From contig NZ_KN234756.1 in NCBI RefSeq assembly GCF_000764025.1, forward strand, positions 1 through 64,000: a stretch of 64,000 bases of DNA, in the 5' to 3' direction. This document shows positions 1-64,000 of the stretch, piece after piece. The notes beneath the pieces are model-generated. The model did no database searches and was not told the origin of the DNA. It saw only the letters and a program-made list of their open reading frames with translations. The position numbers and the translations under genes are program-made. The stretch comes from Pseudohaliea rubra DSM 19751. GTDB taxonomy: Bacteria > Pseudomonadota > Gammaproteobacteria > Pseudomonadales > Halieaceae. How positions within the stretch are numbered: position 1 is the stretch's first letter; every line of letters begins with the position of its first letter.

Positions 1-311
1 AGGCTGCAGCCCGTCGCGGGCCCCCGGACGCCGGCGCGGGCGCTGACGCCAAGCAGCCTCGCCCGGGCCTCGGTGCGCTCCGCGTCCACCGTCAGGTCAA
101 GGAGTCCCCGGGCCGGGCCGAGGAGGGCCATGCGCGGCAGGATGTCCCGCTCGATCACGAAGTCGGCCGGCAGGCCGGCGACGAAGACCCCCGAGCACAG
201 CTGCTTGGCACTGTAACCGGTGGCCACCTTCGCCGCATCGAGGCCCTGCCAGACCGCCCAGCCAACGACACCGGTAAGGCACAGGCCCACCGCCACCTTG
301 ATCTTTCCCAT
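1..311 (-). CDS. Beta-lactamase-fold serine hydrolase, N-terminal fragment
   Basis: The gene runs off the left edge, so only the first 103 residues are present. It begins with a short hydrophobic segment (residues 5-22), which suggests a signal anchor or signal peptide. The stretch [15 protein letters not shown] (about residues 32-46) resembles the start of beta-lactamase-related (class C / 6-aminohexanoate-dimer hydrolase-like) serine hydrolases. The catalytic SxxK motif would lie beyond the edge and cannot be checked. The start at 311 is supported by a GGGGGTGA ribosome site just upstream. It is divergent from gor. Substrate unknown; family call moderately sure. Confidence 0.6.
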
Positions 312-426
312 GGTCACCCCCATTACTCGAAGCGTCGATCATAGCCCAGTGAGCACGCTGCGCCAGCGGCAGGACCCCGTCGGTCGGGCGGGAGCTGTTA
401 CCATGGCGCCAGCACAGGAGACCAGC

Positions 427-1785
427 ATGAGTGACCTCGACTTCGACCTTTTCGTCATCGGCGCCGGCAGCGGCGGCGTGCGCGCCGCGCGCATGGCCGC
501 CGGCTTTGGCGCGCGCGTCGCCATCGCGGAGGACCGCTATCTCGGTGGCACCTGCGTCAACGTCGGCTGCGTACCGAAGAAACTGTACGTTTATGCGTCC
601 GAGTTCGGTAAGGGCTTCGCCGACGCCCGGGAGTTCGGCTGGAACAGCACCGTTGAAGGTTTCGACTGGCACACGCTGCGAGACAACAAGAAGAACGAGA
701 TCGCCCGCCTGAATGCCGTCTACCGGAACCTGCTCCGGGGCGCCGACGCCACCCTCATCGACGGGCGCGCCCGCATCCTCAACGCCAACACGGTCGCCGT
801 TGGCGACGACCACTACACCACTTCCCGGATTCTCATCGCCACCGGGGGCTGGCCGTCGGTGCCGGATATTCCCGGACGCGAGCACGCAATCACCTCGAAC
901 GAGATCTTCGACCTGGCTGAGTTCCCCGAGCGGCTGGTCGTCGTCGGCGGCGGCTACATCGCCGTGGAGTTTGCCGGCATCTTCAACGGCCTCGGCTCTA
1001 AGGTGACCCAGCTCTACCGCGGGCCCCTGTTCCTCCGCGGCTTCGATGCCGATATCCGCGGTCATGCGGCCCAGGAAATTCGCAAGACCGGCGTGGACCT
1101 GCGCTTCGAGACGAACGTGGAGGCCATCGAACAGGCCGCGAACGGCTACCGGCTGCTGCTCAATGACGGCAGCTTCCTCGAGGCAGACGCAGTGCTCTAT
1201 GCCACGGGCCGCCAGCCCCATCTTGAAGGACTGGGTCTTGAGAACGTCGACGTCGAGCTCACCAGCCACGGCACCATCGCCGTGGACGAGCACTTCCGCA
1301 CCAGCGAACACAACATCTTTGCCCTCGGCGACGTGATCGGTGGCATGGAGCTGACCCCCGTGGCCCTTGCCGAGGGCATGGCCTTTGCCCGCCACGAGTT
1401 CGGCGACCCGAAGAAGCCCGTGGACTACGACTTCATCCCTACGGCCGTGTTCTGCCAGCCCAATATCGGCACCGTCGGCTTCACGGAGGAGCAGGCCGAG
1501 CGCGAGTTCGGCGAGATTACCCTCTACAAGACCGACTTCCGGCCCATGAAGCACACCATCAGCGGCCGCGACGAGCGCACCTTCATGAAGCTCATTGTCG
1601 ACGATGCCACGAACCGCGTGGTCGGTGTGCACATGATGGGCCCCGATGCCGGCGAGATCATCCAGGGCATCGCTATCGCGCTGAAGGCCGGCGCGACCAA
1701 GGAAACCTTCGACAGCACCATCGGTATTCATCCTACCGCCGCCGAGGAATTCGTCACCATGCGCGAACCCTGGAGCGAGGACTGA
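427..1785 (+). CDS. gor: Glutathione-disulfide reductase
   Basis: This is a 452-residue cytoplasmic flavoprotein that reduces oxidised glutathione with NADPH. The FAD-binding GAGSGG motif is at residues 12-17. The redox disulfide is C43/C48 in [14 protein letters not shown] second Rossmann motif ([12 protein letters not shown]) for NADPH lies mid-protein, and the C-terminal dimerisation domain ends with the catalytic HPTAAEE motif. Length is normal for Gor (about 450 residues). An in-frame ATG-less extension exists upstream, but the ATG at 427 matches the family start and follows a CAGGAG site. It is followed 37 nt later by an ABC ATPase gene of unrelated function. Confidence 0.95.
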
Positions 1786-1822
1786 CCGACCGGAAAAAGC
1801 CAACAGAAGAAACGGTAACGCC

Positions 1823-2773
1823 ATGATCGACGTGCAGCACCTGTCGCGTCGCTACGGCATGACAACCGCCGTAGACGACGTCTCTTTCACGATCAGTGAC
1901 CAGGCGATCATCGGCCTGCTCGGCCATAACGGGGCCGGGAAAACGACCATGATGAAGATGCTGAGCGGCTACCTGGAGCCCTCGGCGGGCAGCATCCATA
2001 TCGGCGGCCACAACCTCGACGGCGACAGTGCTGCGGTGCAGCGAGGCCTCGGCTACCTGCCGGAAAACCTCCCGATCTACCCGGACATGCTGGTCGCCGA
2101 CTACCTCGACTACGCCGCAACTCTCAAAGGCATCGGCCGCGGCGAACGCCCCCGGGCCCTGCGCCGCGCCATCGACGCGACCAGCCTCGGCGACCGGCTG
2201 CTCGACCCCATCGGCAAGCTCTCCCGGGGCTACCGGCAGCGGGTAGGCGTCGCCCAGGCGATCCTCGGCGAGCCCTCGCTGCTGATCCTCGACGAGCCGA
2301 CCAACGGCCTCGATCCGGCTCAGACCGCGCAGATGCGCGCGCTTATCCGCGACCTGGCACGGGGCGCAACGGTGATTCTCTCCACGCACATCATGCAGGA
2401 GGTCGACGCCCTCTGTGAGCGGGTGCTTGTGCTCGCCGGCGGCCGCCTCGTACTCGACGAGCATCTGACCCGGCTCCGGGAGGACAACACGCTGATCCTG
2501 CGCGCCGGCACGGACGCCGCGGACCTCGCCGGCGCCCTCGGCCGGCTGCCGCAGGTGCTCACCGTGACCGCCGACGGCGGTGACGGCGGTGACGGCGGAC
2601 AGTGCTTTACCCTCGCCCTGCACCCGGGCACGGAGCGAGATACGGCAGCGGGTAATATCGCCCGCTGCGTGCTCGACAGCGGTGCACGCCTTTATCAGCT
2701 GGCGCCGCGCCTTCGCGACCTCGACAGGGTCCTGCGCGAACTGACCGCCCCGGAAGGAGCCCGCCATGACTGA
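1823..2773 (+). CDS. ABC transporter ATP-binding protein, GldA-like
   Basis: This 316-residue protein is the nucleotide-binding subunit of an ABC-2 type exporter. Walker A GHNGAGKT is at residues 34-41, the signature is LSRGYRQR, and Walker B is LLILDEPTNGLDP, followed by the STHIMQE switch region. The C-terminal third (about 230-316) is a variable domain containing a DGGDGGDGG run encoded by a tandem DNA repeat. Its 3' end overlaps the next gene by 8 nt, so it is co-translated with the fused membrane/GldG protein and the DUF4340 protein. The set resembles the GldA-GldF-GldG module of Bacteroidetes, whose role outside that phylum is unclear. Substrate unknown. Confidence 0.88.
   Translation: MIDVQHLSRRYGMTTAVDDVSFTISDQAIIGLLGHNGAGKTTMMKMLSGYLEPSAGSIHIGGHNLDGDSAAVQRGLGYLPENLPIYPDMLVADYLDYAATLKGIGRGERPRALRRAIDATSLGDRLLDPIGKLSRGYRQRVGVAQAILGEPSLLILDEPTNGLDPAQTAQMRALIRDLARGATVILSTHIMQEVDALCERVLVLAGGRLVLDEHLTRLREDNTLILRAGTDAADLAGALGRLPQVLTVTADGGDGGDGGQCFTLALHPGTERDTAAGNIARCVLDSGARLYQLAPRLRDLDRVLRELTAPEGARHD
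2573..2599 (+). repeat. Three tandem 9-nt units inside the ABC ATPase gene
   Basis: GACGGCGGT, GACGGCGGT and GACGGCGGA follow each other without interruption and encode DGG three times. Unit changes would keep the frame, so slippage would alter linker length without killing the gene. Confidence 0.85.
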
Positions 2774-5615
2774 TAACATCGTCCTGCGGGTCGCGCAGAA
2801 AGAACTGCGCCTTTTCTTCGCCTCGCCGGTGGCCTGGTTCTTCCTCGGCAGCTTCAGCGCCGTAACGCTGTTCATCTTTTTCTGGGTGGAGGCGTTCTTT
2901 GCCCGCAACATCGCCGACGTGCGACCGCTCTTCGAGTGGCTGCCGCTGCTGCTGATCTTCCTCGCCGCGGCGCTCACCATGCGCATGTGGAGCGAGGAGC
3001 GGCGAGCCGGCACCCTGGAGCACGTACTCACCCAGCCGGTTCCCCTATGGCAGTTTGTCGCCGGCAAGTTTCTCGCCTGCGTCACTCTGCTGCTCCTCGC
3101 TCTGGTGACAACGCTGCCGCTGCCGCTGACCGTAGCCTGGCTCGGCAACCTCGACTGGGGCCCGGTGCTCGCCGGCTACCTGGCCACCGCACTTCTCGGC
3201 GCGGCGTATCTGAGCATCGGTCTGTTCGTCTCAGCGCGCACGGACAACGCCATGGTCAGCCTTATGGGCAGTGTGCTCCTCGCCGGGCTGCTGTACATGC
3301 TCGGCAGCCCGCTGCTCACGGGCTTCTTCGGCGACAATGTGGGCGGCGTGCTGCGCCTCCTCGGTACCGGCTCTCGCTTCGACAGTATTACCCGTGGCGT
3401 CATCGATGCGCGCGACCTGTACTACTACGGCGCGGTCTGCGGCATCTTCCTGGTGCTTAACGTGTATACACTGGAAAGCGAGCGCTGGGCCGCCGGAGCA
3501 CACCCCCGGCACCGCCGCTGGCGCCTCGCCACAGGCCTGCTGATCGCCAACCTCCTGCTCGGGGCGGTCTGGCTGCAGCGGCTGCCGATGCTCCGCGCCG
3601 ACGTCACCGAGGGCCAGCTCTATTCGATCTCGGCGCCGACCCACGATGTGCTCACCCGCCTGCAGGAGCCGCTGCTCATCCGCGGCTATTTCAGCGAGCG
3701 GACGCATCCGCTTCTCGCCCCGCTCGTGCCCCAGCTCAAGGATCTGCTGCGCGAGTACGCCATCGCCGGTGGCGACCGGGTGCGCGTGGAATTTGTCGAT
3801 CCGGCCCGGGAGCCGGCGAAGGAACAGGAAGCCAATGAGGAGTATGGCATCAACGCCAGGCCCTTCCAGGTCGCAGACCGTTACCAGTCTGCCCTGGTAA
3901 ATGCCTATTTCGATGTCCTCGTACAGTACGGCGGCGAGTACGAGACGCTCTCCTTTGGTGACCTCATTGAGGTTAAGACCGGTACCGGCGGGCAGCCGGA
4001 GGTCGTGCTGCGCAATCCGGAATTCGACGTGACCCGCGCCGTGCGCGACGTGCTCTACGCTTATCAGGCCGGCGGCAACCTCTTCGAACAGCTGGACGGG
4101 CCGATCACCTTTACCGCCTATGCCTCCCGGGACGAACTGCTGCCGCAGCTGCTCCGGGACTACCGGGACGAGATCCGCCCGGTCCTCGACGAGCAGGCTG
4201 CGAACAGCGGTGGCAGGTTCCGCGTCGAATTCATCGAGCCGGAGGCCGGCGACGGCGCCGTGGCAGAGCGGCTCGAGGAGGAATGGGGATTCCAGCCCAT
4301 GCTCGCCGGGCTCGACGACCCGCGGGAGTTTTACTTCTACCTGACCCTTGAGGACGACCATCAGGTCGTGCAGCTGCCCACAAGCAACTTCGACCCGGAC
4401 AGCTTTCTCACCAGCCTGGAGGCCGGCATCAAACGCTTCGCCAGCGGCTTTACCAAAACCGTGGCACTGGTGCTGCCGGACAGCGAGCCACAATTCCCGG
4501 GCATGCCGCCGTCCGGGCACAGCTTCGCGACCCTTGAGCAGGGGGTGACCCGGGAGTACAGCATCCTGCGGGAGGACCTCTCCGACGGCAGCGTGGCGCC
4601 GTCCGCCGACCTGCTGGTGCTCATGGCGCCGGAGGACCTGGACGAGCGCTCGGTCTTTGCCGTGGACCAGTACCTGATGCGCGGAGGCACGGTAATCCTG
4701 GCCAGCTCGAACTTCTCTGTGGAACTCAATGGTGACCGGCTGCGCATGCGCGAGCTCGACAGCGGCCTTCGCGACTGGCTGGCCAAGCAGGGCCTTCGCA
4801 TTGCCGACACCCTGGTGCTCGACCGCCAGCACGGAGCCTTTCCCGTGCCCGTGGTGCGCCGCATCGGCGGCTACGAGTTCCGCGATATGCAGTTTGTCGA
4901 CTACCCCTATTTTCTCGACCTGCGCGAGCCCGGCCTCAACGGTGAGCACCCGGTCACCGCGGGGCTGCCGAACCTGACCCTGGCCTGGGCCTCACCGGTG
5001 GACGTCACCGGCGGCGAAGGAAAAACCGTCACGTCCCTGCTCACCAGCTCGCCGGAGAGCTGGCGCTCTGATGCCCGCGACGTGATGCCGGGCGAGGACA
5101 CCACCAGCGGCGATGCGCTGGCACCGGGGACGGCGTCGCTGGCGCCGGAGACCGTGGGCGTGCTGGTGCAGGGCCGCTTCGACAGCGCCTTCGAGGCGGT
5201 GCCGCCGGCCCCTGAGCCGGCTGGCGAAGGCGAGGAAGCCGCTGACGCCGGGGACGACTTCGGCGGGCTCGTGCGCCGCTCGCCGGCCTCCGCGCGGCTG
5301 CTCGTGATCGGCTCCAATGACTTTGCCAGCGACCAGGTGCTATCGGGGCTGGTGGCCGCCAGCGGCACTCAGTACCTGAGCCCCATAGAACTGCTCCTCG
5401 GCGCCGTGGACTGGGCTCTTGCCGACGGCAGCCTGCTGGAGATCCGCTCCCGCGCCCACTTCAACCGCACCCTGCCGCCGCTGGAGGAAGGCGCACAGGC
5501 CCGGATCGAGTACCTCAACTATGGCCTTGCCCTGATACTCCTCGGCCTCATCGCCGTCGTGCACCAGCTGCGCCAGCGGCAGCGCCGCAACCGCTACGGG
5601 AGGATTCTCGCATGA
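2766..5615 (+). CDS. Fused ABC-2 permease (GldF-like) and GldG-like protein
   Basis: This 949-residue protein combines two parts that are often separate genes. Residues 1 to about 235 hold a six-helix ABC-2 permease (for example AWFFLGSFSAVTLFIFFWV and LLIFLAAALTMRMWSEE). After a further helix near 260-275 comes a large extracytoplasmic region (about 280-915) matching the GldG/ABC-type uncharacterised domain, including FVDPAREPAKEQEANEEYGI. A last helix (YGLALILLGLIAVV) and a basic tail end the protein. It overlaps the ATPase gene upstream by 8 nt and the DUF4340 gene downstream by 4 nt, so the three form one operon. An acidic linker (GEGEEAADAGDD) lies near residue 825. The exported substrate is unknown. 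Confidence 0.82.
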   Translation: MTDNIVLRVAQKELRLFFASPVAWFFLGSFSAVTLFIFFWVEAFFARNIADVRPLFEWLPLLLIFLAAALTMRMWSEERRAGTLEHVLTQPVPLWQFVAGKFLACVTLLLLALVTTLPLPLTVAWLGNLDWGPVLAGYLATALLGAAYLSIGLFVSARTDNAMVSLMGSVLLAGLLYMLGSPLLTGFFGDNVGGVLRLLGTGSRFDSITRGVIDARDLYYYGAVCGIFLVLNVYTLESERWAAGAHPRHRRWRLATGLLIANLLLGAVWLQRLPMLRADVTEGQLYSISAPTHDVLTRLQEPLLIRGYFSERTHPLLAPLVPQLKDLLREYAIAGGDRVRVEFVDPAREPAKEQEANEEYGINARPFQVADRYQSALVNAYFDVLVQYGGEYETLSFGDLIEVKTGTGGQPEVVLRNPEFDVTRAVRDVLYAYQAGGNLFEQLDGPITFTAYASRDELLPQLLRDYRDEIRPVLDEQAANSGGRFRVEFIEPEAGDGAVAERLEEEWGFQPMLAGLDDPREFYFYLTLEDDHQVVQLPTSNFDPDSFLTSLEAGIKRFASGFTKTVALVLPDSEPQFPGMPPSGHSFATLEQGVTREYSILREDLSDGSVAPSADLLVLMAPEDLDERSVFAVDQYLMRGGTVILASSNFSVELNGDRLRMRELDSGLRDWLAKQGLRIADTLVLDRQHGAFPVPVVRRIGGYEFRDMQFVDYPYFLDLREPGLNGEHPVTAGLPNLTLAWASPVDVTGGEGKTVTSLLTSSPESWRSDARDVMPGEDTTSGDALAPGTASLAPETVGVLVQGRFDSAFEAVPPAPEPAGEGEEAADAGDDFGGLVRRSPASARLLVIGSNDFASDQVLSGLVAASGTQYLSPIELLLGAVDWALADGSLLEIRSRAHFNRTLPPLEEGAQARIEYLNYGLALILLGLIAVVHQLRQRQRRNRYGRILA

Positions 5616-6544
5616 ACCGTTTCCTGCTACCGGGTCTCGCCATGTTGCTGGCCCTGCAGCTGCTGGTAGCGGCGACGGTGTACTGGCCTGCTACCGACGA
5701 CAATATCGCCAGCGCGCTGCCCCTGCTCAGGGCAGACGTTGCAGCCAGCGCCGACGGCCTGCGGATCAGCGATGACGAGGGCGCCGCTGCCCGGCTGATC
5801 CGCACGGACGACGGCTGGGCCCTGGCAGCCAGCGGGCTGCCCGTTGCCCCGGGGCGCGTGGCGACGCTGCTCAGCACACTGGAGGCAGATCCCGGCTGGC
5901 CGATGGCACAAAGCGCCTCTGCCCGGGAGCGCTTCGCCGTGGACGAAGAGGCCTACGAGCGGCGGATCGAGCTGTTGTCGGGGGAGGACGTCCTCGCCAC
6001 AGTTTTCCTCGGCAGCGCTCCCGGCTTCCGCCAGGTGTACGCTCGCGAAGCCGGCAGCGAAGCCATCTACAGCATCGACTTCAACGCCTACGATGCGCCC
6101 ACGGACGACAGCGGCTGGCTGGACCGCGGCCTCGCCGCCATCCCTGCCCCGTCAGCGGTGCGCTGGGATGGGCACCGGCTGGAGAGCGGTGACGATGGCT
6201 GGCGCCTCGACGGCTCCGCGGTGGAAGACGGCGCGGCCGACGATCTCGTGCGCGCCCTCGAGGGACTGCAGGTGACGGCGGTGGCAGAGGCGCCCCCGCA
6301 GGCTGCACAGGCCCGTACCCTCGCCGTTCGCAGCGGCGGGCAGGCGATCGAGCTCACCTTTGTTGCAGAAGACGAGGCACACTTCCTGAAGTCCAGTGAC
6401 TGGGCGCCGTGGTTCATGATCAGCCGCTACGACCACGACCGCATCGTAGACAGCCTGGGGGCGCTGACGGGCGGCGGCGGGGACACCGCCGGGGAAACGG
6501 GAGAAGAAGCCGAAGCAATTGCCCCGGAGGCTGCCACGCCCTAG
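5612..6544 (+). CDS. DUF4340 domain protein
   Basis: This 310-residue protein has an N-terminal hydrophobic anchor (LLPGLAMLLALQLLVAATVYW) and an exported alpha/beta region typical of DUF4340. DUF4340 genes usually follow gldG-like genes, as here. Its ATG overlaps the stop of the preceding gene (ATGA), which implies translational coupling. The function of the family is not known; the location suggests an accessory periplasmic subunit of the ABC system. The C-terminal 25 residues are low-complexity and acidic. Confidence 0.82.
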   Translation: MNRFLLPGLAMLLALQLLVAATVYWPATDDNIASALPLLRADVAASADGLRISDDEGAAARLIRTDDGWALAASGLPVAPGRVATLLSTLEADPGWPMAQSASARERFAVDEEAYERRIELLSGEDVLATVFLGSAPGFRQVYAREAGSEAIYSIDFNAYDAPTDDSGWLDRGLAAIPAPSAVRWDGHRLESGDDGWRLDGSAVEDGAADDLVRALEGLQVTAVAEAPPQAAQARTLAVRSGGQAIELTFVAEDEAHFLKSSDWAPWFMISRYDHDRIVDSLGALTGGGGDTAGETGEEAEAIAPEAATP

Positions 6545-6593
6545 GGGCCTTGGGGCCGCGTCGCGACGAGACGCCGCCCACGCACTGCATTAA

Positions 6594-6632
6594 GGCCCCC
6601 TGAGGGAGGCGCGTCCTGCGCCGCCAGGGGCC
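6594..6632. terminator. GC-rich hairpin between convergent genes
   Basis: GGCCCCCTG pairs with CAGGGGCC (one bulge), enclosing an inner stem GGCGC/GCGCC. It lies between the stop of the DUF4340 gene and the stop of mmsB. There is no T tract on either strand, so a terminator role is only possible. Confidence 0.35.
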
Positions 6633-6651
6633 CCACCGGGGGCCCTTGCGT

Positions 6652-7536
6652 TCAGTCCTTCAGCCGCTCGAGGATCGAAGAGAAGTCCCGCGACCCGTTA
6701 CCGCCCGCCTGGTGGGCCTCGTAGAGCTTGCGGGCCAGCTGACCCAGCTGGTTGTCCACGCCCGCCTGGCCGGCGATAGCCATGGCGAGGCCGAGATCCT
6801 TGACCATCAGATCGACCATAAAGCCCGGCTGATAGTCATTGCTGGCCGGTACCCCGTCCATGACGCCGGGGTAGGGGTTGTACACCTCGAGGGACCAGTT
6901 GCGGCCGGAGCTGGCGAGCATGATCTCGGACAGCACCTTCGGGTCAAGGCCATTGCGGACGCCCATTTCCAGCGCCTCGCAGGTGCCGAGCATATGGATG
7001 GCAAGCAGCATATTGTTGCAGCCCTTGGCCACCTGCCCGGCGCCGGCGGGGCCGGCGTGGAAGATGTTCCTGCCCATGGCTGACAGCACCACGCGGGCCT
7101 TCTCGAAGGTCATGGCATCGCCGCCACACATGAAGGCGAGCGTCCCGGCCTTGGCCGCCGCAACGCCGCCGGAGACCGGTGAGTCCATGAAGCCGATGCC
7201 CCGGGCGGCAGCGGCCTCGCCCACCTCCCGCGCCGTCGGCGCATCGATGGTGCTGCAGTCGAGCACCGTCACATTGGCGTCGAGGCGCGCCAGCAGCCCA
7301 TCGTCACCGAGGTAGAGATCCTTGACGTGCCGGCCCGCCGGCAGCATCGAGATGACGCAGTCGGCGCCCTCGATCGCCGCCTGGGCGGAGTCGGCAACCA
7401 TAGCCCCCTGCTCGGCGAGCGCCGCGCAGGCTTCCAGGACGAGGTCGAAGACGGTGACCGAATGGCCCGCGGTGAGGAGGTTTCCCGCCATGGGGCCTCC
7501 CATGTTGCCAAGGCCAATGAATGCAACGTGTGCCAT
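6652..7536 (-). CDS. mmsB: 3-hydroxyisobutyrate dehydrogenase
   Basis: This 294-residue NAD-dependent enzyme oxidises 3-hydroxyisobutyrate to methylmalonate semialdehyde in valine breakdown. The N-terminal GLGNMGG motif (residues 8-14) binds NAD, the substrate motif DSPVSGG is near residue 117, and the catalytic lysine is in GQVAKGCNN. Length is as usual for the family (about 295). It is the last gene of the five-gene valine operon. Beta-hydroxyacid dehydrogenases are similar to each other, but the neighbours fix this assignment. Confidence 0.95.
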   Translation of the reverse strand: MAHVAFIGLGNMGGPMAGNLLTAGHSVTVFDLVLEACAALAEQGAMVADSAQAAIEGADCVISMLPAGRHVKDLYLGDDGLLARLDANVTVLDCSTIDAPTAREVGEAAAARGIGFMDSPVSGGVAAAKAGTLAFMCGGDAMTFEKARVVLSAMGRNIFHAGPAGAGQVAKGCNNMLLAIHMLGTCEALEMGVRNGLDPKVLSEIMLASSGRNWSLEVYNPYPGVMDGVPASNDYQPGFMVDLMVKDLGLAMAIAGQAGVDNQLGQLARKLYEAHQAGGNGSRDFSSILERLKD

Positions 7537-7552
7537 GAGCTAGCTCCCGGAA

Positions 7553-8668
7553 TTATCGTAGGTCGGCGAGGGGGTTCTGCGGCCAGGGCGGCAGAAAGAA
7601 ACCGTCCAGGACACTCTCGGGCACAGCCCGGGAGTTCTCGTACTGCCAGGCCGGCTGCCGGTCCTTGTCGATAAGCAGCGCGCGCACGCCTTCCGCGAAC
7701 TCCGGGTGGCGGACAATCCGCGTGGCCAGCACCACTTCGGCCTGAAACACCTCACGCAGCGACGCATGACGTGTCTGCTCCAGCTGCCGGTCGATCCAGC
7801 GCGCCGCCAGCGGCGATCCCTTGGCGAGGGCGTCGCGGGCCTTTGCGAGCCACTTGTCATCCGTATCGAGGGCGAGAATATTGTCGATCACCTGGTGGAT
7901 ATCGTCGCCGTCCGTGAGCCGACGGATGGTGTCGAGGTGTGCCTGCACCTGCGCGGGGGGCAGCTCATCGGCCCCGGCTTCAAACTCCCGCAGCAAGTGG
8001 CGGACAAGGCCGTGGTTGGCGGTCGCGTCTTCAGTCCAGGGTTGCGCCAGCAGGCGCTCTACCACAGCGTCGCGCCGGTCGGCGTTGATGAAGCGGTCTG
8101 CCAGGCCCAGGAACAGCGCGTCCGCCGCGTTGATGTTCGCCGCGGTCAGTGCGAGAAACCGGCCCGCCCCGCAGGGCATGTGGTTCAGAAACCAGCTGCC
8201 ACCCACGTCCGGGAACAGGGCAATGGTCACCTCGGGCATGGCGATACGGGTCGTCGCCGTGACCACACGGTGACGGCAGCCCGCCATGATGCCGAGACCG
8301 CCGCCCATAACAATGCCGTGGCCCCAGCACACGATAGGCTTGGGGTAGCTGTGCAGCGTATAGTTCATGCGGTACTCGCGGGCAAAAAAAGCCTCCGCGT
8401 AGTCGCAGGGACCGCCCGGATTCTTCACCGCCGAGGCATGCAGCGCCTGCACATCGCCACCGGCGCAGAAGGCTTTTTCACCGGCCCCGGCAATGAACAC
8501 AGCGCGGATGGCATCGTCGTTGCGCCAGCGGTCGAGCGCATCCTGCAGCAGGTCGACCATCTCCAGGGTGAGAGAATTGAGGGTCCTGGGTACGTTCAGC
8601 GTGAGCATGCCCACGGCGCCACTGGCCGCGGGCAGCTCCGATACAAGCACCGGTGCGTCGTCGCTCAT
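7553..8668 (-). CDS. 3-hydroxyisobutyryl-CoA hydrolase
   Basis: This crotonase-fold protein of 371 residues hydrolyses 3-hydroxyisobutyryl-CoA to the free acid. Its length and C-terminal part (LREVFQAEVVLATRI, then HPEFAEGVRALLIDKD) set it apart from the shorter enoyl-CoA hydratases. Oxyanion-hole segments are FCAGGDVQAL and WGHGIVMGGGLGIM. The start at 8668 is chosen because AGGAG stands 6-7 nt upstream; an earlier in-frame start would overlap the neighbouring gene. It lies between the hydratase gene and mmsB, as in other valine operons. Confidence 0.92.
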   Translation of the reverse strand: MSDDAPVLVSELPAASGAVGMLTLNVPRTLNSLTLEMVDLLQDALDRWRNDDAIRAVFIAGAGEKAFCAGGDVQALHASAVKNPGGPCDYAEAFFAREYRMNYTLHSYPKPIVCWGHGIVMGGGLGIMAGCRHRVVTATTRIAMPEVTIALFPDVGGSWFLNHMPCGAGRFLALTAANINAADALFLGLADRFINADRRDAVVERLLAQPWTEDATANHGLVRHLLREFEAGADELPPAQVQAHLDTIRRLTDGDDIHQVIDNILALDTDDKWLAKARDALAKGSPLAARWIDRQLEQTRHASLREVFQAEVVLATRIVRHPEFAEGVRALLIDKDRQPAWQYENSRAVPESVLDGFFLPPWPQNPLADLR

Positions 8669-8676
8669 GACAGCTC

Positions 8677-9465
8677 CTAGCAGTTCTTCCACACGGGTTC
8701 ACGCTTCTCGAGGAAGGCATTGACCCCCTCGCGCTGGTCTTCGGTAGAGAACAGCTCGACGAAGCGCTCGCGCTCCCCGACGAGGCCGTCAGCCAGAGCC
8801 TTGTCGCGGGCCGAGTGAATGAGTGCCTTGCAGTGGGCCACGGAGGTCGGGCTCTGCTGTGCGGCCTGCTCGGCGAGGGCGAGAGCCCGATCAAGCGCCT
8901 CCCCCGCCGGGACCACTTCCTCGGCCAGGCCGATACGCTCGGCGGTCGCCGCGTCGATGCGCTCGTTGCAGAGGATCATGCGCTTGGCCCAGCCCTCGCC
9001 CACCAGCCACGCCAGGCGCTGGGTGCCGCCGGCGCAGGGCAGCAGCCCGACGCGCGCCTCCGGCAGAGCGAGCTTCGCATTCTCGGCCACCACGCGCAGA
9101 TCGCAGGCCAGGGCGACCTCGAGGCCACCGCCCATGGCAAAGCCGTTGACGGCGGCGATGGACACCCCGCGAAAGTCCGCGAGAGCCTCGAAAGCCTCAC
9201 CGAAAAGGCGCCCCATCTCTTCCGCCACGGCCGTATCGCCGTCGGCGAAGAGCTTGAGATCGGCCCCGGCAGAGAAGAACTTGTCGCCGGCGCCGGTGAG
9301 CACCAGGGCGTACACGGCGTCGGCGGCGTTCAGCTCCGCGACCAGGTCGCGCAGCGCCGGCAGGCTCTCCGTGTCCCAGGTATTGGCCGCGGGGTTGTCG
9401 ATGGTGACCAGCGCGGTATGCCCGCGCAGCTCCACCTTGATCTTGTCGGATGTGCTGTTGATCAT
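8677..9465 (-). CDS. Enoyl-CoA hydratase
   Basis: This 262-residue crotonase is expected to hydrate methacrylyl-CoA to 3-hydroxyisobutyryl-CoA. Oxyanion-hole motifs are FSAGADLKLF and NGFAMGGGLEVALACD, and the region LPEARVGLLPCAGGTQRL carries the usual catalytic glutamate. Its ATG overlaps the stop of the acyl-CoA dehydrogenase gene (ATGA), so the two are translationally coupled. Crotonases are hard to tell apart by substrate; the operon makes methacrylyl-CoA most likely. Confidence 0.9.
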   Translation of the reverse strand: MINSTSDKIKVELRGHTALVTIDNPAANTWDTESLPALRDLVAELNAADAVYALVLTGAGDKFFSAGADLKLFADGDTAVAEEMGRLFGEAFEALADFRGVSIAAVNGFAMGGGLEVALACDLRVVAENAKLALPEARVGLLPCAGGTQRLAWLVGEGWAKRMILCNERIDAATAERIGLAEEVVPAGEALDRALALAEQAAQQSPTSVAHCKALIHSARDKALADGLVGERERFVELFSTEDQREGVNAFLEKREPVWKNC

Positions 9466-10622
9466 CGGATCACCTCCAGGGCACCTTCCATGAGTAAGCG
9501 TCGCGCGACGATCACGCGCATGATCTCGTTCGTGCCCTCGAGGATCTGATGCACCCGGGTGTCGCGCACGTAGCGCTCGAGGGGGTATTCGCGAATGTAG
9601 CCGTAGCCACCGAAGAGTTGCAGGGCATCATTGCAGACCTGAAAACCCGCGTCGGTGGCAAAGCGCTTGGCCATGGCGCAGTAGGTCGTCGCCTGCGGAT
9701 CGCCGACGTCGAGCTTGCTCGCCGCCAGGCGGATCATCTGCCGCGCCGCCACCAGCTCCGTGAGCATATCGGCAAGCTTGAACTGCGTGCCCTGGAATTC
9801 GGCAATTGCGTTGCCGAACTGCCGCCGTTCCTGCACGTAGGCCGCCGCTTCCTTCAGCGCCTGCTGCGCCGTACCGACGCTGCAGGTGGCGATGTTGATG
9901 CGGCCGCCGTCGAGGCCCTCCATGGCAATGGAGAAGCCCTGCCCCTCCTCGCCGAGGCGGTTCTCAACGGGCACGCGTACGTTGTCGAAGCTGACCATGC
10001 GCGTGGGCTGGGCGTTCCAGCCCATTTTCTCTTCTTTTTTACCGTAGCTGATCCCGGGCGCGTCCGCGGGGACCAGCAGTGCGGAGATGCCCTTAGGGCC
10101 CGGGTCTCCGGTACGCAGCATGACGACCAGCACATCTGTATCGCCGGCGCCGGAGATGAACACCTTGGCGCCGTTGATCACATAGTCGTCGCCATCGCGC
10201 TCGGCGCGGGTGCGCAGCGACGCGGCATCCGAGCCGGCACCCGGCTCGGTCAGGCAGTAGGAGGCGAGCTTTGTGCCGGCGACCAGCTCCGGGCACCAGG
10301 CCTCGATGACCGCCTCCCGGCAGTACTTGCCGATCATGCTTGTGGCCATATTGTGGATCGTCAGGAAGGCCGTCGTGGTGGTGCAGCCGCGGGCCAGCTC
10401 CTCGACGATGAGGCTGGCGTCGAGCCGGCCCATACCGAGGCCGCCGGCAGCTTCCGGGGTGTACATGCCCATAAAGCCCAGCTCGCCGGCGGCGGCAAGG
10501 GCATCCTTGGGGAAAATCGCCTCCGCATCCCAGCGCGCGGCGTTCGGGGCGAGGACATCCTCGGCGAAGGCGCGCGCACTGTCCGCGAAGGCCTGCTGCT
10601 CTGCAGACAGGGTGAAATCCAT
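9462..10622 (-). CDS. Isobutyryl-CoA-type acyl-CoA dehydrogenase
   Basis: This 386-residue FAD enzyme should oxidise isobutyryl-CoA to methacrylyl-CoA, passing electrons to ETF. The signature CLTEPGAGSDAASLRTRAE and the C-terminal ILEGTNEIMRV are clear; the glutamate near residue 362 is at the usual catalytic position of short branched-chain dehydrogenases. It sits directly after mmsA and before the hydratase, the position of isobutyryl-CoA dehydrogenase in valine operons. No etf genes are in the window. Confidence 0.92.
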   Translation of the reverse strand: MDFTLSAEQQAFADSARAFAEDVLAPNAARWDAEAIFPKDALAAAGELGFMGMYTPEAAGGLGMGRLDASLIVEELARGCTTTTAFLTIHNMATSMIGKYCREAVIEAWCPELVAGTKLASYCLTEPGAGSDAASLRTRAERDGDDYVINGAKVFISGAGDTDVLVVMLRTGDPGPKGISALLVPADAPGISYGKKEEKMGWNAQPTRMVSFDNVRVPVENRLGEEGQGFSIAMEGLDGGRINIATCSVGTAQQALKEAAAYVQERRQFGNAIAEFQGTQFKLADMLTELVAARQMIRLAASKLDVGDPQATTYCAMAKRFATDAGFQVCNDALQLFGGYGYIREYPLERYVRDTRVHQILEGTNEIMRVIVARRLLMEGALEVIR

Positions 10623-10647
10623 GGCTGTTCTCCTCGCCGATGCCGGC

Positions 10648-12150
10648 CTAGCGGAGGTTGATGCTCATGTTCGGCTCGCTGCCGGCGGCTTCCGGCTCGG
10701 CGTGGCGCCAGCGGGCGGTGATCGTCTTGGTCTCCGTGTAGAAGCGGACCGCCTGCTTGCCGTAGGGGTGCAGGTCGCCGCGGAAGGAGCCACGCCAGCC
10801 GCTGAAGTTGAAGAAGGGCAGCGGCACCGGGATCGGGATATTGATGCCCACGTTGCCCACGGCCACCTCATGCTGGAACTTCCGGGCCGCGCCGCCAGAG
10901 GCGGTGAAGATCGACGTACCGTTACCGACTTCCAGCGAATTGATCTGCGCGATAGCCGCCTCAAGGGTGTCGGCCTGCATACAGCACAGCACCGGACCGA
11001 AGATCTCTTCCTTATAAATGGTCATGTCCGGGGTGACATCGCTGAAGATCGTCGGGCCGATCCAGTTGCCGTCCGGGAAGCCCTCCACGACGCAGTCGGA
11101 GCCATCCAGCATGCAGGTGGCGCCCTCCTCCTTGCCCTTGGCAATGAGGCTCAGTACCCGATCGCGGGCTGCGGTGGAAATGAGCGGACCATAGGCGGCG
11201 CCGGCATCATCCCATGCACCCGGGCGGGCCTTGCCGACGCGCTCGGCCAGTTCCGGGATCCAGCTGGCCGCCTCACCGACAAAGAGCGCCACGGAAATGG
11301 CCATACAGCGCTGACCCGCGGCGCCTACGGAAGCGCCCACCAGCGCGTTGAGCACACCGTCCTTGTCGGCATCGGGCATGATGACCATATGGTTCTTGGC
11401 GCCCATCATGCACTGGACACGCTTGCCTGCTGCCGTCGCGTTGCGATAGATGATCTCGCCGACCCGGGAGGAGCCCACGAAAGACACGGCCTGGATGTCC
11501 GGGTGCGCCAGCAGTTGATCCACCTGCGGCACACTGCCGTGTACGACATTGAGCACGCCTTCGGGGGCGCCGGCCTCGGCAAACAGCTCGGCGAGGCGCA
11601 TGGGCGTCAGCGGGACCTGCTCCGAGGGCTTGAGGACGAAGGTGTTGCCGCAGGCAATAGCCAGGGGGAACATCCACAGCGGCAGCATGGCCGGAAAGTT
11701 GAACGGCGTAATACCCAGGCAGACACCCAGAGGCTGGGTAAGGCTGTAGCTGTCGATACCGCCGGCGACATTCTCAACCGTCTCGCCCATGAGCAGAGAG
11801 GGGATGTTGGCCGCGTGCTCGACCACCTCGATGCCACGCCAGACGTCACCCTTGGCGTCCTCAAAGGTCTTGCCCGTGTCGCGGGCGAGGAGCTCGCCGA
11901 GCTCGTCGTGGTGCGCCTTCAACAGAGCCTGATAACGCAACATAAGGCGGGCGCGCTCCGGCACGGGTACCTCGCGCCAGCTCTGGAAAGCCTCCTTGGC
12001 CGCGGCGACGGCGACGTCAACCTCGTCTGCGGTGGCCAGGGGCACTTCCGTGAGCACGGCCTGGGTAGCCGGATCGAGTACCGGCAGCCACTCCTGGCTG
12101 CTGCTCTGGATGAACTCGCCATTGATGAACAGCGGAACCTGGGCAGGCAT
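10648..12150 (-). CDS. mmsA: Methylmalonate-semialdehyde dehydrogenase (CoA-acylating)
   Basis: This 500-residue aldehyde dehydrogenase converts methylmalonate semialdehyde with CoA and NAD to propionyl-CoA, the last step of valine breakdown. The catalytic cysteine is C282 in [10 protein letters not shown], and the NAD-binding FVGSSRVG lies near residues 224-231. The MmsA-typical segments [19 protein letters not shown] and [17 protein letters not shown] are present. The start at 12150 is preferred because GAGGT stands just upstream; an ATG 12 nt earlier is possible. First gene of the operon, reading away from the divergent AraC gene. Confidence 0.96.
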
Positions 12151-12278
12151 GGTGTACCTCATCATCTGTTATCACTTAAGGACCTCGAACGGTATCACCC
12201 GCCGACGCCAGCTGCCATTGACGAAATTGTGAATGACATGGACGATATTGCGGCAATGGGAATTATACCGCACAGGCT
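12151..12278. promoter_or_regulatory. Divergent control region between mmsA and the AraC gene
   Basis: This 128-nt AT-richer gap separates two divergent transcripts and must hold both promoters and probably the AraC-type binding sites. I see no clear repeat of an AraC site; assignment rests on position only. Confidence 0.5.
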
Positions 12279-13160
12279 GTGAGCAGGCCCTCCGACTGGC
12301 CCCTGCCGAAGGATGGCGTCAGGCTGCTGACGCCGGCTTTTGTGCTGGCGTCACTGGAGAAAGACCCGCTGACCCGCGATTGCTACCCAACGGCCATGGG
12401 TTACTATCCGAGAGCCAGGGACCACCGCATGCGCCGCCAGGCTCCGGACGACAACCTGCTTCTTTACTGCACCGCCGGCGGCGGCTGGCTGGAATCGGCA
12501 GGAGGACGCCAGTCCGTACGCGCCGGCGACCTGGTGCTACTGCCGGCAGGGGCCTCCCATGGCTACGGCGCCAACCGGCGCGACCCCTGGACCCTCTACT
12601 GGGTGCATTTCCGCGGCGCCGCCAGCGACAGCTTCATCGAACGCCTGGGCTTCCAGCCCGGCCGGGCGGTGCAGGACGCGGGCGTGAACCCCGCTCTGGA
12701 AGGAAGCTTCGACAGCCTCCTGGCCGTGCGCAGTACCGGCTATAACCTGCTCGCCTATGTCGATGCCGCCAACCATCTGCGCCACCTCATGACCCGCTTC
12801 GCCCTCGCCGTGCGCCAGCGGCTCACCGGCCGCCCCGGCGGGCTGGACCTCGCCGCCATCCAGAGCTTCATGCGCAGCCGCCTCGACGGCCAGCTCAGCC
12901 TCGACGAGCTCGCCGGCGTGGCCAATCTCTCGCGCTACCACTTCGTCAGCCGCTACCGGGCACTCACCGGTGTGCCGCCGATCCGCCACTTCCTGCAGAT
13001 GAAGATGGAGTCCGCCTGCCGGCTTCTCGATGACCCCGACCGCAGCGTCAAGGCCGTGAGCGCGGCCCTCGGCTACACAGACGCGCTGTACTTTTCCCGT
13101 GCCTTCAAGAGCGTTGTAGGGCTGTCGCCACAGGCCTACCGGGCCTCCGTCAAGCGCTGA
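12279..13160 (+). CDS. mmsR: AraC-family regulator of the valine operon (MmsR-like)
   Basis: This 293-residue regulator has an N-terminal cupin-like sensing domain (about 45-150, for example LVLLPAGASHGYG) and two C-terminal helix-turn-helix motifs (about 200-290: LSLDELAGVANLSRYHFVSR and VKAVSAALGYTDALYFSRAF). MmsR of Pseudomonas is an AraC activator divergent from mmsAB, and the same arrangement is seen here. The start is GTG at 12279; no good ribosome site is visible and the true start may lie slightly downstream. The ligand is probably 3-hydroxyisobutyrate or another pathway intermediate, by analogy only. Confidence 0.85.
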   Translation: MSRPSDWPLPKDGVRLLTPAFVLASLEKDPLTRDCYPTAMGYYPRARDHRMRRQAPDDNLLLYCTAGGGWLESAGGRQSVRAGDLVLLPAGASHGYGANRRDPWTLYWVHFRGAASDSFIERLGFQPGRAVQDAGVNPALEGSFDSLLAVRSTGYNLLAYVDAANHLRHLMTRFALAVRQRLTGRPGGLDLAAIQSFMRSRLDGQLSLDELAGVANLSRYHFVSRYRALTGVPPIRHFLQMKMESACRLLDDPDRSVKAVSAALGYTDALYFSRAFKSVVGLSPQAYRASVKR

Positions 13161-13294
13161 AATTAATGGCCGTATACATGCATGTTGCAGGCTTTTAGCC
13201 GCAGATAGCCGTGCGATAGCATCTTTTTCCTGCCTGCAACCTTCGCCACTCTGCTACACTTTCCGAAACGCCCCGACCGTTCGAGGACAGAACC

Positions 13295-13855
13295 ATGCGC
13301 TCGCTCACCCCCCTGCTGTTGACGTTGCTCCTGGCGGGCTGCATCAGCGGCATCGAAACAGAACCCGCAGACACGGCCCGCTTTGCCGCCGGCAGCTACC
13401 AGAGCTACGCCTGGCGCCGGCCGGCCCTGCCGGTGGAGGGCACAGGAGCGGACAGTATCTACCAACTCGACCCGGTGCTGCGGGCCGCAGTGGACGAGAC
13501 GCTCGCCACCAAGGGTTACCGGCGCGTGACCGACAATCCTGATTTCCTGGTCGACTATATTGCGGCCGCGGGGCTGAGCCTCGGCGAGGTGAGCCAGAGC
13601 GCCGCCAATGTGAGCTACCGGCCGGCGGCGGTGCCAAACCGCAATATCGACCAGGCCTCTATCGACAACGCCTACGCCCTGGGCACGGTGCGAGAGACCG
13701 CCAATATCGGCATTATTCTTTTCGACGCAGCGGCGCAGGAGGCCGTCTGGAACGTGCGCATCAGCAAAATCATCGAGGACAGGAACCGCGTCAACGCCGA
13801 CGTGGCCCGCCGCGCCATCCGCCAGGGGCTGCGCACGCTGCCGGAGGCGCCCTGA
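13295..13855 (+). CDS. DUF4136 lipoprotein
   Basis: This 186-residue protein has a lipoprotein signal peptide ending in the lipobox LLAGC (Cys at residue 16). The mature part matches DUF4136, with the typical YQSYAWRRP start and the LFDAAAQEAVWNVRISK strand near the end. Function of the family is unknown; it is expected to be membrane-anchored in the periplasm. A GAGGACAG ribosome site precedes the ATG. Its stop is one nucleotide away from the end of the convergent dehydrogenase gene. Confidence 0.85.
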   Translation: MRSLTPLLLTLLLAGCISGIETEPADTARFAAGSYQSYAWRRPALPVEGTGADSIYQLDPVLRAAVDETLATKGYRRVTDNPDFLVDYIAAAGLSLGEVSQSAANVSYRPAAVPNRNIDQASIDNAYALGTVRETANIGIILFDAAAQEAVWNVRISKIIEDRNRVNADVARRAIRQGLRTLPEAP

Positions 13856-13856
13856 A

Positions 13857-14825
13857 TTACTCGTAGACCGCCGGATTCGCGCAGTGCGGCATGCGCTCAC
13901 CACGCAAGGCGGCAAGGGCATTGGCGGCGGCAAGATCAGCCATGCGCCGGCGCGTCAGGGCCGTAGCGCTGCCGATATGTGGAGCCAGTACCGTGTTCGG
14001 CGCTGTCAGCAGCGGGCTCTCGGCCGGCAGCGGCTCCCGCTCGTACACATCCAGGCCGGCGCCGCCGAGGTGGCCACTGATCAGAGCATCGGCGAGGGCA
14101 GCCTCGTCCACGATACCGCCCCGGGCCGTGTTGATGAGCACCGCCCCCGGGCGCAGCTGCGCCAGGCGCTGCGCATCGAGGAGGCCACGGGTCTGTGGCG
14201 CCAGCGCCACATGGACGCTCACAAAGTCGCTCGCGGCGAGCACGTCGTCGAGGGGCAGCACCTCGACGCCCGGCACGGTGCGCGGGCTCCGGTTCCAGGC
14301 CACGACGCGCATGCCGAAGGCCGCCGCGCGACGAGCCACGGCCCGGGCGATGGCACCGAGGCCGACGAGACCGAGGGTGGCGCCGGCGAGATCCCTGCCG
14401 AGGAAGAAATCCGGCGACCAGGCGGTTTCCGGGCGCCAGTGGCCGCCGCGGACAAACGCATCGGCTTCCGCGATACGCCGCGCCGCGGCCAGTAGGAGAG
14501 CAAAGGCCGTGTCGGCGGTGGCGTCGACCAGCACCCCGGGGGTGTGGCCCACAGGGATGCCGCGGCCGGTGGCGGCCTCAAGGTCCACATGGTCCAGGCC
14601 CACGGAGACACTGCTGATGAAACGCAGCCGCGGTGCCGCCGCCAGCAGCGCCGCGTCGATACGGTCCGTGAGCAGGCAGACAACGCCGTCCGCGGCCGCC
14701 AACGCCAAGCGCAGCCGGTCGGCGGGCAGGAGGCCGGGGCCGGACCAGCAGTCCATGTCGCAGTGCTGGCCAAGTTCGGCAATGCGCTTACCCGGCAGCG
14801 CGTGCGTAAGGTAAATGTGAGACAA
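13857..14825 (-). CDS. D-2-hydroxyacid dehydrogenase (GhrB/glyoxylate reductase-like)
   Basis: This 322-residue NAD(P)-dependent enzyme probably reduces glyoxylate, hydroxypyruvate or a similar 2-ketoacid. The Rossmann motif GLVGLGAIARAVARRAAAFG lies near 152-171. The arginine is in INTARGGIVDEAAL, and the catalytic histidine is in LAPHIGSATALTR. Length fits the family. It stands alone, divergent from the cupin gene and abutting the convergent DUF4136 gene. The true substrate is not visible from sequence. Confidence 0.85.
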   Translation of the reverse strand: MSHIYLTHALPGKRIAELGQHCDMDCWSGPGLLPADRLRLALAAADGVVCLLTDRIDAALLAAAPRLRFISSVSVGLDHVDLEAATGRGIPVGHTPGVLVDATADTAFALLLAAARRIAEADAFVRGGHWRPETAWSPDFFLGRDLAGATLGLVGLGAIARAVARRAAAFGMRVVAWNRSPRTVPGVEVLPLDDVLAASDFVSVHVALAPQTRGLLDAQRLAQLRPGAVLINTARGGIVDEAALADALISGHLGGAGLDVYEREPLPAESPLLTAPNTVLAPHIGSATALTRRRMADLAAANALAALRGERMPHCANPAVYE

Positions 14826-14907
14826 GATATTCTCCCCGCCGCCACGGGCCAGGAACCCGACGGGGGCCCGGCGGTCAAAGCAACACTAACGATACGGTGA
14901 ACATAGC

Positions 14908-15603
14908 ATGAGCCAGGATCAACAGGTGCTGAACGGGGACTTCCGCCAGCGCCTGACCATCGACACCCAGGACCTGCCCTGGTCCCCGAGCCCCGGCGGC
15001 CACGTGCAACGCAAGCGCCTGCACCTGGTCGGCCGCGCCGAAGCAGGCCAGGTCACGTCCCTTGTGCGCTATGAACCCGGCGCCCGCTTTCCGCGTCACG
15101 ACCACCCGGAAGGCGAGGAGATCCTGGTCCTTGAGGGTGTTTTTTCCGACGATCGCGGCCATTGGCCGGCGGGCACCTACCTGCTTAACCCGGAGGGCTA
15201 TTCCCACGCGCCCTACTCGGAGGACGGCTGCACGCTGTTCGTGAAGCTGCGCCAGTACCCGGGGAACGACCGGGAAAAGATCGCCCTCGAGACCGCCGAC
15301 CAGCCCTGGCGCGGCAGCGTGCGCAAGGGTGTGGCCTGGAAGAAGCTCTACGCCCAGGAGCCCTACGCCGACTCCGCCCGCCTTGAACGCTGGGAGGAGC
15401 CGGCCTCCCTGGGCACGCTCACCTTCCCGGCCGGCGCGGAAATCCTTGTGCTGGCGGGCGCCTTCACCGACGACTACGGTACCTACCGGCGCTGGAGCTG
15501 GCTGCGCATCCCCGCCGGCGGTACGCTGGCACCAACCGGCGGCGAGTACTGCGAGCTCTACGTCAAGGAAGGCGGCTTTGCCTACCTCCGCGAGGCGGCC
15601 TGA
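14908..15603 (+). CDS. Double-cupin ChrR-like protein
   Basis: This 231-residue protein holds two cupin folds in tandem. The first (about 45-115) has the metal-ligand pattern RFPRHDHPEGEEILVLEG and a later HAPYSEDG histidine. The second (about 150-225) has a weaker pattern (PAGAEILVLAGAFTDDYG). ChrR-type cupins act as zinc anti-sigma factors when fused to an anti-sigma domain. That domain is absent here and no sigma factor gene is next to it, so a stand-alone metal-binding role is more likely. Function otherwise unknown. Confidence 0.75.
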   Translation: MSQDQQVLNGDFRQRLTIDTQDLPWSPSPGGHVQRKRLHLVGRAEAGQVTSLVRYEPGARFPRHDHPEGEEILVLEGVFSDDRGHWPAGTYLLNPEGYSHAPYSEDGCTLFVKLRQYPGNDREKIALETADQPWRGSVRKGVAWKKLYAQEPYADSARLERWEEPASLGTLTFPAGAEILVLAGAFTDDYGTYRRWSWLRIPAGGTLAPTGGEYCELYVKEGGFAYLREAA

Positions 15604-15639
15604 GCCGCGCCGACGTCCCGGCCGATAGCGGACAGGGCG

Positions 15640-16404
15640 CTAGATGGTGATGCCACCATCGACGAGGATCGTCTCCCCGTTGATGTAGCTGCCGGCCTCG
15701 GAGACGAGGAGCAGCACCGTGCCGGCCATCTCCTGCGGCTCCGCGTGCCTGCCCATGGGGATCTGCTCCATGGCGCGCTTGTAGATCTCCTCGTGCTCAA
15801 AAAGAGCACCGGCGAACTTCGTCTTCGTCAGCCCCGGCAGCAGTGCGTTGCAGCGGATGCCCAGGGGGCCGCACTCCTTGGCGAAGACCCGGGTCATATT
15901 CACCACCGCGGCCTTGGTGATGGAATAGATGCCCTGCAGGGGGCCGGGCTGAATGGCGTTGATGGACGCCGTATTCACAATCGCACCGCCACCCTGTTCC
16001 TTCATCAGCTTGCCGGCCTCGACGGACATGAAGAAATAGCCGCGGATGTTCACATCGACAGTCTTCTGGAAGGCACCCAAGTCCGTATCGAGCACGTGAC
16101 CGAAATAGGGGTTGGTCGCAGCGTTGTTAACCAGGATATCGAGACGGCCATGGTCCTCACGGATCCGTGCCATGGTGCCGTGGATATCGTCCATGTTGCC
16201 GACGTGGCAGGCCATGGCCTCGGCGCTCCCGCCGGCCGCACGGATACTCGCTGCAACCGCCTCGCAGTCCGGCGCCTTGCGGCTGGACACAATCACGTGG
16301 GCCCCCTGCTCGGCGAGCAGGCGGGCGATGGCTTCGCCGATACCGCGGCTGGCACCGCTGACGAAAGCAATTTTTCCGTTCAGGTCAAAAAGGTGGGTAG
16401 CCAT
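15640..16404 (-). CDS. Short-chain dehydrogenase/reductase
   Basis: This 254-residue NAD(P)-dependent oxidoreductase shows the classical SDR features: the cofactor loop SGASRGIGEAIARLL near residues 16-30, NNAATNPYFG in place of NNAG, the catalytic Ser in IVNTASINA, and Tyr/Lys in YSITKAAVV. An AGAGGAG ribosome site precedes the ATG. It ends the six-gene minus-strand run that begins with the acyl-CoA ligase at 21060. It may dehydrogenate a hydroxyl or hydroxyacyl intermediate of the cluster substrate; this is inference from position. Confidence 0.85.
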   Translation of the reverse strand: MATHLFDLNGKIAFVSGASRGIGEAIARLLAEQGAHVIVSSRKAPDCEAVAASIRAAGGSAEAMACHVGNMDDIHGTMARIREDHGRLDILVNNAATNPYFGHVLDTDLGAFQKTVDVNIRGYFFMSVEAGKLMKEQGGGAIVNTASINAIQPGPLQGIYSITKAAVVNMTRVFAKECGPLGIRCNALLPGLTKTKFAGALFEHEEIYKRAMEQIPMGRHAEPQEMAGTVLLLVSEAGSYINGETILVDGGITI

Positions 16405-16428
16405 AGGGGAAACGCTCCTCTTGTGAAT

Positions 16429-17601
16429 TTATACGGGATGCGGATGGTCGGCCTCGCGCGGCTGCACAAGGGCCCAGGAGAAATAAACCGCCACCACCAC
16501 CGCGAAGCACAGCCACGCGGTGCGATAGCCGAAATGGGTGAGCAACAGGCCGGCCAGCAGCGGCCCGAGCACCCGGCCCCAGGCCGAGGCTGAGGCGGCC
16601 GCGCCCATCATGCGCCCGCGCAGGGCCGCGGGGGTGCGCCGGCTGGTGAGCGACTGCAGCACCGGCATGCACAAGGTGGCACCGGTGAGTCCGACAAAGA
16701 CCGAGGCGAGCATGCCGACCATGCCGTTCGCGGCAGCAGCAATGCCGAGGCCCGCGAGGAACAGGCCGACGCAGACCCGCAGCAGCGGGATTTCCCCGGC
16801 GATGCGCACCAACGGGCCCATGAGCAGCCCCTGGCTGGTCGCCATGATCGCGCCCTGGATACCGAAGACGACACCCACCTCGTGCGGGCCCCAGGCCAGC
16901 AGGTCGCCCACCCAGAGGGGGAACAGGTAGGTAAAGGCGCTGACGCTCGACGTGTGCAGCACGAACTGGATCAGCAGCAGGCGGCTGCGGGTGCGTCCGA
17001 GCAGGGCCCAGGTGCTCTCCGCCGGCGCCGCGTCGCGCTCCGCCCGCTGCTCAGCCCGGTGCTTCGGCGGCAGGCTCTCACGCAGGAAGAACGCCGCGGC
17101 GGCCACGGCGAGCAGGGACATACCACCGGCAAAGAGGCAGGGAATGAGAAAGCTGCCATCGGCCGAGAGCAGGCCGCCGATCACCGGACCCAGTACCAGA
17201 CCGAGGCCAAAGGCGGCCCCGATGAGGCCCATGCCGCGCGCGCGGTCGCCACTGCCCGTCAGGTCCGCCATCATCGCCGAGGCGACGCCGAGGTTGCCCG
17301 CCATAAGCCCGGCGCCGGCCCGGGCGGCGTAGATCATCCACAGCTCGCTGGCCATGGCGAGAAGGCCATAGCAGGCGGCAGCCCCGGTCATGCAGATCAT
17401 GATCACCGGCTTGCGGCCGATGCGGTCCGACAGGCGACCCCAGAAAGGCCCGCAAAGCCCGGCGCAGACCGCATAGCTGGCGATGATCATGGCGATATCG
17501 AGCTTATCGGCGCCAAGGGTGGGCGACAAGAAGGGCAGGATCGGAATGACGATCCCGAAGCCGATCATGTCGAGGAGGACGACTCCGAAGAGCAGCGGCA
17601 C
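16429..17601 (-). CDS. MFS transporter (DHA1-like)
   Basis: This 390-residue inner-membrane protein has about twelve hydrophobic segments. Motif A-like GPFWGRLSDRIGRKPVIM lies in the first cytoplasmic loop, and MIGFGIVIPILPFLSP in helix 1 is typical of drug:H+ antiporter type 1 proteins. The start is GTG at 17601; an in-frame TGA directly upstream rules out a longer protein. It lies 22 nt after ubiX inside the catabolic cluster, so it may import the substrate or export a metabolite. A drug-efflux role cannot be excluded. Confidence 0.82.
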   Translation of the reverse strand: MPLLFGVVLLDMIGFGIVIPILPFLSPTLGADKLDIAMIIASYAVCAGLCGPFWGRLSDRIGRKPVIMICMTGAAACYGLLAMASELWMIYAARAGAGLMAGNLGVASAMMADLTGSGDRARGMGLIGAAFGLGLVLGPVIGGLLSADGSFLIPCLFAGGMSLLAVAAAAFFLRESLPPKHRAEQRAERDAAPAESTWALLGRTRSRLLLIQFVLHTSSVSAFTYLFPLWVGDLLAWGPHEVGVVFGIQGAIMATSQGLLMGPLVRIAGEIPLLRVCVGLFLAGLGIAAAANGMVGMLASVFVGLTGATLCMPVLQSLTSRRTPAALRGRMMGAAASASAWGRVLGPLLAGLLLTHFGYRTAWLCFAVVVAVYFSWALVQPREADHPHPV

Positions 17602-17623
17602 TCAGCTGGCCCCGGCCGGCCGG

Positions 17624-18196
17624 TCAGTCACCGGTCCAGCGCCGGACCTCGTCGCTGTGCAGGCCGAAGAGATCCAGGGCACGGCCGGCACTCTGCGTCA
17701 CGATCTCATCAACGCTGGCGGGACGGGTGTAAAAGGCGGGCACGGGCGGAGCCAGCACCGCGCCCATTTCGGCGAGGCGGGTCATGGTTTGCAGGTGACC
17801 CAGGTGCAGCGGTGTCTCGCGCACCATAAGCACGAGCCGGCGCCGCTCCTTGAGGACCACGTCGGCGGCGCGGGTCAGCAGCGTCGAAGTAACGCCGCTG
17901 GCAATCTCCGACATGGTGCGAATGGAGCAGGGGGCCACGAGCATGCCCGCGGTGAGGAAGGAACCGCTGGCGATGGCGGCGCCCACATGCTTCACCGGGT
18001 AGCAGACATCGGCGAGGGCCTGCACCTCCTTCGTGGTCAGCTCGAGTTCTTCCCGCAGGGTAAGCTCCGCCGACTTGCTCATGACCAGGTGCGTTTCCAC
18101 ACCGGCGGCGCGGAGCAGCTCGAGGGCGCGCACGCCAAGGGCGATCCCGGAGGCGCCGCTGATGCCGACGATGAGGCGGCGGGGAGCGTCAATCAC
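17624..18196 (-). CDS. ubiX: Flavin prenyltransferase UbiX
   Basis: This 190-residue enzyme attaches a dimethylallyl group to FMN, making the prenylated FMN cofactor of UbiD-type decarboxylases. The N-terminal flavin motif GISGASGIALG, the central PCSIRTMSEIASG, and the C-terminal RETPLHLGHLQTM and PPVPAFYTRP match UbiX closely. It overlaps the preceding NTF2-like gene by 8 nt. No ubiD-like gene lies in the window. It could be the general UbiX for ubiquinone synthesis or serve a decarboxylase of this catabolic cluster encoded elsewhere. Confidence 0.93.
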   Translation of the reverse strand: MIDAPRRLIVGISGASGIALGVRALELLRAAGVETHLVMSKSAELTLREELELTTKEVQALADVCYPVKHVGAAIASGSFLTAGMLVAPCSIRTMSEIASGVTSTLLTRAADVVLKERRRLVLMVRETPLHLGHLQTMTRLAEMGAVLAPPVPAFYTRPASVDEIVTQSAGRALDLFGLHSDEVRRWTGD

Positions 18197-18572
18197 CGAG
18201 CTGCTCCAGCATCGCGCGCATGCGCTCGTGGAGCAGGTTCACCGCCTTGAGGGGCCGTACCATTACCTTGAACTCGCTGATCAGCCCCTCACGGTTCACG
18301 GTAATGATATCGACTCCGTTGATCTCGATACCGTCGAGCATGCAGCTGAATTCGAGCACCGCGTGGGGCGCAGCAACCACTTCCTTTAGGTAGCGGAAAC
18401 TGTCATTGAACACGTGCATGGCGCCGGCAAGATAGAGCGCTGTGCGCTCCCGGCCGACCTGCGGCGTGTGCACCACCGGGGAGTGAAAAACGCAGTCTTC
18501 GGCGAGAAGCTGCCCGAGCCGGGACGGGTCCCGGGCCTCGAGGATGTCATGCCATGTGGAGATTACCTGCAT
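18189..18572 (-). CDS. NTF2-like / SnoaL-type protein
   Basis: This 127-residue protein has the size and pattern of the NTF2/SnoaL cone fold: an initial helix (STWHDILEARDPSRLGQLL), EDCVFHSPV, and later strands ending in the VMVRPLKAVN segment. Such proteins bind small hydrophobic ligands or act as isomerases or hydratases. The start at 18572 gives the normal family length; the ribosome site is weak, and a start 39 nt upstream is possible. It is translationally coupled to ubiX. Function here unknown. Confidence 0.72.
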   Translation of the reverse strand: MQVISTWHDILEARDPSRLGQLLAEDCVFHSPVVHTPQVGRERTALYLAGAMHVFNDSFRYLKEVVAAPHAVLEFSCMLDGIEINGVDIITVNREGLISEFKVMVRPLKAVNLLHERMRAMLEQLGD

Positions 18573-18641
18573 CGCCGCGCGCCTGCCGGAAAGAGCGCGC
18601 AAGCATGGCACAGGGCCCGCGCCAGCTCAAACAGGAGAGCC

Positions 18642-19505
18642 TCAGGGCAGGCCTGCGAGGAAGGCGTCGATGGCGCCGAGCGCCTCGGGCTCCGTGAGCA
18701 TCGGCGCATGACCGACCCGCGGCACCTCCACCGCCGTGAGATCCGGATCGTGTTCGGCCATGCGCAGCACGCAGTCTGCGGCGAGAATGTCCGACAGCTC
18801 GCCGCGGACGACCAGCATGGGTTTGGCTGCCGCCGCGTCGAAAACGGGCCAGAGATCCGGCGGTACTGCCCCCGTTTCCTCCGGGTCGACCATGCCCTCG
18901 GCGATGGCCGGATCGTAGACGAGAACAGGGACGCCGTCCTGCTCAACGTAGAGATTACGGGTAAAGGCGAGCCATTCGTCGTCCGAGTAGTCAGGGAACG
19001 CCGCACCGTTGATCTCCCGGGTCTTCGCCACCGCCTCATCCCAGCTCGTGACCGGCGGGTTCTTGCCGACGTAGCGCTGAATGCGCGCAAGACCCACCGG
19101 GTCGATCTCCGGGCCGATGTCGTTGATGACCATGCCGGCAAAGCGCGCCGGCGCCTGCGCCGCCATGAGGAAACTCATGAGGCCGCCCATGGAGGTGCCG
19201 ATGAGCGCGACGCGATCGAGGCCGAGGCCGTCCAGAAGCAGGAACATGTCCTGCACGTAGGTCAGCGGCGTGTAGTTGGCGGGCACCGGGTCCCACGCGG
19301 AGCGGCCGCGGCCGCGCTGCTCGGCGACGATCACCCGCCGTTCGGTCGCCAGGTGATCGGCCAGGCCGGCGAAATCGGCGGAATTGCGCGATAGCCCGTG
19401 CATGCACAGCACCGGCAGGGCACCGGCAGCGGGCCCCGGGTAATCCCGGGCGTAGAGGCGCAGGCCATCGGCGCTGTCGTACCAGTGATCGCGATAGTCA
19501 GCCAT
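18642..19505 (-). CDS. Alpha/beta hydrolase
   Basis: This 287-residue protein has the alpha/beta-hydrolase fold. The oxyanion segment is LCMHGLSRNSADF, the EQRGRGRSAW strand follows, and the nucleophile elbow is GTSMGG. The late acid is probably in VRGELSDILA and the histidine in PRVGHAPML. The chosen ATG at 19505 overlaps the end of the acyl-CoA ligase gene by 8 nt; a longer reading would run deep into that gene. Probable roles are ester, lactone or ring-cleavage product hydrolysis, but the substrate is not evident. Confidence 0.85.
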   Translation of the reverse strand: MADYRDHWYDSADGLRLYARDYPGPAAGALPVLCMHGLSRNSADFAGLADHLATERRVIVAEQRGRGRSAWDPVPANYTPLTYVQDMFLLLDGLGLDRVALIGTSMGGLMSFLMAAQAPARFAGMVINDIGPEIDPVGLARIQRYVGKNPPVTSWDEAVAKTREINGAAFPDYSDDEWLAFTRNLYVEQDGVPVLVYDPAIAEGMVDPEETGAVPPDLWPVFDAAAAKPMLVVRGELSDILAADCVLRMAEHDPDLTAVEVPRVGHAPMLTEPEALGAIDAFLAGLP

Positions 19506-21060
19506 AGCGACGGTCTCCGTAGCGCTCGCGCAGTTCGCGCTTGAGCATCTTGCCGTTGGGGTTGCGCGGCAGTTCATCCACCAGCAGGAGGTCCGCGAGG
19601 CGCTGCTGTCGGCCGAGCTCACCGTTGGCCCAGGCCAGCAGCTCCCCGGCGTCGACCGCAGGGTTTGCCGGCACCACCAACGCCAGCGGCGTCTCGCCCC
19701 AGCGCTCGCTGGGCGCTGCAATCACGCCGGCATCCTCGATGCCCGGGTGAGTGACCAGCACCGCCTCGATATCCTGCGGATAGATGTTCTGCCCGCCCGA
19801 CAGGATCATATCTTTCTTGCGATCGACGATGAACAGGAAGCCCTCATCGTCGACATAGCCGATATCGCCGGAGCGCAGCCAGACCCGACCGGCGGCGTCG
19901 ACGTAGCGGGCCTCCGCATTGGCCTGGGGCCGGTTCCAGTAGCCAGGCATGGTGATGCGTCCGCGGGAGACGATCTCCCCCGCCTCTCCGGCGGCCCGGG
20001 GGCGGTCGTCGTCATCGATAATAGCGATATCCGTCCCGATCAGCGGACGGCCGACGGAATCCCAGCGCCCTTCGGCGTCCTCCGGTTCCAGCGTGGTGAT
20101 GATGCCTTCGGTGAGCCCGTAGAGCTCGACGATACCGCAGGGAAAAGCGGCAAAAATGTCGCGCTTCAGACCCTCCCGGAGCGGCGAGCCGCAGCTCATC
20201 ATGGCGTGCATCCCCGAGAGGTTCCGCGGGCGTTCACGCTGCTCGGCGACCGCCCGCTGGAACTGGATCGGCACCATGGCCGTGTGGGTGATGCCGTCCT
20301 GCTCGACCGCATCGAGGAAGGCCCCGGCGTCGAAGCGCTCGTGCACCACCAGCGTCCCGCCCGCGAGCAGCGTGGTGAGCATGGCCACCCAGGAGATATT
20401 CGAGTAGAGACCGATGGTCAGCAGGGTCCGCGCAGCGCCGTGGTAGCGCAGGGCGATGGCCAGGTCATAGGCCCAGTCGCGCCGCCCCCGGTGGGTATGC
20501 AGGATACCCTTGGGCAGCCCGGTGGTGCCGGAGCTATAGATAATGTTAAGGGGAGCGTCCGGGTCGAGGGCGAGCGCCTGCGCCGGCAGCGTCGCGGGCT
20601 GGCCCGCGCAGAGCCCATCAATCGTCTCCCAGCCATCGCCGCCGGGACCACTGCTGACCCAGAGCACTACGCTGTCCGGCAGACGCTCCCGCAGAGCGGC
20701 AAGCCGGGGTTGCAGGTCTGCAGTGACCACCAGGGCGCGGATGCCCGCATCGCCGAGCATGGCGACCACCGCCTCGTCGTTCACAGACAGGTTCAGCGGC
20801 ACGGACACAGCGCCGGCGGCGAGGGTCCCGAACAGCGTCTGCACCATGGCCAGGCCGTTGCTCATGAGCACACCGACGCGGTCGCCGGGAGCGATGCCGC
20901 GGCTCAACAGGCCGTGGGCGAAGCGGTGATTGGCCGCGCAGAAGGCGGCCCAGTCCAGGGTCTCACCCGCGCAGCAGACTGCCGGGCGCGGGCCCCGCCA
21001 CTTGCCGTGCAGGGCCAGGATTTCCGGCAACAGCGGTGCCGGGGACGGAAAACGGTCCAC
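19498..21060 (-). CDS. AMP-forming acyl-CoA ligase
   Basis: This 520-residue ANL-family enzyme activates a carboxylic acid with ATP and CoA. The P-loop-like motif IIYSSGTTGLPKGILHTH, the ELYGLTEG motif, the hinge SGDIGYVDDEGFLFIVDRKKDMI and the C-terminal lysine motif LPRNPNGKMLKREL are intact. It heads the minus-strand run that continues into the hydrolase, NTF2-like, UbiX, MFS and SDR genes. It is separated by 59 nt and a hairpin from the TonB receptor gene. Substrate unknown; the context suggests a large or aromatic acid. Confidence 0.9.
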   Translation of the reverse strand: MDRFPSPAPLLPEILALHGKWRGPRPAVCCAGETLDWAAFCAANHRFAHGLLSRGIAPGDRVGVLMSNGLAMVQTLFGTLAAGAVSVPLNLSVNDEAVVAMLGDAGIRALVVTADLQPRLAALRERLPDSVVLWVSSGPGGDGWETIDGLCAGQPATLPAQALALDPDAPLNIIYSSGTTGLPKGILHTHRGRRDWAYDLAIALRYHGAARTLLTIGLYSNISWVAMLTTLLAGGTLVVHERFDAGAFLDAVEQDGITHTAMVPIQFQRAVAEQRERPRNLSGMHAMMSCGSPLREGLKRDIFAAFPCGIVELYGLTEGIITTLEPEDAEGRWDSVGRPLIGTDIAIIDDDDRPRAAGEAGEIVSRGRITMPGYWNRPQANAEARYVDAAGRVWLRSGDIGYVDDEGFLFIVDRKKDMILSGGQNIYPQDIEAVLVTHPGIEDAGVIAAPSERWGETPLALVVPANPAVDAGELLAWANGELGRQQRLADLLLVDELPRNPNGKMLKRELRERYGDRRYG

Positions 21061-21084
21061 GGTAAATCTCCAGCGTTGAACAAT

Positions 21085-21109
21085 CCGCGGCCGGAAAACC
21101 CGGCCGCGG
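21085..21109 (-). terminator. Perfect 10-bp hairpin after the TonB receptor gene
   Basis: CCGCGGCCGG and CCGGCCGCGG pair completely around a 5-nt loop, 11 nt beyond the receptor stop. There is no T tract, so it may pause or attenuate transcription into the acyl-CoA ligase gene, or protect an mRNA end, rather than stop it fully. Confidence 0.5.
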
Positions 21110-21119
21110 CAGGGCTACC

Positions 21120-23387
21120 TCAGAAGCGGTACTCGACCGTGGCCGTCCAGGTCCGCGGCGGCCCGAAGAACACCGTGGTGTTGTCCTCGAGACCGAGGGC
21201 CGAGGGGCAGCCGGAGGTGGCGGCAAAGCCGAAGCAGTAGCCGGCGGTACGGTACTCCTCGTCGGCGAGGTTCTTGCCATGCAGGCCCACGAGCCAGGCA
21301 TCGTCCGCCGACAGCCAGGTAATGCTGGCATTGAACAGGCTGTAGGCCTCCTGATCGATGAACTCGTTGGCGATCTCGAACTGGGTGATGTCGCCCTTGT
21401 AGGACCAGTTACCCGACAGGCGCAGGTCGCCACCAGCGAGCGGCACATCGTAGTTGAGGGCGAGGAAGGCCATCTCCTCCGGCGTATTCTGGATCGCGCG
21501 CTGATCGGCGACGTTCTGCCCGGCGACGATCCACTCCTTGATCTCGGCGTCGAGCAGGCTCAGGGCATACTGGGCGCTGAAGTTTTCCGTGAACAGGAAG
21601 CTGCCCTCAACCTCGATACCGCTGATCTCCGACTCGCCGGCATTGGTCACCGTGCCGACAAAGCTGTCGTTGACGCCATCACCGTCGCCGTCCACGCCGA
21701 TGGAGCCCGGGATCTGCATATCCTGATACTCGCTGTAGAACAGGGCGATGTTGGTGAGCGCCCGACCGCCCCACCAGGTGGCCTTGAGGCCCGCCTCCCA
21801 GGAGTGCAGTTCCTCGGCGTCGAAGCCCTGCTCCACCTCCGGCGACAGCAGATTGGCGCCGCGGGGGTCGAAGCTGCCGGCCTTCCAGCCCTTGCTGTAG
21901 CCGGCGTAGACGGTAGCGTCCTCGGTCAGCCGGTAGCTGATATTCAAGCGCGGTGAGGTGTCGTCATAGGTCTGGTCGGCCTCGTAGTCCGAGGTCGCCG
22001 CGAGCAGGATAGCCGAGTCGTTGCCCAGGAACGGCGAGCCGGTGCCGAGATAGTTGCCGCGGAAGATGTCCGCCCGCCGTTCGTCCTCCGTGTAGCGCAC
22101 GCCCACGGCGATGGAGAGGCGCTCCGTCAGTTCGTAGGTGACATCGGCGAAGACGGACCAGGCCTCCGTTTCCACCACGCCACCGGTATAAGCGGTGATG
22201 CCGCCCGGCACGAGCTGACCCAGGACCACGTCGAAGTCGTTGGAGGCCTCTGCGTCGAGGTAGTAGTAACCCAGCACGGCATTGACCCGATCGGTATTCC
22301 AGAGCAGCTGGAACTCCTGACTGAACTGCTCGTTGTCATAGACCACCGGCGCGTCGAAGTCGGGCACCGCCAGGCCATCGAAATCGATGACGGACTCCGT
22401 GTAGTCCTCCCGGTCTGCGGTGATGGAGCGCAGGGTAAGGGTGTCGCTGAGCTGCCAGTCGACGGAGACCATCCAGCCCTCGTTCTCGACGCTGTTATTG
22501 CCGTTAATACCGGCGGTGGTCGGGAGCACGGCGGCGCCGGCGGTGGTGTCAAAGACATCCCCCAGCACCGGCGCGCCGCTGGCCGCGCCCGGAAAGGGTC
22601 GCCAGCCGGCGACGGGGTTGGAGTCGTCTTCCGTCTTGTCATAGGCCAGGCGCATCAGCAGTCGCTCGCTGGGCTCGAACTCGGCGGACAGGCGGTAACC
22701 GAGGATATCCTTGTTGTACTGATCCTCACCGGTGGTGAAATTATCGCCGAACCCGTCGCGCTGGAAGGATGCGACGGTTCCGCCAAGGCGGAAGCTGTCG
22801 CTCACAGGCACGGACACGGTGCCGACAAAATCCATCTGGTCGTAGGCCCCGTAGGAGGCGCGCACCCGGCCCTCGAATTCGTCGGAGAGGCGCCGGGTCA
22901 CGTACTTGATCGCGCCGCCGACCGCGTTGCGGCCGTAGAGCGTGCCCTGGGGGCCGCGCAGGACTTCGACGCGCTCCACATCGTAGAGGTCGAGCATGGC
23001 GCCCTGGGGCCGTGCGAGGTAGACGTCATCGAGGTACAGGGCCACGCCCTGCTCGAAGCCCGCCAGCGGGTCCTGCTGGCCGACACCGCGGATGAAGGCC
23101 GTGAGCGTGGTGTTGGTGGCGCGGGTGGGCTCAAGGGTGACGCTGGGCACGGACTGGGCGAGCTCGGAGATATCCGAGAAACCGCGCAGGGCGAGTTCCT
23201 GGCCGGTGAGCGCCGTCACCGCGATGGGCACATCCTGCAGGCTCTCCTCCCGGCGCCGCGCCGTCACAACAACCTCTTCAACGGTCAGGGACCGCTCCTG
23301 GGCGACGGCGGCAAGGCCCGGGAATGCCAGCGCCGAACTCGCAGCGATGGCGGCAACAAGGGGATGACGAACGTGGGTACGTTGCAT
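21120..23387 (-). CDS. TonB-dependent outer-membrane receptor
   Basis: This 755-residue protein has a signal peptide (HPLVAAIAASSALAFPGLAAVAQ), a plug domain with a TonB-box-like start (VEEVVVTARRREESLQDVP) and a long beta-barrel ending in the aromatic TWTATVEYRF. The sequence style (GFSDISELAQSVPSVTLEPTR) is that of the large marine and sphingomonad receptor family, not of siderophore-specific types. The start at 23387 follows AAAAGG; an in-frame GTG 9 nt earlier is possible. Two TTCAAC-N4-GTTGAA palindromes cover its predicted promoter. It probably imports the cluster substrate, whose identity is unknown. Confidence 0.92.
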   Translation of the reverse strand: MQRTHVRHPLVAAIAASSALAFPGLAAVAQERSLTVEEVVVTARRREESLQDVPIAVTALTGQELALRGFSDISELAQSVPSVTLEPTRATNTTLTAFIRGVGQQDPLAGFEQGVALYLDDVYLARPQGAMLDLYDVERVEVLRGPQGTLYGRNAVGGAIKYVTRRLSDEFEGRVRASYGAYDQMDFVGTVSVPVSDSFRLGGTVASFQRDGFGDNFTTGEDQYNKDILGYRLSAEFEPSERLLMRLAYDKTEDDSNPVAGWRPFPGAASGAPVLGDVFDTTAGAAVLPTTAGINGNNSVENEGWMVSVDWQLSDTLTLRSITADREDYTESVIDFDGLAVPDFDAPVVYDNEQFSQEFQLLWNTDRVNAVLGYYYLDAEASNDFDVVLGQLVPGGITAYTGGVVETEAWSVFADVTYELTERLSIAVGVRYTEDERRADIFRGNYLGTGSPFLGNDSAILLAATSDYEADQTYDDTSPRLNISYRLTEDATVYAGYSKGWKAGSFDPRGANLLSPEVEQGFDAEELHSWEAGLKATWWGGRALTNIALFYSEYQDMQIPGSIGVDGDGDGVNDSFVGTVTNAGESEISGIEVEGSFLFTENFSAQYALSLLDAEIKEWIVAGQNVADQRAIQNTPEEMAFLALNYDVPLAGGDLRLSGNWSYKGDITQFEIANEFIDQEAYSLFNASITWLSADDAWLVGLHGKNLADEEYRTAGYCFGFAATSGCPSALGLEDNTTVFFGPPRTWTATVEYRF

Positions 23388-23443
23388 GGCGGACACCTTT
23401 TCATTCGTTATGAGTTATTGGACGCCACCTGTCGGCGACGCTT

Positions 23444-23459
23444 TTCAACAAGTGTTGAA
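23444..23459 (-). promoter_or_regulatory. TetR-type operator copy, start of receptor transcript
   Basis: TTCAAC-AAGT-GTTGAA is a perfect 6+6 dyad. Its centre lies exactly 30 bp from that of the next copy, and it would cover roughly +2 to +17 of the receptor transcript. Confidence 0.7.
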
Positions 23460-23467
23460 CAGCGCTG

Positions 23468-23496
23468 AGGCTATTCAACGGATGTTGAATTGTCAA
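23468..23496 (-). promoter_or_regulatory. Receptor promoter with operator filling the spacer
   Basis: On the minus strand a perfect TTGACA (-35) and TAGCCT (-10) are separated by 17 nt. The whole spacer is the dyad TTCAAC-N4-GTTGAA with an extra A/T pair. A bound repressor would block RNA polymerase. The element overlaps the last codons of the upstream symporter gene. Confidence 0.7.
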
Positions 23497-24922
23497 GCGC
23501 CCGGCGGGGGCGGGTGGCCGCGAGCCCCGTCAGGCCAAAGGCCAGGGCCGCCAGGATCCCCCAGGTGGCGGACACGGCAGGGTTTTCGATCCCGAAACCC
23601 AGGTTGAGCAGCAGATGCCCGCCGAGGCCGATGCCGGCAGCACCGGTCACCACCCAGAGCGGAATATGCCGGCGCACCAGCACACCGAAGAGCACTGGCA
23701 CCAGAGAGGCAGCAGCGAGGCCGTAGACGCCCTTCTGCGCAAACAGACCGATAAGCGGCGGCGGCTCCCAGGCCAGCGCCAGGCCGATCGCGCCAACAGC
23801 CACCAGCACCCAGCGCGAGAGCGCCAGCCCGCTCCCGTCGGAGCCGGTGAGCGGGCGGACGATATCAGTCACCACCATGGCCGAAAGGGCGACGAGGATG
23901 CCGTCGAGGGTACTCATACCCGCGGCGAGCAGGGTGATGAAGATGAACACGAGCACGTACTCGCCCCAGGGCGAGCTGCCGAACTCGTGCAGCAGGTATT
24001 CGCGCACCACCGTGTCCTGTGCGTCTATCTCCAGCCCCGCAAGCCGGGCGTAGAAGCCGATCATGAGCATGAGCGTAAACAGGGCGCCCACCACCACCGT
24101 GGTGCCGATGAACAGGCCGATGTCGCGCTCGCTGCGCAGGTAGAGAACCTTGGTGAGAATATGCGGCTGCAGCATGAGCGCGAAGGTGATGACAAAGCCG
24201 CTGACGAACACGGAGAAGAAATCGAAATAGAGACGGCTGGACGGATTGTAGGCGGCCGCATAGTCCGCGCCGATGCGCGCCAGGGCCCCGGCCGCATCAC
24301 CACCGAAATAGCGATAGCCCTGCAGGAACAGCACCGCGGTAACCGCCAGCATCATTACGCCCTGCAGGGTGTTCGTATAGGCATGCGCATAGGTACCCCC
24401 CATAAGCACATAGGAGAAGACGAACAGCAGCACCCCCACCAGCGCCGTCTTCTGGTCCACCGGGAAGAGCCCGGTCACCAGCAGACTGCAGCCCACGAGA
24501 ATCAGCACCACAAAGGTGATGGACAGCAGATTGATGAAGGCGAAGAAGAGACTGAAGCCCCGGTGGTTGTAACGATAGAAGATCCACTGGGGAATGGTGA
24601 GGGCCGCATGGGTTTCGCCGAGGCGCAGGAAGCCGCGGGTAAGCACCAGGAAGGCACTGAGGATACCGAGGGAGCCGGCAACGCCGAAGTGCAGGTAGGC
24701 GGAAAGTCCGTGCTGGTAGACGAAGCCCGGGTTGATGACAAAGGTCGCCGTGGAGGCGATCGAGGCGGCCAGGGTGATGCCCACTACTACCGGGTGCATG
24801 TCCTTGTTGCCGATGGAGAAGCCGGCGACGCTGGCGGTGCGGCGCATACCGACGACCGAGAGGCCGTAAACGAGCAGCGCGTAAGCGCCCACCAGGAGGT
24901 ACTTGAAGAGTTCCGGAGTCAT
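23471..24922 (-). CDS. Sodium:solute symporter family protein
   Basis: This 483-residue inner-membrane protein has about thirteen helices and belongs to the SSS family, which drives uptake of organic solutes with sodium. Typical segments are FSIGNKDMHPVVVGITLAAS near residue 35, GFLRLGETHAALTIPQW, and the helix TLLAAGMSTLDGILVALSA. Its last codons encode the promoter and operator of the next gene (TonB receptor). An operator also covers its own promoter, so symporter and receptor are likely co-regulated to carry one substrate across both membranes. Substrate unknown; monocarboxylates and related acids are common for the family. Confidence 0.88.
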   Translation of the reverse strand: MTPELFKYLLVGAYALLVYGLSVVGMRRTASVAGFSIGNKDMHPVVVGITLAASIASTATFVINPGFVYQHGLSAYLHFGVAGSLGILSAFLVLTRGFLRLGETHAALTIPQWIFYRYNHRGFSLFFAFINLLSITFVVLILVGCSLLVTGLFPVDQKTALVGVLLFVFSYVLMGGTYAHAYTNTLQGVMMLAVTAVLFLQGYRYFGGDAAGALARIGADYAAAYNPSSRLYFDFFSVFVSGFVITFALMLQPHILTKVLYLRSERDIGLFIGTTVVVGALFTLMLMIGFYARLAGLEIDAQDTVVREYLLHEFGSSPWGEYVLVFIFITLLAAGMSTLDGILVALSAMVVTDIVRPLTGSDGSGLALSRWVLVAVGAIGLALAWEPPPLIGLFAQKGVYGLAAASLVPVLFGVLVRRHIPLWVVTGAAGIGLGGHLLLNLGFGIENPAVSATWGILAALAFGLTGLAATRPRRALDNSTSVE

Positions 24923-24971
24923 GCCCCTCGTCCTTATCGTTATCGGTCGTTATCGTCTGCAGGGTCGCGGC

Positions 24972-25000
24972 AGCGTATTCAACGGTTGTTGAATTTGCAA
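24972..25000 (-). promoter_or_regulatory. Symporter promoter with operator in the spacer
   Basis: On the minus strand TTGCAA (-35) and TACGCT (-10) are 17 nt apart, and the spacer is again TTCAAC-N4-GTTGAA with an added A/T pair. It lies 50 nt upstream of the symporter start codon. Confidence 0.7.
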
Positions 25001-25035
25001 GCCGTGGTTGGCGCTGGCACACGCGCAAGACATCC

Positions 25036-25050
25036 AGGGGTGACACCCCT
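25036..25050. repeat. Short inverted repeat between symporter and tetR promoters
   Basis: AGGGGTG and CACCCCT form a perfect 7-bp dyad around one base, midway between the two divergent promoters. It could be a site for a second regulator. Confidence 0.5.
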
Positions 25051-25085
25051 TGCACCCGGAAGCGCGCTACTCAACAATCGTTGAA
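25050..25085 (+). promoter_or_regulatory. tetR promoter with overlapping operator
   Basis: TTGCAC (-35) and AACAAT (-10) are separated by 17 nt. The dyad (C)TCAAC-AATC-GTTGA(A) at 25070-25085 covers the -10 region, one outer base differing from the other copies. This suggests autoregulation of the TetR gene. Confidence 0.6.
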
Positions 25086-25108
25086 CGACAGTGAGCCCCG
25101 AGAGAACC

Positions 25109-25762
25109 ATGGAAGACCAGACCCGCCCGCGGAGAGAACGCATCCTCGACGCCGCCGAGGAACTGTTCGCGCTGCACGGCTACGACGGCGTGACCCTGCG
25201 CCAGATCGCCCGGCGCGCGGGGGTGGACGTGGCCCTGGCCAACTACCACTTCGGCAGGAAGCTGGACCTGTTCCAGGCAGTCTTCGAGCGCCGGGCGGCC
25301 TTCCTCAACAATGCCCGGCGGGAGGCCCTGCACCGCTGCCAGGGCGAGGCCGGGGAGACCGGCCCGACCCTGGAGCAGATCATCGAGGCTTTTCTGCGGC
25401 CCCTGGAGCTTGCCCAGGAGACCGGCGACACGGGCTGGCGCCACTACCTGGCGCTCATCGCCTACATCAACAACAGCCCCTACTGGGGGCCGAAAATGAT
25501 GTCTCATCTATTCGACGCGCTGGTGCAGGAATTCATCGAGGCCCTGGGCAAGGCCCTGCCCGACGCGCGCCGGGAAGACCTGTACTGGTGCTACCAGAAC
25601 CTCTCCGGTGCGCTGACGCTGACCCTGGCGCAGACACGGCGGATCGACAATCTCTCCGGCGGCCTGTGCCGCTCGGCGGACCTGCAGGCCGCCTACGATC
25701 ACATGATTCCTTTTGTCGCCGCGGGCTTCCGCAAGGTCTGCAGCAGCAGGGCGGAGTTGTAA
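25109..25762 (+). CDS. TetR-family transcriptional regulator
   Basis: This 217-residue regulator has the TetR DNA-binding domain at the N-terminus: ERILDAAEELFALHGYDGVT, then LRQIARRAGVDVALANYHFG with the conserved YHFG recognition helix end. The rest is the helical ligand-binding and dimer domain. The ATG at 25109 follows GAGAG; a GTG 18 nt earlier is possible. It is divergent from the symporter and receptor genes, and palindromes of the size TetR dimers bind lie in all three promoters, so it most likely represses all three and itself. The ligand may be the acid or its CoA ester. Confidence 0.9.
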   Translation: MEDQTRPRRERILDAAEELFALHGYDGVTLRQIARRAGVDVALANYHFGRKLDLFQAVFERRAAFLNNARREALHRCQGEAGETGPTLEQIIEAFLRPLELAQETGDTGWRHYLALIAYINNSPYWGPKMMSHLFDALVQEFIEALGKALPDARREDLYWCYQNLSGALTLTLAQTRRIDNLSGGLCRSADLQAAYDHMIPFVAAGFRKVCSSRAEL

Positions 25763-25857
25763 ACCCGTACTTGTTCACAGGACCGACGGCAGGAAGGCGC
25801 TAGAATAATCCACCTGGCAGAATGCTCTCTCCAACCCTGGTATCGGTAAGGAATCCC

Positions 25858-26037
25858 ATGAACACTGGTCTTGTCCTGCTGCTCAACGCCCTGATGATCA
25901 TCGGCATCGGCCTTTTTGCCCGCGCCTGGATGCGGGGCACGCGTTTCGGTGAGCGGCTGGAGGCCCGGCAGAAAGCGGACCGGGAGAGGCGGGAAGCGCG
26001 GCGCGCCCGACTGGAACTGGAGAAAACCGGCTCCTGA
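25858..26037 (+). CDS. Small membrane protein, 59 residues
   Basis: The predicted protein has one N-terminal transmembrane helix (LVLLLNALMIIGIGLFARAW) followed by a charged Arg/Glu-rich tail (ARQKADRERREARRAR). The start at 25858 is chosen for its AAGGA site 5 nt upstream, and an upstream in-frame ATG lacks one. I recognise no family. It stands alone after the TetR gene and before the convergent S10 peptidase. Confidence 0.6.
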   Translation: MNTGLVLLLNALMIIGIGLFARAWMRGTRFGERLEARQKADRERREARRARLELEKTGS

Positions 26038-26053
26038 GCGCGCCGCGACGGCG

Positions 26054-27574
26054 TCAGTCGTCGATAAAGGCCCCCAGGTCCGCCTTGAAGCGGGCCATGG
26101 ATTCCGGGTGCACGTACATCATGTGGCCGGCTTCGTAGTGCTTCAGCACGAGGTTCGCCCGCGCTGATTCCGGCAGGTCCATGTGGGCGATAACGTACTC
26201 CGTGGCACCGTAGGGCGTGGCCAGGTCGAAGTAACCCTGCTGCACCAGAACCCGCATGTTCGGGTTCTGTGCCATGGCGTAGGCGAGATCCACGGCAGTG
26301 TTGGACACCGGCTGCTTGCCCCAGGCGCCCGGCTGCTCATGGCGCCAGTCCCAATCGCGGTAAAGGCCCGCGGAGGTAACGTAGCGGCGATCGGTCTTCA
26401 CACCCAGCTCTTCCCGGTAGTAATCGTTGAAGGTGGCAACGAAGGCCGGCCCGATAGCCGGGAAGAAAGGATCGTAGCGGAAGGTCTCGGCGATATGGTT
26501 GATCGCGTCGCCGGCGAAACGGGAATCGATGCGGCCAACGGTCTTGCGACGGTCACGAAGCACTTCCTTGGCGAAGCGCGACTCGTCCATACGCAGATTG
26601 GCGCGATCCCAGTAGTCGGCATTGATGCCCGTGAAACGCTCGAGACCCGCGAGCACTTCGCTACGCTCCTCCGCCGTGGCCCGACTGCCCTTGAGCAGCA
26701 CCGGCGCATAGCTGTCATGAGCGAAAGCCTCGGCCTCGGCCAGGAACGCCTCGAGGTCCTCCGGACGGTCGTCGATAGCCTCGTGGTACCAGGCGGTGGC
26801 GGCAAAAGTCGTGAAGGTATTGACGTTGGCGAGGTCATTCTCGGCGCCGTTGTTGCCGGCGATGAAGTCCATATAGGGCGAAACCAGGATCACGCCGTCC
26901 AGGGAGATGGTGTGCTTGGTCAGCAGCTCATAGGCCACCCCACCGGAGCGGATGCCGCCATAGCTTTCCCCGAGCAGGTACTTCGGGCTGGCCCAGCGGC
27001 CGTGTTCGGAGAGATAGCGGGCGATAAAGTTGGCAACGGACTCGATGTCGTTATCCACCCCCCAGAAATCCTCGCCGCTGGCCTCGCCGACGGCCCGGGA
27101 AAAGCCCGTGCCAACGGGATCGATCATGACCAGGTCGGCCCTGTCGAGAACGCTGTACTCGTTGTCGACGCGCTCGAAGGGCCCCTTTGTGTTGAAGCTG
27201 ACGTCCTCCACCACGGTACGCTTAGGCCCCAGGATACCCATGTGCAGCCACATGGAAGCAGAGCCCGGGCCGCCGTTGTAGGCAAAGAGGATGGGGCGCT
27301 TCGCGGGATCGCCACCCTTCTTCTCATAGGCCGTGTAGCCGAAGTGGGCGATAGGCTCGCCGTCATCGTTCTTCATAACCAGCGTGCCGGCGGTGGCTGT
27401 GTAGTCGATGGTTTTGCCATCAATGCGGACTGAGCCGTCGCTTTCGAAGTGCAGCGGCTCGGGGATGGTCTTCCCGGCATCGACCGCCGCGGCGGCGTCA
27501 TGTTCCCCGGCCAGGGCGCCGGCGCCGACGAGGCCGGCGAGGAGCAAGGAAACGATCATGCGTTGCAGGAGCAT
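26054..27574 (-). CDS. S10 family serine carboxypeptidase-like peptidase
   Basis: This 506-residue exported protein has a signal peptide (RMIVSLLLAGLVGAGALAG) and the S10 carboxypeptidase fold. The nucleophile is Ser204 in GESYGG. The oxyanion region is AYNGGPGSASMWLHMG (98-113). The acid is in VLVQQGYFDLATPY and the histidine in YEAGHMMYVHPES. It is probably periplasmic and removes residues from peptide C-termini. It is convergent with the small membrane protein gene and not part of an obvious operon. Confidence 0.92.
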   Translation of the reverse strand: MLLQRMIVSLLLAGLVGAGALAGEHDAAAAVDAGKTIPEPLHFESDGSVRIDGKTIDYTATAGTLVMKNDDGEPIAHFGYTAYEKKGGDPAKRPILFAYNGGPGSASMWLHMGILGPKRTVVEDVSFNTKGPFERVDNEYSVLDRADLVMIDPVGTGFSRAVGEASGEDFWGVDNDIESVANFIARYLSEHGRWASPKYLLGESYGGIRSGGVAYELLTKHTISLDGVILVSPYMDFIAGNNGAENDLANVNTFTTFAATAWYHEAIDDRPEDLEAFLAEAEAFAHDSYAPVLLKGSRATAEERSEVLAGLERFTGINADYWDRANLRMDESRFAKEVLRDRRKTVGRIDSRFAGDAINHIAETFRYDPFFPAIGPAFVATFNDYYREELGVKTDRRYVTSAGLYRDWDWRHEQPGAWGKQPVSNTAVDLAYAMAQNPNMRVLVQQGYFDLATPYGATEYVIAHMDLPESARANLVLKHYEAGHMMYVHPESMARFKADLGAFIDD

Positions 27575-27673
27575 CGGTTACCTCGTTGTCAGGTTTTCAG
27601 GGAATGTTGGCGGAACCGCCATGGCCGTCATTTAACCACAGTGGCCGGGCGCGGACACCAGCCTGCCGCTGCA

Positions 27674-28021
27674 CTACAGCCCGGTTTCCTGCTCAAAGTC
27701 GCGGGCGGCGAGCTGCTGGCGCTCATAGCGCGCAGTGCCGCGCTGAGCCTCACTGGCACGGAGCCGGTCCCGATAACGTTGCCGGCGGTAGTAGGCCACC
27801 AGGGCCGGGAAGCGTTCGGGCTCTTCCTCGCCGGCGATCAGCGCCTCGATGAAGGCGATATCGATACCCACGCGATAGGCGATACGCGCCGGGCGGATCC
27901 GATGAGCATGAAACTCGGCGACGATCTCCAGCTGCTTCTCCCGGCCATAGGGGCACTGTCGCGAGTAGCCGAAGGGCGGCGACGGCGTGCGCGGGTCGGG
28001 GTTGGCAGGCTCGGAAGACAT
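27674..28021 (-). CDS. Hypothetical protein with possible helix-turn-helix
   Basis: This 115-residue cytoplasmic protein begins with a proline-rich stretch followed by GYSRQCPYGREKQLEIV. The region AHRIRPARIAYRVGIDIAFI looks like a helix-turn-helix similar to recombinase or transposase DNA-binding segments. The end is very arginine-rich (AYYRRQRYRDRLRASE). I do not recognise a named family. The start at 28021 is the only ATG giving this protein; the ribosome site is poor. It is divergent from the aldehyde dehydrogenase gene. Confidence 0.6.
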   Translation of the reverse strand: MSSEPANPDPRTPSPPFGYSRQCPYGREKQLEIVAEFHAHRIRPARIAYRVGIDIAFIEALIAGEEEPERFPALVAYYRRQRYRDRLRASEAQRGTARYERQQLAARDFEQETGL

Positions 28022-28131
28022 GACGCGTGTTCTAGCAAGTCCGCCGGGGTCGCGCAAGCGCGCGCCCTGGGGCGGTGGAGATCGTTCCGGGCGAGCGTAC
28101 GCTGTAGGAGGCGCGCCCCGGGGAATGCTGT

Positions 28132-28160
28132 TTAGCTTTTGCGTGCCCGACCTCTATACT
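28132..28160 (+). promoter_or_regulatory. Candidate sigma-70 promoter for the aldehyde dehydrogenase gene
   Basis: TTAGCT and TATACT are 17 nt apart, about 50 nt upstream of the start codon. The -10 is good, the -35 weak. Confidence 0.45.
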
Positions 28161-28210
28161 GGAGGGCTCAAACCATAAGTAAAGCAACCGCCCCCGGCGA
28201 GGAGCATCCC

Positions 28211-29671
28211 ATGAACGCACCGCAGACCGTCAACCAGGCCGGCGACACCGAAACCCGCATGCAGGAAGTCCTCGAGGCTCAGCGGGAAGACTTCCTCCGC
28301 GAGGGCGCGGTGAGTGCCGAGAGCCGTATCGACCGTATCGACCGGGCCATGGATGTCGTCCTCAAATACCAGGATCGGCTCTGCGAGGCGCTGGACAGCG
28401 ATTTCAGCTGCCGCGCCCGGGAGGTCACCCTGCTTACCGACGTGGCCGCCTCCGTGCAGCCTCTCAAGCACGCCAGGAAGCACCTGCGCCAATGGATGCG
28501 CGGCGAGAAGCGCCCGACCAACTTCCCCCTGAACCTGCTCGGGGGACGCTCGCGCATCGAGTACCAGCCGCTCGGCGTGGTCGGGGTTATCTCGCCCTGG
28601 AATTTCCCGGTGAACCTCACCTTCGGCCCCCTGGCGGGTATCCTTGCCGCCGGCAATCGCGCCATGATCAAACCCTCCGAATTCACCCCGGCCACGTCTG
28701 AGGTCATGGCCGGGATGGTTGCCGAGGCCTTCGATCCAAAGGAAGTGGCCCTGTTCACCGGCGGCCCGGAGGTCGGGCAGGCCTTTTCGGCCCTGGCCTT
28801 CGACCACCTGCTGTTCACCGGTGCCACCTCCGTGGCCCGCCATATCATGGCGGCCGCCGCGCGCAATCTGGTGCCCGTTACCCTGGAACTCGGCGGCAAG
28901 TCCCCGGTGATCCTTTCCCGCAGCGCGGACCTGAACGTCGCTGTGGAGCGCATCATGCTCGGCAAGACGCTGAACGCAGGGCAGATCTGCCTGGCACCGG
29001 ACTACCTGCTGGTCCCCGAGGAGCAGCTCGAGGCCGTGATCACCGCCGCCGGTGATGCGGTGAAGCGCATGTATCCGACGCTCCTCGGCAACCCCGAGTA
29101 CACGGCGGTGGTCAACGACCGGCACTACCAGCGTCTCTCGGGCTATCTCGAGGAACTGGCGGAGCGCGGTGCCCGGGTCATCCCGCTGAACCCGGCCGAC
29201 GAGGACTTCCAGGCGCAGGGCGGCAGCCGCAAGCTGCCGCCGACGCTGATCCCGCAGCCGCCGGAAGACAGCCGGATCATGGAAGAGGAGATCTTCGGCC
29301 CGCTGCTGCCCATCCGCACCTACACGGACTTCGAGGAAACCATCAGCTACGTCAACAGCCAGCCGCGGCCGCTCGCGGCCTACTATTTCGGCTCGGATCC
29401 GACCGAGGAGGAGGCTGTACTCACGCGGACCACCTCCGGCGGCGTCTGCATCAACGACGTGATCATGCACGTCATGCAGGAGGAACTCCCCTTCGGCGGT
29501 GTCGGCCCCGCGGGCATGGGCGCCTACCACGGCGAGGCGGGCTTCCGGACCTTCAGCCACGCCAAGGCTATCTACCGCCAGTCGAAGCTCAACGTGGCCA
29601 AGATCGGCGGCATGCTCCCTCCCTACGGTCCGGCAACGGAGAAGACCATCAAGATGCAGGTAAAAAAGTAG
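28211..29671 (+). CDS. calB: Coniferyl-aldehyde-type dehydrogenase
   Basis: This 486-residue NAD-dependent aldehyde dehydrogenase belongs to the short class-3-like branch that includes coniferyl aldehyde dehydrogenase. Motifs are SPWNFPVNLTFGPLAG, the glutamate in LELGGKSPVIL, and the catalytic cysteine in NAGQICLAPDY. A C-terminal membrane-type extension is absent. The ATG at 28211 follows a GAGGAG site. Many members of this branch oxidise fatty or aromatic aldehydes, so the exact substrate is open. GlpQ follows closely, but no pathway link is evident. Confidence 0.8.
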   Translation: MNAPQTVNQAGDTETRMQEVLEAQREDFLREGAVSAESRIDRIDRAMDVVLKYQDRLCEALDSDFSCRAREVTLLTDVAASVQPLKHARKHLRQWMRGEKRPTNFPLNLLGGRSRIEYQPLGVVGVISPWNFPVNLTFGPLAGILAAGNRAMIKPSEFTPATSEVMAGMVAEAFDPKEVALFTGGPEVGQAFSALAFDHLLFTGATSVARHIMAAAARNLVPVTLELGGKSPVILSRSADLNVAVERIMLGKTLNAGQICLAPDYLLVPEEQLEAVITAAGDAVKRMYPTLLGNPEYTAVVNDRHYQRLSGYLEELAERGARVIPLNPADEDFQAQGGSRKLPPTLIPQPPEDSRIMEEEIFGPLLPIRTYTDFEETISYVNSQPRPLAAYYFGSDPTEEEAVLTRTTSGGVCINDVIMHVMQEELPFGGVGPAGMGAYHGEAGFRTFSHAKAIYRQSKLNVAKIGGMLPPYGPATEKTIKMQVKK

Positions 29672-29677
29672 GCCTTT

Positions 29678-30697
29678 GTGACGCGGTGGCAACCCCTTCT
29701 TCGTCCCGCCGCGCTCCTGGCGCTGACCCTCGCTGCGGGGGCCGCCGTGGCTGAACCCCTGGTCATTGCCCACCGCGGTGCCAGTGGCTATCTGCCCGAG
29801 CACACGCTGGCCGCCAAGGCCCTCGCCCACGGCCAGGGTGCCGACTACCTCGAGCAGGACGTCGTGCTCAGCGCAGACGATGTGCCGATCGTACTTCATG
29901 ACATCCACCTCGACGGCACCACGAACGTCGCCGAGCGCTTTCCCGACCGCGCCCGGGCAGACGGACACTGGTATGCCATCGACTTCACCCTGGCCGAGCT
30001 CCGGACCCTCGCCGTCGGCGAACGGCTGGGCAGAGACGGTGCCCCCGTCTTTCCCGGGCGTTTCCCGGCAGACCGCCGGCTCTTCCAGCTTCCTACGCTC
30101 GCTGAGGAAATCGCCTTCATCGATGGTCTTAACGGAAGCTCCGGGCGGGTGGCAGGCCTCTATATCGAGCTCAAGGGGGACCACTTCCACCGCAAGGAGG
30201 GCAAGGATCTGCCGGCGGCGGTGCTGCAGGTACTGGAAGACGCCGGCTACCACGAAGCTGACAGCCCGGTCTTCCTGCAGAGCTTCGAGCCCGCGACCCT
30301 GAAGCGCCTCGCCGGGGAATTCCGTTCGCCACTGCCGCGCATCCAGCTGATTGCAGAGAACGCCTGGGGCGGGGTACCGGACGTCGACTATGAGACACTG
30401 ACCAGCGACGCCGGCCTTGCGGCAATCGCCCGCTACGCCGCCGGCATCGGCCCGTGGCTTGGCCAGCTCTATCAGGGAAGCGATGACGCCGGCGAGCCGC
30501 GGATCACCGACCTCGCAGCCCGTGCCCAGGCAGCGGGGCTCCTCGTACACCCCTATACCTTCCGCAGCGACGCCCTGCCACCGGGCATCGACAGCTTCGA
30601 TGCCTTGCTGGCGCTTTTCGTCGACCGGCTGGGCGTGGACGGCCTGTTCACGGACTTCCCGGACAAGGCGCGTCACTTCCTTGAGAGCAAGCCGTGA
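29678..30697 (+). CDS. glpQ: Glycerophosphodiester phosphodiesterase
   Basis: This 339-residue exported enzyme hydrolyses glycerophosphodiesters to glycerol-3-phosphate and an alcohol. After a signal peptide (LLALTLAAGAAVAEP) come the catalytic motifs VIAHRGASGYLPEHT, DYLEQDVVLSADDVPIVLHD and, later, GLYIELKG. The long loop and length fit the periplasmic GlpQ type. The start is GTG, 6 nt after the stop of the dehydrogenase gene. The end overlaps pyk by 4 nt (GTGA). Confidence 0.93.
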   Translation: MTRWQPLLRPAALLALTLAAGAAVAEPLVIAHRGASGYLPEHTLAAKALAHGQGADYLEQDVVLSADDVPIVLHDIHLDGTTNVAERFPDRARADGHWYAIDFTLAELRTLAVGERLGRDGAPVFPGRFPADRRLFQLPTLAEEIAFIDGLNGSSGRVAGLYIELKGDHFHRKEGKDLPAAVLQVLEDAGYHEADSPVFLQSFEPATLKRLAGEFRSPLPRIQLIAENAWGGVPDVDYETLTSDAGLAAIARYAAGIGPWLGQLYQGSDDAGEPRITDLAARAQAAGLLVHPYTFRSDALPPGIDSFDALLALFVDRLGVDGLFTDFPDKARHFLESKP

Positions 30698-32151
30698 CCC
30701 AACGCATCCACCGCCGTACCAAGATTGTCGCCACCATCGGCCCCGGCAGCGAGAGCACCACCATGCTCGGCCGCCTGGTCCGCGCCGGGGTCGACGTCTT
30801 CCGCCTGAATTTCAGCCACGGCACTGCGGCTCACCACGCCGAAGTGGCACACCGGGTTCGCGAGGAGGCTGCCCGGGCCGGGCGCTATGTCGGCATCCTC
30901 GCCGATTTGCAGGGGCCGAAGATCCGTATCGCCGGCTTTCAAAGCGGCGCCGTGAAGCTCGAGAGCGGCGACAGCTTCCGCCTTGATGGGGCCCTGGGGG
31001 AGGAAGAGGGTACGGCCCGCGCCGTGGGCTACGCCTTTCAGGAACTCCCGCAGTACCTTGCGCCCGACGATACCCTGCTCCTCGATGACGGCCGCTTGCG
31101 GCTGCGCGTTGACGACGTCAGCGGCACCGCCATCGACTGCACGGTGCTCACCGGCGGCAAACTGTCCTCGCGCAAGGGGATCAACCGCCTCGGCGGCGGT
31201 ATTGCTGCGCCGGCGCTCACCGGGAAAGATATGGCCGATATCCGCAGCCTCGACGCCGTGCAACCGGATTTTGTCGCCGTCTCCTTCGTATCCAGCACTG
31301 AAGACATTCGCCTTGCCCGCGAACTTCTCGAGGAACGGAGTCTGGCGCCGGCGCTGATCGCGAAAATCGAACGCGCAGAAGTGGTCGGCAACAGCCGGAT
31401 CCTTGATGACATCCTCCGCGCTTCCGACGGGATCATGGTCGCCCGGGGTGATCTGGGCGTCGAGGTAGGCGATGCGGAGCTTATCGGCATACAAAAGGAT
31501 CTCATTTCCCGCGCCCGCAAGAGCGACCGGGTAGTGATCACCGCCACCCAGATGATGGAATCCATGATCGAGAACCCCATGCCGACCCGGGCAGAGGTCT
31601 TTGACGTGGCCAACGCTGTACTCGACGGCACCGACGCCGTGATGCTCTCGGCCGAGACCGCTGTTGGCCAGTACCCGGTGGAGGTGGTCACCGCCATGGC
31701 CGATGCCGCCATGGGGGCCGAGCGCCATCCGGTGGCCCGGACCTCCCGCTACCGTCTTGAGCGTGAGTTCGGCAGCGCCCAGGAAACGGTCGCCATGGCA
31801 GCCATCTATGCGGCCAACCATTATCGGTCGGTGCGCGGGATCGCCTGCCTGACCGAGTCGGGCACCACGCCGCTACTCATGTCCAGGCTCAGCTCCGGGC
31901 TGCCAATCTTCGCTCTGTCCCGTCGCGATCGAACCCTGCAGCGGCTGAGCCTGTGCCGCGGGGTGATCCCGCTTTACTTCGACGCAACCGTGTTCTCAGG
32001 CGCCGACCCGGAGACCGTAGAGGAGCGGGCTATCGAATTCCTGCTGGCCCGCGGCTTCCTGGGCAGCGGTGATGAGCTGCTACTCACCCGGGGCCAGGTC
32101 CTGGGGCAGCGCGGGGGTACCAACATGCTGAAAGTGCTCCCCGTGCCCTGA
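30694..32151 (+). CDS. pyk: Pyruvate kinase
   Basis: This 485-residue glycolytic enzyme converts phosphoenolpyruvate and ADP to pyruvate and ATP. Motifs include RRTKIVATIGPGSES, RLNFSHG, the catalytic lysine in ALIAKIERAEV, MVARGDLGVEV and VITATQMMESMI. The length is like the PykA (type II) isoenzyme. The start is GTG, overlapping glpQ by 4 nt, so the two are probably co-translated. It is followed by a 16-bp palindrome and the cold-shock gene. Confidence 0.95.
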   Translation: MTQRIHRRTKIVATIGPGSESTTMLGRLVRAGVDVFRLNFSHGTAAHHAEVAHRVREEAARAGRYVGILADLQGPKIRIAGFQSGAVKLESGDSFRLDGALGEEEGTARAVGYAFQELPQYLAPDDTLLLDDGRLRLRVDDVSGTAIDCTVLTGGKLSSRKGINRLGGGIAAPALTGKDMADIRSLDAVQPDFVAVSFVSSTEDIRLARELLEERSLAPALIAKIERAEVVGNSRILDDILRASDGIMVARGDLGVEVGDAELIGIQKDLISRARKSDRVVITATQMMESMIENPMPTRAEVFDVANAVLDGTDAVMLSAETAVGQYPVEVVTAMADAAMGAERHPVARTSRYRLEREFGSAQETVAMAAIYAANHYRSVRGIACLTESGTTPLLMSRLSSGLPIFALSRRDRTLQRLSLCRGVIPLYFDATVFSGADPETVEERAIEFLLARGFLGSGDELLLTRGQVLGQRGGTNMLKVLPVP

Positions 32152-32161
32152 CGGCTCATCG

Positions 32162-32177
32162 ATGTGAATATTCACAT
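32162..32177. promoter_or_regulatory. Perfect 16-bp palindrome after pyk
   Basis: ATGTGAATATTCACAT is fully symmetric and lies 10 nt after the pyk stop, about 40 nt upstream of the -10 of the cold-shock gene. It could be an operator for csp. The spacing of TGTGA and TCACA (4 nt) does not fit a CRP site (6 nt). Confidence 0.5.
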
Positions 32178-32214
32178 TCTGCCTTTCCGCCTTGCAGCTG
32201 AATCGGCAATCGGG

Positions 32215-32354
32215 TGCTACACTCAAAGTGTCGGGTTATCCGGCACGTTTATGCGCACGGTCGAAGATCCTTCCAGTTCCTCGGTTCGTTAACCATAAGT
32301 GATCATTAGTATTATCGGTGGCTTTGCCACCGGGCTTTAGAAAGGTAAATCAGT
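32215..32354 (+). promoter_or_regulatory. Cold-shock promoter and long leader
   Basis: An extended -10 (TG-C-TACACT, 32215-32223) suggests transcription from about 32230, giving a leader of about 125 nt. The leader holds a 7-bp hairpin CGGTGGC-TTT-GCCACCG (32316-32332) just before the AAAGG ribosome site at 32341. Long structured leaders are typical of cold-shock genes and act as temperature-responsive elements. Confidence 0.55.
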
Positions 32355-32561
32355 ATGTCTACAGTAACCGGCACCGTTAAGTGGTTTAACGAGACTAAAG
32401 GCTACGGCTTCATCGAACAGGAAGGCGGCCCCGACGTGTTCGTTCACTTCAGTGCAATCAAGGGCGATGGCTTCCGTACGCTGACCGACGGCCAGAAGGT
32501 CGAGTTCACCGTAACCAGCGGCCAGAAAGGTCCTCAGGCCGAGAACGTCGTCGCCGTCTGA
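32355..32561 (+). CDS. Cold-shock protein, CspA family
   Basis: This 68-residue single cold-shock domain binds single-stranded RNA and DNA and unfolds mRNA. RNP1 KGYGFI and RNP2 VFVHFS are intact and the start [19 protein letters not shown] is typical. It is a single-gene transcript with a long leader and a strong terminator directly after it. Whether it is cold-induced or constitutive cannot be read from the protein. Confidence 0.96.
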
Positions 32562-32584
32562 CCCGGGCACCAGGCGACAAAAAA

Positions 32585-32609
32585 GGGAGCCGAAAGGCTC
32601 CCTTTTTTT
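32585..32609 (+). terminator. Rho-independent terminator of the cold-shock gene
   Basis: GGGAGCC-GAAA-GGCTCCC is a perfect 7-bp stem with a tetraloop, followed by seven Ts; an A tract on the left also lets it work for the opposite strand. Confidence 0.95.
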
Positions 32610-32640
32610 GCCCGCCGTAGCGCAGGCATGAGCTACAACC

Positions 32641-33972
32641 TCAGCCTTCGGCCAGCTTCTCCTGTCGCTCGATTTCCGAGTTCATATACTTCATCCACTG
32701 ACGAGCGTACTGCTTCGAGCGCTCATCACGCCCCGCCGCCCGGAAGGCGTCCCGCGCCTTTTCGTACTGGTTGGTATTGAAATACGCCATGCCGAGCACC
32801 AGCCGGGCATTGTCCGGGCGCTTGACGCCACCACGCTGGAGCCCTTTGTTGATGGATTCAATCGCCTTTTCGTACTGCTCACCATCCAGATAGATACTGC
32901 CGAGGCGGGCATAGAGGTCACCGGAATCCGACTTGGCCGCGGCCTTCTCCATGGCCGGGATAGCCCAGTCAATTTCCTGCGCCTGGCGCCAGGCACCGGC
33001 GAGCAGTTCCCAGCTCTTCGAGTTGTCTTCGACGATCTCCTCCTCGAAACCCTCCCGGAGCACCTTACCGGCCTTGTAAGGAACATTCTGGGACAGGAAG
33101 AGCGATGCCAGGTTACGGTATTCGCCGTCCTTCTCCAGCATGTCCTGGTCGTAGGCGGTCTCCATGGCTGCAAGCTGCCGGGACTCATTCTGCCGCTCGG
33201 AGTAGACGTAGCTCAGCTGTACCCAGTACTGCTTCTTCGGATAGAAGAAAAGCAGCTCTTCAAGCATCGCCTGCGCGTCGGTAATCTGGTTCTTCTCCAT
33301 GTAGAGGAACCGGGCAAGGTTGAACCACTGTTCCTTCGGGACCTTGTCTTTTTCGCGGTACATGGCGATGGCGGTTTCGATATTCTCCAGCGCCTCGTCA
33401 TAGTCCTTCAACTGGTAATAGCCCTGGGAAAGGAGCACGTACGCGTTGGCATTCGGCGACTCGCTCATGGCGAACCACTTCTTCAACGCAGCGATGCCCT
33501 CGCGCCAGCGCTCCTGCACGAAATACAGCTGAGCAATGGTGTAGCGGGTGTTAATCTCCATCGCCAGCGGTATCTCCGGCTGGCTGACCACGTTCTCATA
33601 AGCCTGCAGAGCTTTGTTGTAGTCTTCGTTGGAGTAATGGATGAATGCATAGAGATTATAGACATTGGCAAGCTCATAGCTGTTGAGCTCATTCTTGCCG
33701 CTGGACTTGAGCATGTCGTCAAGCACCCTGGCCGCTTCGCTGAGTTGTTTCTCCTCAGCGAAGGCCTGCGCTTCGGCAAGCTTCTCATAGACCTTGTTGC
33801 GCAATGCGGGAGTCCGTCGTGTTTCCTGCTCCGGCTTTTCTTCCTGCGCCAGGGCACTGCCGAAGGGCTGCACCACACCACTCGCCCGCTGCACTTCCGT
33901 GACGGCTACCTGGAGGGCCAGTACTGGTACTGCCAGCAGCCCGGCGCGGAAGATGACGTTTACCTTGCTCAT
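32641..33972 (-). CDS. Exported tetratricopeptide protein of the Ton operon
   Basis: This 443-residue protein has a signal peptide (FRAGLLAVPVLALQVAV..., ending near SALAQ) and at least eight TPR units, such as YNKALQAYENVVSQPEIPLA, YDEALENIETAIAMY and QYEKAIESINKGLQRG. A TPR protein (TtpA-like) commonly closes the DUF3450-ExbB-ExbD-TonB operons of marine gammaproteobacteria and is thought to help TonB energise receptors. The start at 33972 follows the tonB stop by 4 nt; longer readings would enter tonB. Confidence 0.85.
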   Translation of the reverse strand: MSKVNVIFRAGLLAVPVLALQVAVTEVQRASGVVQPFGSALAQEEKPEQETRRTPALRNKVYEKLAEAQAFAEEKQLSEAARVLDDMLKSSGKNELNSYELANVYNLYAFIHYSNEDYNKALQAYENVVSQPEIPLAMEINTRYTIAQLYFVQERWREGIAALKKWFAMSESPNANAYVLLSQGYYQLKDYDEALENIETAIAMYREKDKVPKEQWFNLARFLYMEKNQITDAQAMLEELLFFYPKKQYWVQLSYVYSERQNESRQLAAMETAYDQDMLEKDGEYRNLASLFLSQNVPYKAGKVLREGFEEEIVEDNSKSWELLAGAWRQAQEIDWAIPAMEKAAAKSDSGDLYARLGSIYLDGEQYEKAIESINKGLQRGGVKRPDNARLVLGMAYFNTNQYEKARDAFRAAGRDERSKQYARQWMKYMNSEIERQEKLAEG

Positions 33973-33976
33973 CAGC

Positions 33977-34582
33977 CTAGTTCTCCAGCTCGTAGGTGAA
34001 CTTGTTCTGGACGCCGGCCACCTCGATCGCCTCACCGTCGACCACGCGCGGCTTGTACTTGAACTTCTCTGCCGCCTTGACGGATGCGCGCTCGAAAACC
34101 CCCGAAGGTTCACAGTCCACGGGCCGCGGGTCGCGGATCGAACCGGACTTGGTTACCGTGTACTCGACGATGCAATAGCCGGTGATGCCCCGGGTCTGGG
34201 CGCGGCGGGGATAGATCGGCGCCACCTTAACGATCGGCAGATACTCGCCATCCCCGGAGGACATACCCGACGAACTGATAGAAATGTCGACGCTGGCGCC
34301 CGGAGCAATATTGGCCACATTGAGATCGGTGTCGAAGTCGACCTCCATGGGCTCCATCTCCGGGGGCGGCTCTTCCGGATCCTCCACCTTTTCAGGCTTG
34401 GTTTCCTTGACGTTGATTTCGATCTCGCGCTCGGGCACGACGATATCAGCGATCTTGCGATTCTTGATGTCTTCCTGCTCGTAGTCCCGGTCAATAAGAG
34501 CCTGCATGAGGAAGAACAGGCCCAGGGCGACGGGCACGGCCACCAAAGCGCCCACGAGGGACCTGACTAAACTGTTGCCCAT
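33977..34582 (-). CDS. tonB: Energy transducer TonB
   Basis: This 201-residue protein spans the inner membrane once (SLVGALVAVPVALGLFFLMQ) and carries proton-motive-force energy to outer-membrane receptors. A short acidic/proline segment (EDPEEPPPEMEPME, about residues 67-80) replaces the long Pro-rich spacer of E. coli TonB. The C-terminal TonB domain starts at VAPIYPRRAQTRGITG and ends KFTYELEN. The compact spacer is typical of TonB2-type proteins. It lies between exbD and the TPR gene. Confidence 0.92.
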   Translation of the reverse strand: MGNSLVRSLVGALVAVPVALGLFFLMQALIDRDYEQEDIKNRKIADIVVPEREIEINVKETKPEKVEDPEEPPPEMEPMEVDFDTDLNVANIAPGASVDISISSSGMSSGDGEYLPIVKVAPIYPRRAQTRGITGYCIVEYTVTKSGSIRDPRPVDCEPSGVFERASVKAAEKFKYKPRVVDGEAIEVAGVQNKFTYELEN

Positions 34583-34587
34583 CTCGC

Positions 34588-35007
34588 TTATACCTCGTCG
34601 TCCGTTGAAATACAGGGGGGCGCTTCCAGCATCGGCCGCACTTCATCGTAAAGCTGCTCGACGACAAAGGCCGGTGTTTCGCGATCAACCTGTATGACCA
34701 GGTTTGCCTGCGGAGCCTCCTTGCGGGCAATTTCAGTAAGTTGAGCGGCGCGCTCCAGGGTCACTTTGTTCTTGTTGTAGTGGATGTCGCCACGGCCATC
34801 TACCGCAAAGATAATGGTACCCCGAGGGCATTCCTCGGTCGTGGTAGCCTGCGGCTTCAACAACTCTACACCCGGTTCCTTGACGAAGGAGGAGGTGACG
34901 ATGAAGAAGATCAGCATGATGAACACGACGTCCAGCATGGGCGTCAGGTCGATCTGACCGGCTTCATCCTCAGCGGCCTTCCTGGCCGCGGCTTCTCTCA
35001 TGCTCAT
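34588..35007 (-). CDS. exbD: ExbD-family biopolymer transport protein (second copy)
   Basis: This 139-residue protein has the ExbD/TolR layout: a cytoplasmic tail, then IDLTPMLDVVFIMLIFFIVT with the proton-carrying aspartate, and a periplasmic domain. It begins with an alanine-rich charged tail (MREAAARKAAEDEAG). It follows the other exbD gene by one nucleotide. Having two ExbD paralogues in one operon is usual for this Ton type. Confidence 0.92.
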   Translation of the reverse strand: MSMREAAARKAAEDEAGQIDLTPMLDVVFIMLIFFIVTSSFVKEPGVELLKPQATTTEECPRGTIIFAVDGRGDIHYNKNKVTLERAAQLTEIARKEAPQANLVIQVDRETPAFVVEQLYDEVRPMLEAPPCISTDDEV

Positions 35008-35008
35008 G

Positions 35009-35419
35009 TCAACGATCCCCCGCGCTGGCCCAGTTCACTGACATGGCACCCGCCTCCCGGGCGGAGTCCGCGACGTTGATGACGCTATTGGCCGTGGCGC
35101 CTTTTTCAACTTTGATCGTTACGCCCTGCTCCGGGTCCGAAGCCAGCAGACGCTGGATATTGGCGCGCACAGCACGACCGTCAACGCGCCGGTTCTCCAT
35201 CCACACCTGATCATCGGAACGGATATTGACCAGGATGCTGGTCGCGTCCGAAGGATCCGACTGATTCTTGTCGGGGCGGTTCACTTCAATCCCCGCTTCC
35301 TTGATAAAGGAGGCGACGACAATAAAGAAGATGAGCATGATAAAGACCACGTCCAGCATCGGCGTGAGATCAATATCCGCCTGCTCATCTGCTTCCTGGT
35401 TTTTACCGAGTCTGCGCAT
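35009..35419 (-). CDS. exbD: ExbD-family biopolymer transport protein (first copy)
   Basis: This 136-residue ExbD/TolR homologue has the same transmembrane core (IDLTPMLDVVFIMLIFFIVV) as its neighbour, but the periplasmic parts differ strongly, so the copies are old paralogues, not a recent duplication. It works with ExbB to use the proton gradient. It lies between the exbB gene (39 nt gap) and the second exbD. Confidence 0.92.
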   Translation of the reverse strand: MRRLGKNQEADEQADIDLTPMLDVVFIMLIFFIVVASFIKEAGIEVNRPDKNQSDPSDATSILVNIRSDDQVWMENRRVDGRAVRANIQRLLASDPEQGVTIKVEKGATANSVINVADSAREAGAMSVNWASAGDR

Positions 35420-35458
35420 TAACTGTTTACCCTGTGCTTGGGACCGGAGTGCTCTGGC

Positions 35459-35980
35459 TCAGTGGTCAGAGGTGAGCTGATCCTGCAGGTACTCCTGCTC
35501 CCGGTTGGCAATCCGCGAGAGATAGGTGTTGGCGAAAAGCCCCGAGAGGGCCGCCACCATGCCCGCCATAGTCGGGATGGTGGCGCGCTCGACACCACCC
35601 GCCATGGACTTCGCGTCACCGCCACCGGTAACCGCCATGACGTTGAACACCTCGATCATCCCCGTCACCGTGCCCAGCAGCCCCAGCAGCGGACACAGCG
35701 CCACCAGGGTAGTGATGAGGGGGAGGTTCGTGTTGATGTGCTCCTTCGCCTGCGACAGCAGCCGCATACGCACCTGCTTGGCATTCCAGGACTTGCGCTC
35801 CGGGCGGCCCTCCCAGGCACTGATCACCCGGTGAACCTCCTCGCGCCAGGCCAGCTTGAAGAACCAGAGCCGCTCGAAGATCAACGTCCACATGACGAAG
35901 ACCAGGATCCCGATCAGCCAGAGCACATTCCCGCCCTTATCCATGAAGGCGAGCAGGGTTTCAAAGAATCCTCCCGACAT
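35459..35980 (-). CDS. exbB: ExbB/TolQ-family proton channel protein (short type)
   Basis: This 173-residue protein has three membrane helices and the MotA/TolQ/ExbB core: LPLITTLVALCPLLGLLGTV followed by MIEVFNVMAV and a last helix AGMVAALSGLFANTYLS. It forms the channel with ExbD. It follows the long ExbB-like gene by 10 nt. TonB2 systems use both a short ExbB and a long TtpC protein. Confidence 0.92.
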   Translation of the reverse strand: MSGGFFETLLAFMDKGGNVLWLIGILVFVMWTLIFERLWFFKLAWREEVHRVISAWEGRPERKSWNAKQVRMRLLSQAKEHINTNLPLITTLVALCPLLGLLGTVTGMIEVFNVMAVTGGGDAKSMAGGVERATIPTMAGMVAALSGLFANTYLSRIANREQEYLQDQLTSDH

Positions 35981-35990
35981 GGTGGACCTC

Positions 35991-37427
35991 CTAGGCCTTG
36001 TGGCTGCCTTCCGAGTGCTCGGCGACGATGCCCGTGGCCTGCTCGTTGAGCACGTGGATGATGCGCTGCGCGCGACCGTTCACGACCGTGTGCAGGAGTA
36101 CCGTCGGGATGGCTACCAGCAGACCGAGCACCGTCGTCACCAGCGCGCTGGAGATACCGCCGGCCATCGCCTTGGGATCACCGGCACCGAAGATGGTGAT
36201 AGCCTGGAAGGTGATGATCATGCCGGTCACCGTACCGAGCAGACCCATGAGCGGGGCGACGGCCGCGATGATCTTGAGCAGCGTGAGGCCGGATTCCAGC
36301 TTCGGCGTCTCGCGCATCACACCCTCGGCCATTTTCAGTTCGAGGGTCTCCGGGTCCATGCTCGGGTTGTCTTCGTGGATCTTCAGCACGCGACCCAGCG
36401 GGTTGTTGCTGTTGGCACTGTCGCTCTTGAGCTGGCTGGATACCTTGGCGCTGGTGGCGGAGAGAACAACCAGGCGGAACACGGCCAGGAGCAGGGCGAA
36501 AACACCGACCGCGGTAATCGCGTAGCCCACGTAGCCACCCTGGTGCCAGCGCTCCTCGATGGTCGGGCTGTCGATGATAGCGGCGAGGAAGGAGCCGCCG
36601 GTCGGACCCGTCGGGTCGATGCCGAATCGGTGGAAGCCGCTGCTGGCGTTGGCCAGTTCCTCGGCCCAGCTATTGTAGCCGCCGCCCGGCTGGCGCGGCA
36701 GCACGCTCAGGTGATCATTGTTGTAGGACAGGTAGTTACCATCCATGTCGACAACGTTGAAGGCGCCGATGCGGACGACCTCGCGTTCCGCGCGCTCGCC
36801 GGTCGCCGTGGCCACTTCCGTGGTGAAGCGGACGACGCTGCCTGTCTCGTTGATCTCGCGCAGCAGCTCATACCACACCCGCTCGATTTCAGTGATCTTC
36901 GGCAGGCTGTCGGACGTGCTCATCTTGTCAATGAGGTCGTCGAGGAAGTCGCCGCGGTTCGGGTACTGCGCCGACACAAGGGAGACGTCGAGGTTTGACT
37001 TGAGGTCGCCAGAAGCGGCCGTCAGGTGACCGAACAGCTCGGTAAGGGCACCGAGGCGCTCCTTGAGTTGGGCCTGCTTGTCGGCGATCAGGAGTTCATT
37101 TTCCTCGAACTCGTCTTCGAGCTGCGCAGAGATGCGCTCCTGACGGGCGCGCTCGGCCTCAGCTTCTTTGAGAAGCTGAGCCTGATTGGCCTTGTCGCGG
37201 GAGAAGCGCTGCTCGCGCTCGCGGTTCTCCTGCTGCTCGGCAACCTGGCCGCGCTTTACAAACTGGAGGAGTTCCTCGAGGGTCTTCGCCGCTTCCGCAC
37301 GCTCATCGACCTGAGGTTCTGCCGGTGCTTCGCCGGCCGCCGCGTCATCCTGCGCGTTGGCGACACCCGCCACCGTGATGAAACCGCCGAGGATAACGGC
37401 GGAAATCAGCTTGTTGAACAGATCCAT
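35991..37427 (-). CDS. ttpC: TtpC-like long ExbB protein
   Basis: This 478-residue protein starts with a signal peptide (SAVILGGFITVAGVANA), then a charged coiled coil (about 40-125, EREQRFSRDKANQAQLLKEA) and a periplasmic domain. A C-terminal MotA/TolQ/ExbB domain (about 300-470, with VAPLMGLLGTVTGMIITFQA) follows. This layout is that of TtpC, an extra component of Vibrio TonB2 systems. Its 3' neighbour is the short exbB and its 5' neighbour the DUF3450 gene, with the start overlapping that gene's stop. Confidence 0.88.
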   Translation of the reverse strand: MDLFNKLISAVILGGFITVAGVANAQDDAAAGEAPAEPQVDERAEAAKTLEELLQFVKRGQVAEQQENREREQRFSRDKANQAQLLKEAEAERARQERISAQLEDEFEENELLIADKQAQLKERLGALTELFGHLTAASGDLKSNLDVSLVSAQYPNRGDFLDDLIDKMSTSDSLPKITEIERVWYELLREINETGSVVRFTTEVATATGERAEREVVRIGAFNVVDMDGNYLSYNNDHLSVLPRQPGGGYNSWAEELANASSGFHRFGIDPTGPTGGSFLAAIIDSPTIEERWHQGGYVGYAITAVGVFALLLAVFRLVVLSATSAKVSSQLKSDSANSNNPLGRVLKIHEDNPSMDPETLELKMAEGVMRETPKLESGLTLLKIIAAVAPLMGLLGTVTGMIITFQAITIFGAGDPKAMAGGISSALVTTVLGLLVAIPTVLLHTVVNGRAQRIIHVLNEQATGIVAEHSEGSHKA

Positions 37428-38209
37428 TATTCAGCCTCCGGTGCAGCGACGGGCATGTTGAGGAGTTCGATGGCAGCCTGCTTCTTGGCGATACGTACGC
37501 CTTTGCGGATGGCATTGCCGTATTCACCGGCCGGGAGCGACTCCCAGGCGCGGGTCTCGTTGTTCCAGACGCCGGCCTCAGAACCGTCCGTGGTCTGGTA
37601 GACCAGGGCGATGCGACCGATGCGCAGGAAGTCGACATCGCGGGTGACGCCGTCCAGATCGATCGTGTCGCTGTAGGTCTCGAAGCCCCGGCCGTACTGA
37701 AGCTCGATATTGTAAGCCTCGAGGACCTGGCGGAATTTCTCAGCCACAGTGAGGTCGGAGCGGTCGACGTTATCACGCAGGAACTCGACCCGCTGGCGGC
37801 GCTCGTCGAGATTGAAGGGCACATCCATCTCAACAAACTGGTCGAGGCCATCGATCATGTTGACCACGAGGGCAGGCATCTGCCGCTGGGTGATCTGGAC
37901 CTCATCGATAGAGCCCTCGATATCGGCGATGCGCTTCTCCTGATTGGTGATCTGGCGGCGCAGCCGACTGTTGTAGACCTTCAGGCCGTCAATCTGCTTG
38001 TTCACGGCCTTGTAGTCTTCGAGCAGGTCCCGGGTCTCTTCCGCAAGGCGGTCGATCTTCGCCTGCGACTGGCGGGCTGCATCATTCTTTGCCTCGCTGA
38101 CGTCGAGGACCTCTTCCAGCGTCGCCGACTGCGCGGCGACGGCGCCACCCAGCAGGGCGGAAGCGGTCAGCAGCGGCAGCAGCACATTCTTCAGTCGATA
38201 GGTATTCAT
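37427..38209 (-). CDS. DUF3450 periplasmic coiled-coil protein
   Basis: This 260-residue exported protein has a signal peptide (LKNVLLPLLTASALLGGAVA) and a long coiled coil (about 25-95, LAEETRDLLEDYKAVNKQID). A conserved region follows with MIDGLDQFVEMDVPFNLDER, the hallmark of DUF3450. It heads the Ton operon. Family function is not established; constant association with TtpC suggests it joins the periplasmic part of that complex. ATG at 38209 is chosen; an upstream TTG is less likely. Confidence 0.88.
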   Translation of the reverse strand: MNTYRLKNVLLPLLTASALLGGAVAAQSATLEEVLDVSEAKNDAARQSQAKIDRLAEETRDLLEDYKAVNKQIDGLKVYNSRLRRQITNQEKRIADIEGSIDEVQITQRQMPALVVNMIDGLDQFVEMDVPFNLDERRQRVEFLRDNVDRSDLTVAEKFRQVLEAYNIELQYGRGFETYSDTIDLDGVTRDVDFLRIGRIALVYQTTDGSEAGVWNNETRAWESLPAGEYGNAIRKGVRIAKKQAAIELLNMPVAAPEAE

Positions 38210-38253
38210 GGGAATAGTGCTTCCTATAGCCAACAAAAATTTTCAGAGCTGAT

Positions 38254-38261
38254 GGGGGGGG
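38254..38261. repeat. G8 homopolymer in the leader of the Ton operon
   Basis: Eight Gs in a row (Cs on the transcribed strand) lie 45 nt upstream of the DUF3450 start. Runs this long can slip and change promoter or leader strength. Confidence 0.6.
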
Positions 38262-38354
38262 AGACCCGGTTGCGCTTTCGGTAAAAACAAATAGCGTCTT
38301 CTATAAACGAGCGTCGAATCTAAGCAGATACGCCCGGCGATTTCAAACCTCTTC

Positions 38355-38379
38355 AAAAAGGAGTGGGCCACAGAGCCCA
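38355..38379 (-). terminator. Candidate folA terminator
   Basis: On the minus strand TGGGC-TCTGTG-GCCCA forms a 5-bp stem followed by CTCC and five Ts, 24 nt after the folA stop. Stem is short, so termination may be partial. Confidence 0.5.
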
Positions 38380-38402
38380 GCGTGAAAGCTGATGTTACCT
38401 TT

Positions 38403-38936
38403 CTACACACTATCGGCGGCCTCCGTAACGCCAGCGCGGTCATAAACCACGAAACTGTAGGCCCAGGGGTTATCCCCGGATGCCCCGTGGTGCTCGCGAG
38501 CCACCTCGTGGAAAGCGGACCAGTCGACCGGCGGCAGGAAGGCGTCGCCCGGGATATCGCCATGTACCCGGGTGAGATAGATGCGCTCCACCTGCGGCAG
38601 CCCCAGGGCATAAAGCTGGGCACCGCCGATGAGCATGACCTCGTCGACAGCGTCGCTCGCGGCCACAGCCCCAGCCAGCATGAGGGCCTCGTCCAGGCTG
38701 TGCACCACACGCACGCCGTCGGCGACAAAGGCTGTATTGGCGGTCACCACGATGTTGCAGCGCCCCGGAAGAGGCCGGCCGATGCTCTCGAAAGTGCGTC
38801 GACCCATGATCACCGGCTTGCCCATGGTGACCCGGCGGAAGTAGCGTAGATCCTCCGGCAGGGCCCAGGGCAGAGCGTTATGGCGGCCGATCACATCGTT
38901 TTCGGCGGCGGCGACAATCATGGCGAGACGCGCCAT
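38403..38936 (-). CDS. folA: Dihydrofolate reductase
   Basis: This 177-residue enzyme reduces dihydrofolate to tetrahydrofolate with NADPH. Motifs are MIVAAAENDVIGRHNALPW, LPEDLRYFRRVTMGKPVIMG and the nucleotide loop GRRTFESIGRPLPGR. VMLIGGAQLYA completes the set. Its start overlaps the thyA stop (TGATG arrangement), so dihydrofolate made by ThyA is recycled by a coupled gene product. It is slightly longer than E. coli FolA (159) and ends with about 15 extra residues. Confidence 0.96.
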   Translation of the reverse strand: MARLAMIVAAAENDVIGRHNALPWALPEDLRYFRRVTMGKPVIMGRRTFESIGRPLPGRCNIVVTANTAFVADGVRVVHSLDEALMLAGAVAASDAVDEVMLIGGAQLYALGLPQVERIYLTRVHGDIPGDAFLPPVDWSAFHEVAREHHGASGDNPWAYSFVVYDRAGVTEAADSV

Positions 38937-39766
38937 CAGACGGCTACCGGTGCCGGGATAGGCGGATGCGGATCGTAGCCGCGCACTTCGAAATCCTCGA
39001 AACTGTAGTCATAGATGGTCGCCGGGCGGCGCCTCAGGTGCAGCGTCGGGAGAGGCCGCGGCTCCCGGGCGAGCTGCGTGCGCACCTGCTCAAGGTGATT
39101 GAGGTAGATATGCGAATCACCGGTGGTGACAATGATCTCTCCGGGCTGCAGGTCGCACTGCTGCGCCAGCAGATGGGTCAGCAGCGCCAGGCTTGCGGTG
39201 TTATAGGGCAGGCCCAGGAAAGAGTCCGAGGAGCGGATATACAGCTGCGACGATAACCGTCCGCCAGCGACGTAAAACTGATAGAGCAGGTGACAGGGCG
39301 GCAGCGCCATGCGGCCTGCGCGCACGTTGTCCTGAGGTGTCATGGCCTCGTCCGGCAGGAAGCCCACGTTCCAACCGTGGAAGAGGATGCGGCGGCTGTC
39401 GGGGTTGTTGCGCAGGGTTTCCACCACGTAGTCGATCTGGTTCACCGGGCCGTCGTCCGTCGGCCAGGCCGTCCACTGCGCCCCATAGATGGGCCCGAGA
39501 TCACCGCTCTCCGTGGCCCACTCATCCCAGATACTGACCCCGTTATCCTTGAGCCAGCGGGTGTTGGTATCACCGCGGAGGAACCACAGGAGTTCGTTGG
39601 CAATGCTGCGGAAATGGAGCTTCTTGGTGGTCAGCAGGGGGAAGCCCGCCGCGAGATCATGGCGGTACTGGCGGCCGAACACGGACAGGGTCCCGGTGCC
39701 CGTACGGTCACCCTTCTCGACGCCGTTGTCGAGGATGTCGCGAAGCAGGTCGAGGTAGGGGTTCAT
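38936..39766 (-). CDS. thyA: Thymidylate synthase
   Basis: This 276-residue enzyme methylates dUMP to dTMP using methylenetetrahydrofolate. The catalytic Cys158 is in [13 protein letters not shown], and the N-terminal [19 protein letters not shown] and the later [13 protein letters not shown] are typical. ATG at 39766 matches the family start ([12 protein letters not shown]); its ATGA overlaps the lgt stop. An insertion of about 12 residues relative to E. coli precedes the active site. Confidence 0.96.
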
Positions 39767-40569
39767 CGGGTTGCGTCCTCCGCCGCACGGCCGCGGCCGT
39801 AGGCCAGCCACAGCAGGAAAAGCCCCACGGCAATCATGGGCAGACTGAGCAGCTGGCCGCGGGTGACCCAGCCGAAGGCCTGAAAGCCAAGGTGTGCATC
39901 CGGCTCGCGAAAGAACTCGGCAATGCTGCGCAGCACCCCGTAACCCAGGGCGAAAACCCCCGAGGCGGCCCAGGTGGGCCGCGGCCGACGGGTAAACCAG
40001 AGCAGGATGACAAACAGCAGCATCCCCTCGAGGGCGAACTGGTACAGCTGCGACGGATGGCGGGCGAGCTGCAGCGGATCCCTCGGGAATACCATGGCCC
40101 AGGGCACATCGGTGGGCCGGCCCCACAGCTCCTGACCGATAAAGTTGCCGAGGCGCCCGAGGGCGAGCCCCAGCGGGGCCAGCGGAGCGATGAAATCCAG
40201 CACGCGGCCGAGGGCGATGCGCTCCCGGCGGGCGAGGAACCAGGCGGCGAGAATGACGCCGAGGAACCCCCCGTGAAAGGCCATGCCCCCCTCCCAAACG
40301 CGCAGCAGCCAGCCTGGATCCCCGGCAAGGCGCTCACCGCCGTAGAGAAGCGCGTAGCCGATGCGCCCGCCGAGAACAATTCCCAGGGCGCTGAAAAAGA
40401 TGAGGTCGTCGACCTGGCGCCGATTGAGCAGCGCCGCGGGACCGCGGCTGCGGCGCAGCGCCAGCCACCAGGCAAAGCCGAGGCCGGCGAGATAGGCAAG
40501 GCCGTACCAGTGGATTGTGACCGGGCCGATGGCGATGGCCACCGGGTCGATCTCGGGATAGCTCAACAA
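39763..40569 (-). CDS. lgt: Prolipoprotein diacylglyceryl transferase
   Basis: This 268-residue inner-membrane enzyme adds diacylglycerol to the lipobox cysteine of prolipoproteins. It has seven helices; the essential region [10 protein letters not shown] and the Lgt signature [20 protein letters not shown] are intact, followed by [13 protein letters not shown]. The start appears to be TTG at 40569, placed 8 nt after a GGAG site; no ATG is available before the conserved start. It lies between ptsP and thyA, the usual order. Confidence 0.95.
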
Positions 40570-40584
40570 ACGAAAACTCCGGGC

Positions 40585-42852
40585 TCAGGCCATGGGCGGG
40601 GGAATAAACTGGCCGAGGCCGCGATCGTTGAGCAGATCCTCGAGCCGGCGCCGGATCCGGGCGCTGTCGTCCAGCCCGCGCACCTCGGCCACCAGCGCCT
40701 CGGCTTCCGCGCGGGTCACGCTGCGCAGCGCCTTCTTCACCCGCGGCAGGCTGGTAGCGTTCATGGACAGCACATCGAAGCCCATGCCCAGGAGCAGCAC
40801 CGCCGCCAGCGGATCGCCGGCAAGCTCGCCGCAGATGCTGACCTGCTTGCCCTCGCTGTGGCCACCCTGCACAACCGCCTCGAGGGCAGCCAGCACCGCC
40901 GGATGCAGGGCGTGGTAGAGGTCCGAGACGCGGGGATTGTTGCGGTCCACGGCCAGGAGATACTGGGTGAGGTCGTTGCTGCCCACGGAGAGGAAATCCA
41001 CCCGTCGGGCCAGCGCTGCCGCCTGATAGACAGCCGCCGGGACCTCCACCATGACCCCCACGGGGGGCATGGGCGAATCCAGGCCCTCCTGCGCGACTTC
41101 CTGGTGGCTCCGGCGGATGAGCACCAGGGCCTCTTCCAGCTCCGCGATGTTGGTAATCATCGGCAGCATGATGCGCAGGTTGCCGAGCCCGGCGTTGGCC
41201 TTGAGCATTGCCCGTACCTGGGCCAGGAGGATCTCCGGGTGGTCCAGGGTAACGCGAATGCCGCGCCAGCCCAGGAAGGGATTCTCCTCCTCAATGGGGA
41301 AGTAGGGCAGGGCCTTGTCGCCACCCACATCCAGGGTGCGCATGGTCACTGGCTTCGGCGCGAAAGCCTCCAGCTGGTCGCGGTAGATGCGGCGTTGCTC
41401 CTCCTCACTGGGGAAGCGCTCGCCGAGGAGGAAGGGCACCTCCGTGCGATACAGGCCCACCCCTTCCGCGCCCCGCTCCAGGGAACGGGAAACGTCGGCC
41501 ATGAGGCCCGTATTCACCCACAGCGCCAGCCGGTGCCCGTCGAGGGTTTCGCAGGGCTCGTCGCGCAGGGCCTCGAGGTCCCGGTTCAGGGCCACATCCT
41601 GCTCGGCGAGATCCCGATAGCGCGCGACGAGCTCCGTGGACGGGTTCAGGTGAACCACGCCACTGTAGCCATCCACGATCGCCTGCATGTCGCGCAGGCG
41701 CGTGTAGGGCAGATCGACGGCCCCCATCACCGTGGGAACCCCCATGGCGCGGGCGAGAATGGCGACATGGGAGTTACTGGAGCCGCGCACGGATACAAGC
41801 CCCGCGAGGTGCTTGCGGGGGATCTCTCCGAGCATGGAGGCGGTGAGCTCCTCACTCACCAGCACGGTATGCGCCGGGTACTCGGTCTCCTCGCGGCCTT
41901 CCGCCTGCAGGTAAGCAAGCACTCGCGTACCGAGGTCTTTCACGTCGACCGCACGCTCCCGGAGGTAGCTGTGTTCCATGCGCTCGAAGTGGCGGATATG
42001 CTCGATCATCACCTGGCTGAGGGCACCCTGGGCCCACTCCCCGCCCTTGATCAGCGCCGCCACCTCGCCGCCAATGGTGGAGTCGTCGAGAATGCCGAGG
42101 TAAACGTCAAAAAGCGCGTGATCCTCCGCGGAGAGTTCGTCCCGGAGGTTGTCGGCCACGGCGCGCACATCCTGGCGCACCTGCTCCAGGGCACGCTTGA
42201 AGGCGCGCAGCTCAGCGCGCCGGTCACCGGCTTCCCGACGCGCCACCGTGTACAGATCCGCGACCGGTGACAGCACGCGCACCGCGCCGATGGCGATGCC
42301 CGGGGCGCCGGGAACACCGGTGATCTTGGTGGTGAGGCCGGGCGCGGCCGCGTGCGGTACGTCTCCGGTGACCTGGGCGTGGGCGATGGCGCCGGCGAGC
42401 TGCGCCGACATGGTCACCAGGAAGGCCTCTTCGCTCTCGTCGAAACGCCGCCGCGCCTTCTGCTGCACCACCAGCACGCCGAGCACCACGCGCTGGTGGA
42501 TGATCGGCACGCCCAGGAGCGAGTGGAAGGGCTCCTCACCGATGTCGGGCAGGAAGCGGAAATTCGGATGGGTCTCGGCGCTGTCGAGGTTGACCGGCTC
42601 CTCGCGCTCGGCCACCAGCCCCACGAGGCCCTCGCCAAGGCCAAGGCTCACCTGGCCGACGAGGGACGGGTTGAGGCCCTCGGTGGCGCGGAAGACATAG
42701 CGCTCACCGCCCCGGTCGCGCATGTAGACGCTGCAGACCTCCGTGCCCAGGGCCGCGCGCACCCGGCTGACAATAATACGCAGGGCATCGTCGAGGCTTT
42801 CGGCGGTGTTGACCTCCTGGACGATGCCGCGCAGGACTTCAAGCATCGGCAT
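40585..42852 (-). CDS. ptsP: PEP-protein phosphotransferase PtsP (nitrogen PTS enzyme I)
   Basis: This 755-residue protein starts the nitrogen-related phosphotransferase chain. An N-terminal GAF domain (about 1-160) senses a small ligand such as glutamine, and the enzyme I part follows. The phosphorylated residue is His362 in [11 protein letters not shown], and the PEP-binding end carries [32 protein letters not shown] and [11 protein letters not shown]. It overlaps rppH by up to 14 nt, as in many relatives. Partner genes ptsN and ptsO are not in the window. Confidence 0.95.
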
Positions 42853-43351
42853 GCAGCCCCCCGGTCACCGGCAGCCGCTCCCCGACAGTCGGCGCCAGCT
42901 CTCGCAGGGCGCGGCGATAGACCTCGCGCTTGAAATACACCACCTGGCCCAGCGGATACCAGTAGCTCACCCACTGCCAGTGATCGAACTCGGGCCTGAC
43001 ATTGTGATCAAGACAGATGGCGCTTTCGTCCGCGAGCAGCCGCAGCAGGTACCACTTCTGTTTCTGGCCGATACACACCGGGCTCTGGCCCTGGCGGATG
43101 AAGCGCTTCGGCAGGCGGTAGCGGAGCCACCCGCGGGTGCAGGCCATGACCTCCACGGCCTCCGGGGCAAGACCGACCTCTTCCTCGAGCTCACGGTACA
43201 GGGCCTGTTCCGGCCCCTCGCCCTGGTTGATGCCGCCCTGGGGGAACTGCCACGCACCGCGGCCACCGACACGCCGGGCCCACAGCAGCTGGCCGTGATC
43301 GTTGGCGATCACGATGCCGACATTTGGCCGGAATCCCTGTGCGTCAATCAT
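42839..43351 (-). CDS. rppH: RNA pyrophosphohydrolase
   Basis: This 170-residue Nudix enzyme removes pyrophosphate from mRNA 5' ends and so starts RNA decay. The Nudix box ([20 protein letters not shown] and two more residues) spans about residues 39-60. The start [14 protein letters not shown] is the family start and follows AGGGG at the right distance. The central WQFPQGG and QKWYLLRL segments match RppH. It is the first gene of the rppH-ptsP-lgt-thyA-folA run. Confidence 0.95.
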
Positions 43352-43481
43352 TCCCCTGCTGCCTCGCTGGTTGACCCGCCATTGTTCCATACTTTCCGCA
43401 GGCTGAGAAATTGTCCCCCGCCCCGACTGACGCTAAGCTTTCGCTCCTCCCTGCACCCGCTCCCGAGGCTTCCGACACCCC

Positions 43482-44138
43482 ATGGCACTTGCGATCTTCG
43501 ACCTCGACAACACGCTGATCGCCGGCGACAGCGACCACCTCTGGGGGGAGTGGCTGTGCGGCGAGGGCATCGTCGATGCCGGGGCCTTCGCCGCCCGCAA
43601 CGCGCGGTTCTACGCCGATTACTGCGCCGGTACGCTGGATATCCACGCCTATCTCGCCTTCGCCCTGGCGCCCCTGCGCGGCCGTACCGTGACAGAGGTG
43701 GAACGCTGGCAGCAGCGCTTTCTCGCCGACTGCATCACGCCCATCATGCTGCCGGCGGCGCAGGCGCTGCTACGCCGCCATCGCGCCAGCGGCGACACGC
43801 TGCTGGTGATCACCGCCACCAACGAGGTGGTGACGCGACCCATCGCCCGGGCCCTCGGGGTCGAGCACCTGATCGGCTGTGGGGTAGAGGTGGTGGACGG
43901 TGTCTACACCGGCGAGCCGGTGGGGCTGCCGAGCTACCGGGAAGGCAAAGTGGACCGGCTGCGTGCCTGGCTCGAGGGCCGGAAGGAGACGCTGGCAGAC
44001 GCTACCTTTTACAGTGACTCACACAACGACCTGCCCCTGCTGAAGCGGGTAGACCACCCGGTCGCGGTCGATCCGGACCCGGAGCTCGCCGCTCAGGCCA
44101 CCGCCTCGGGCTGGCAGATCATCAGCCTGCGGAGCTAG
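43482..44138 (+). CDS. HAD-IB family phosphatase (SerB-like)
   Basis: This 218-residue cytoplasmic protein of the haloacid dehalogenase superfamily has the nucleophile pair D7/D9 in IFDLDNTLI. Motif II threonine is in LLVITATNEVV, and motif III/IV is DATFYSDSHNDLPLL. It resembles the SerB-like group that acts on small phosphate esters (histidinol phosphate, phosphoserine or similar). It is divergent from rppH; such genes often neighbour rppH in this bacterial group. Substrate unknown. Confidence 0.85.
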   Translation: MALAIFDLDNTLIAGDSDHLWGEWLCGEGIVDAGAFAARNARFYADYCAGTLDIHAYLAFALAPLRGRTVTEVERWQQRFLADCITPIMLPAAQALLRRHRASGDTLLVITATNEVVTRPIARALGVEHLIGCGVEVVDGVYTGEPVGLPSYREGKVDRLRAWLEGRKETLADATFYSDSHNDLPLLKRVDHPVAVDPDPELAAQATASGWQIISLRS

Positions 44139-44175
44139 GGCGCCGGAACACTAGGCAACGGTGGTGGCGCCTGTG

Positions 44176-44568
44176 TCAGCTGTCTTCGCTGCAGTGCTGC
44201 CGGTACGCCGCGGCGTCCAACAGCTGCTCAAGTTCCGCCGTATCCGTCGGCTTGAGGCGGAAGAACCAACCGTCGTTATAGGGATCGGCGTTGACGGTTT
44301 CCGGCGTTTCCTCGAGAGCTCCGTTGGTGGCGATCACCGTGCCGCCGATAGGGGCGTAGATATCCGAGGCAGCCTTGACCGACTCGACCACGCCGGCCTC
44401 GTCACCGGCGGCAAGCTCCGCCCCATCTTCCGGCAATTCGACAAAGACAACATCACCAAGGGCATCCTGGGCGTGGTCACTGATGCCGACGGTGACCGTC
44501 CCGTCCTCTTCAAGGCGTGCCCACTCATGGCTCCTAGCGTAGCTGAGTTCCTCGGGTGCCTGGCTCAT
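44176..44568 (-). CDS. gcvH: Glycine cleavage system H protein
   Basis: This 130-residue carrier holds the aminomethyl group on a lipoyl arm during glycine cleavage. The lipoylated lysine is K65 in [33 protein letters not shown] at the start and [10 protein letters not shown] near the end are typical. The ATG at 44568 follows GAGGA. In E. coli the order is ubiI-gcvT-gcvH-gcvP; here gcvH follows ubiI directly, so gcvT and gcvP must be elsewhere if the system is complete. Confidence 0.95.
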
Positions 44569-44656
44569 CGCTGATCCTCGGTCGTTGGCGGATTGCCGGG
44601 ATGGTGGCCGGCAAGGCGCGCTATTGTAGCGGCGCCCCGGAACGGGGCACAAGCGC

Positions 44657-45874
44657 TCAGCGCCCGGCGCCCAGGGCCTGGCGAATGAGCTCGCGCTTCA
44701 GGGGCGCGGCACCATCGACCAGGCGCAGGCCGCTGTTGCGCAGCCAGCGCAGGGGCAGGGCCCGGGCGCCGAAGAGGCGCTTGAAACCCTCCATAGCCGC
44801 CATCATCAGCAGATTGTCGCCCTTGCGCTCCCGCTGATAGCGCCGCAGCACGTCGAGGCGTCCGGGATCGAGGCCCCGCCCGGCCGCGCGCAGCACCTGA
44901 GCCGCCAGCACCTCTACGTCCGCGAGGCCCAGGTTGATGCCCTGGCCGGCGAGGGGGTGAATCGTGTGCGCCGCATCGGCGACGAGGGCCACACCGGGTG
45001 CGATGTAATCCACGGCATGGCGCTGATGCAGGGGGAAGGCCAGGCGTGGCGTGCTCGCCAGCACCGCCCCGAGACGGTGTTCCGAGGCCGCTGCGAGTGC
45101 CGCGCAGAAGCCGTCGTCATCCAGAGCCAGCAGTTCCTCGGCGCGATCGTCCTCGATAGACCAGACAATGGAACAACGGTGGCTGCCGTCTTCACCGTCC
45201 GGGAGCGGCAGCAGGGCCAGGGGGCCCGTGGGCAGGAAGCGCTGCCAGGCCGTGGCGCCATGGCAATGCTCCAGCTGCACCGTGGCGACGATGGCGCGAT
45301 GGCCGTAATCCCACTCCCGGGTGCGAAAGCCCAGGGCCTCGCGCAGGGGCGACAGGGCTCCGTCTGCCGCCACCACCAGCTTCGAGCGGAGCGTGGCGCC
45401 GCCCGCGAGCTCCAGGGCCACCCGGCTGCCCTCGCGGGCAACCCTGGCGACGCTTTCCGGGGCATGCACGGCGATATCCGGGGCGCCGCGGAAGCGCGCC
45501 AGCAGTGCATCCACCAGGACCCGGTTCTCGACGATGGTACCGAGGGCCGGCGCGCCCACCTCCTCCGCATCGAACTGGATGGAGCCGGTGCCCTCCGCGT
45601 CCCAGACGGTCATGTGCCGGTACGGACAGGCACGCACGGAGACCACCCCGGGCCAGACGTCCAGGCGCTCGAGGAAGGCCTGGGATCGCGGCGTCAGTGC
45701 GCTGACCCGGGCGTCAAAACCATGGAGCCCCGGGGCCGGAGGGCGCGCGGCAGCCGGCAGGGCGCGCGCCTCCACAAGGGCAAGGGACAGACCTCGCCCC
45801 GTGAGGGCCGCGGCCAGGGCCGAGCCGGCTATCCCGGCACCGACGATGGTGATATCAAAGACCGGCTCAGCCAC
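44657..45874 (-). CDS. ubiI: UbiI/UbiF-type FAD ubiquinone hydroxylase
   Basis: This 405-residue flavin monooxygenase of the UbiH/UbiI/UbiF group hydroxylates a ring position during ubiquinone synthesis. It has the FAD motif [17 protein letters not shown], the middle motif [16 protein letters not shown], and [19 protein letters not shown] near residue 290. It overlaps ubiH by 8 nt. By synteny it is UbiI (VisC, C5 hydroxylase), but the three paralogues are difficult to separate and no other ubi hydroxylase is visible to compare. Confidence 0.88.
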
Positions 45875-47096
45875 GGGGCGCCTCCAGGGCAGCCATGCCC
45901 GCCGCGTGGCGCACGAAGCCGCCCTTCAGGCTGCGCGCGACATCCAGGCCGGCGAGCGCGAGGTCCCGGGCCAGACCGATGAGCGGGTCGGCCTGCATGA
46001 ACAGGCCGGGGAGCAGATCGCTGGCGACGATGGTACGCTGCTGATCAGCAGCCTGACGGGCCTGATAGCCCTGGAGCACGGCGAGGTCTCCGGGACCGGC
46101 GCCGATCGCCACGCCGCGGGCGATCTCGTCGGCCAGCGCGTGCACGTCGCGCAACGCGAGGTTGAAGCCCTGGCCGGCAACCGGGTGCAGGGCATGGGCC
46201 GCATTGCCCACCACCACGAGGTTCCGGCGCACCGTCTCCCGGGCCTCGACCAGGGCCAGCGGATAACTGTGGCGCTCGCCCACCGCGAGGGGCCGGCCCA
46301 GCCGGTAGCCGAACGCATCACGCAGGGCGCTGAGAAAGTCCTCCGCAGATGCCGACAGCAACGCCGCTGCCTGCGTCGGCGGCAGGGTCCAGACAAGGGC
46401 AGCGCGGTGCGCGCCGTCCGCCGGCAGCAGGGGCAGCAGCGCGAGCGGTCCGCTGGCGGTGAAGCGCTCAAAAGCGCGCCCCGCCGGGTCTTCGGCAAAA
46501 GCCAGGTTTGCGACCAGCGCATCCTGCCCGTAGCGCTTTTCCGTCGCGCCCAGGCCCAGCGCAGCGCGCAGGCCCGAGCGGGCACCGTCGGCAATTACCA
46601 GCAGGTCCGCTGCCAGCTCCGCCGGGGCCTCGCCCTCGAGACTGAGTCTGAGCCCGGCGCCGTCCGGCAGCGCGTCGACGCAGCGGGCCGGCGACAGCAC
46701 CCGCACGCGGGGCGTGGCCCGCAACCGGTCGGCGAGCACCCGGCCCAGCCAGCCGTTGTCGACCACCCAGCCCAGCGCCGGCCAGCCCTGCTCCGTCGCA
46801 CTGAGCAAGGACGACCCGAAATGTCCACGGCTGGACACATGGATATGCTCGATGGGACAGGCGCCGGGCGCAAGCGCGGTCCAGAGGTCGAGCTGCTCGA
46901 AGACCTGCCGCGTGCTGTAGCTGAGGGCCGTCGAGCGGGCATCGAAAGAGGGGTGGTAACTGCCGGCGCCGGCCGCGGGCAGGGCGAAGCCCTCCACCAG
47001 CGTCAGCTCGAACGCCTCGGGCAGCTGCCGGGCAAGGGCCAGGGCAAGGCTGATGCCCACCATGCCGCCGCCGGCGATGACAATGCGCCCCCCCAT
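45867..47096 (-). CDS. ubiH: 2-octaprenyl-6-methoxyphenol hydroxylase
   Basis: This 409-residue FAD monooxygenase is the C1 hydroxylase of ubiquinone synthesis. It has IVIAGGGMVGISLALALAR at the start, LVIADGARSGLRAALG in the middle and LVVVGNAAHALHPVAGQG near residue 300. It lies directly after pepP (2 nt gap) and overlaps ubiI, the classic pepP-ubiH-ubiI order. Activity needs molecular oxygen, which implies aerobic growth. Confidence 0.92.
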   Translation of the reverse strand: MGGRIVIAGGGMVGISLALALARQLPEAFELTLVEGFALPAAGAGSYHPSFDARSTALSYSTRQVFEQLDLWTALAPGACPIEHIHVSSRGHFGSSLLSATEQGWPALGWVVDNGWLGRVLADRLRATPRVRVLSPARCVDALPDGAGLRLSLEGEAPAELAADLLVIADGARSGLRAALGLGATEKRYGQDALVANLAFAEDPAGRAFERFTASGPLALLPLLPADGAHRAALVWTLPPTQAAALLSASAEDFLSALRDAFGYRLGRPLAVGERHSYPLALVEARETVRRNLVVVGNAAHALHPVAGQGFNLALRDVHALADEIARGVAIGAGPGDLAVLQGYQARQAADQQRTIVASDLLPGLFMQADPLIGLARDLALAGLDVARSLKGGFVRHAAGMAALEAPRG

Positions 47097-47098
47097 GC

Positions 47099-48424
47099 TC
47101 AGGCCGCCATGAGGGCTTCGATGGCGTCCGGGGCCACGGGCACCGCCGCAGAGAGCACCTCAGGCCCGTCGGCGCCGATGGCAACGTCGTCCTCGATGCG
47201 GATACCCATGCCGCGCCACTTCTTTGCCACCCGCGTGTTGTCCGGCGCCACGTAGATCCCGGGCTCCATGGTCAGGACCATGCCGGGCTCGAGGAGCCGC
47301 CACTCGCCGCCGACGCGGTAGTCGCCCACATCGTGTACGTCGAGGCCAAGCCAGTGGCCGGCCCGGTGCATATAAAAGTCCCGGTAGGCCCCGTCGCTGA
47401 TGAGCTTCGCCACCCGGCCGCGGAGCAGCCCGAGGGCCACCAGCCCCTCGGTGATCACGCGCACCGTGGCATCGTGAGGCTGGTTCCAGTGGTTGCCGGC
47501 CCGGGCCGCTGCGATGCCCGCCGCGTGAGCAGCCTGCACCACTTCGTAGAGGGCGCGCTGCGCGGGGCTGAAGCGGCCGTTGACAGGGAAGGTGCGGGTT
47601 ACGTCCGCCGCGTAGCCGTGGTACTCACAGCCGGCGTCAAGGAGCACGAGATCACCGTCGCGGAGGCGCTCGCTGTTCTCGATGTAGTGAAGGATACAGC
47701 CGTTGGCGCCACCGCCGACGATTGCCGGGTAGGCCGGGAATCGCGCGCCGCTGCGGGCGTAGGCATAGGCCAGCTCGGCCTCGAGCTGGTACTCGTAGAG
47801 GCCCGGCTCGCAGGCGCGCATGGCCTGGCAATGCGCCTCGGCGGTGATCTGCGCCGCGCCGCGCATGACCCGGAGCTCGCCGGCGCTCTTCACCAGGCGC
47901 AGCTCGTGGAGCATGTGATCGAGGTCCGTAAACTCGCCCGGGGGTACCGCGCCGCTGGCCTCACGCTCGCGGATGCTGTTGACCCAGCCCATGAGGCGGG
48001 CATCGAAGCCGCGGCTGCGCCCCATAGCGTAGTAGACCCGCTCCCGCCCCTCGATGAGCCCGGGGAGGATGTCGTCGATGTCACCGATCGGGAAGGCATC
48101 ATCGGCACCATAGCGCTCGACCGCGCCCTGAGGGCCGGCGCGGTAACCGTCCCAGAGCTCCCGGGCTGGATCGCGGTCGCGACAGAAGAGCACGACCTGC
48201 CCGTGGCGGCGACCGGGCACCAGGACAAGCACCGCGTCCGGCTCCGGAAAGCCGGTCAGGTAGAGAAAATCACTGTCCTGGCGGAAGGGGTACTCGGTAT
48301 CACGATTGCGGTAGGCAAGGCGTGCCGAGGGAATGATGGCAATACTGTTCGGCTCCATGAGCCCCATGAGCTTGCGCCGCCGGCTGGCGAACTCGCGCTT
48401 GCCGATACCCTTCACCGCGGCCAT
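47099..48424 (-). CDS. pepP: Xaa-Pro aminopeptidase
   Basis: This 441-residue metallopeptidase removes an N-terminal residue before proline. The N-terminal creatinase-like domain (SIAIIPSARLAYRNRDTEYP) is followed by the pita-bread catalytic domain. Its metal ligands lie in LVLLDAGCEYHGYAADVTRTF, HRAGHWLGLDVHDVG, MVLTMEPGIYV and MGIRIEDDV. Length fits E. coli PepP (441). It is coupled to UPF0149 upstream (7 nt) and ubiH downstream (2 nt). Confidence 0.95.
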   Translation of the reverse strand: MAAVKGIGKREFASRRRKLMGLMEPNSIAIIPSARLAYRNRDTEYPFRQDSDFLYLTGFPEPDAVLVLVPGRRHGQVVLFCRDRDPARELWDGYRAGPQGAVERYGADDAFPIGDIDDILPGLIEGRERVYYAMGRSRGFDARLMGWVNSIREREASGAVPPGEFTDLDHMLHELRLVKSAGELRVMRGAAQITAEAHCQAMRACEPGLYEYQLEAELAYAYARSGARFPAYPAIVGGGANGCILHYIENSERLRDGDLVLLDAGCEYHGYAADVTRTFPVNGRFSPAQRALYEVVQAAHAAGIAAARAGNHWNQPHDATVRVITEGLVALGLLRGRVAKLISDGAYRDFYMHRAGHWLGLDVHDVGDYRVGGEWRLLEPGMVLTMEPGIYVAPDNTRVAKKWRGMGIRIEDDVAIGADGPEVLSAAVPVAPDAIEALMAA

Positions 48425-48431
48425 GAGGTGC

Positions 48432-49049
48432 TCAGTGCACCGTGCTGCCCGGCGGCCGCGCGGAAGGCTCTGCCTCTGCGGTGCGCCCCAGGCTGTCGAG
48501 AATAATATTCATGGCTGCAAAGCGCAGATATTCAACCAGATCGGCGTAGGCGCGCTCGCCCTCATCGTCGTCGTCGTCACCAACGCCGGCCTGGGCGATA
48601 GCGGCAAAATCCTTCAGCGCCTCAGCGCTGTCCGCCTCCACCGCAGCATCGAGGCTGCGGTTGCTCACCCGGGCCTGGGCAAAACCGGAAAGAAAGCCGC
48701 GGCACCAGTCCGCGAGGGCCAGCGTGCGCTCGCCCAGATCGCTGTCATCGTCGGGCAGCAACGGCTGGAAGCGGAGCGCCTCATCGGTAAGCAGCTGCGC
48801 CGTGTTGACATAGAAACGCTGCAGACCATCCGCCAGCTCGCCGTGAGGATCGAAGCCGAGGGCAGCGCCGACGCCGGCGAGGCCGGCTTCCGGCGACGGA
48901 TCAGCCCCGCCGGCGAGGAGCCCGGCCAGGCAGCCATGCAGTTCCGAGGGCGACTGGGAAATGCCCTGCTCGAGCAGGTGATCGGCAACCTCATCAAAGG
49001 CAGGGAGATTCCCGTCCTCGCCGGGTACCGGGTCGAACAGACCCATCAT
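48432..49049 (-). CDS. UPF0149 family protein (YgfB-like)
   Basis: This 205-residue protein has the UPF0149 pattern SPSELHGCLAGLLAGG near residue 35, RTLALADWCRGFLSGF around 120-136, and DLVEYLRFAAMNII. An acidic run (GVGDDDDDEGE) near residue 160 is in the usual place. The start may be the ATG at 49049 or the one at 49046. UPF0149 genes commonly precede pepP. The molecular role is unknown here; in Pseudomonas YgfB has been tied to regulation of amidase and resistance genes. Confidence 0.88.
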   Translation of the reverse strand: MMGLFDPVPGEDGNLPAFDEVADHLLEQGISQSPSELHGCLAGLLAGGADPSPEAGLAGVGAALGFDPHGELADGLQRFYVNTAQLLTDEALRFQPLLPDDDSDLGERTLALADWCRGFLSGFAQARVSNRSLDAAVEADSAEALKDFAAIAQAGVGDDDDDEGERAYADLVEYLRFAAMNIILDSLGRTAEAEPSARPPGSTVH

Positions 49050-49140
49050 GGCGTGAGACTCGCCGGGGAGCCGGCTCGGGAGCTTGCAGGCTGCCTGCAA
49101 AAAGCACGGCAGATTGTTGAATTGACAGGCATTTACGCCG

Positions 49141-49170
49141 TTGACCTCTCTGGGATGCGGGGTCTATAGT
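49141..49170 (+). promoter_or_regulatory. Sigma-70 promoter for zapB-like/zapA genes
   Basis: TTGACC and TATAGT are 18 nt apart, and transcription would start near 49177. This is one of the best promoter matches in the window. Confidence 0.65.
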
Positions 49171-49205
49171 GCGGGAGACCTCGCGGAATGCCAAGTATAG
49201 CGACG

Positions 49206-49406
49206 ATGGCGGATGATGCGCTCAAGCTGCTGGAACACAGGATCGACACCCTCATCGATTTGTGCGCGCAGCTCAACCGCGAGAACCGCCAGCTGAAGGC
49301 GGAGAATCTGGGCTGGCGCCAGGAGCGCCGGGAACTCATCGAGAAGAACGACCGCGCGCGCGAGCGGGTGGAAGCAACGCTCGCCCGCCTCCGCGACCTG
49401 GAGTAG
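49206..49406 (+). CDS. TIGR02449/ZapB-like coiled-coil protein
   Basis: This 66-residue protein is almost entirely a coiled coil (LLEHRIDTLIDLCAQLNREN, then a charged run to the end), matching the small family found directly upstream of zapA. It probably assists division-ring assembly like ZapB, although this is unproven. The ATG at 49206 gives the family-like start MADDALKLLE; an ATG 18 nt upstream is possible, and neither has a strong ribosome site. Confidence 0.75.
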   Translation: MADDALKLLEHRIDTLIDLCAQLNRENRQLKAENLGWRQERRELIEKNDRARERVEATLARLRDLE

Positions 49407-49410
49407 GTCC

Positions 49411-49737
49411 ATGGCCCCCCACACCGTCTCGGTCACCATCCTCGACAAGGATTACCAGGTTGCCTGCCCCGAGGATCAGGCCGCCGACCTCGTTTCCGCG
49501 GCCAGCTACCTCGACAAGCAGATGCGCGCGATCCGCGACAGCGGCAAGGTGATCGGCCTCGAGCGCATTGCCGTCATGGCCGCTCTCAATATCAGCTACG
49601 ACCTGCAGCGCACAGGGCGGGGCGAAGACGTCATGGGGGAACTGCCGAAGGATGGCAGCGCCGACGGCACCCTGCGCAGCCTCAACCGCAAACTGGATGA
49701 AGCCCTGCACCAGCTCAGGCAGATCGAAATCAGCTGA
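49411..49737 (+). CDS. zapA: Cell division protein ZapA
   Basis: This 108-residue protein binds and bundles FtsZ at the division site. The start TVSVTILDKDYQVACPEDQ and the central segment LERIAVMAALNISYDLQ match ZapA; the rest is the dimer coiled coil. It follows the ZapB-like gene by 4 nt and is followed by the 6S RNA gene, the usual order. Confidence 0.93.
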   Translation: MAPHTVSVTILDKDYQVACPEDQAADLVSAASYLDKQMRAIRDSGKVIGLERIAVMAALNISYDLQRTGRGEDVMGELPKDGSADGTLRSLNRKLDEALHQLRQIEIS

Positions 49738-49775
49738 ATCCGGGCGGGATAGTCGGCGCTGGGGGGCCCCTGCGT

Positions 49776-49781
49776 TATAAT
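49776..49781 (+). promoter_or_regulatory. -10 element of the 6S RNA gene
   Basis: A perfect TATAAT stands 7 nt before the predicted 5' end. No -35 match is seen at the normal distance. Confidence 0.65.
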
Positions 49782-49787
49782 GGACGC

Positions 49788-49972
49788 TGGTTACCTGGCG
49801 TATGCGCCAGACTATCAGTCCTCGAGCCGATAACTGCGTTACCGGGGGCAGCCAAAGTCGCTGTTGTGCAAGTCCGGCCCGTACCGGGAAGCCTGATGCG
49901 ATGCGGAGGCCTCCACCTTGAGCCATCGGGTTCAAGGGCCGACCTGTCAGCGGTACGCCGGGAACCTACCCC
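49788..49972 (+). ncRNA. ssrS: 6S RNA
   Basis: The sequence between zapA and ygfA is not protein-coding and folds as 6S RNA, which binds the sigma-70 RNA polymerase holoenzyme and dampens transcription in stationary phase. The ends pair as a long closing stem (GGTT-A-CC-T-GGCGTA at 49789 with TACGCC-G-GG-AACC ending at 49966). Conserved stretches TCCTCGAGCCGATA (49819-49832) and CCTTGAGCC...GGGTTCAAGG (49917-49937) match known 6S RNAs. A run of six Ts at 49973-49978 follows the closing stem and may end transcription. Exact ends are uncertain by a few nucleotides. Confidence 0.9.
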
Positions 49973-50021
49973 TTTTTTCTAACGACAGCTTTTCTCCAAC
50001 GACAGCCATACGTAAGCAGCC

Positions 50022-50624
50022 GTGAGCAGCACCGCCGACGCCGAGCACAAAGCCCGCACCCACAAGGCGGCGCTGCGTGTGCGTCTGCGCGCGGCACGCC
50101 GGGAGCAGGCCGCGAGCGCACGGGACGCCGCAGCGCAGGCGCTGGCGGCCTATGCTCCGGCGCTGCCCGGCTGGTGCGCCGGGGCCCGCCTCGCTGCCTA
50201 TGTTGCGGCCGATGGCGAACTGGACCCGGCGCCCCTTCTTGCTACGGCGACGGCTGCAGGCCTCACGACCTACCTGCCCCGGGTCGGCGCTGATCGCGCC
50301 CTCACGTTTCATCGCTGGACGCCGGGCTCGCCGCTGGTGGAGAACCGTTATGGCATCGGCGAACCGACGCCCGGGGAGCCGATACCTGTTGACGCTCTGG
50401 ACCTGCTCTGCCTCCCGCTGGTGGCCTTTGCCGGAGACGGCACGCGGCTGGGCATGGGCGCGGGCTACTACGATCGGACGCTGGCCGCGTCCCGGCCGGG
50501 ACTGCTGCTGGGCCTGGCCTTCGACTGCCAGGGCGTGGACACACTGCCAAAAGACCCCTGGGATGTACCCCTGGATGGTGTGCTGACGGAAACGGGCTGG
50601 CGTCCGTCGAGGGAGGGCGCCTAA
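50022..50624 (+). CDS. ygfA: 5-formyltetrahydrofolate cyclo-ligase
   Basis: This 200-residue enzyme converts 5-formyltetrahydrofolate to methenyltetrahydrofolate using ATP. The basic N-terminus (HKAALRVRLRAARREQA) and the substrate/ATP motif GTRLGMGAGYYDRTLA near residue 145 are typical. The start is GTG at 50022, just after 6S RNA; co-transcription with 6S RNA is known in other gammaproteobacteria. The stop overlaps that of a small convergent gene by two nucleotides. Confidence 0.92.
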   Translation: MSSTADAEHKARTHKAALRVRLRAARREQAASARDAAAQALAAYAPALPGWCAGARLAAYVAADGELDPAPLLATATAAGLTTYLPRVGADRALTFHRWTPGSPLVENRYGIGEPTPGEPIPVDALDLLCLPLVAFAGDGTRLGMGAGYYDRTLAASRPGLLLGLAFDCQGVDTLPKDPWDVPLDGVLTETGWRPSREGA

Positions 50625-50767
50625 CGCTCGAAAACAAGCCCCGCCTGTAGCGGGGACTCGGGGGCCGCGACAGTGCGGCTGGAAGAGGCAGGCAGCATAA
50701 GGGTCACGAAGACCCCGAGGACGAAGGCAGCAAGGAGCACGAGCATGGTGTCAGGCCGATTCTTCAT
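50621..50767 (-). CDS. Small single-helix membrane protein, 48 residues
   Basis: A short reading frame encodes a basic start (MKNRPDTM), a hydrophobic helix (LVLLAAFVLGVFVTLMLPA) and a short periplasmic-like tail. A good AGAGGGA ribosome site lies 6 nt before the ATG. An AT-rich stretch upstream (about 50800-50890) could hold its promoter. No family is recognised. It overlaps the end of ygfA convergently. Confidence 0.6.
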   Translation of the reverse strand: MKNRPDTMLVLLAAFVLGVFVTLMLPASSSRTVAAPESPLQAGLVFER

Positions 50768-50806
50768 CTGTCCCTCTCATCTCCGGGTGGTGTAAAAGGA
50801 AAACTT

Positions 50807-50821
50807 TGTGAATTATTCACA
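50807..50821. promoter_or_regulatory. TGTGAA...TTCACA palindrome
   Basis: TGTGAAT-T-ATTCACA is a perfect dyad 40 nt upstream of the small membrane protein start. It closely resembles the palindrome after pyk but with one more central base. Confidence 0.45.
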
Positions 50822-50995
50822 GAGCTTACCGGGAATAATGCAAAATGCAACACGTCAATCATCTAGCACTCCTATTTTTCTGTGGGTCGTTTTGCGTGAC
50901 TCGTCAGGATTTTTCGGGGCAGCTGCTCCTGTCGTGAGAACAGCAGCCCTGCAAGCAGCCCTTGCTTGACCCGCAATCCTGCCCGGAGGCTTTCT

Positions 50996-51018
50996 ACTCG
51001 ACCTCCAACTCGACCTCC
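50996..51018. repeat. Short tandem repeat after rpiA
   Basis: ACTCGACCTCC occurs twice with a 12-nt period, with looser copies beyond. The rest of the non-coding stretch 50768-51044 shows only the AT-rich segment and this repeat. Confidence 0.6.
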
Positions 51019-51044
51019 TACCCGGCCTCTTCTAACCGGGTCCG

Positions 51045-51719
51045 CTAGCCGGCCTCCAGCTCCCGGACGCCGTCATCGCCCGCCAGAAACAGCCGGTCTG
51101 CCGGGCGCCGGGCAAAGAGTCCGCTGCACACCAGGCCGGTAAGATTGTTAAGCGTCTCCTCCATGGCAAGAGGCTGGGCAAGGGGAAAGCGGTAGACATC
51201 GAGAATGATATTGCCGTTGTCCGTGACCACACCTTCCCGGTAGACCGGGTCCCCGCCAAGGCGCACGAGCTCCCGGGCGACGTATCCCCGTGCCATGGGG
51301 ATCACCTCCACCGGCAGCGGAAACTCACCAAGGGTGCGCACCAGCTTGCTGTCGTCGGCAATACAAAGGAACTCGTCCGCTGCCGCCGCAACGATCTTCT
51401 CCCGGGTCAGCGCACCGCCGCCGCCCTTGATGAGCTGCAGCTGCGCATTGGCCTCATCGGCCCCGTCCACGTAGAACGCGACCCGGTCCACGCTATTCAG
51501 GTCGTAGACGGGAATGCCGTGCGCGCGGAGCCGCTCTGCGGAGGCCTCGGAGCTGGCCACGGTGCCGCCGATGCTGCCCTTCAGCCCCGCGAGGCCGTCG
51601 ATGAAGCGGTTGGCGGTGGAGCCGGTGCCGATGCCGACGATGGTGTCACTTTCCAGCTTCGGCCGGAGATAGGCCAGCGCCGCGTCGGCGACCGCCTGTT
51701 TCTTGCTGTCCTGATCCAT
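51045..51719 (-). CDS. rpiA: Ribose-5-phosphate isomerase A
   Basis: This 224-residue enzyme interconverts ribose-5-phosphate and ribulose-5-phosphate. Conserved motifs are [27 protein letters not shown] with the catalytic aspartate region, [14 protein letters not shown], and [11 protein letters not shown]. The ATG at 51719 follows GGGAG and gives the normal length; an upstream in-frame extension is not supported. It is divergent from ilvA. Confidence 0.95.
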
Positions 51720-51826
51720 GAAGACTCCCGGGAGTGTGCCTGGGCGCCAGTGTACCGCGAACACACCGGGCTGCATTGCCGTCGCTGCTGCTTTACCATG
51801 CCTGCACGCTGAACGCCGGTGATCGC

Positions 51827-53353
51827 ATGCCCCAGAGCTATATCAAGCGCATCCTCGATGCCAAGGTCTACGACGTGGCCCGGGAAACCCCGGTCGACGA
51901 GGCCCGGCTCCTCTCTGCGCGCCTGGACAATCGCGTCTGGCTGAAGCGCGAAGACCTGCAGCCGGTCTTTTCCTTCAAGCTGCGCGGCGCCCACAACAAG
52001 ATGTACCGGCTGAGCCAGGCGCAGCGGGATCGCGGCGTGGTCGCCGCCTCCGCCGGCAACCATGCCCAGGGCCTGGCCATGGCGGCCCAGCGCATGGGCG
52101 TGAAGGCGGTCATTGTGATGCCGCGGACCACGCCCACCATCAAGGTAGATGCGGTGCGCAGCCGGGGCGCGAAGGTCGTCCTCCACGGCGACGCCTTTGA
52201 CGAGGCCTTTGCCCACGCACAGCAGCTGGTCGCGGAGCACGGCATGACCTTCGTCCACCCCTTCGATGACCCGGATATCATTGCGGGGCAGGGCACCGTC
52301 GGCATGGAGATCGTCCGCCAGCACCAGGCGCCCCTGGACGCGCTCTTCGTCCCCGTGGGCGGCGGTGGCCTCCTCGCCGGCGTTGCCGCCTACGTGCGCT
52401 ATGTCTGGCCGAAGACACGCATCATCGGCGTGGAGCCGGAGGACGCGGCCTGCCTGAAGCTGGCCCTGGAGAAGGGGCGCCGGGCCCGCCTGAAAGAGGT
52501 GGGCCTCTTCGCCGATGGCTGTGCCGTCGCCCAGGTGGGCAAGGAGACGTTCCGGATCATCCGCGAGACGGTAGACGAGGTGATCACCGCCTCTTCGGAC
52601 GAGATGTGTGCCGCGATCAAGGATATTTTCGAGGACACCCGCGGCATCGCCGAACCCGCCGGCGCCCTGGCCCTCGCCGGCCTGAAAAAGTATGTGGAAG
52701 AGCGCGGCGTGAAGGGCCAGGACCTCCTGGCGATCCTCTCCGGCGCGAACACAAATTTCGACCGGCTGCGCTACATTTCCGAGCGCACGGAAATCGGTGA
52801 GCACCGGGAAGCGATCATCTCGGTAACCATACCGGAGCGGCCCGGGAGCTTTCGCGCGTTCTGCAGCGCCCTGGGCAAGCGCAATATCACGGAGTTCAAC
52901 TATCGCTACGCCAGCGCCCGGTCGGCCAGAGTTTTTGTCGGCCTGAGTGTGACGCCCGGAGGCGACGATCTCGCGGCGGTGCTGGCGAAGCTGGCGGCGG
53001 AGGGCTACGAGGCCCAGGATCTCACGGATAACGAGATGGCAAAGCTGCACATCCGCTACATGGTCGGCGGCCGCGCCCCGGTGGCCATGGGCCGGGAGAC
53101 GATCTACCGGGTGGAGTTCCCGGAGCGCCCCGGCGCCCTGCTCAGATTTCTGTCGGGCCTGGGCCAGCGCTGGAATATCTCGACCTTCCACTACCGCAAT
53201 CACGGCGCCGCCTATGGCCGGATCCTGGTCGGCATCCAGGCGCCGAAGGGCGAGGAGCGCGAGATCCACAAGACCCTCGATGCGATCGGCTATCCGTTCT
53301 GGGACGAGTCGGAGAATCCCGCCTACCAGCTGTACCTCGGGCAGGTGGACTGA
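51827..53353 (+). CDS. ilvA: Threonine ammonia-lyase, biosynthetic
   Basis: This 508-residue PLP enzyme deaminates threonine to 2-oxobutanoate, the first step of isoleucine synthesis. The PLP lysine is K51 in [11 protein letters not shown]; the glycine loop is [11 protein letters not shown]. Two C-terminal ACT-like regulatory domains (about 330-505, for example [19 protein letters not shown] and [19 protein letters not shown]) mark the feedback-inhibited form. The start [10 protein letters not shown] is typical. It is followed by the hairpin-repeat region. Confidence 0.95.
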
Positions 53354-53367
53354 CTCTTTCTTCGGGT

Positions 53368-53404
53368 GCTTCGTAGTTCGGGCTGGGGGAGCTTCGTAGT
53401 TCGG
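53368..53404. repeat. Direct repeat at the edge of the hairpin region
   Basis: GCTTCGTAGTTCGG occurs at 53368-53381 and 53391-53404. The second copy touches the left arm of the first hairpin element exactly. Confidence 0.75.
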
Positions 53405-53516
53405 CGTCAGCTGCAGCGATTCCCCCTGCGGGACCGCAAAAGCGCCATCCATGGCAGCTCGGGCGCGGCCGTCCATGGCCGCGCACGTCCCGCAGGGGGA
53501 ATCGCTGCACCTGACG
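53405..53516. repeat. Composite inverted repeat element 1
   Basis: Two 30-nt arms (53405-53434 and 53487-53516) pair with one mismatch and share CTGCGGGAC at the inner end. The 52-nt loop holds GCCAT-CC-ATGGC and an 8-bp hairpin GCGCGGCC/GGCCGCGC (53463-53484). The outer end runs into three tandem CCTGACG units (53510-53530). Together with element 2 it fills most of the 415-nt gap between ilvA and the flavoprotein gene; between them there is also a hairpin GCCAACG/CGTTGGC (53552-53570). I see no gene there. Confidence 0.85.
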
Positions 53517-53579
53517 CCTGACGCCTGACGCCAGTGCCAGCACGAGACCCCGCCAACGCCGTTCGTTGGCACAGCGGCA

Positions 53580-53690
53580 GGCCCGCGGCCCGGAGAACGC
53601 CTGCGGGACCGTGCGAGGCAGGACGCCGAGCCCGAGCCGCCATGGATGGCGAACCGGCGTGTCCCGCAGGCGTTCTCCGGGACGCGGGCC
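53580..53690. repeat. Composite inverted repeat element 2
   Basis: Two 30-nt arms (53580-53609 and 53661-53690) pair with one mismatch around a 51-nt loop. The loop resembles the reverse complement of the loop of element 1 (shared CCCGAGC and GCCATGGATGGCG), so this is a related copy in the opposite orientation. The outer arm sequences differ between the elements, but pairing is kept in both. Confidence 0.85.
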
Positions 53691-53768
53691 GTGCTACGGG
53701 CACCCGGGTCGCCGGCATGTCTCAAGTCCTCAGGATTCAGGCCGCCGCCAATGAATGCGGCGTTGTCA

Positions 53769-55187
53769 TTACAGGTCGAAGATCTTGCCCGGATTCATGA
53801 TGCCGTCCGGATCGAAGACGCGCTTGATGCCGCGCATGAGCTCGATTTCCGTCTCGGAGCGGCTGTAGCTCAGGTACTCCTTCTTGAGCAGGCCGACGCC
53901 GTGTTCGGCGGAAACACTGCCGCCATGGCGCTGGACAATCTCGAAGACCCAGCGGCTGACCTCGCCGCAGCGGGCCTGGAACTCGTCCATGGGCAGCTCG
54001 TCGGGCTTGAGTACGTTGAGGTGGACATTGCCGTCACCGATATGGCCGAACCAGATGATCTGGAAATCCGGATAATGCTCGGAAACCACGGCGTCGACCT
54101 CGGCGAGGAAGCCGGGCACATCGGAGACCCGGGTGGAGATATCATTCTTGTAGGGCGTCCAGCGCGAAATCGTTTCGGAGATATCCTCGCGCAGGCGCCA
54201 GAGAGACTGCGCCTGAGCCACGCTCTGGCTGACGCAGCCATCGAGGACCCAGCCCTGCTCCACCGTCTCCTCAAAGACGGCCATGGCGGCCTCCAGCGCC
54301 GCTTCGTCGGGCTGGGCAAACTCGAGGAGAGCGTAGAAAGGTGCCGCCGTGTCAAAGGGGCGCTGCAGCTCCTGGTGTTCCACAACCCGGGCCAACGCCT
54401 CCTCGGAAAAAAACTCGAAAGCGTGAAGCTCAAGCCGGCCGCGGGCGCAGTGAAGCACGTCCATGATCGCACCCAGGTCCGGCACACCGAGAACCATAAC
54501 GGCCAGATCGCCGGGCGGGTCGGCAAGGGAGACGGTGACCTCGACAATGACCCCGAGGGTGCCTTCAGAGCCGATGACGAGGTGGCGCAGATCATAGCCC
54601 GCATTGTTCTTGATGAGGCCGCGGTTCAGATCCAGCAGCTCGCCGGTGCCCGTGACCAGCTTGACGCCGACGACCCAGTCTCGGGTCATGCCGTGGCGGA
54701 TGACCTTGATGCCGCCGGCGTTGGTGGCGACATTGCCGCCGACCTGGCTGGAGCCCGCGGAAGCGAAGTCCACCGGGTAGAAAAGACCCTTCGCTTCAGC
54801 ATAGGCCTGCAGCTCGGCAGTGACGACGCCCGCGCCGCAGCGAACGGTGCGGTCCACGGGGGAAAAGTCGTCGATGCCGTTGAGGCGGTCGAGAACCAGA
54901 ACCAGCTCCCCTCGGGCGGCGACGGCGCCGGCGGAGAGGCCGGTGCGGCCGCCGCTGGGCACGATGGCGAGACCCGCGCGGCGCGCGTAGCGGACCACGC
55001 TCTGGACCTCGGCGATGCTGCCCGGGAGCACCACCGCGCAGGGAGCCGGGACGTGGGCACGGGTCCAGTCGCGGCCGTACTGCTCGGCCCCGGCGGGGCC
55101 ATCGAGCACGCGATCGGCGCCGACAATTGCGGCGAGCGCCGATAGCTGTTCCTCTGCCAACGCGGTCACGTCCCCCACCCTTGTCAC
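53769..55187 (-). CDS. FAD-linked D-2-hydroxyacid dehydrogenase (D-2-hydroxyglutarate dehydrogenase-like)
   Basis: This 472-residue flavoprotein has an N-terminal FAD-binding domain of the vanillyl-alcohol oxidase type (VVRYARRAGLAIVPSGGRTG, then FASAGSSQVGGNVATNAGGI). The C-terminal FAD-oxidase domain includes GHIGDGNVHLN and EHGVGLLKKEYL. It belongs to the GlcD/D-lactate/D-2-hydroxyglutarate dehydrogenase group. Its position divergent from serA favours D-2-hydroxyglutarate, which SerA makes as a side product of 2-oxoglutarate. Starts with GTG at 55187. GlcD is not excluded, but glcE and glcF are absent. Confidence 0.8.
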   Translation of the reverse strand: MTRVGDVTALAEEQLSALAAIVGADRVLDGPAGAEQYGRDWTRAHVPAPCAVVLPGSIAEVQSVVRYARRAGLAIVPSGGRTGLSAGAVAARGELVLVLDRLNGIDDFSPVDRTVRCGAGVVTAELQAYAEAKGLFYPVDFASAGSSQVGGNVATNAGGIKVIRHGMTRDWVVGVKLVTGTGELLDLNRGLIKNNAGYDLRHLVIGSEGTLGVIVEVTVSLADPPGDLAVMVLGVPDLGAIMDVLHCARGRLELHAFEFFSEEALARVVEHQELQRPFDTAAPFYALLEFAQPDEAALEAAMAVFEETVEQGWVLDGCVSQSVAQAQSLWRLREDISETISRWTPYKNDISTRVSDVPGFLAEVDAVVSEHYPDFQIIWFGHIGDGNVHLNVLKPDELPMDEFQARCGEVSRWVFEIVQRHGGSVSAEHGVGLLKKEYLSYSRSETEIELMRGIKRVFDPDGIMNPGKIFDL

Positions 55188-55278
55188 TGCCTATAGCCGA
55201 AAGGCGCGTATGCTATCATGTCGGGCTTCGCCCGCCAGCGGCGGCATCATCACTTATCTCGTCAGGACGCCAGACATC
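55188..55278. promoter_or_regulatory. Divergent promoter region of serA and the flavoprotein gene
   Basis: For serA an extended -10 (TG-C-TATCAT, 55211-55219) is visible, followed by a small hairpin CGGGC-TTC-GCCCG (55222-55234) near the likely transcript start. Confidence 0.55.
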
Positions 55279-56508
55279 ATGGGCAGTACCTCGCTGCAGA
55301 AGCGCAAGATCAAGTTTCTTTTGCTGGAGGGCGTCCATCCCTCCGCAGTCGAGGCCCTCAATGCGGCCGGCTACAACAACATCGAGCAGCACCCCAAGGC
55401 TCTGCCCCCGGAAGAGCTGAAGACGGCGATTGCCGATGCGCACTTTGTCGGCATCCGCTCACGCACCCAGCTGACCGACGAGATCTTTGAGCACGCGCGC
55501 AAGCTGGTGGCTGTGGGCTGTTTCTGCATCGGCACCAACCAGGTTGACCTGCCTGCCGCCACGCGCCGGGGCATTCCGGTCTTCAACGCGCCCTTCTCCA
55601 ACACACGCAGCGTTGCCGAGCTGGTCATCGCCGAGGCGATCCTGCTCCTGCGCGGTATCCCGGCCAAGAACGCCGCCGCCCACCGGGGCGCCTGGCTCAA
55701 GAGCGCCGCAAACAGCTACGAGATCCGCGGCAAGCGCCTGGGCATCGTCGGCTACGGCAACATCGGCATGCAGCTCGGCGTCATCGCCGAGGGTCTCGGC
55801 ATGCGGGTCCAGTTCTACGATGTGGTCAACAAGCTGCCCCTGGGCAACGCGCGGCAGCTCGGCACTCTCGATGCCCTGCTGGCCAGCTCCGACGTCGTCT
55901 CCCTGCACGTGCCGGAGACCCCGTCCACGGCCAACATGCTGAGCGCGGCCCGGCTCGACCAGATGCCCGCCGGCAGTATCCTTATCAACGCCTCCCGGGG
56001 GACCGTGGTCGACATCGACGCGCTCGCCGAACGGCTCGCCAGCGGGCACCTTGCCGGGGCGGCGATCGATGTCTTCCCGGTGGAGCCGCGCTCTAACGAC
56101 GACGAATTCGTTTCGCCGCTGCGCGCCTTCGACCAGGCGATCCTCACGCCTCATATCGGAGGCAGCACCATGGAGGCTCAGGAGAACATCGGCATGGAGG
56201 TGGCGGAGAAGCTCTCACGCTACAGCGACAACGGCACCACAACGTCGTCGGTGAACTTCCCGGAGGTGGCGCTGCCGGAGCACGCCGGCTCTCACCGCCT
56301 GCTGCATATCCACCGCAACGTCCCCGGTGTCATGGGCGCCATCAACCAGGTATTTTCGGATACCGGGGTGAACGTCTCTGCCCAGTTTCTGCAGACCAAC
56401 GACGCTATCGGCTACGTGGTCATCGATGTCGATGCGGAGTACTCCGACGTGGCGCTCCGGGCCCTGGCCGACATCGACGCCACCATCCGCAGCCGGGTGC
56501 TGTTCTGA
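55279..56508 (+). CDS. serA: D-3-phosphoglycerate dehydrogenase
   Basis: This 409-residue enzyme starts serine synthesis by oxidising 3-phosphoglycerate. The NAD motif is GIVGYGNIGMQLG, the arginine lies in INASRGTVVDIDAL, and the catalytic histidine in LTPHIGGSTMEAQENIG. A C-terminal ACT domain (RLLHIHRNVPGVMGAINQVF) binds the inhibitor serine. Size and layout equal the E. coli enzyme. ATG at 55279 gives the family start. Its stop overlaps the next gene (TGATG). Confidence 0.96.
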   Translation: MGSTSLQKRKIKFLLLEGVHPSAVEALNAAGYNNIEQHPKALPPEELKTAIADAHFVGIRSRTQLTDEIFEHARKLVAVGCFCIGTNQVDLPAATRRGIPVFNAPFSNTRSVAELVIAEAILLLRGIPAKNAAAHRGAWLKSAANSYEIRGKRLGIVGYGNIGMQLGVIAEGLGMRVQFYDVVNKLPLGNARQLGTLDALLASSDVVSLHVPETPSTANMLSAARLDQMPAGSILINASRGTVVDIDALAERLASGHLAGAAIDVFPVEPRSNDDEFVSPLRAFDQAILTPHIGGSTMEAQENIGMEVAEKLSRYSDNGTTTSSVNFPEVALPEHAGSHRLLHIHRNVPGVMGAINQVFSDTGVNVSAQFLQTNDAIGYVVIDVDAEYSDVALRALADIDATIRSRVLF

Positions 56509-56963
56509 TGCGCCGCCGGCTTGCTGCTCTGTTGCTGGCCGTCAGCTGCACGGGCTTCGCCCACGCCGAGGACTTCCCCGGGATCGAGCAGCTCATGAGT
56601 GCCGAGGAGTTCGAGGCGGCCGGGCTCGACAAGCTGAGCGATGCCGAGCGTGACGCTCTAGACAACTGGCTCCTGCGCTACACCGCCAGAGATGCGGAAA
56701 CGCTCCGCAGCACCAGCGAAGACGTCCGGGAAGCGGAGCAAGAGGCCCGCATCGAAGCCCGGGTGAGGACACCGTTCCGGGGCTGGAATGGCAACACGCT
56801 GTTCTACCTTGAAAACGGCCAGGTGTGGCAACAACGTCTCGAGGGACGCTTCGCTTATGAGGGCGGTGATCGGGAAGTTATTCTGGACAAGAACTTCTTC
56901 GGTTTCTGGCGCCTTACCCATGTCGCCACCGGACGCAAGGTGGGTGTCAAGCGCATTCGCTGA
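56508..56963 (+). CDS. Small exported protein, function unknown
   Basis: This 151-residue protein has a signal peptide (LAALLLAVSCTGFAHAED). An acidic helical region with IEQLMSAEEFEAAGLDKLSD (EF-hand-like spacing is not convincing) and a C-terminal beta-rich half (TPFRGWNGNTLFYLENGQVW) follow. The start overlaps the serA stop, so it is co-translated with serA although no metabolic link is evident. Similar small proteins are common as unannotated genes in marine gammaproteobacteria; I recognise no named domain. Confidence 0.7.
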   Translation: MRRRLAALLLAVSCTGFAHAEDFPGIEQLMSAEEFEAAGLDKLSDAERDALDNWLLRYTARDAETLRSTSEDVREAEQEARIEARVRTPFRGWNGNTLFYLENGQVWQQRLEGRFAYEGGDREVILDKNFFGFWRLTHVATGRKVGVKRIR

Positions 56964-57189
56964 TGCGCGCACCCAGCCAAACCCTAATGTTGCCTACGCA
57001 CACATCTCAATAGCCTTCCCTAAACGATTGAAAGTATTGCTTTAGCAAGTTCCATGAAAATTCCGTGAATTTGTCTCAAAACCCTGCAATCTCTACGGGT
57101 TATGGCCCCTCGCGCGTGTAAAGTTGGCCCCACTGCGGCACGGCCCGCAACACACAACGTATATATTCTTGAGAATACAGGGGTAAAAA
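56964..57189 (+). promoter_or_regulatory. AT-rich leader of the second TonB receptor
   Basis: This 226-nt gap is clearly more AT-rich than its surroundings and holds no gene. A dyad TATTCT-TG-AGAATA (57164-57177) lies 12 nt before the TTG start, next to the AGGGG ribosome site; a bound protein there could block translation or transcription. Confidence 0.45.
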
Positions 57190-60033
57190 TTGTTCAAAAA
57201 ACACAGTCTGACAGCGGCAGTTTCGGCCGCCCTCGGTGTCAGCGCCGTCATCGGCATGCCCGGAACGGTACTGGCTCAGCAAGAGCAACTCATGGAAGAG
57301 GTTATCGTCACCGGCTCGCGAATCACGAGGGGCCCGGAAACGATCTCCAACATGTCCATGACCTCTGGCGAAGACATTGAGCGGCTCGGCACCTACAGCA
57401 CCCTCGATGCACTTCAGCGCATGCCCGCCGTGACCAATAGCGGCGGCGCCACCAACCGTAACAACTCCAACGGTGGCCGCGGCGCGAACTTTGTCGAGAT
57501 CCACAATCTGGGGTCGGAGAGAACCCTGGTCCTCATGGATGGTCGGCGCGCCGTGAGCACGATCCGTGATTCCAGTGGCCTGGGCGTGGACCTGCAGTCC
57601 TTCCCGGTGAACATGATCGAGCGCGTCGAAGTGCTCGCTGACGGTGCCTCCACGATCTATGGCTCGGATGCCGTGGCGGGTGTGGTCAACGTCATCCTGA
57701 AAGACGATTTTGAAGGCTTCGAGTTCACCGCAGGCACCGGCAGCCCCGAAGATGCGGGCGGTGAGTCGCAGAACGTCGGCTTCCTGCTGGGCAGCGGCAG
57801 CGCCCGGAGCCACTTCGTGCTGTCCGGTACCTACACCGAGACGGAGAATGTCGACTTCCAGGATCGGGAGTGGTCGCAGATTCCGCTGCTCGGTCAGAGC
57901 GATGATGGTTCAGGCAGTATCCTGAACCTGATCGGAAGCGGTATTCCGCCTGAAGGCCGCGTGCCGGCCGCAGGGATTATTTTCAAGGAAGATCCGGTCA
58001 CCGGCGCCAGCTTCCAGCCCTACGATACGTTCGGCTTCAGCGGCCTGAACGGTTCGGCCGGCGACGGCAGCATCCAGTCTATTCTGGACACGGGGCATCG
58101 TTTCAACTACAACGCCCCCGGCGGTGATGGCGTCAGCCTGATCAACCCCGCCAGGATCTTCAACCTGGCCGCCATCGGCGAGGTCGAACTCAACAACAGC
58201 TGGACGGCCTACTCGAACATCCTGGCCCAGCACCGGGAAGGGACGCTGAACTTCACGCCGCTGCCCGTCGCCGGCGCCGCGGGGCGCTTCACGGATCTCA
58301 TCCAGGTACCCATCGATCACCCGAACCTGCCCGCCGATGCCCGGGCAGAAATCCAGGGCGCGCTCGGGCCCGACGCTGAGAGCTTTCAGCTCTGGTACCG
58401 GGGTCTGGACCTGGGTAATCGCAAGTTCAAGTACGATGCGGATACGATGCAGGGCACCTTCGGATTCCGGGGTGAACTGGACATCGCGGGCAGTACCTGG
58501 GACGTGGACACCTGGGGCACCTGGGGTCAGTCACGCCTGACCGAGGTCACCTTCGGCCAGCTCAACGTGGGAGCCCTGCAGATCGCGTCAGATCCGGCGC
58601 GCTGTGCCGTCATCGACAACTGCCCGAAGAAGGCCAATGGCGATCCGCTCTTCGACCCCTTCGGTCGCAGCCCCAAGACGCAGGCGGAGAAAGACTTCAT
58701 CCTCTTCGAGGACCACGAGAAGACCGAGTATGAAATGTGGCACTTCGCCGCCACGATCAGCAACCCGTCGGTCGTGGATCTCCCTGCAGGGGGTCTCGGT
58801 ATCGCTGCGGGTGTCGAGTATCGTGAGGAGTCTGGCAGCGTGACCCCTTCCGGTATCGTTGGGGACGGCAACAGCGGCGGCAATTTCGCGGAGCCCACCG
58901 ATGGCGAGTATGACCTCTACGAGGTCTACGTGGAGAGTGAAATCCCGCTGATCTCCGGCGCTCCGTTCGCCGAAGAGGTGAGCGCTCAACTCGCCGCGCG
59001 CTTCTCCGATTACGGTGACTTCGATGAGACGACCTGGAAAGTCGGCGCCCGCTGGCAGCCGCTGCAGTCGCTGACTTTCCGTGGCCAGCTCTCCACCGGT
59101 TTCCGTGCGCCGAATGTGCTCGAGCTCTTCGGCGGCAACGCCGACGCGTTCACCGGGGTCACCGACCCCTGCAACTCGGAGAACCAGGCCGCGAACCCGA
59201 CCGTTGCAGCCAACTGTGCAGCGGAGGGTGTACCCTCCGACTTTGTTCAGCCGGCTGCACAGCTGAAGATCACCCAAGGCGGCAACCCGGATCTTCAGCC
59301 CGAGACCTCTGATAATATGTCCGTGGGCTTCGTGTTTACGCCCGAGGTATGGGGTTCCCCGAGCATCAGCCTCGACTACTACGATGTCGAAATCGATGAC
59401 GCAATCGGCACACCGGTGGAGAGCACCGTGATCAATACCTGCTACGAGAGCCAGGGGCTCTCGGCGCCGGAGTGCGATCGAATCGCCCGCGGCCCTGGCG
59501 GTGATGTCGTGCGCTTTGACCTGCTTCTGGAAAACCTGTCGACGATCGAAACGTCCGGTATCGATCTCAATTCCTCGTTCACCTGGAACACGGACTTCGG
59601 CATGGTCAGCGCCGACTGGCTGCTGATGTGGCTTGAGGACTACAAAGAGGTCAGTGCAACCGGCGTCGTCGAGGATCAGCGTGGCAAAGTAGCCTGTACC
59701 ACCTGTTCCTTCGCCGGCTACCCGGAGTACAAGTCGACACTGTCCCTGAGCCTCGCCCAGGACAGCTGGTCGACCTCCCTGGTCTGGCGTTACCTCGATG
59801 CGATGGACATCTCGGATGAAGTTGGTTTCGACAACGTCAATACTGAAGTCGACGAGATGAACTACTTCGATTTCTACGCCAGCTACAACTTCAGCGCCTT
59901 TGAAGTCTCAGTCGCCGTGGAAAACCTGACCGACGAACAGCCGCCCTTCGTGCCGGCGATTTCGACCAACACCAGTGCAATCTACGACTTCCTTGGTCGG
60001 TTCTACAGCGCACGGCTGGTATGGCGCATGTAA
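57190..60033 (+). CDS. Large TonB-dependent receptor
   Basis: This 947-residue outer-membrane receptor has a signal peptide (LTAAVSAALGVSAVIGMPGTVLAQ), a TonB-box/plug start (MEEVIVTGSRITRGPE) and plug motifs RTLVLMDGRRAV and VEVLADGASTIYGSDAVAGV. The long barrel ends in SARLVWRM. The size and motifs place it with the large oligosaccharide/peptide-type receptors common in marine bacteria. The start is TTG at 57190 after AGGGG; no ATG is available near the signal peptide. It is a single-gene transcript closed by a strong terminator. Confidence 0.92.
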   Translation: MFKKHSLTAAVSAALGVSAVIGMPGTVLAQQEQLMEEVIVTGSRITRGPETISNMSMTSGEDIERLGTYSTLDALQRMPAVTNSGGATNRNNSNGGRGANFVEIHNLGSERTLVLMDGRRAVSTIRDSSGLGVDLQSFPVNMIERVEVLADGASTIYGSDAVAGVVNVILKDDFEGFEFTAGTGSPEDAGGESQNVGFLLGSGSARSHFVLSGTYTETENVDFQDREWSQIPLLGQSDDGSGSILNLIGSGIPPEGRVPAAGIIFKEDPVTGASFQPYDTFGFSGLNGSAGDGSIQSILDTGHRFNYNAPGGDGVSLINPARIFNLAAIGEVELNNSWTAYSNILAQHREGTLNFTPLPVAGAAGRFTDLIQVPIDHPNLPADARAEIQGALGPDAESFQLWYRGLDLGNRKFKYDADTMQGTFGFRGELDIAGSTWDVDTWGTWGQSRLTEVTFGQLNVGALQIASDPARCAVIDNCPKKANGDPLFDPFGRSPKTQAEKDFILFEDHEKTEYEMWHFAATISNPSVVDLPAGGLGIAAGVEYREESGSVTPSGIVGDGNSGGNFAEPTDGEYDLYEVYVESEIPLISGAPFAEEVSAQLAARFSDYGDFDETTWKVGARWQPLQSLTFRGQLSTGFRAPNVLELFGGNADAFTGVTDPCNSENQAANPTVAANCAAEGVPSDFVQPAAQLKITQGGNPDLQPETSDNMSVGFVFTPEVWGSPSISLDYYDVEIDDAIGTPVESTVINTCYESQGLSAPECDRIARGPGGDVVRFDLLLENLSTIETSGIDLNSSFTWNTDFGMVSADWLLMWLEDYKEVSATGVVEDQRGKVACTTCSFAGYPEYKSTLSLSLAQDSWSTSLVWRYLDAMDISDEVGFDNVNTEVDEMNYFDFYASYNFSAFEVSVAVENLTDEQPPFVPAISTNTSAIYDFLGRFYSARLVWRM

Positions 60034-60059
60034 ATCATCGGCAGTCACCAGCGTTTGCG

Positions 60060-60086
60060 ACGGGCCCTTCGGGGCCCGTTTTTTTT
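60060..60086 (+). terminator. Rho-independent terminator of the second TonB receptor
   Basis: ACGGGCCC-TTCG-GGGCCCGT is a perfect 8-bp stem with a stable tetraloop, followed by eight Ts. Confidence 0.95.
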
Positions 60087-60133
60087 GTGCTTTCTTTTTG
60101 TGCTCGCGATGCGAAGGAGGCATGCTTTAGCCC

Positions 60134-61105
60134 ATGAACAGCAATGACGCACAGGCTTGGGCAGACGACTGGGAGCGGACCCGGCGCGCCGGCGTGGTGC
60201 CCGAAATCAGCGCCGGCGACCCGGCGCTACGGGACTACTGACTGGCCTTCTTCACCTCCTGCGCGCTCGCCGATGACGGGCACACCCGCCTCCTGGACCT
60301 CGGCTGCGGTCACGGCGCGGTCACCGCCCTCGCCGAGTCCGTCGCGCGCAACAACCTGCGCCACTTCCGCATCACCTACCTGGACATCAGCGATGCCGCG
60401 GTGGACCTGTTCAAGGCACAACACCCGGCCGTGGCCGCAGTCTGCGCCAGCGCCGACGACATTCCCCTGCCGGATGCGTTCTTCGACCACGTGGTCAGCC
60501 AGTTCGGCATCGAGTACGCGCCGGCGGCGGCCGACGAAGCGGCGCGCGTCCTGCGGCACGGCGGCAGCGTAGCCTTTCTCATGCACCTGAAGAACGGCGC
60601 CATCTGGGACGAGTGCCGGGCCAACCGCGATGCCCTGGGCGGCGTCCGCGACAGCGGCGCGCTGCCGGCCTTCATCCGCCTGGTGGAGGAGAGCCTCGCC
60701 CTGCGCGAGGGCCGGGGCAGCCGCGACGCCTTCGAGCAGGCGGACCGCGATCTCGCGCCCTGCGTGAAGGCCATGGAGGCCGTCCTCGAAGCGCACGGCA
60801 AGGCGATCGGCGGCGGGCTCGTGTTCCGGACCTACGCCGACATCGCCCACATGTACCGGAAGATGAACGCCTTCGAGCCCGCGGAGGTCATCGCCTGGGC
60901 AGAGAAGGTCGAGGCGGCCATGGCGGCCTGGCGGGAGCGCATGCAGTCCATGCTGGACGCCGTCCTCGACGAGACCGCCCTCGGCGCCTGGCGCGACCGA
61001 CTAACCGCCGGCGGTCTCAGCATGGACGAACCCGCCCGCCTGGCCCTGGGCGAACCGGCCAGGGACGGCGCCTGGATCCTGCGCGGGAAAAAGGTCAGTC
61101 GCTGA
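60134..61105 (+). pseudogene. Class I SAM-dependent methyltransferase with in-frame TGA at codon 36
   Basis: From the ATG at 60134 the frame reads 35 codons, meets TGA at 60239-60241, and continues unbroken to 61105. Motif I (LLDLGCGHGAV) lies just after the TGA (codons 53-63), and the acidic YLDISDAAVDLF and ADDIPLPDAFFDHVVSQFGIE follow, so both sides are needed for one methyltransferase of about 323 residues. The context RDY-stop-LAFF suggests TGG (Trp) changed to TGA. No ATG or clear ribosome site exists between the TGA and motif I; the first GTG is at 60401, beyond motif I. Sequencing error, pseudogene or read-through are all possible. Substrate unknown. Confidence 0.75.
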
Positions 61106-61147
61106 AGGAGGCCTTATCGACGACCCTCTTCCTATCCTACCAGAGCA

Positions 61148-62278
61148 CTAGCTCCCCGCGAGGAGATCGAGCTTGTCGCCGTAGCGCTGCTTGTCGCTGT
61201 CGCCGGCCAGCGCCTCGGCCTGGCGCAGGAACTTGCGCGCCAGCTCCGGCTGGCGGCGCTGGGTGAGGATCATCGCCATGAGGTGATGGAAGCGGTGGTC
61301 CTTTGCCTGGGTCCGCAGCGCCTTCTCGAGGTGCCGCTGCGCATTGAGCCAGGCCCCCGCCTCGTAGGACTGCTTCGCCCGGTAATACTGGTAGTAGGGA
61401 TTCTTCGAGCGCAGCCGGTCCACCTGCCGCGCGTAGTTGGCCGCCAGCTGGGGCAGGCCCTGCTCCCGGTAGAGCCGGGCGAGGTTGCTCATGGCCACCG
61501 GCTCGTGGTCCAGCTCGATGGCGTGCCGGAAGGCCGCCTCGGCGCGCGCGAGCTCGCCCTGGCGGCGGTAGAGGGTGCCGAGGTTGGTCCAGACGTGCCC
61601 GGCCCCGGGCTGGAGGGCCAGGGCCTCGCGGAAGTGCAGGAAGGCCCGGGCCGGGTCCTCGTGGGTCATGAAGTGCACGCCGAGGTTGCTGTGATAGCGC
61701 GACTCGCCGGCTTCGTCGCTGATCAGCCGCCGCGGGTAGGCGCGCAGGTAGTCACCGAGGTTGAAGTCCACCACCTGCTCGGCGCCCGGCAGGTCTACGA
61801 GGACGTTCACGTGCAGGTTGTAGAACCAGGCGTTGTCGCCCTCGGTCCAGGTGGGCGGCACCATGACCTCCTGGTAGCTGGCCCGCAGGCCCACTTCCCG
61901 TGCCAGGGCGAGGAAGAGATTGGTGAAGCTCATGCAGTTGCCGGCGCGGCGGTAGAACGCCTCGCTGGCGGGCAGGGTGAGCAGGTTATCGTATTCGAGC
62001 TCGAGGCCCCCGGCGAGGATGCCCTCGAGGATCAGGTCGACCTTGTGCGAATCGGACGCCCGCTCGGGCACACGCTCGGCGAGGAAGGCGCGCATGTCGT
62101 CGTTGACGGCGAGGAGCCCCGGATCCTCGGGGGCGTCCGCAGGGCCGACGCCGAACAGGCGGCCATCGAGCAGAGCGGCCGGGCCGGGCGGCGCCGCGGC
62201 GGCGAACTGCGCGGGCGGCTGCGAGGAGCAGCCGGCGAGGAGCAGCAGCAATAGCGCAAGCAGCCTGTAGCGGGACAT
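61148..62278 (-). CDS. Transglutaminase-like and TPR lipoprotein
   Basis: This 376-residue lipoprotein has the lipobox LLLAGC (Cys at 17). The first half is a transglutaminase-like domain with the cysteine in GNCMSFTNLFLALAREVG, histidine in NLHVNVLVDL and aspartate in VVDFNLG. The second half has TPR units (AFLHFREALALQPGAGHVWT, ARAEAAFRHAIELDHEPVAM and more). The ATG at 62278 follows AGGAGG. Such proteins are often called TPR domain proteins of unknown role; a peptidase-like activity is possible. Confidence 0.82.
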   Translation of the reverse strand: MSRYRLLALLLLLLAGCSSQPPAQFAAAAPPGPAALLDGRLFGVGPADAPEDPGLLAVNDDMRAFLAERVPERASDSHKVDLILEGILAGGLELEYDNLLTLPASEAFYRRAGNCMSFTNLFLALAREVGLRASYQEVMVPPTWTEGDNAWFYNLHVNVLVDLPGAEQVVDFNLGDYLRAYPRRLISDEAGESRYHSNLGVHFMTHEDPARAFLHFREALALQPGAGHVWTNLGTLYRRQGELARAEAAFRHAIELDHEPVAMSNLARLYREQGLPQLAANYARQVDRLRSKNPYYQYYRAKQSYEAGAWLNAQRHLEKALRTQAKDHRFHHLMAMILTQRRQPELARKFLRQAEALAGDSDKQRYGDKLDLLAGS

Positions 62279-62365
62279 GGCCAGCCTCCTGCCGGGGCAA
62301 TGCATCCCGGCATGTCATGAGGCAAGTGTAGCACCACGGACACCGCCGGTTCTTCGCCGGGTTCG

Positions 62366-63544
62366 CTACGGCCCTGTCTCTCTGGCGCGCTCCTCGAGGA
62401 CCGCTACCGCCGGCAGCGTCTTGCCCTCCACGTACTCGAGGAAGGCGCCGCCGCCGGTAGAAATGTAGGAGACCTCGCCGGCAATGCCAAACCGGTCGAT
62501 GGCGGCCAGGGTGTCGCCACCACCGGCGAGGGAGAAGGCGCTGCTCGCGGCGATCGCCTCCGCGAGGGCGCGGGTGCCGCCGGCAAAGGCCTCGAACTCG
62601 AACACGCCGACCGGCCCGTTCCAGAGGATCGTGCCCGCCCCGGCGAGCTGCGCCGCCAGGGCTTCCGCCGCGCGCGGGCCGATGTCGAGGATCATGTCCT
62701 CCGGGCCGACGTCGGCCACGGCCTTGACGGTCGCTTCCGCATCGGCGCTGAACTCGCTGGCCACCACGACGTCCTCGGGAAGAGGCACCTCGGTCTTTTC
62801 CATGAGCGCTTTCGCCGCAGGCAGGAGGTCATGCTCGCAAAGGGACTTGCCCACCGGGTGCCCGGCGGCCGCAAGAAAGGTGTTAGCGATACCGCCACCG
62901 ACGACCAGCTTGTCGACCTTGTCGGCGAGGGTTTCGAGCACCGTGAGCTTGGTGGAGACCTTGGAGCCGCCGACAATGGCGATCATGGGTCGCGCCGGCT
63001 GCGCCAGGGCGCGTTCCAGCGCCGACAGCTCCGCCGCCAGCAGCGGGCCGGCACAGGCCGCCGGCGCATAGCGGGCGACACCATGGGTGGACGCCTGGGC
63101 ACGGTGCGCGGTACCGAAGGCATCCATGACGAAGAGGTCGCAGAGGCCGGCATAGGCCCGGGCCAGGCCCTCATCGTCGGCTTTCTCACCGCTGTTAAAG
63201 CGCACGTTCTCAAGCATGGCGATCTCGCCGTCGCCGAAGACCACACCGCCGCGCCAGTCCGGTATCAGCGGTACGGGACGCCCGAGCAGTTCCCCGAGGT
63301 GCGCCGCCACTGGCTGCAGGGACAGCGCCGGGTCGAACTCGCCCTCGCTCGGTCGGCCCAGGTGCGACATGAGCAGCACCTTCGCACCGGCGCCCAATGC
63401 CTGCTCGATGGTGGGCAGGGCCGCGCGGATGCGCGCATCCGAGGCGACCCTGCCGTCCTTGAGCGGCACATTCAGATCTTCCCGGATGAGCAGCGTCCGG
63501 CCGGCGAGGGGAAAGTCCTGCATGAGCTTGACGGGGAGGGACAT
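62366..63544 (-). CDS. pgk: Phosphoglycerate kinase
   Basis: This 392-residue glycolytic enzyme transfers phosphate between 1,3-bisphosphoglycerate and ADP. Motifs are [15 protein letters not shown] at the start, [29 protein letters not shown] in the middle and [19 protein letters not shown] near the end, followed by the GGGDT loop. It lies 36 nt downstream of the epd gene, forming the conserved epd-pgk pair. Confidence 0.96.
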
Positions 63545-63580
63545 GGGCGGGTCCTTCGGGAGGCTGGGTGGTTCGGGAGG

Positions 63581-64000
63581 CTAGCTGGTTCGGCTCCAGT
63601 AGTCGGCAACATCGAGCATACGGTTAGCGTAGCCCCATTCGTTGTCGAACCAGGTCAGCACCTTTACCAGGTGGCTGCCGCTGACCCGGGTCTGACTGGC
63701 ATCGATGATACTGGAGCGCGGGTCGTGGTTGAAATCACAGGAGGCCAGGGGCTCTTCGGTGTAACCGAGGACACCGTCAAAGCGTGACCCGGCTGCGGCG
63801 GCGAGCGCGCGGTTCACGGCGGCGACATCTACCGCCCCGCGTACCTGCACCGTGAGATCCATGGCGGACACGTTAAGCGTCGGCACGCGCAGCGCCTGGG
63901 CGCTGAAGCGCCCGGCCAGGGTCGGGAGGATACGCTCGATGCCCCGGGCCAGCCCCGTATCGATGGGGATAATGGAACGGGACGCGGCACGGGTCTTGCG
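63581..64000 (-). CDS. epd: D-erythrose-4-phosphate dehydrogenase (Epd/GapB type), C-terminal part
   Basis: The gene enters from the right edge; the last 139 residues are present. It is a GAPDH-family catalytic domain, but details favour Epd: [16 protein letters not shown] in place of the GapA VPTSTGAA segment, [20 protein letters not shown], and [14 protein letters not shown] at the end. The catalytic cysteine lies outside the window. Epd makes erythronate-4-phosphate for pyridoxal phosphate synthesis. It precedes pgk, as in E. coli. Confidence 0.82.

Follow-up and report, generated by a model that had tools for sequence, protein, structure and literature searches.

PsrA of Pseudomonas aeruginosa (PA3006, PDB entry 2fbq) binds sites of the form G/CAAAC(N2-4)GTTTG/C according to the accessible portion of PMC10304680, and PsrA is reported to regulate itself. 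PsrA regulons are described in PMC5343134 and PMC3223726, and the accessible text of these two papers does not contain the term hydroxybutyrate. The hbtABC system of Ruegeria pomeroyi was in 2023 called the only confirmed bacterial system for uptake of 3-hydroxybutyrate (3HB), a compound proposed to be a highly available marine substrate (both statements from the accessible part of PMC10130141).

The locus described here lies in the window, by which we mean the whole 64,000-nucleotide stretch of Pseudohaliea rubra DSM 19751 that was analysed. Based on its operators, promoter geometry, conservation, co-occurrence and gene content, all of which can be read directly from the sequences, we believe it very probable that the locus is an autoregulated TetR regulon built on one operator palindrome. 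Local TetR repressors with operators in promoter spacers are of a known kind; the regulon, the operator and the gene set, found across two bacterial classes, are new as far as our literature searches reach. Those searches covered the motif, PsrA-like regulators with TonB receptors, and TonB-dependent uptake of 3HB oligomers or polyesters, with subscription papers mostly outside them, and we did not recognise the regulon among the matches listed.

Genes, operators and promoters of the window locus

The TetR-family repressor is encoded on the plus strand (25109-25762, 217 aa) and scores 123 bits with Pfam TetR_C_30 (PF17939) and 58 bits with TetR_N (PF00440). Four further genes are on the minus strand: a sodium:solute symporter family carrier (23471-24922; Pfam SSF 100.7 bits, every NCBIfam model below its cutoff), a TonB-dependent receptor with plug and barrel (21120-23396; PF00593 152 bits, PF07715 74 bits; the probable start, by eye, is the ATG at 23387), an AMP-forming acyl-CoA ligase 3' of the receptor (19498-21060; PF00501 243 bits), and an alpha/beta hydrolase (18642-19505, ATG start by eye; PF00561 67 bits). 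The ligase belongs to a broad acyl-CoA family and falls below each NCBIfam cutoff shown. In the hydrolase, the nucleophile Ser (GTSMGG) is kept in 30 of 30 aligned relatives, and the best solved relative, 3bwx, is named merely "alpha/beta hydrolase". Pfam detected no SusD family member among nine neighbouring proteins, which sets the locus apart from SusCD polysaccharide utilisation loci.

The UbiX, SnoaL, MFS and SDR genes located 3' of the hydrolase (15640-18611) were considered as part of the cassette and dropped on the evidence of one genome, G025. There, TetR residues 111-211 directly adjoin the hydrolase, whose match to the 315-residue query begins at residue 60 (L218 8328-9398), and the symporter, receptor and ligase are unmatched in the 19.9 kb fetched. 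SnoaL, UbiX and MFS are still present after this loss of the cassette, and we place these genes outside it. Elsewhere in the window, the minus strand has enoyl-CoA hydratase-, acyl-CoA dehydrogenase- and aldehyde dehydrogenase-like genes, recognised by eye (8677-12165).

A pattern search of the window found TTCAAC-N4-GTTGAA with zero mismatches at 23444, 23474 and 24978, and a fourth copy at 25070 with one mismatch, its first base being C, so all four positions given in the preliminary description are right, as is the single altered base. At up to two mismatches the window has 5 matches compared with 0.66 expected; all 100 shuffled sequences gave fewer than 5. In the host genome (3,212,303 bases in 86 contigs), the only matches at up to one mismatch are those four sites, every one of them at the locus, and a reversed control pattern has no match at the same threshold. 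The palindrome is thus far from widespread in the genome.

Read on the minus strand, the receptor promoter has the -35 TTGACA at 23491-23496 and the -10 TAGCCT at 23468-23473, and its 17-nt spacer (23490-23474) is made up of one A plus the 16-bp operator 1 (23474-23489). The symporter promoter is built the same way, with the -35 TTGCAA (24995-25000) and the -10 TACGCT (24972-24977) on either side of a 17-nt spacer (24994-24978) that holds the symporter-promoter operator (24978-24993). Both promoters are exactly as first described, and they are the only two places in the genome that match the complete module TTGACA-N-operator-TAnnnT with three mismatches or fewer. Operator 2 of the receptor promoter (23444-23459) starts 30 bp from operator 1, again as claimed, and judging by the -10 it would cover about +2 to +17. 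The TetR-proximal operator (25070-25085) had been said to lie over the -10 of the TetR gene. By eye we find a weaker candidate promoter there, TTGCAC at 25050-25055 followed after 17 nt by AACAAT at 25073-25078, and this possible -10 does fall inside the operator.

The receptor promoter overlaps the end of the symporter gene. The last symporter codons (LDNSTSVE and the stop codon TAG; window 23471-23500) contain the receptor -35 and operator 1, and the TAG doubles as the beginning of the receptor -10. Such an overlap is found in 4 of 44 receptor promoters, one of them that of the window.

Conservation in relatives

A protein-based scan gave 41 TetR loci, which, judging by the titles of their records, span the Halieaceae, other marine Gammaproteobacteria (Zhongshania, Dasania, Sessilibacter, Marinibactrum) and Alphaproteobacteria (Henriciella and other Hyphomonadaceae). 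The palindrome is conserved beside these orthologous TetR genes, with an exact operator in 36/41 loci, or 36/39 if we set aside two (L036, L041) that start within TetR at a contig end; the other three (L039, L043, L044) have none. In 75 of the 77 exact sites from the window and the protein-fetched loci, the centre is R-N-N-Y, which gives the operator consensus TTCAACRNNYGTTGAA. Nearly all of the operator-bearing proteins have the recognition helix VDVALA(N/S)YHFG in common. The helix differs in the L043 and L044 relatives, which have no operator, whereas L039 (Henriciella mobilis) has the same helix, yet no exact site anywhere in its genome. A perfect palindrome, TGCCGACACTGTCGGCA, is located upstream of the L044 TetR relative.

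Among 140 genomes of the family, 42 encode a TetR orthologue scoring 278 bits or more. Every one of them has exact sites, and 39 have at least two, compared with 5 of the 98 genomes below this level, which have one site each (Fisher 1.5e-30). Two of the 42 orthologues are partial: G138 begins at residue 23 at a contig end (locus L041) and G019 at residue 47. Weaker or partial TetR matches occur in 7 of the remaining 98 genomes, including G025, where the cassette is gone. The reversed pattern is found in 3/140 genomes. The count covers TetR and operator, and their co-occurrence may be plain cassette loss.

The TTGAC promoter context is missing at all five single sites (G063, G084, G088, G041, G123), and the site in G041 is inside a reading frame (a glutathione S-transferase by eye). 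Those in G063, G084 and G088 (L081-L083) are in one shared stretch, apaH by eye, a chance operator match of the kind that is a pitfall in motif scans.

In 390 genomes of the order, exact tandem operators occur at 21 places in 20 genomes, and the control pattern at none. A TonB receptor follows at 20 of the 21 places and a depolymerase at the remaining one, and we consider the exact tandem pair a usable marker for such receptors. In four genomes of genus g2 the tandem operators are apart from the TetR site, by 180 kb in G001 and on other contigs in G003, G004 and G005; in G001, G003 and G004, the three where the genes were read, the relocated pair is still located before a TonB receptor. The relocated receptor in three g2 genomes (L090 6096-9422, L093 2849-6290, L095) adjoins genes of the Amidohydro_3 family, scored in L090, and amidase-like genes recognised by eye.

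The promoter geometry is conserved as well. In 44 distinct receptor promoters, taken from the gammaproteobacterial loci reached or from the window's order, TTGAC ends two bases 5' of operator 1 in 43, and operator 1 is directly followed by T[AT]nnnT in 38 and by TAnnnT in 35, while TTGAC precedes operator 2 in none. The start-to-start spacing of the tandem operators is 32 nt in 22 of 46 promoters and ranges from 26 to 37 (30 in the window); these 46 include two depolymerase promoters and close relatives, and exclude duplicates, pairs near contig ends and the L032 pair, which could not be oriented. Symporter-side sites (50 contexts, including the TetR-proximal operator of the window) have the same geometry less strictly, with T in 68%, T in 70% and G in 62% at the TTG positions, and T in 68%, A in 78% and T in 60% at those of TAnnnT. 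This agreement across the Gammaproteobacteria supports the joint control of outer- and inner-membrane uptake proposed in the preliminary description.

In the two members of the genus, the window and G138, 23 bp separate the TetR-proximal operator from the TetR gene that follows it, and in G138 this operator is free of mismatches at the same position, with the symporter operator 3.3 kb away. In many relatives a single divergent operator seemingly serves both symporter and TetR, where the window and G138 have one for each. Both arrangements speak for the autoregulation that had been proposed. The Alphaproteobacteria have the same operator with a different promoter geometry: TTGAC is absent from its usual place in five receptor promoters (L040, L042, L045, L214, L215), and in the first four it is about 20 to 25 nt upstream of the operator, so that the operator would cover the -10 or the start region.

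The wider regulon and its probable cargo

A regulon of receptor, symporter and TetR, as first proposed, stands and is too narrow, since the full set also takes in the hydrolase, the CoA ligase and 3-hydroxybutyrate dehydrogenase, together with a depolymerase in two genomes. In G250 the operator is directly 5' of a ligase-hydrolase pair, with TTGAC not at its usual place, and in G113 such a pair replaces the symporter beside TetR, behind TTGCGT-operator-TACGAT. In five alphaproteobacterial loci (L035, L037, L040, L042, L045) the operator separates TetR from a divergently transcribed hydrolase gene, and in four of these an MFS-like carrier (by eye) follows the hydrolase. Seven loci have a codirectional 3-hydroxybutyrate dehydrogenase gene immediately after TetR (L023, L024, L025, which is on the same contig as L157, L033, L162, L163 and L164). 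Three of the seven score 350, 340 and 352 bits with TIGR01963 (cutoff 307), and the other four are 71 to 84% identical to a scored one.

Leaving aside loci cut before their flanks are visible and the split g2 loci, 7 loci have the dehydrogenase only, 21 the ligase only, 11 neither and none both (p 2.1e-3, a value that ignores kinship, which the alternation follows). The hydrolase is tied to the regulon in most loci of the ligase class and the dehydrogenase class alike. The 11 loci with neither gene are L026, L030, L032, L156 and L158, the alphaproteobacterial L035, L040, L042 and L045, and L034 and L161, where the receptor is present and no hydrolase was seen.

Behind a TTGACA-tandem pair, L021 and G048 each have a secreted short-chain polyhydroxyalkanoate depolymerase, scoring 171 and 174 bits with NF050058 (cutoff 150). 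By eye, the L021 promoter has an 18-nt spacer and the G048 promoter a poor -10. A flavin monooxygenase (FMO-like) is divergent from the depolymerase across the operator pair in G048 (L096 8841-10703), and in L021 and G014 a 3-ketoacyl reductase, not 3-hydroxybutyrate dehydrogenase, is linked to the operator. In G001, the receptor and ligase are followed by two more genes, one of them a scored acyl-CoA dehydrogenase, which are absent from this place in G004.

Some candidate links to the operator did not hold. We rejected the depolymerase as a regular target: of 67 depolymerase-like places listed in the family, 30 were fetched, and exact operators were present at one (G048), a two-mismatch match at two of the other 29, and none at 27. 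A link to acetoacetate, suggested by exact sites 5' of 3-oxoacid CoA-transferase genes in two Hyphomonadaceae (L212, L216), was rejected because the sites fall in the upstream reading frame and are not in TTGAC context. This context is likewise missing at a site 5' of dehydrogenase genes in L213.

Binding, repression, inducer, substrate and enzyme specificities are what we infer from these features, and the mechanism would run as follows. The TetR protein would act as a local, autoregulated switch through binding to TTCAACRNNYGTTGAA. Until an inducer appears, it would, as a dimer, occupy the spacers of the receptor and symporter promoters and the second operator near the receptor start, and from this geometry RNA polymerase would be unable to bind or to leave. 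With inducer present, the receptor, symporter, CoA ligase, hydrolase and tetR would be released together. The cargo would be 3HB oligomers, freed when depolymerases that are secreted, usually by other bacteria, break down polyhydroxybutyrate (PHB). Uptake would pass through the TonB receptor at the outer membrane and through the symporter, or a different carrier, at the inner one. The alpha/beta hydrolase would then cut the oligomers to 3HB, which would be a substrate either of 3-hydroxybutyrate dehydrogenase, for oxidation, or of the CoA ligase, for activation.

The dehydrogenase adjacent to TetR, the operator-fronted depolymerase in two genomes and the frequent hydrolase together point to 3HB oligomers. 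We also count for this substrate the top fold match of the repressor, NicR2, which regulates nicotine degradation and whose structure was solved with HSP, a small acid, as ligand. Counted against it are the window genome itself, which has no PF10503 esterase, no NF050058 match and a best TIGR01963 score of 181.6 compared with the cutoff of 307, the 11 loci with neither ligase nor dehydrogenase, the kinship behind the alternation of these two genes, the single place with exact operators among the 30 depolymerase-like ones fetched, the reductase of L021 and G014, and the monooxygenase of G048. The acyl-CoA dehydrogenase of G001 is a further point against it, because 3HB would not need one. Lacking both a depolymerase and a clear 3-hydroxybutyrate dehydrogenase, the host of the window would be a scavenger. 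Taken together, we give somewhat better than even chances to the whole statement, in which an autoregulated repressor controls the TonB-dependent capture of 3HB oligomers along with their import and hydrolysis. More tentative, and in our estimate a little short of even, is the proposal that this is a polyester utilisation locus of Gamma- and Alphaproteobacteria, often a depolymerase-free scavenger cassette, in which a receptor for 3HB oligomers and their import, hydrolysis and activation are co-regulated by a 3HB-sensing TetR.

The same TetR regulon could instead serve a different carboxylic acid (medium-chain, branched or cyclic), taken up as its ester or lactone. The alpha/beta hydrolase would release the acid, the CoA ligase would activate it, and beta-oxidation would follow. 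A steroid side-chain reading is retained solely within this alternative. The alternative as a whole would fit the low NCBIfam scores and broad family of the ligase, the acyl-CoA dehydrogenase gene after it in G001, the operator-tied reductases and the monooxygenase beside the extra operator pair in G048. Against it speak the 3-hydroxybutyrate dehydrogenase beside TetR in seven loci and the two operator-fronted secreted enzymes, both short-chain polyhydroxyalkanoate depolymerases above cutoff, and we consider it on the whole unlikely.

The repressor and its locus beside known systems

The AlphaFold model of the window TetR (pLDDT 91.8) is all-helical, and the protein has the N-terminal HTH and helical C-terminal domain of the TetR family, with palindromes at its own and neighbouring promoters. 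Among solved structures its fold ranks closest to NicR2 (PDB 5fgl, 5fhp; Z 21.7, rmsd 2.6 over 204 residues). NicR2, 25% identical to it, controls a catabolic pathway. The likeness is in fold only, and the neighbours scanned at the window locus include no nicotine genes. PsrA is third in fold (Z 18.2), after two NicR2 entries, and comes first by sequence among the solved structures (2fbq, 66 bits), PsrA and the window TetR being related over their full length.

This relationship would also suit a PsrA orthologue whose role is to repress fatty-acid degradation and which responds to long-chain fatty acids, with the receptor and symporter as side targets. The inner AAC-N4-GTT of the window operator fits the PsrA site as given in the accessible part of PMC10304680, but the outer bases are unlike it, and the genome has no such site beyond the locus at up to one mismatch. 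With the NCBIfam PsrA model (NF053516), TetR scores 97.4 bits against a cutoff of 300, and we consider orthology to PsrA improbable. No fatty-acid genes were found under the window operator.

Iron or siderophore uptake, with the receptor importing a chelate that TetR senses, is very improbable: siderophore receptors are among the best NCBIfam and PDB names for the receptor, below the NCBIfam cutoffs, but no siderophore gene is present among the nine neighbouring proteins scanned, and the partners of the receptor are a sodium symporter, a hydrolase and a CoA ligase or 3-hydroxybutyrate dehydrogenase. We can hardly credit that the palindromes are conserved promoter sequence bound by a protein other than TetR, as the overlap of the receptor operator with the symporter 3' end might suggest, given that the sites track the presence of TetR and are nearly missing where it is missing, are kept at a receptor 180 kb away, and have constant half-sites around a varying centre.

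Returning to an autoregulated regulon for 3HB oligomers, the locus can be compared by description with three systems. If the substrate reading is right, it has 3HB uptake in a marine bacterium in common with hbtABC, for which the accessible part of PMC10130141 does not mention a TonB receptor or TetR cassette. A TonB receptor for a lignin-derived aromatic (accessible part of PMC6874591) likewise imports a carbon source and not iron, as we propose here, and differs in its aromatic substrate. The PHB route through PhaZ, PhaY and Bdh has the depolymerase, oligomer hydrolase and 3-hydroxybutyrate dehydrogenase steps in common with the proposed one, and in the accessible part of PMC7830162 the terms TonB, TetR, symporter, uptake and transporter are absent. 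To that route the window locus would add a regulated import step at the outer membrane. If the substrate reading is true, this step would give the oligomers of a polyester that is both natural and industrial a route across that membrane.
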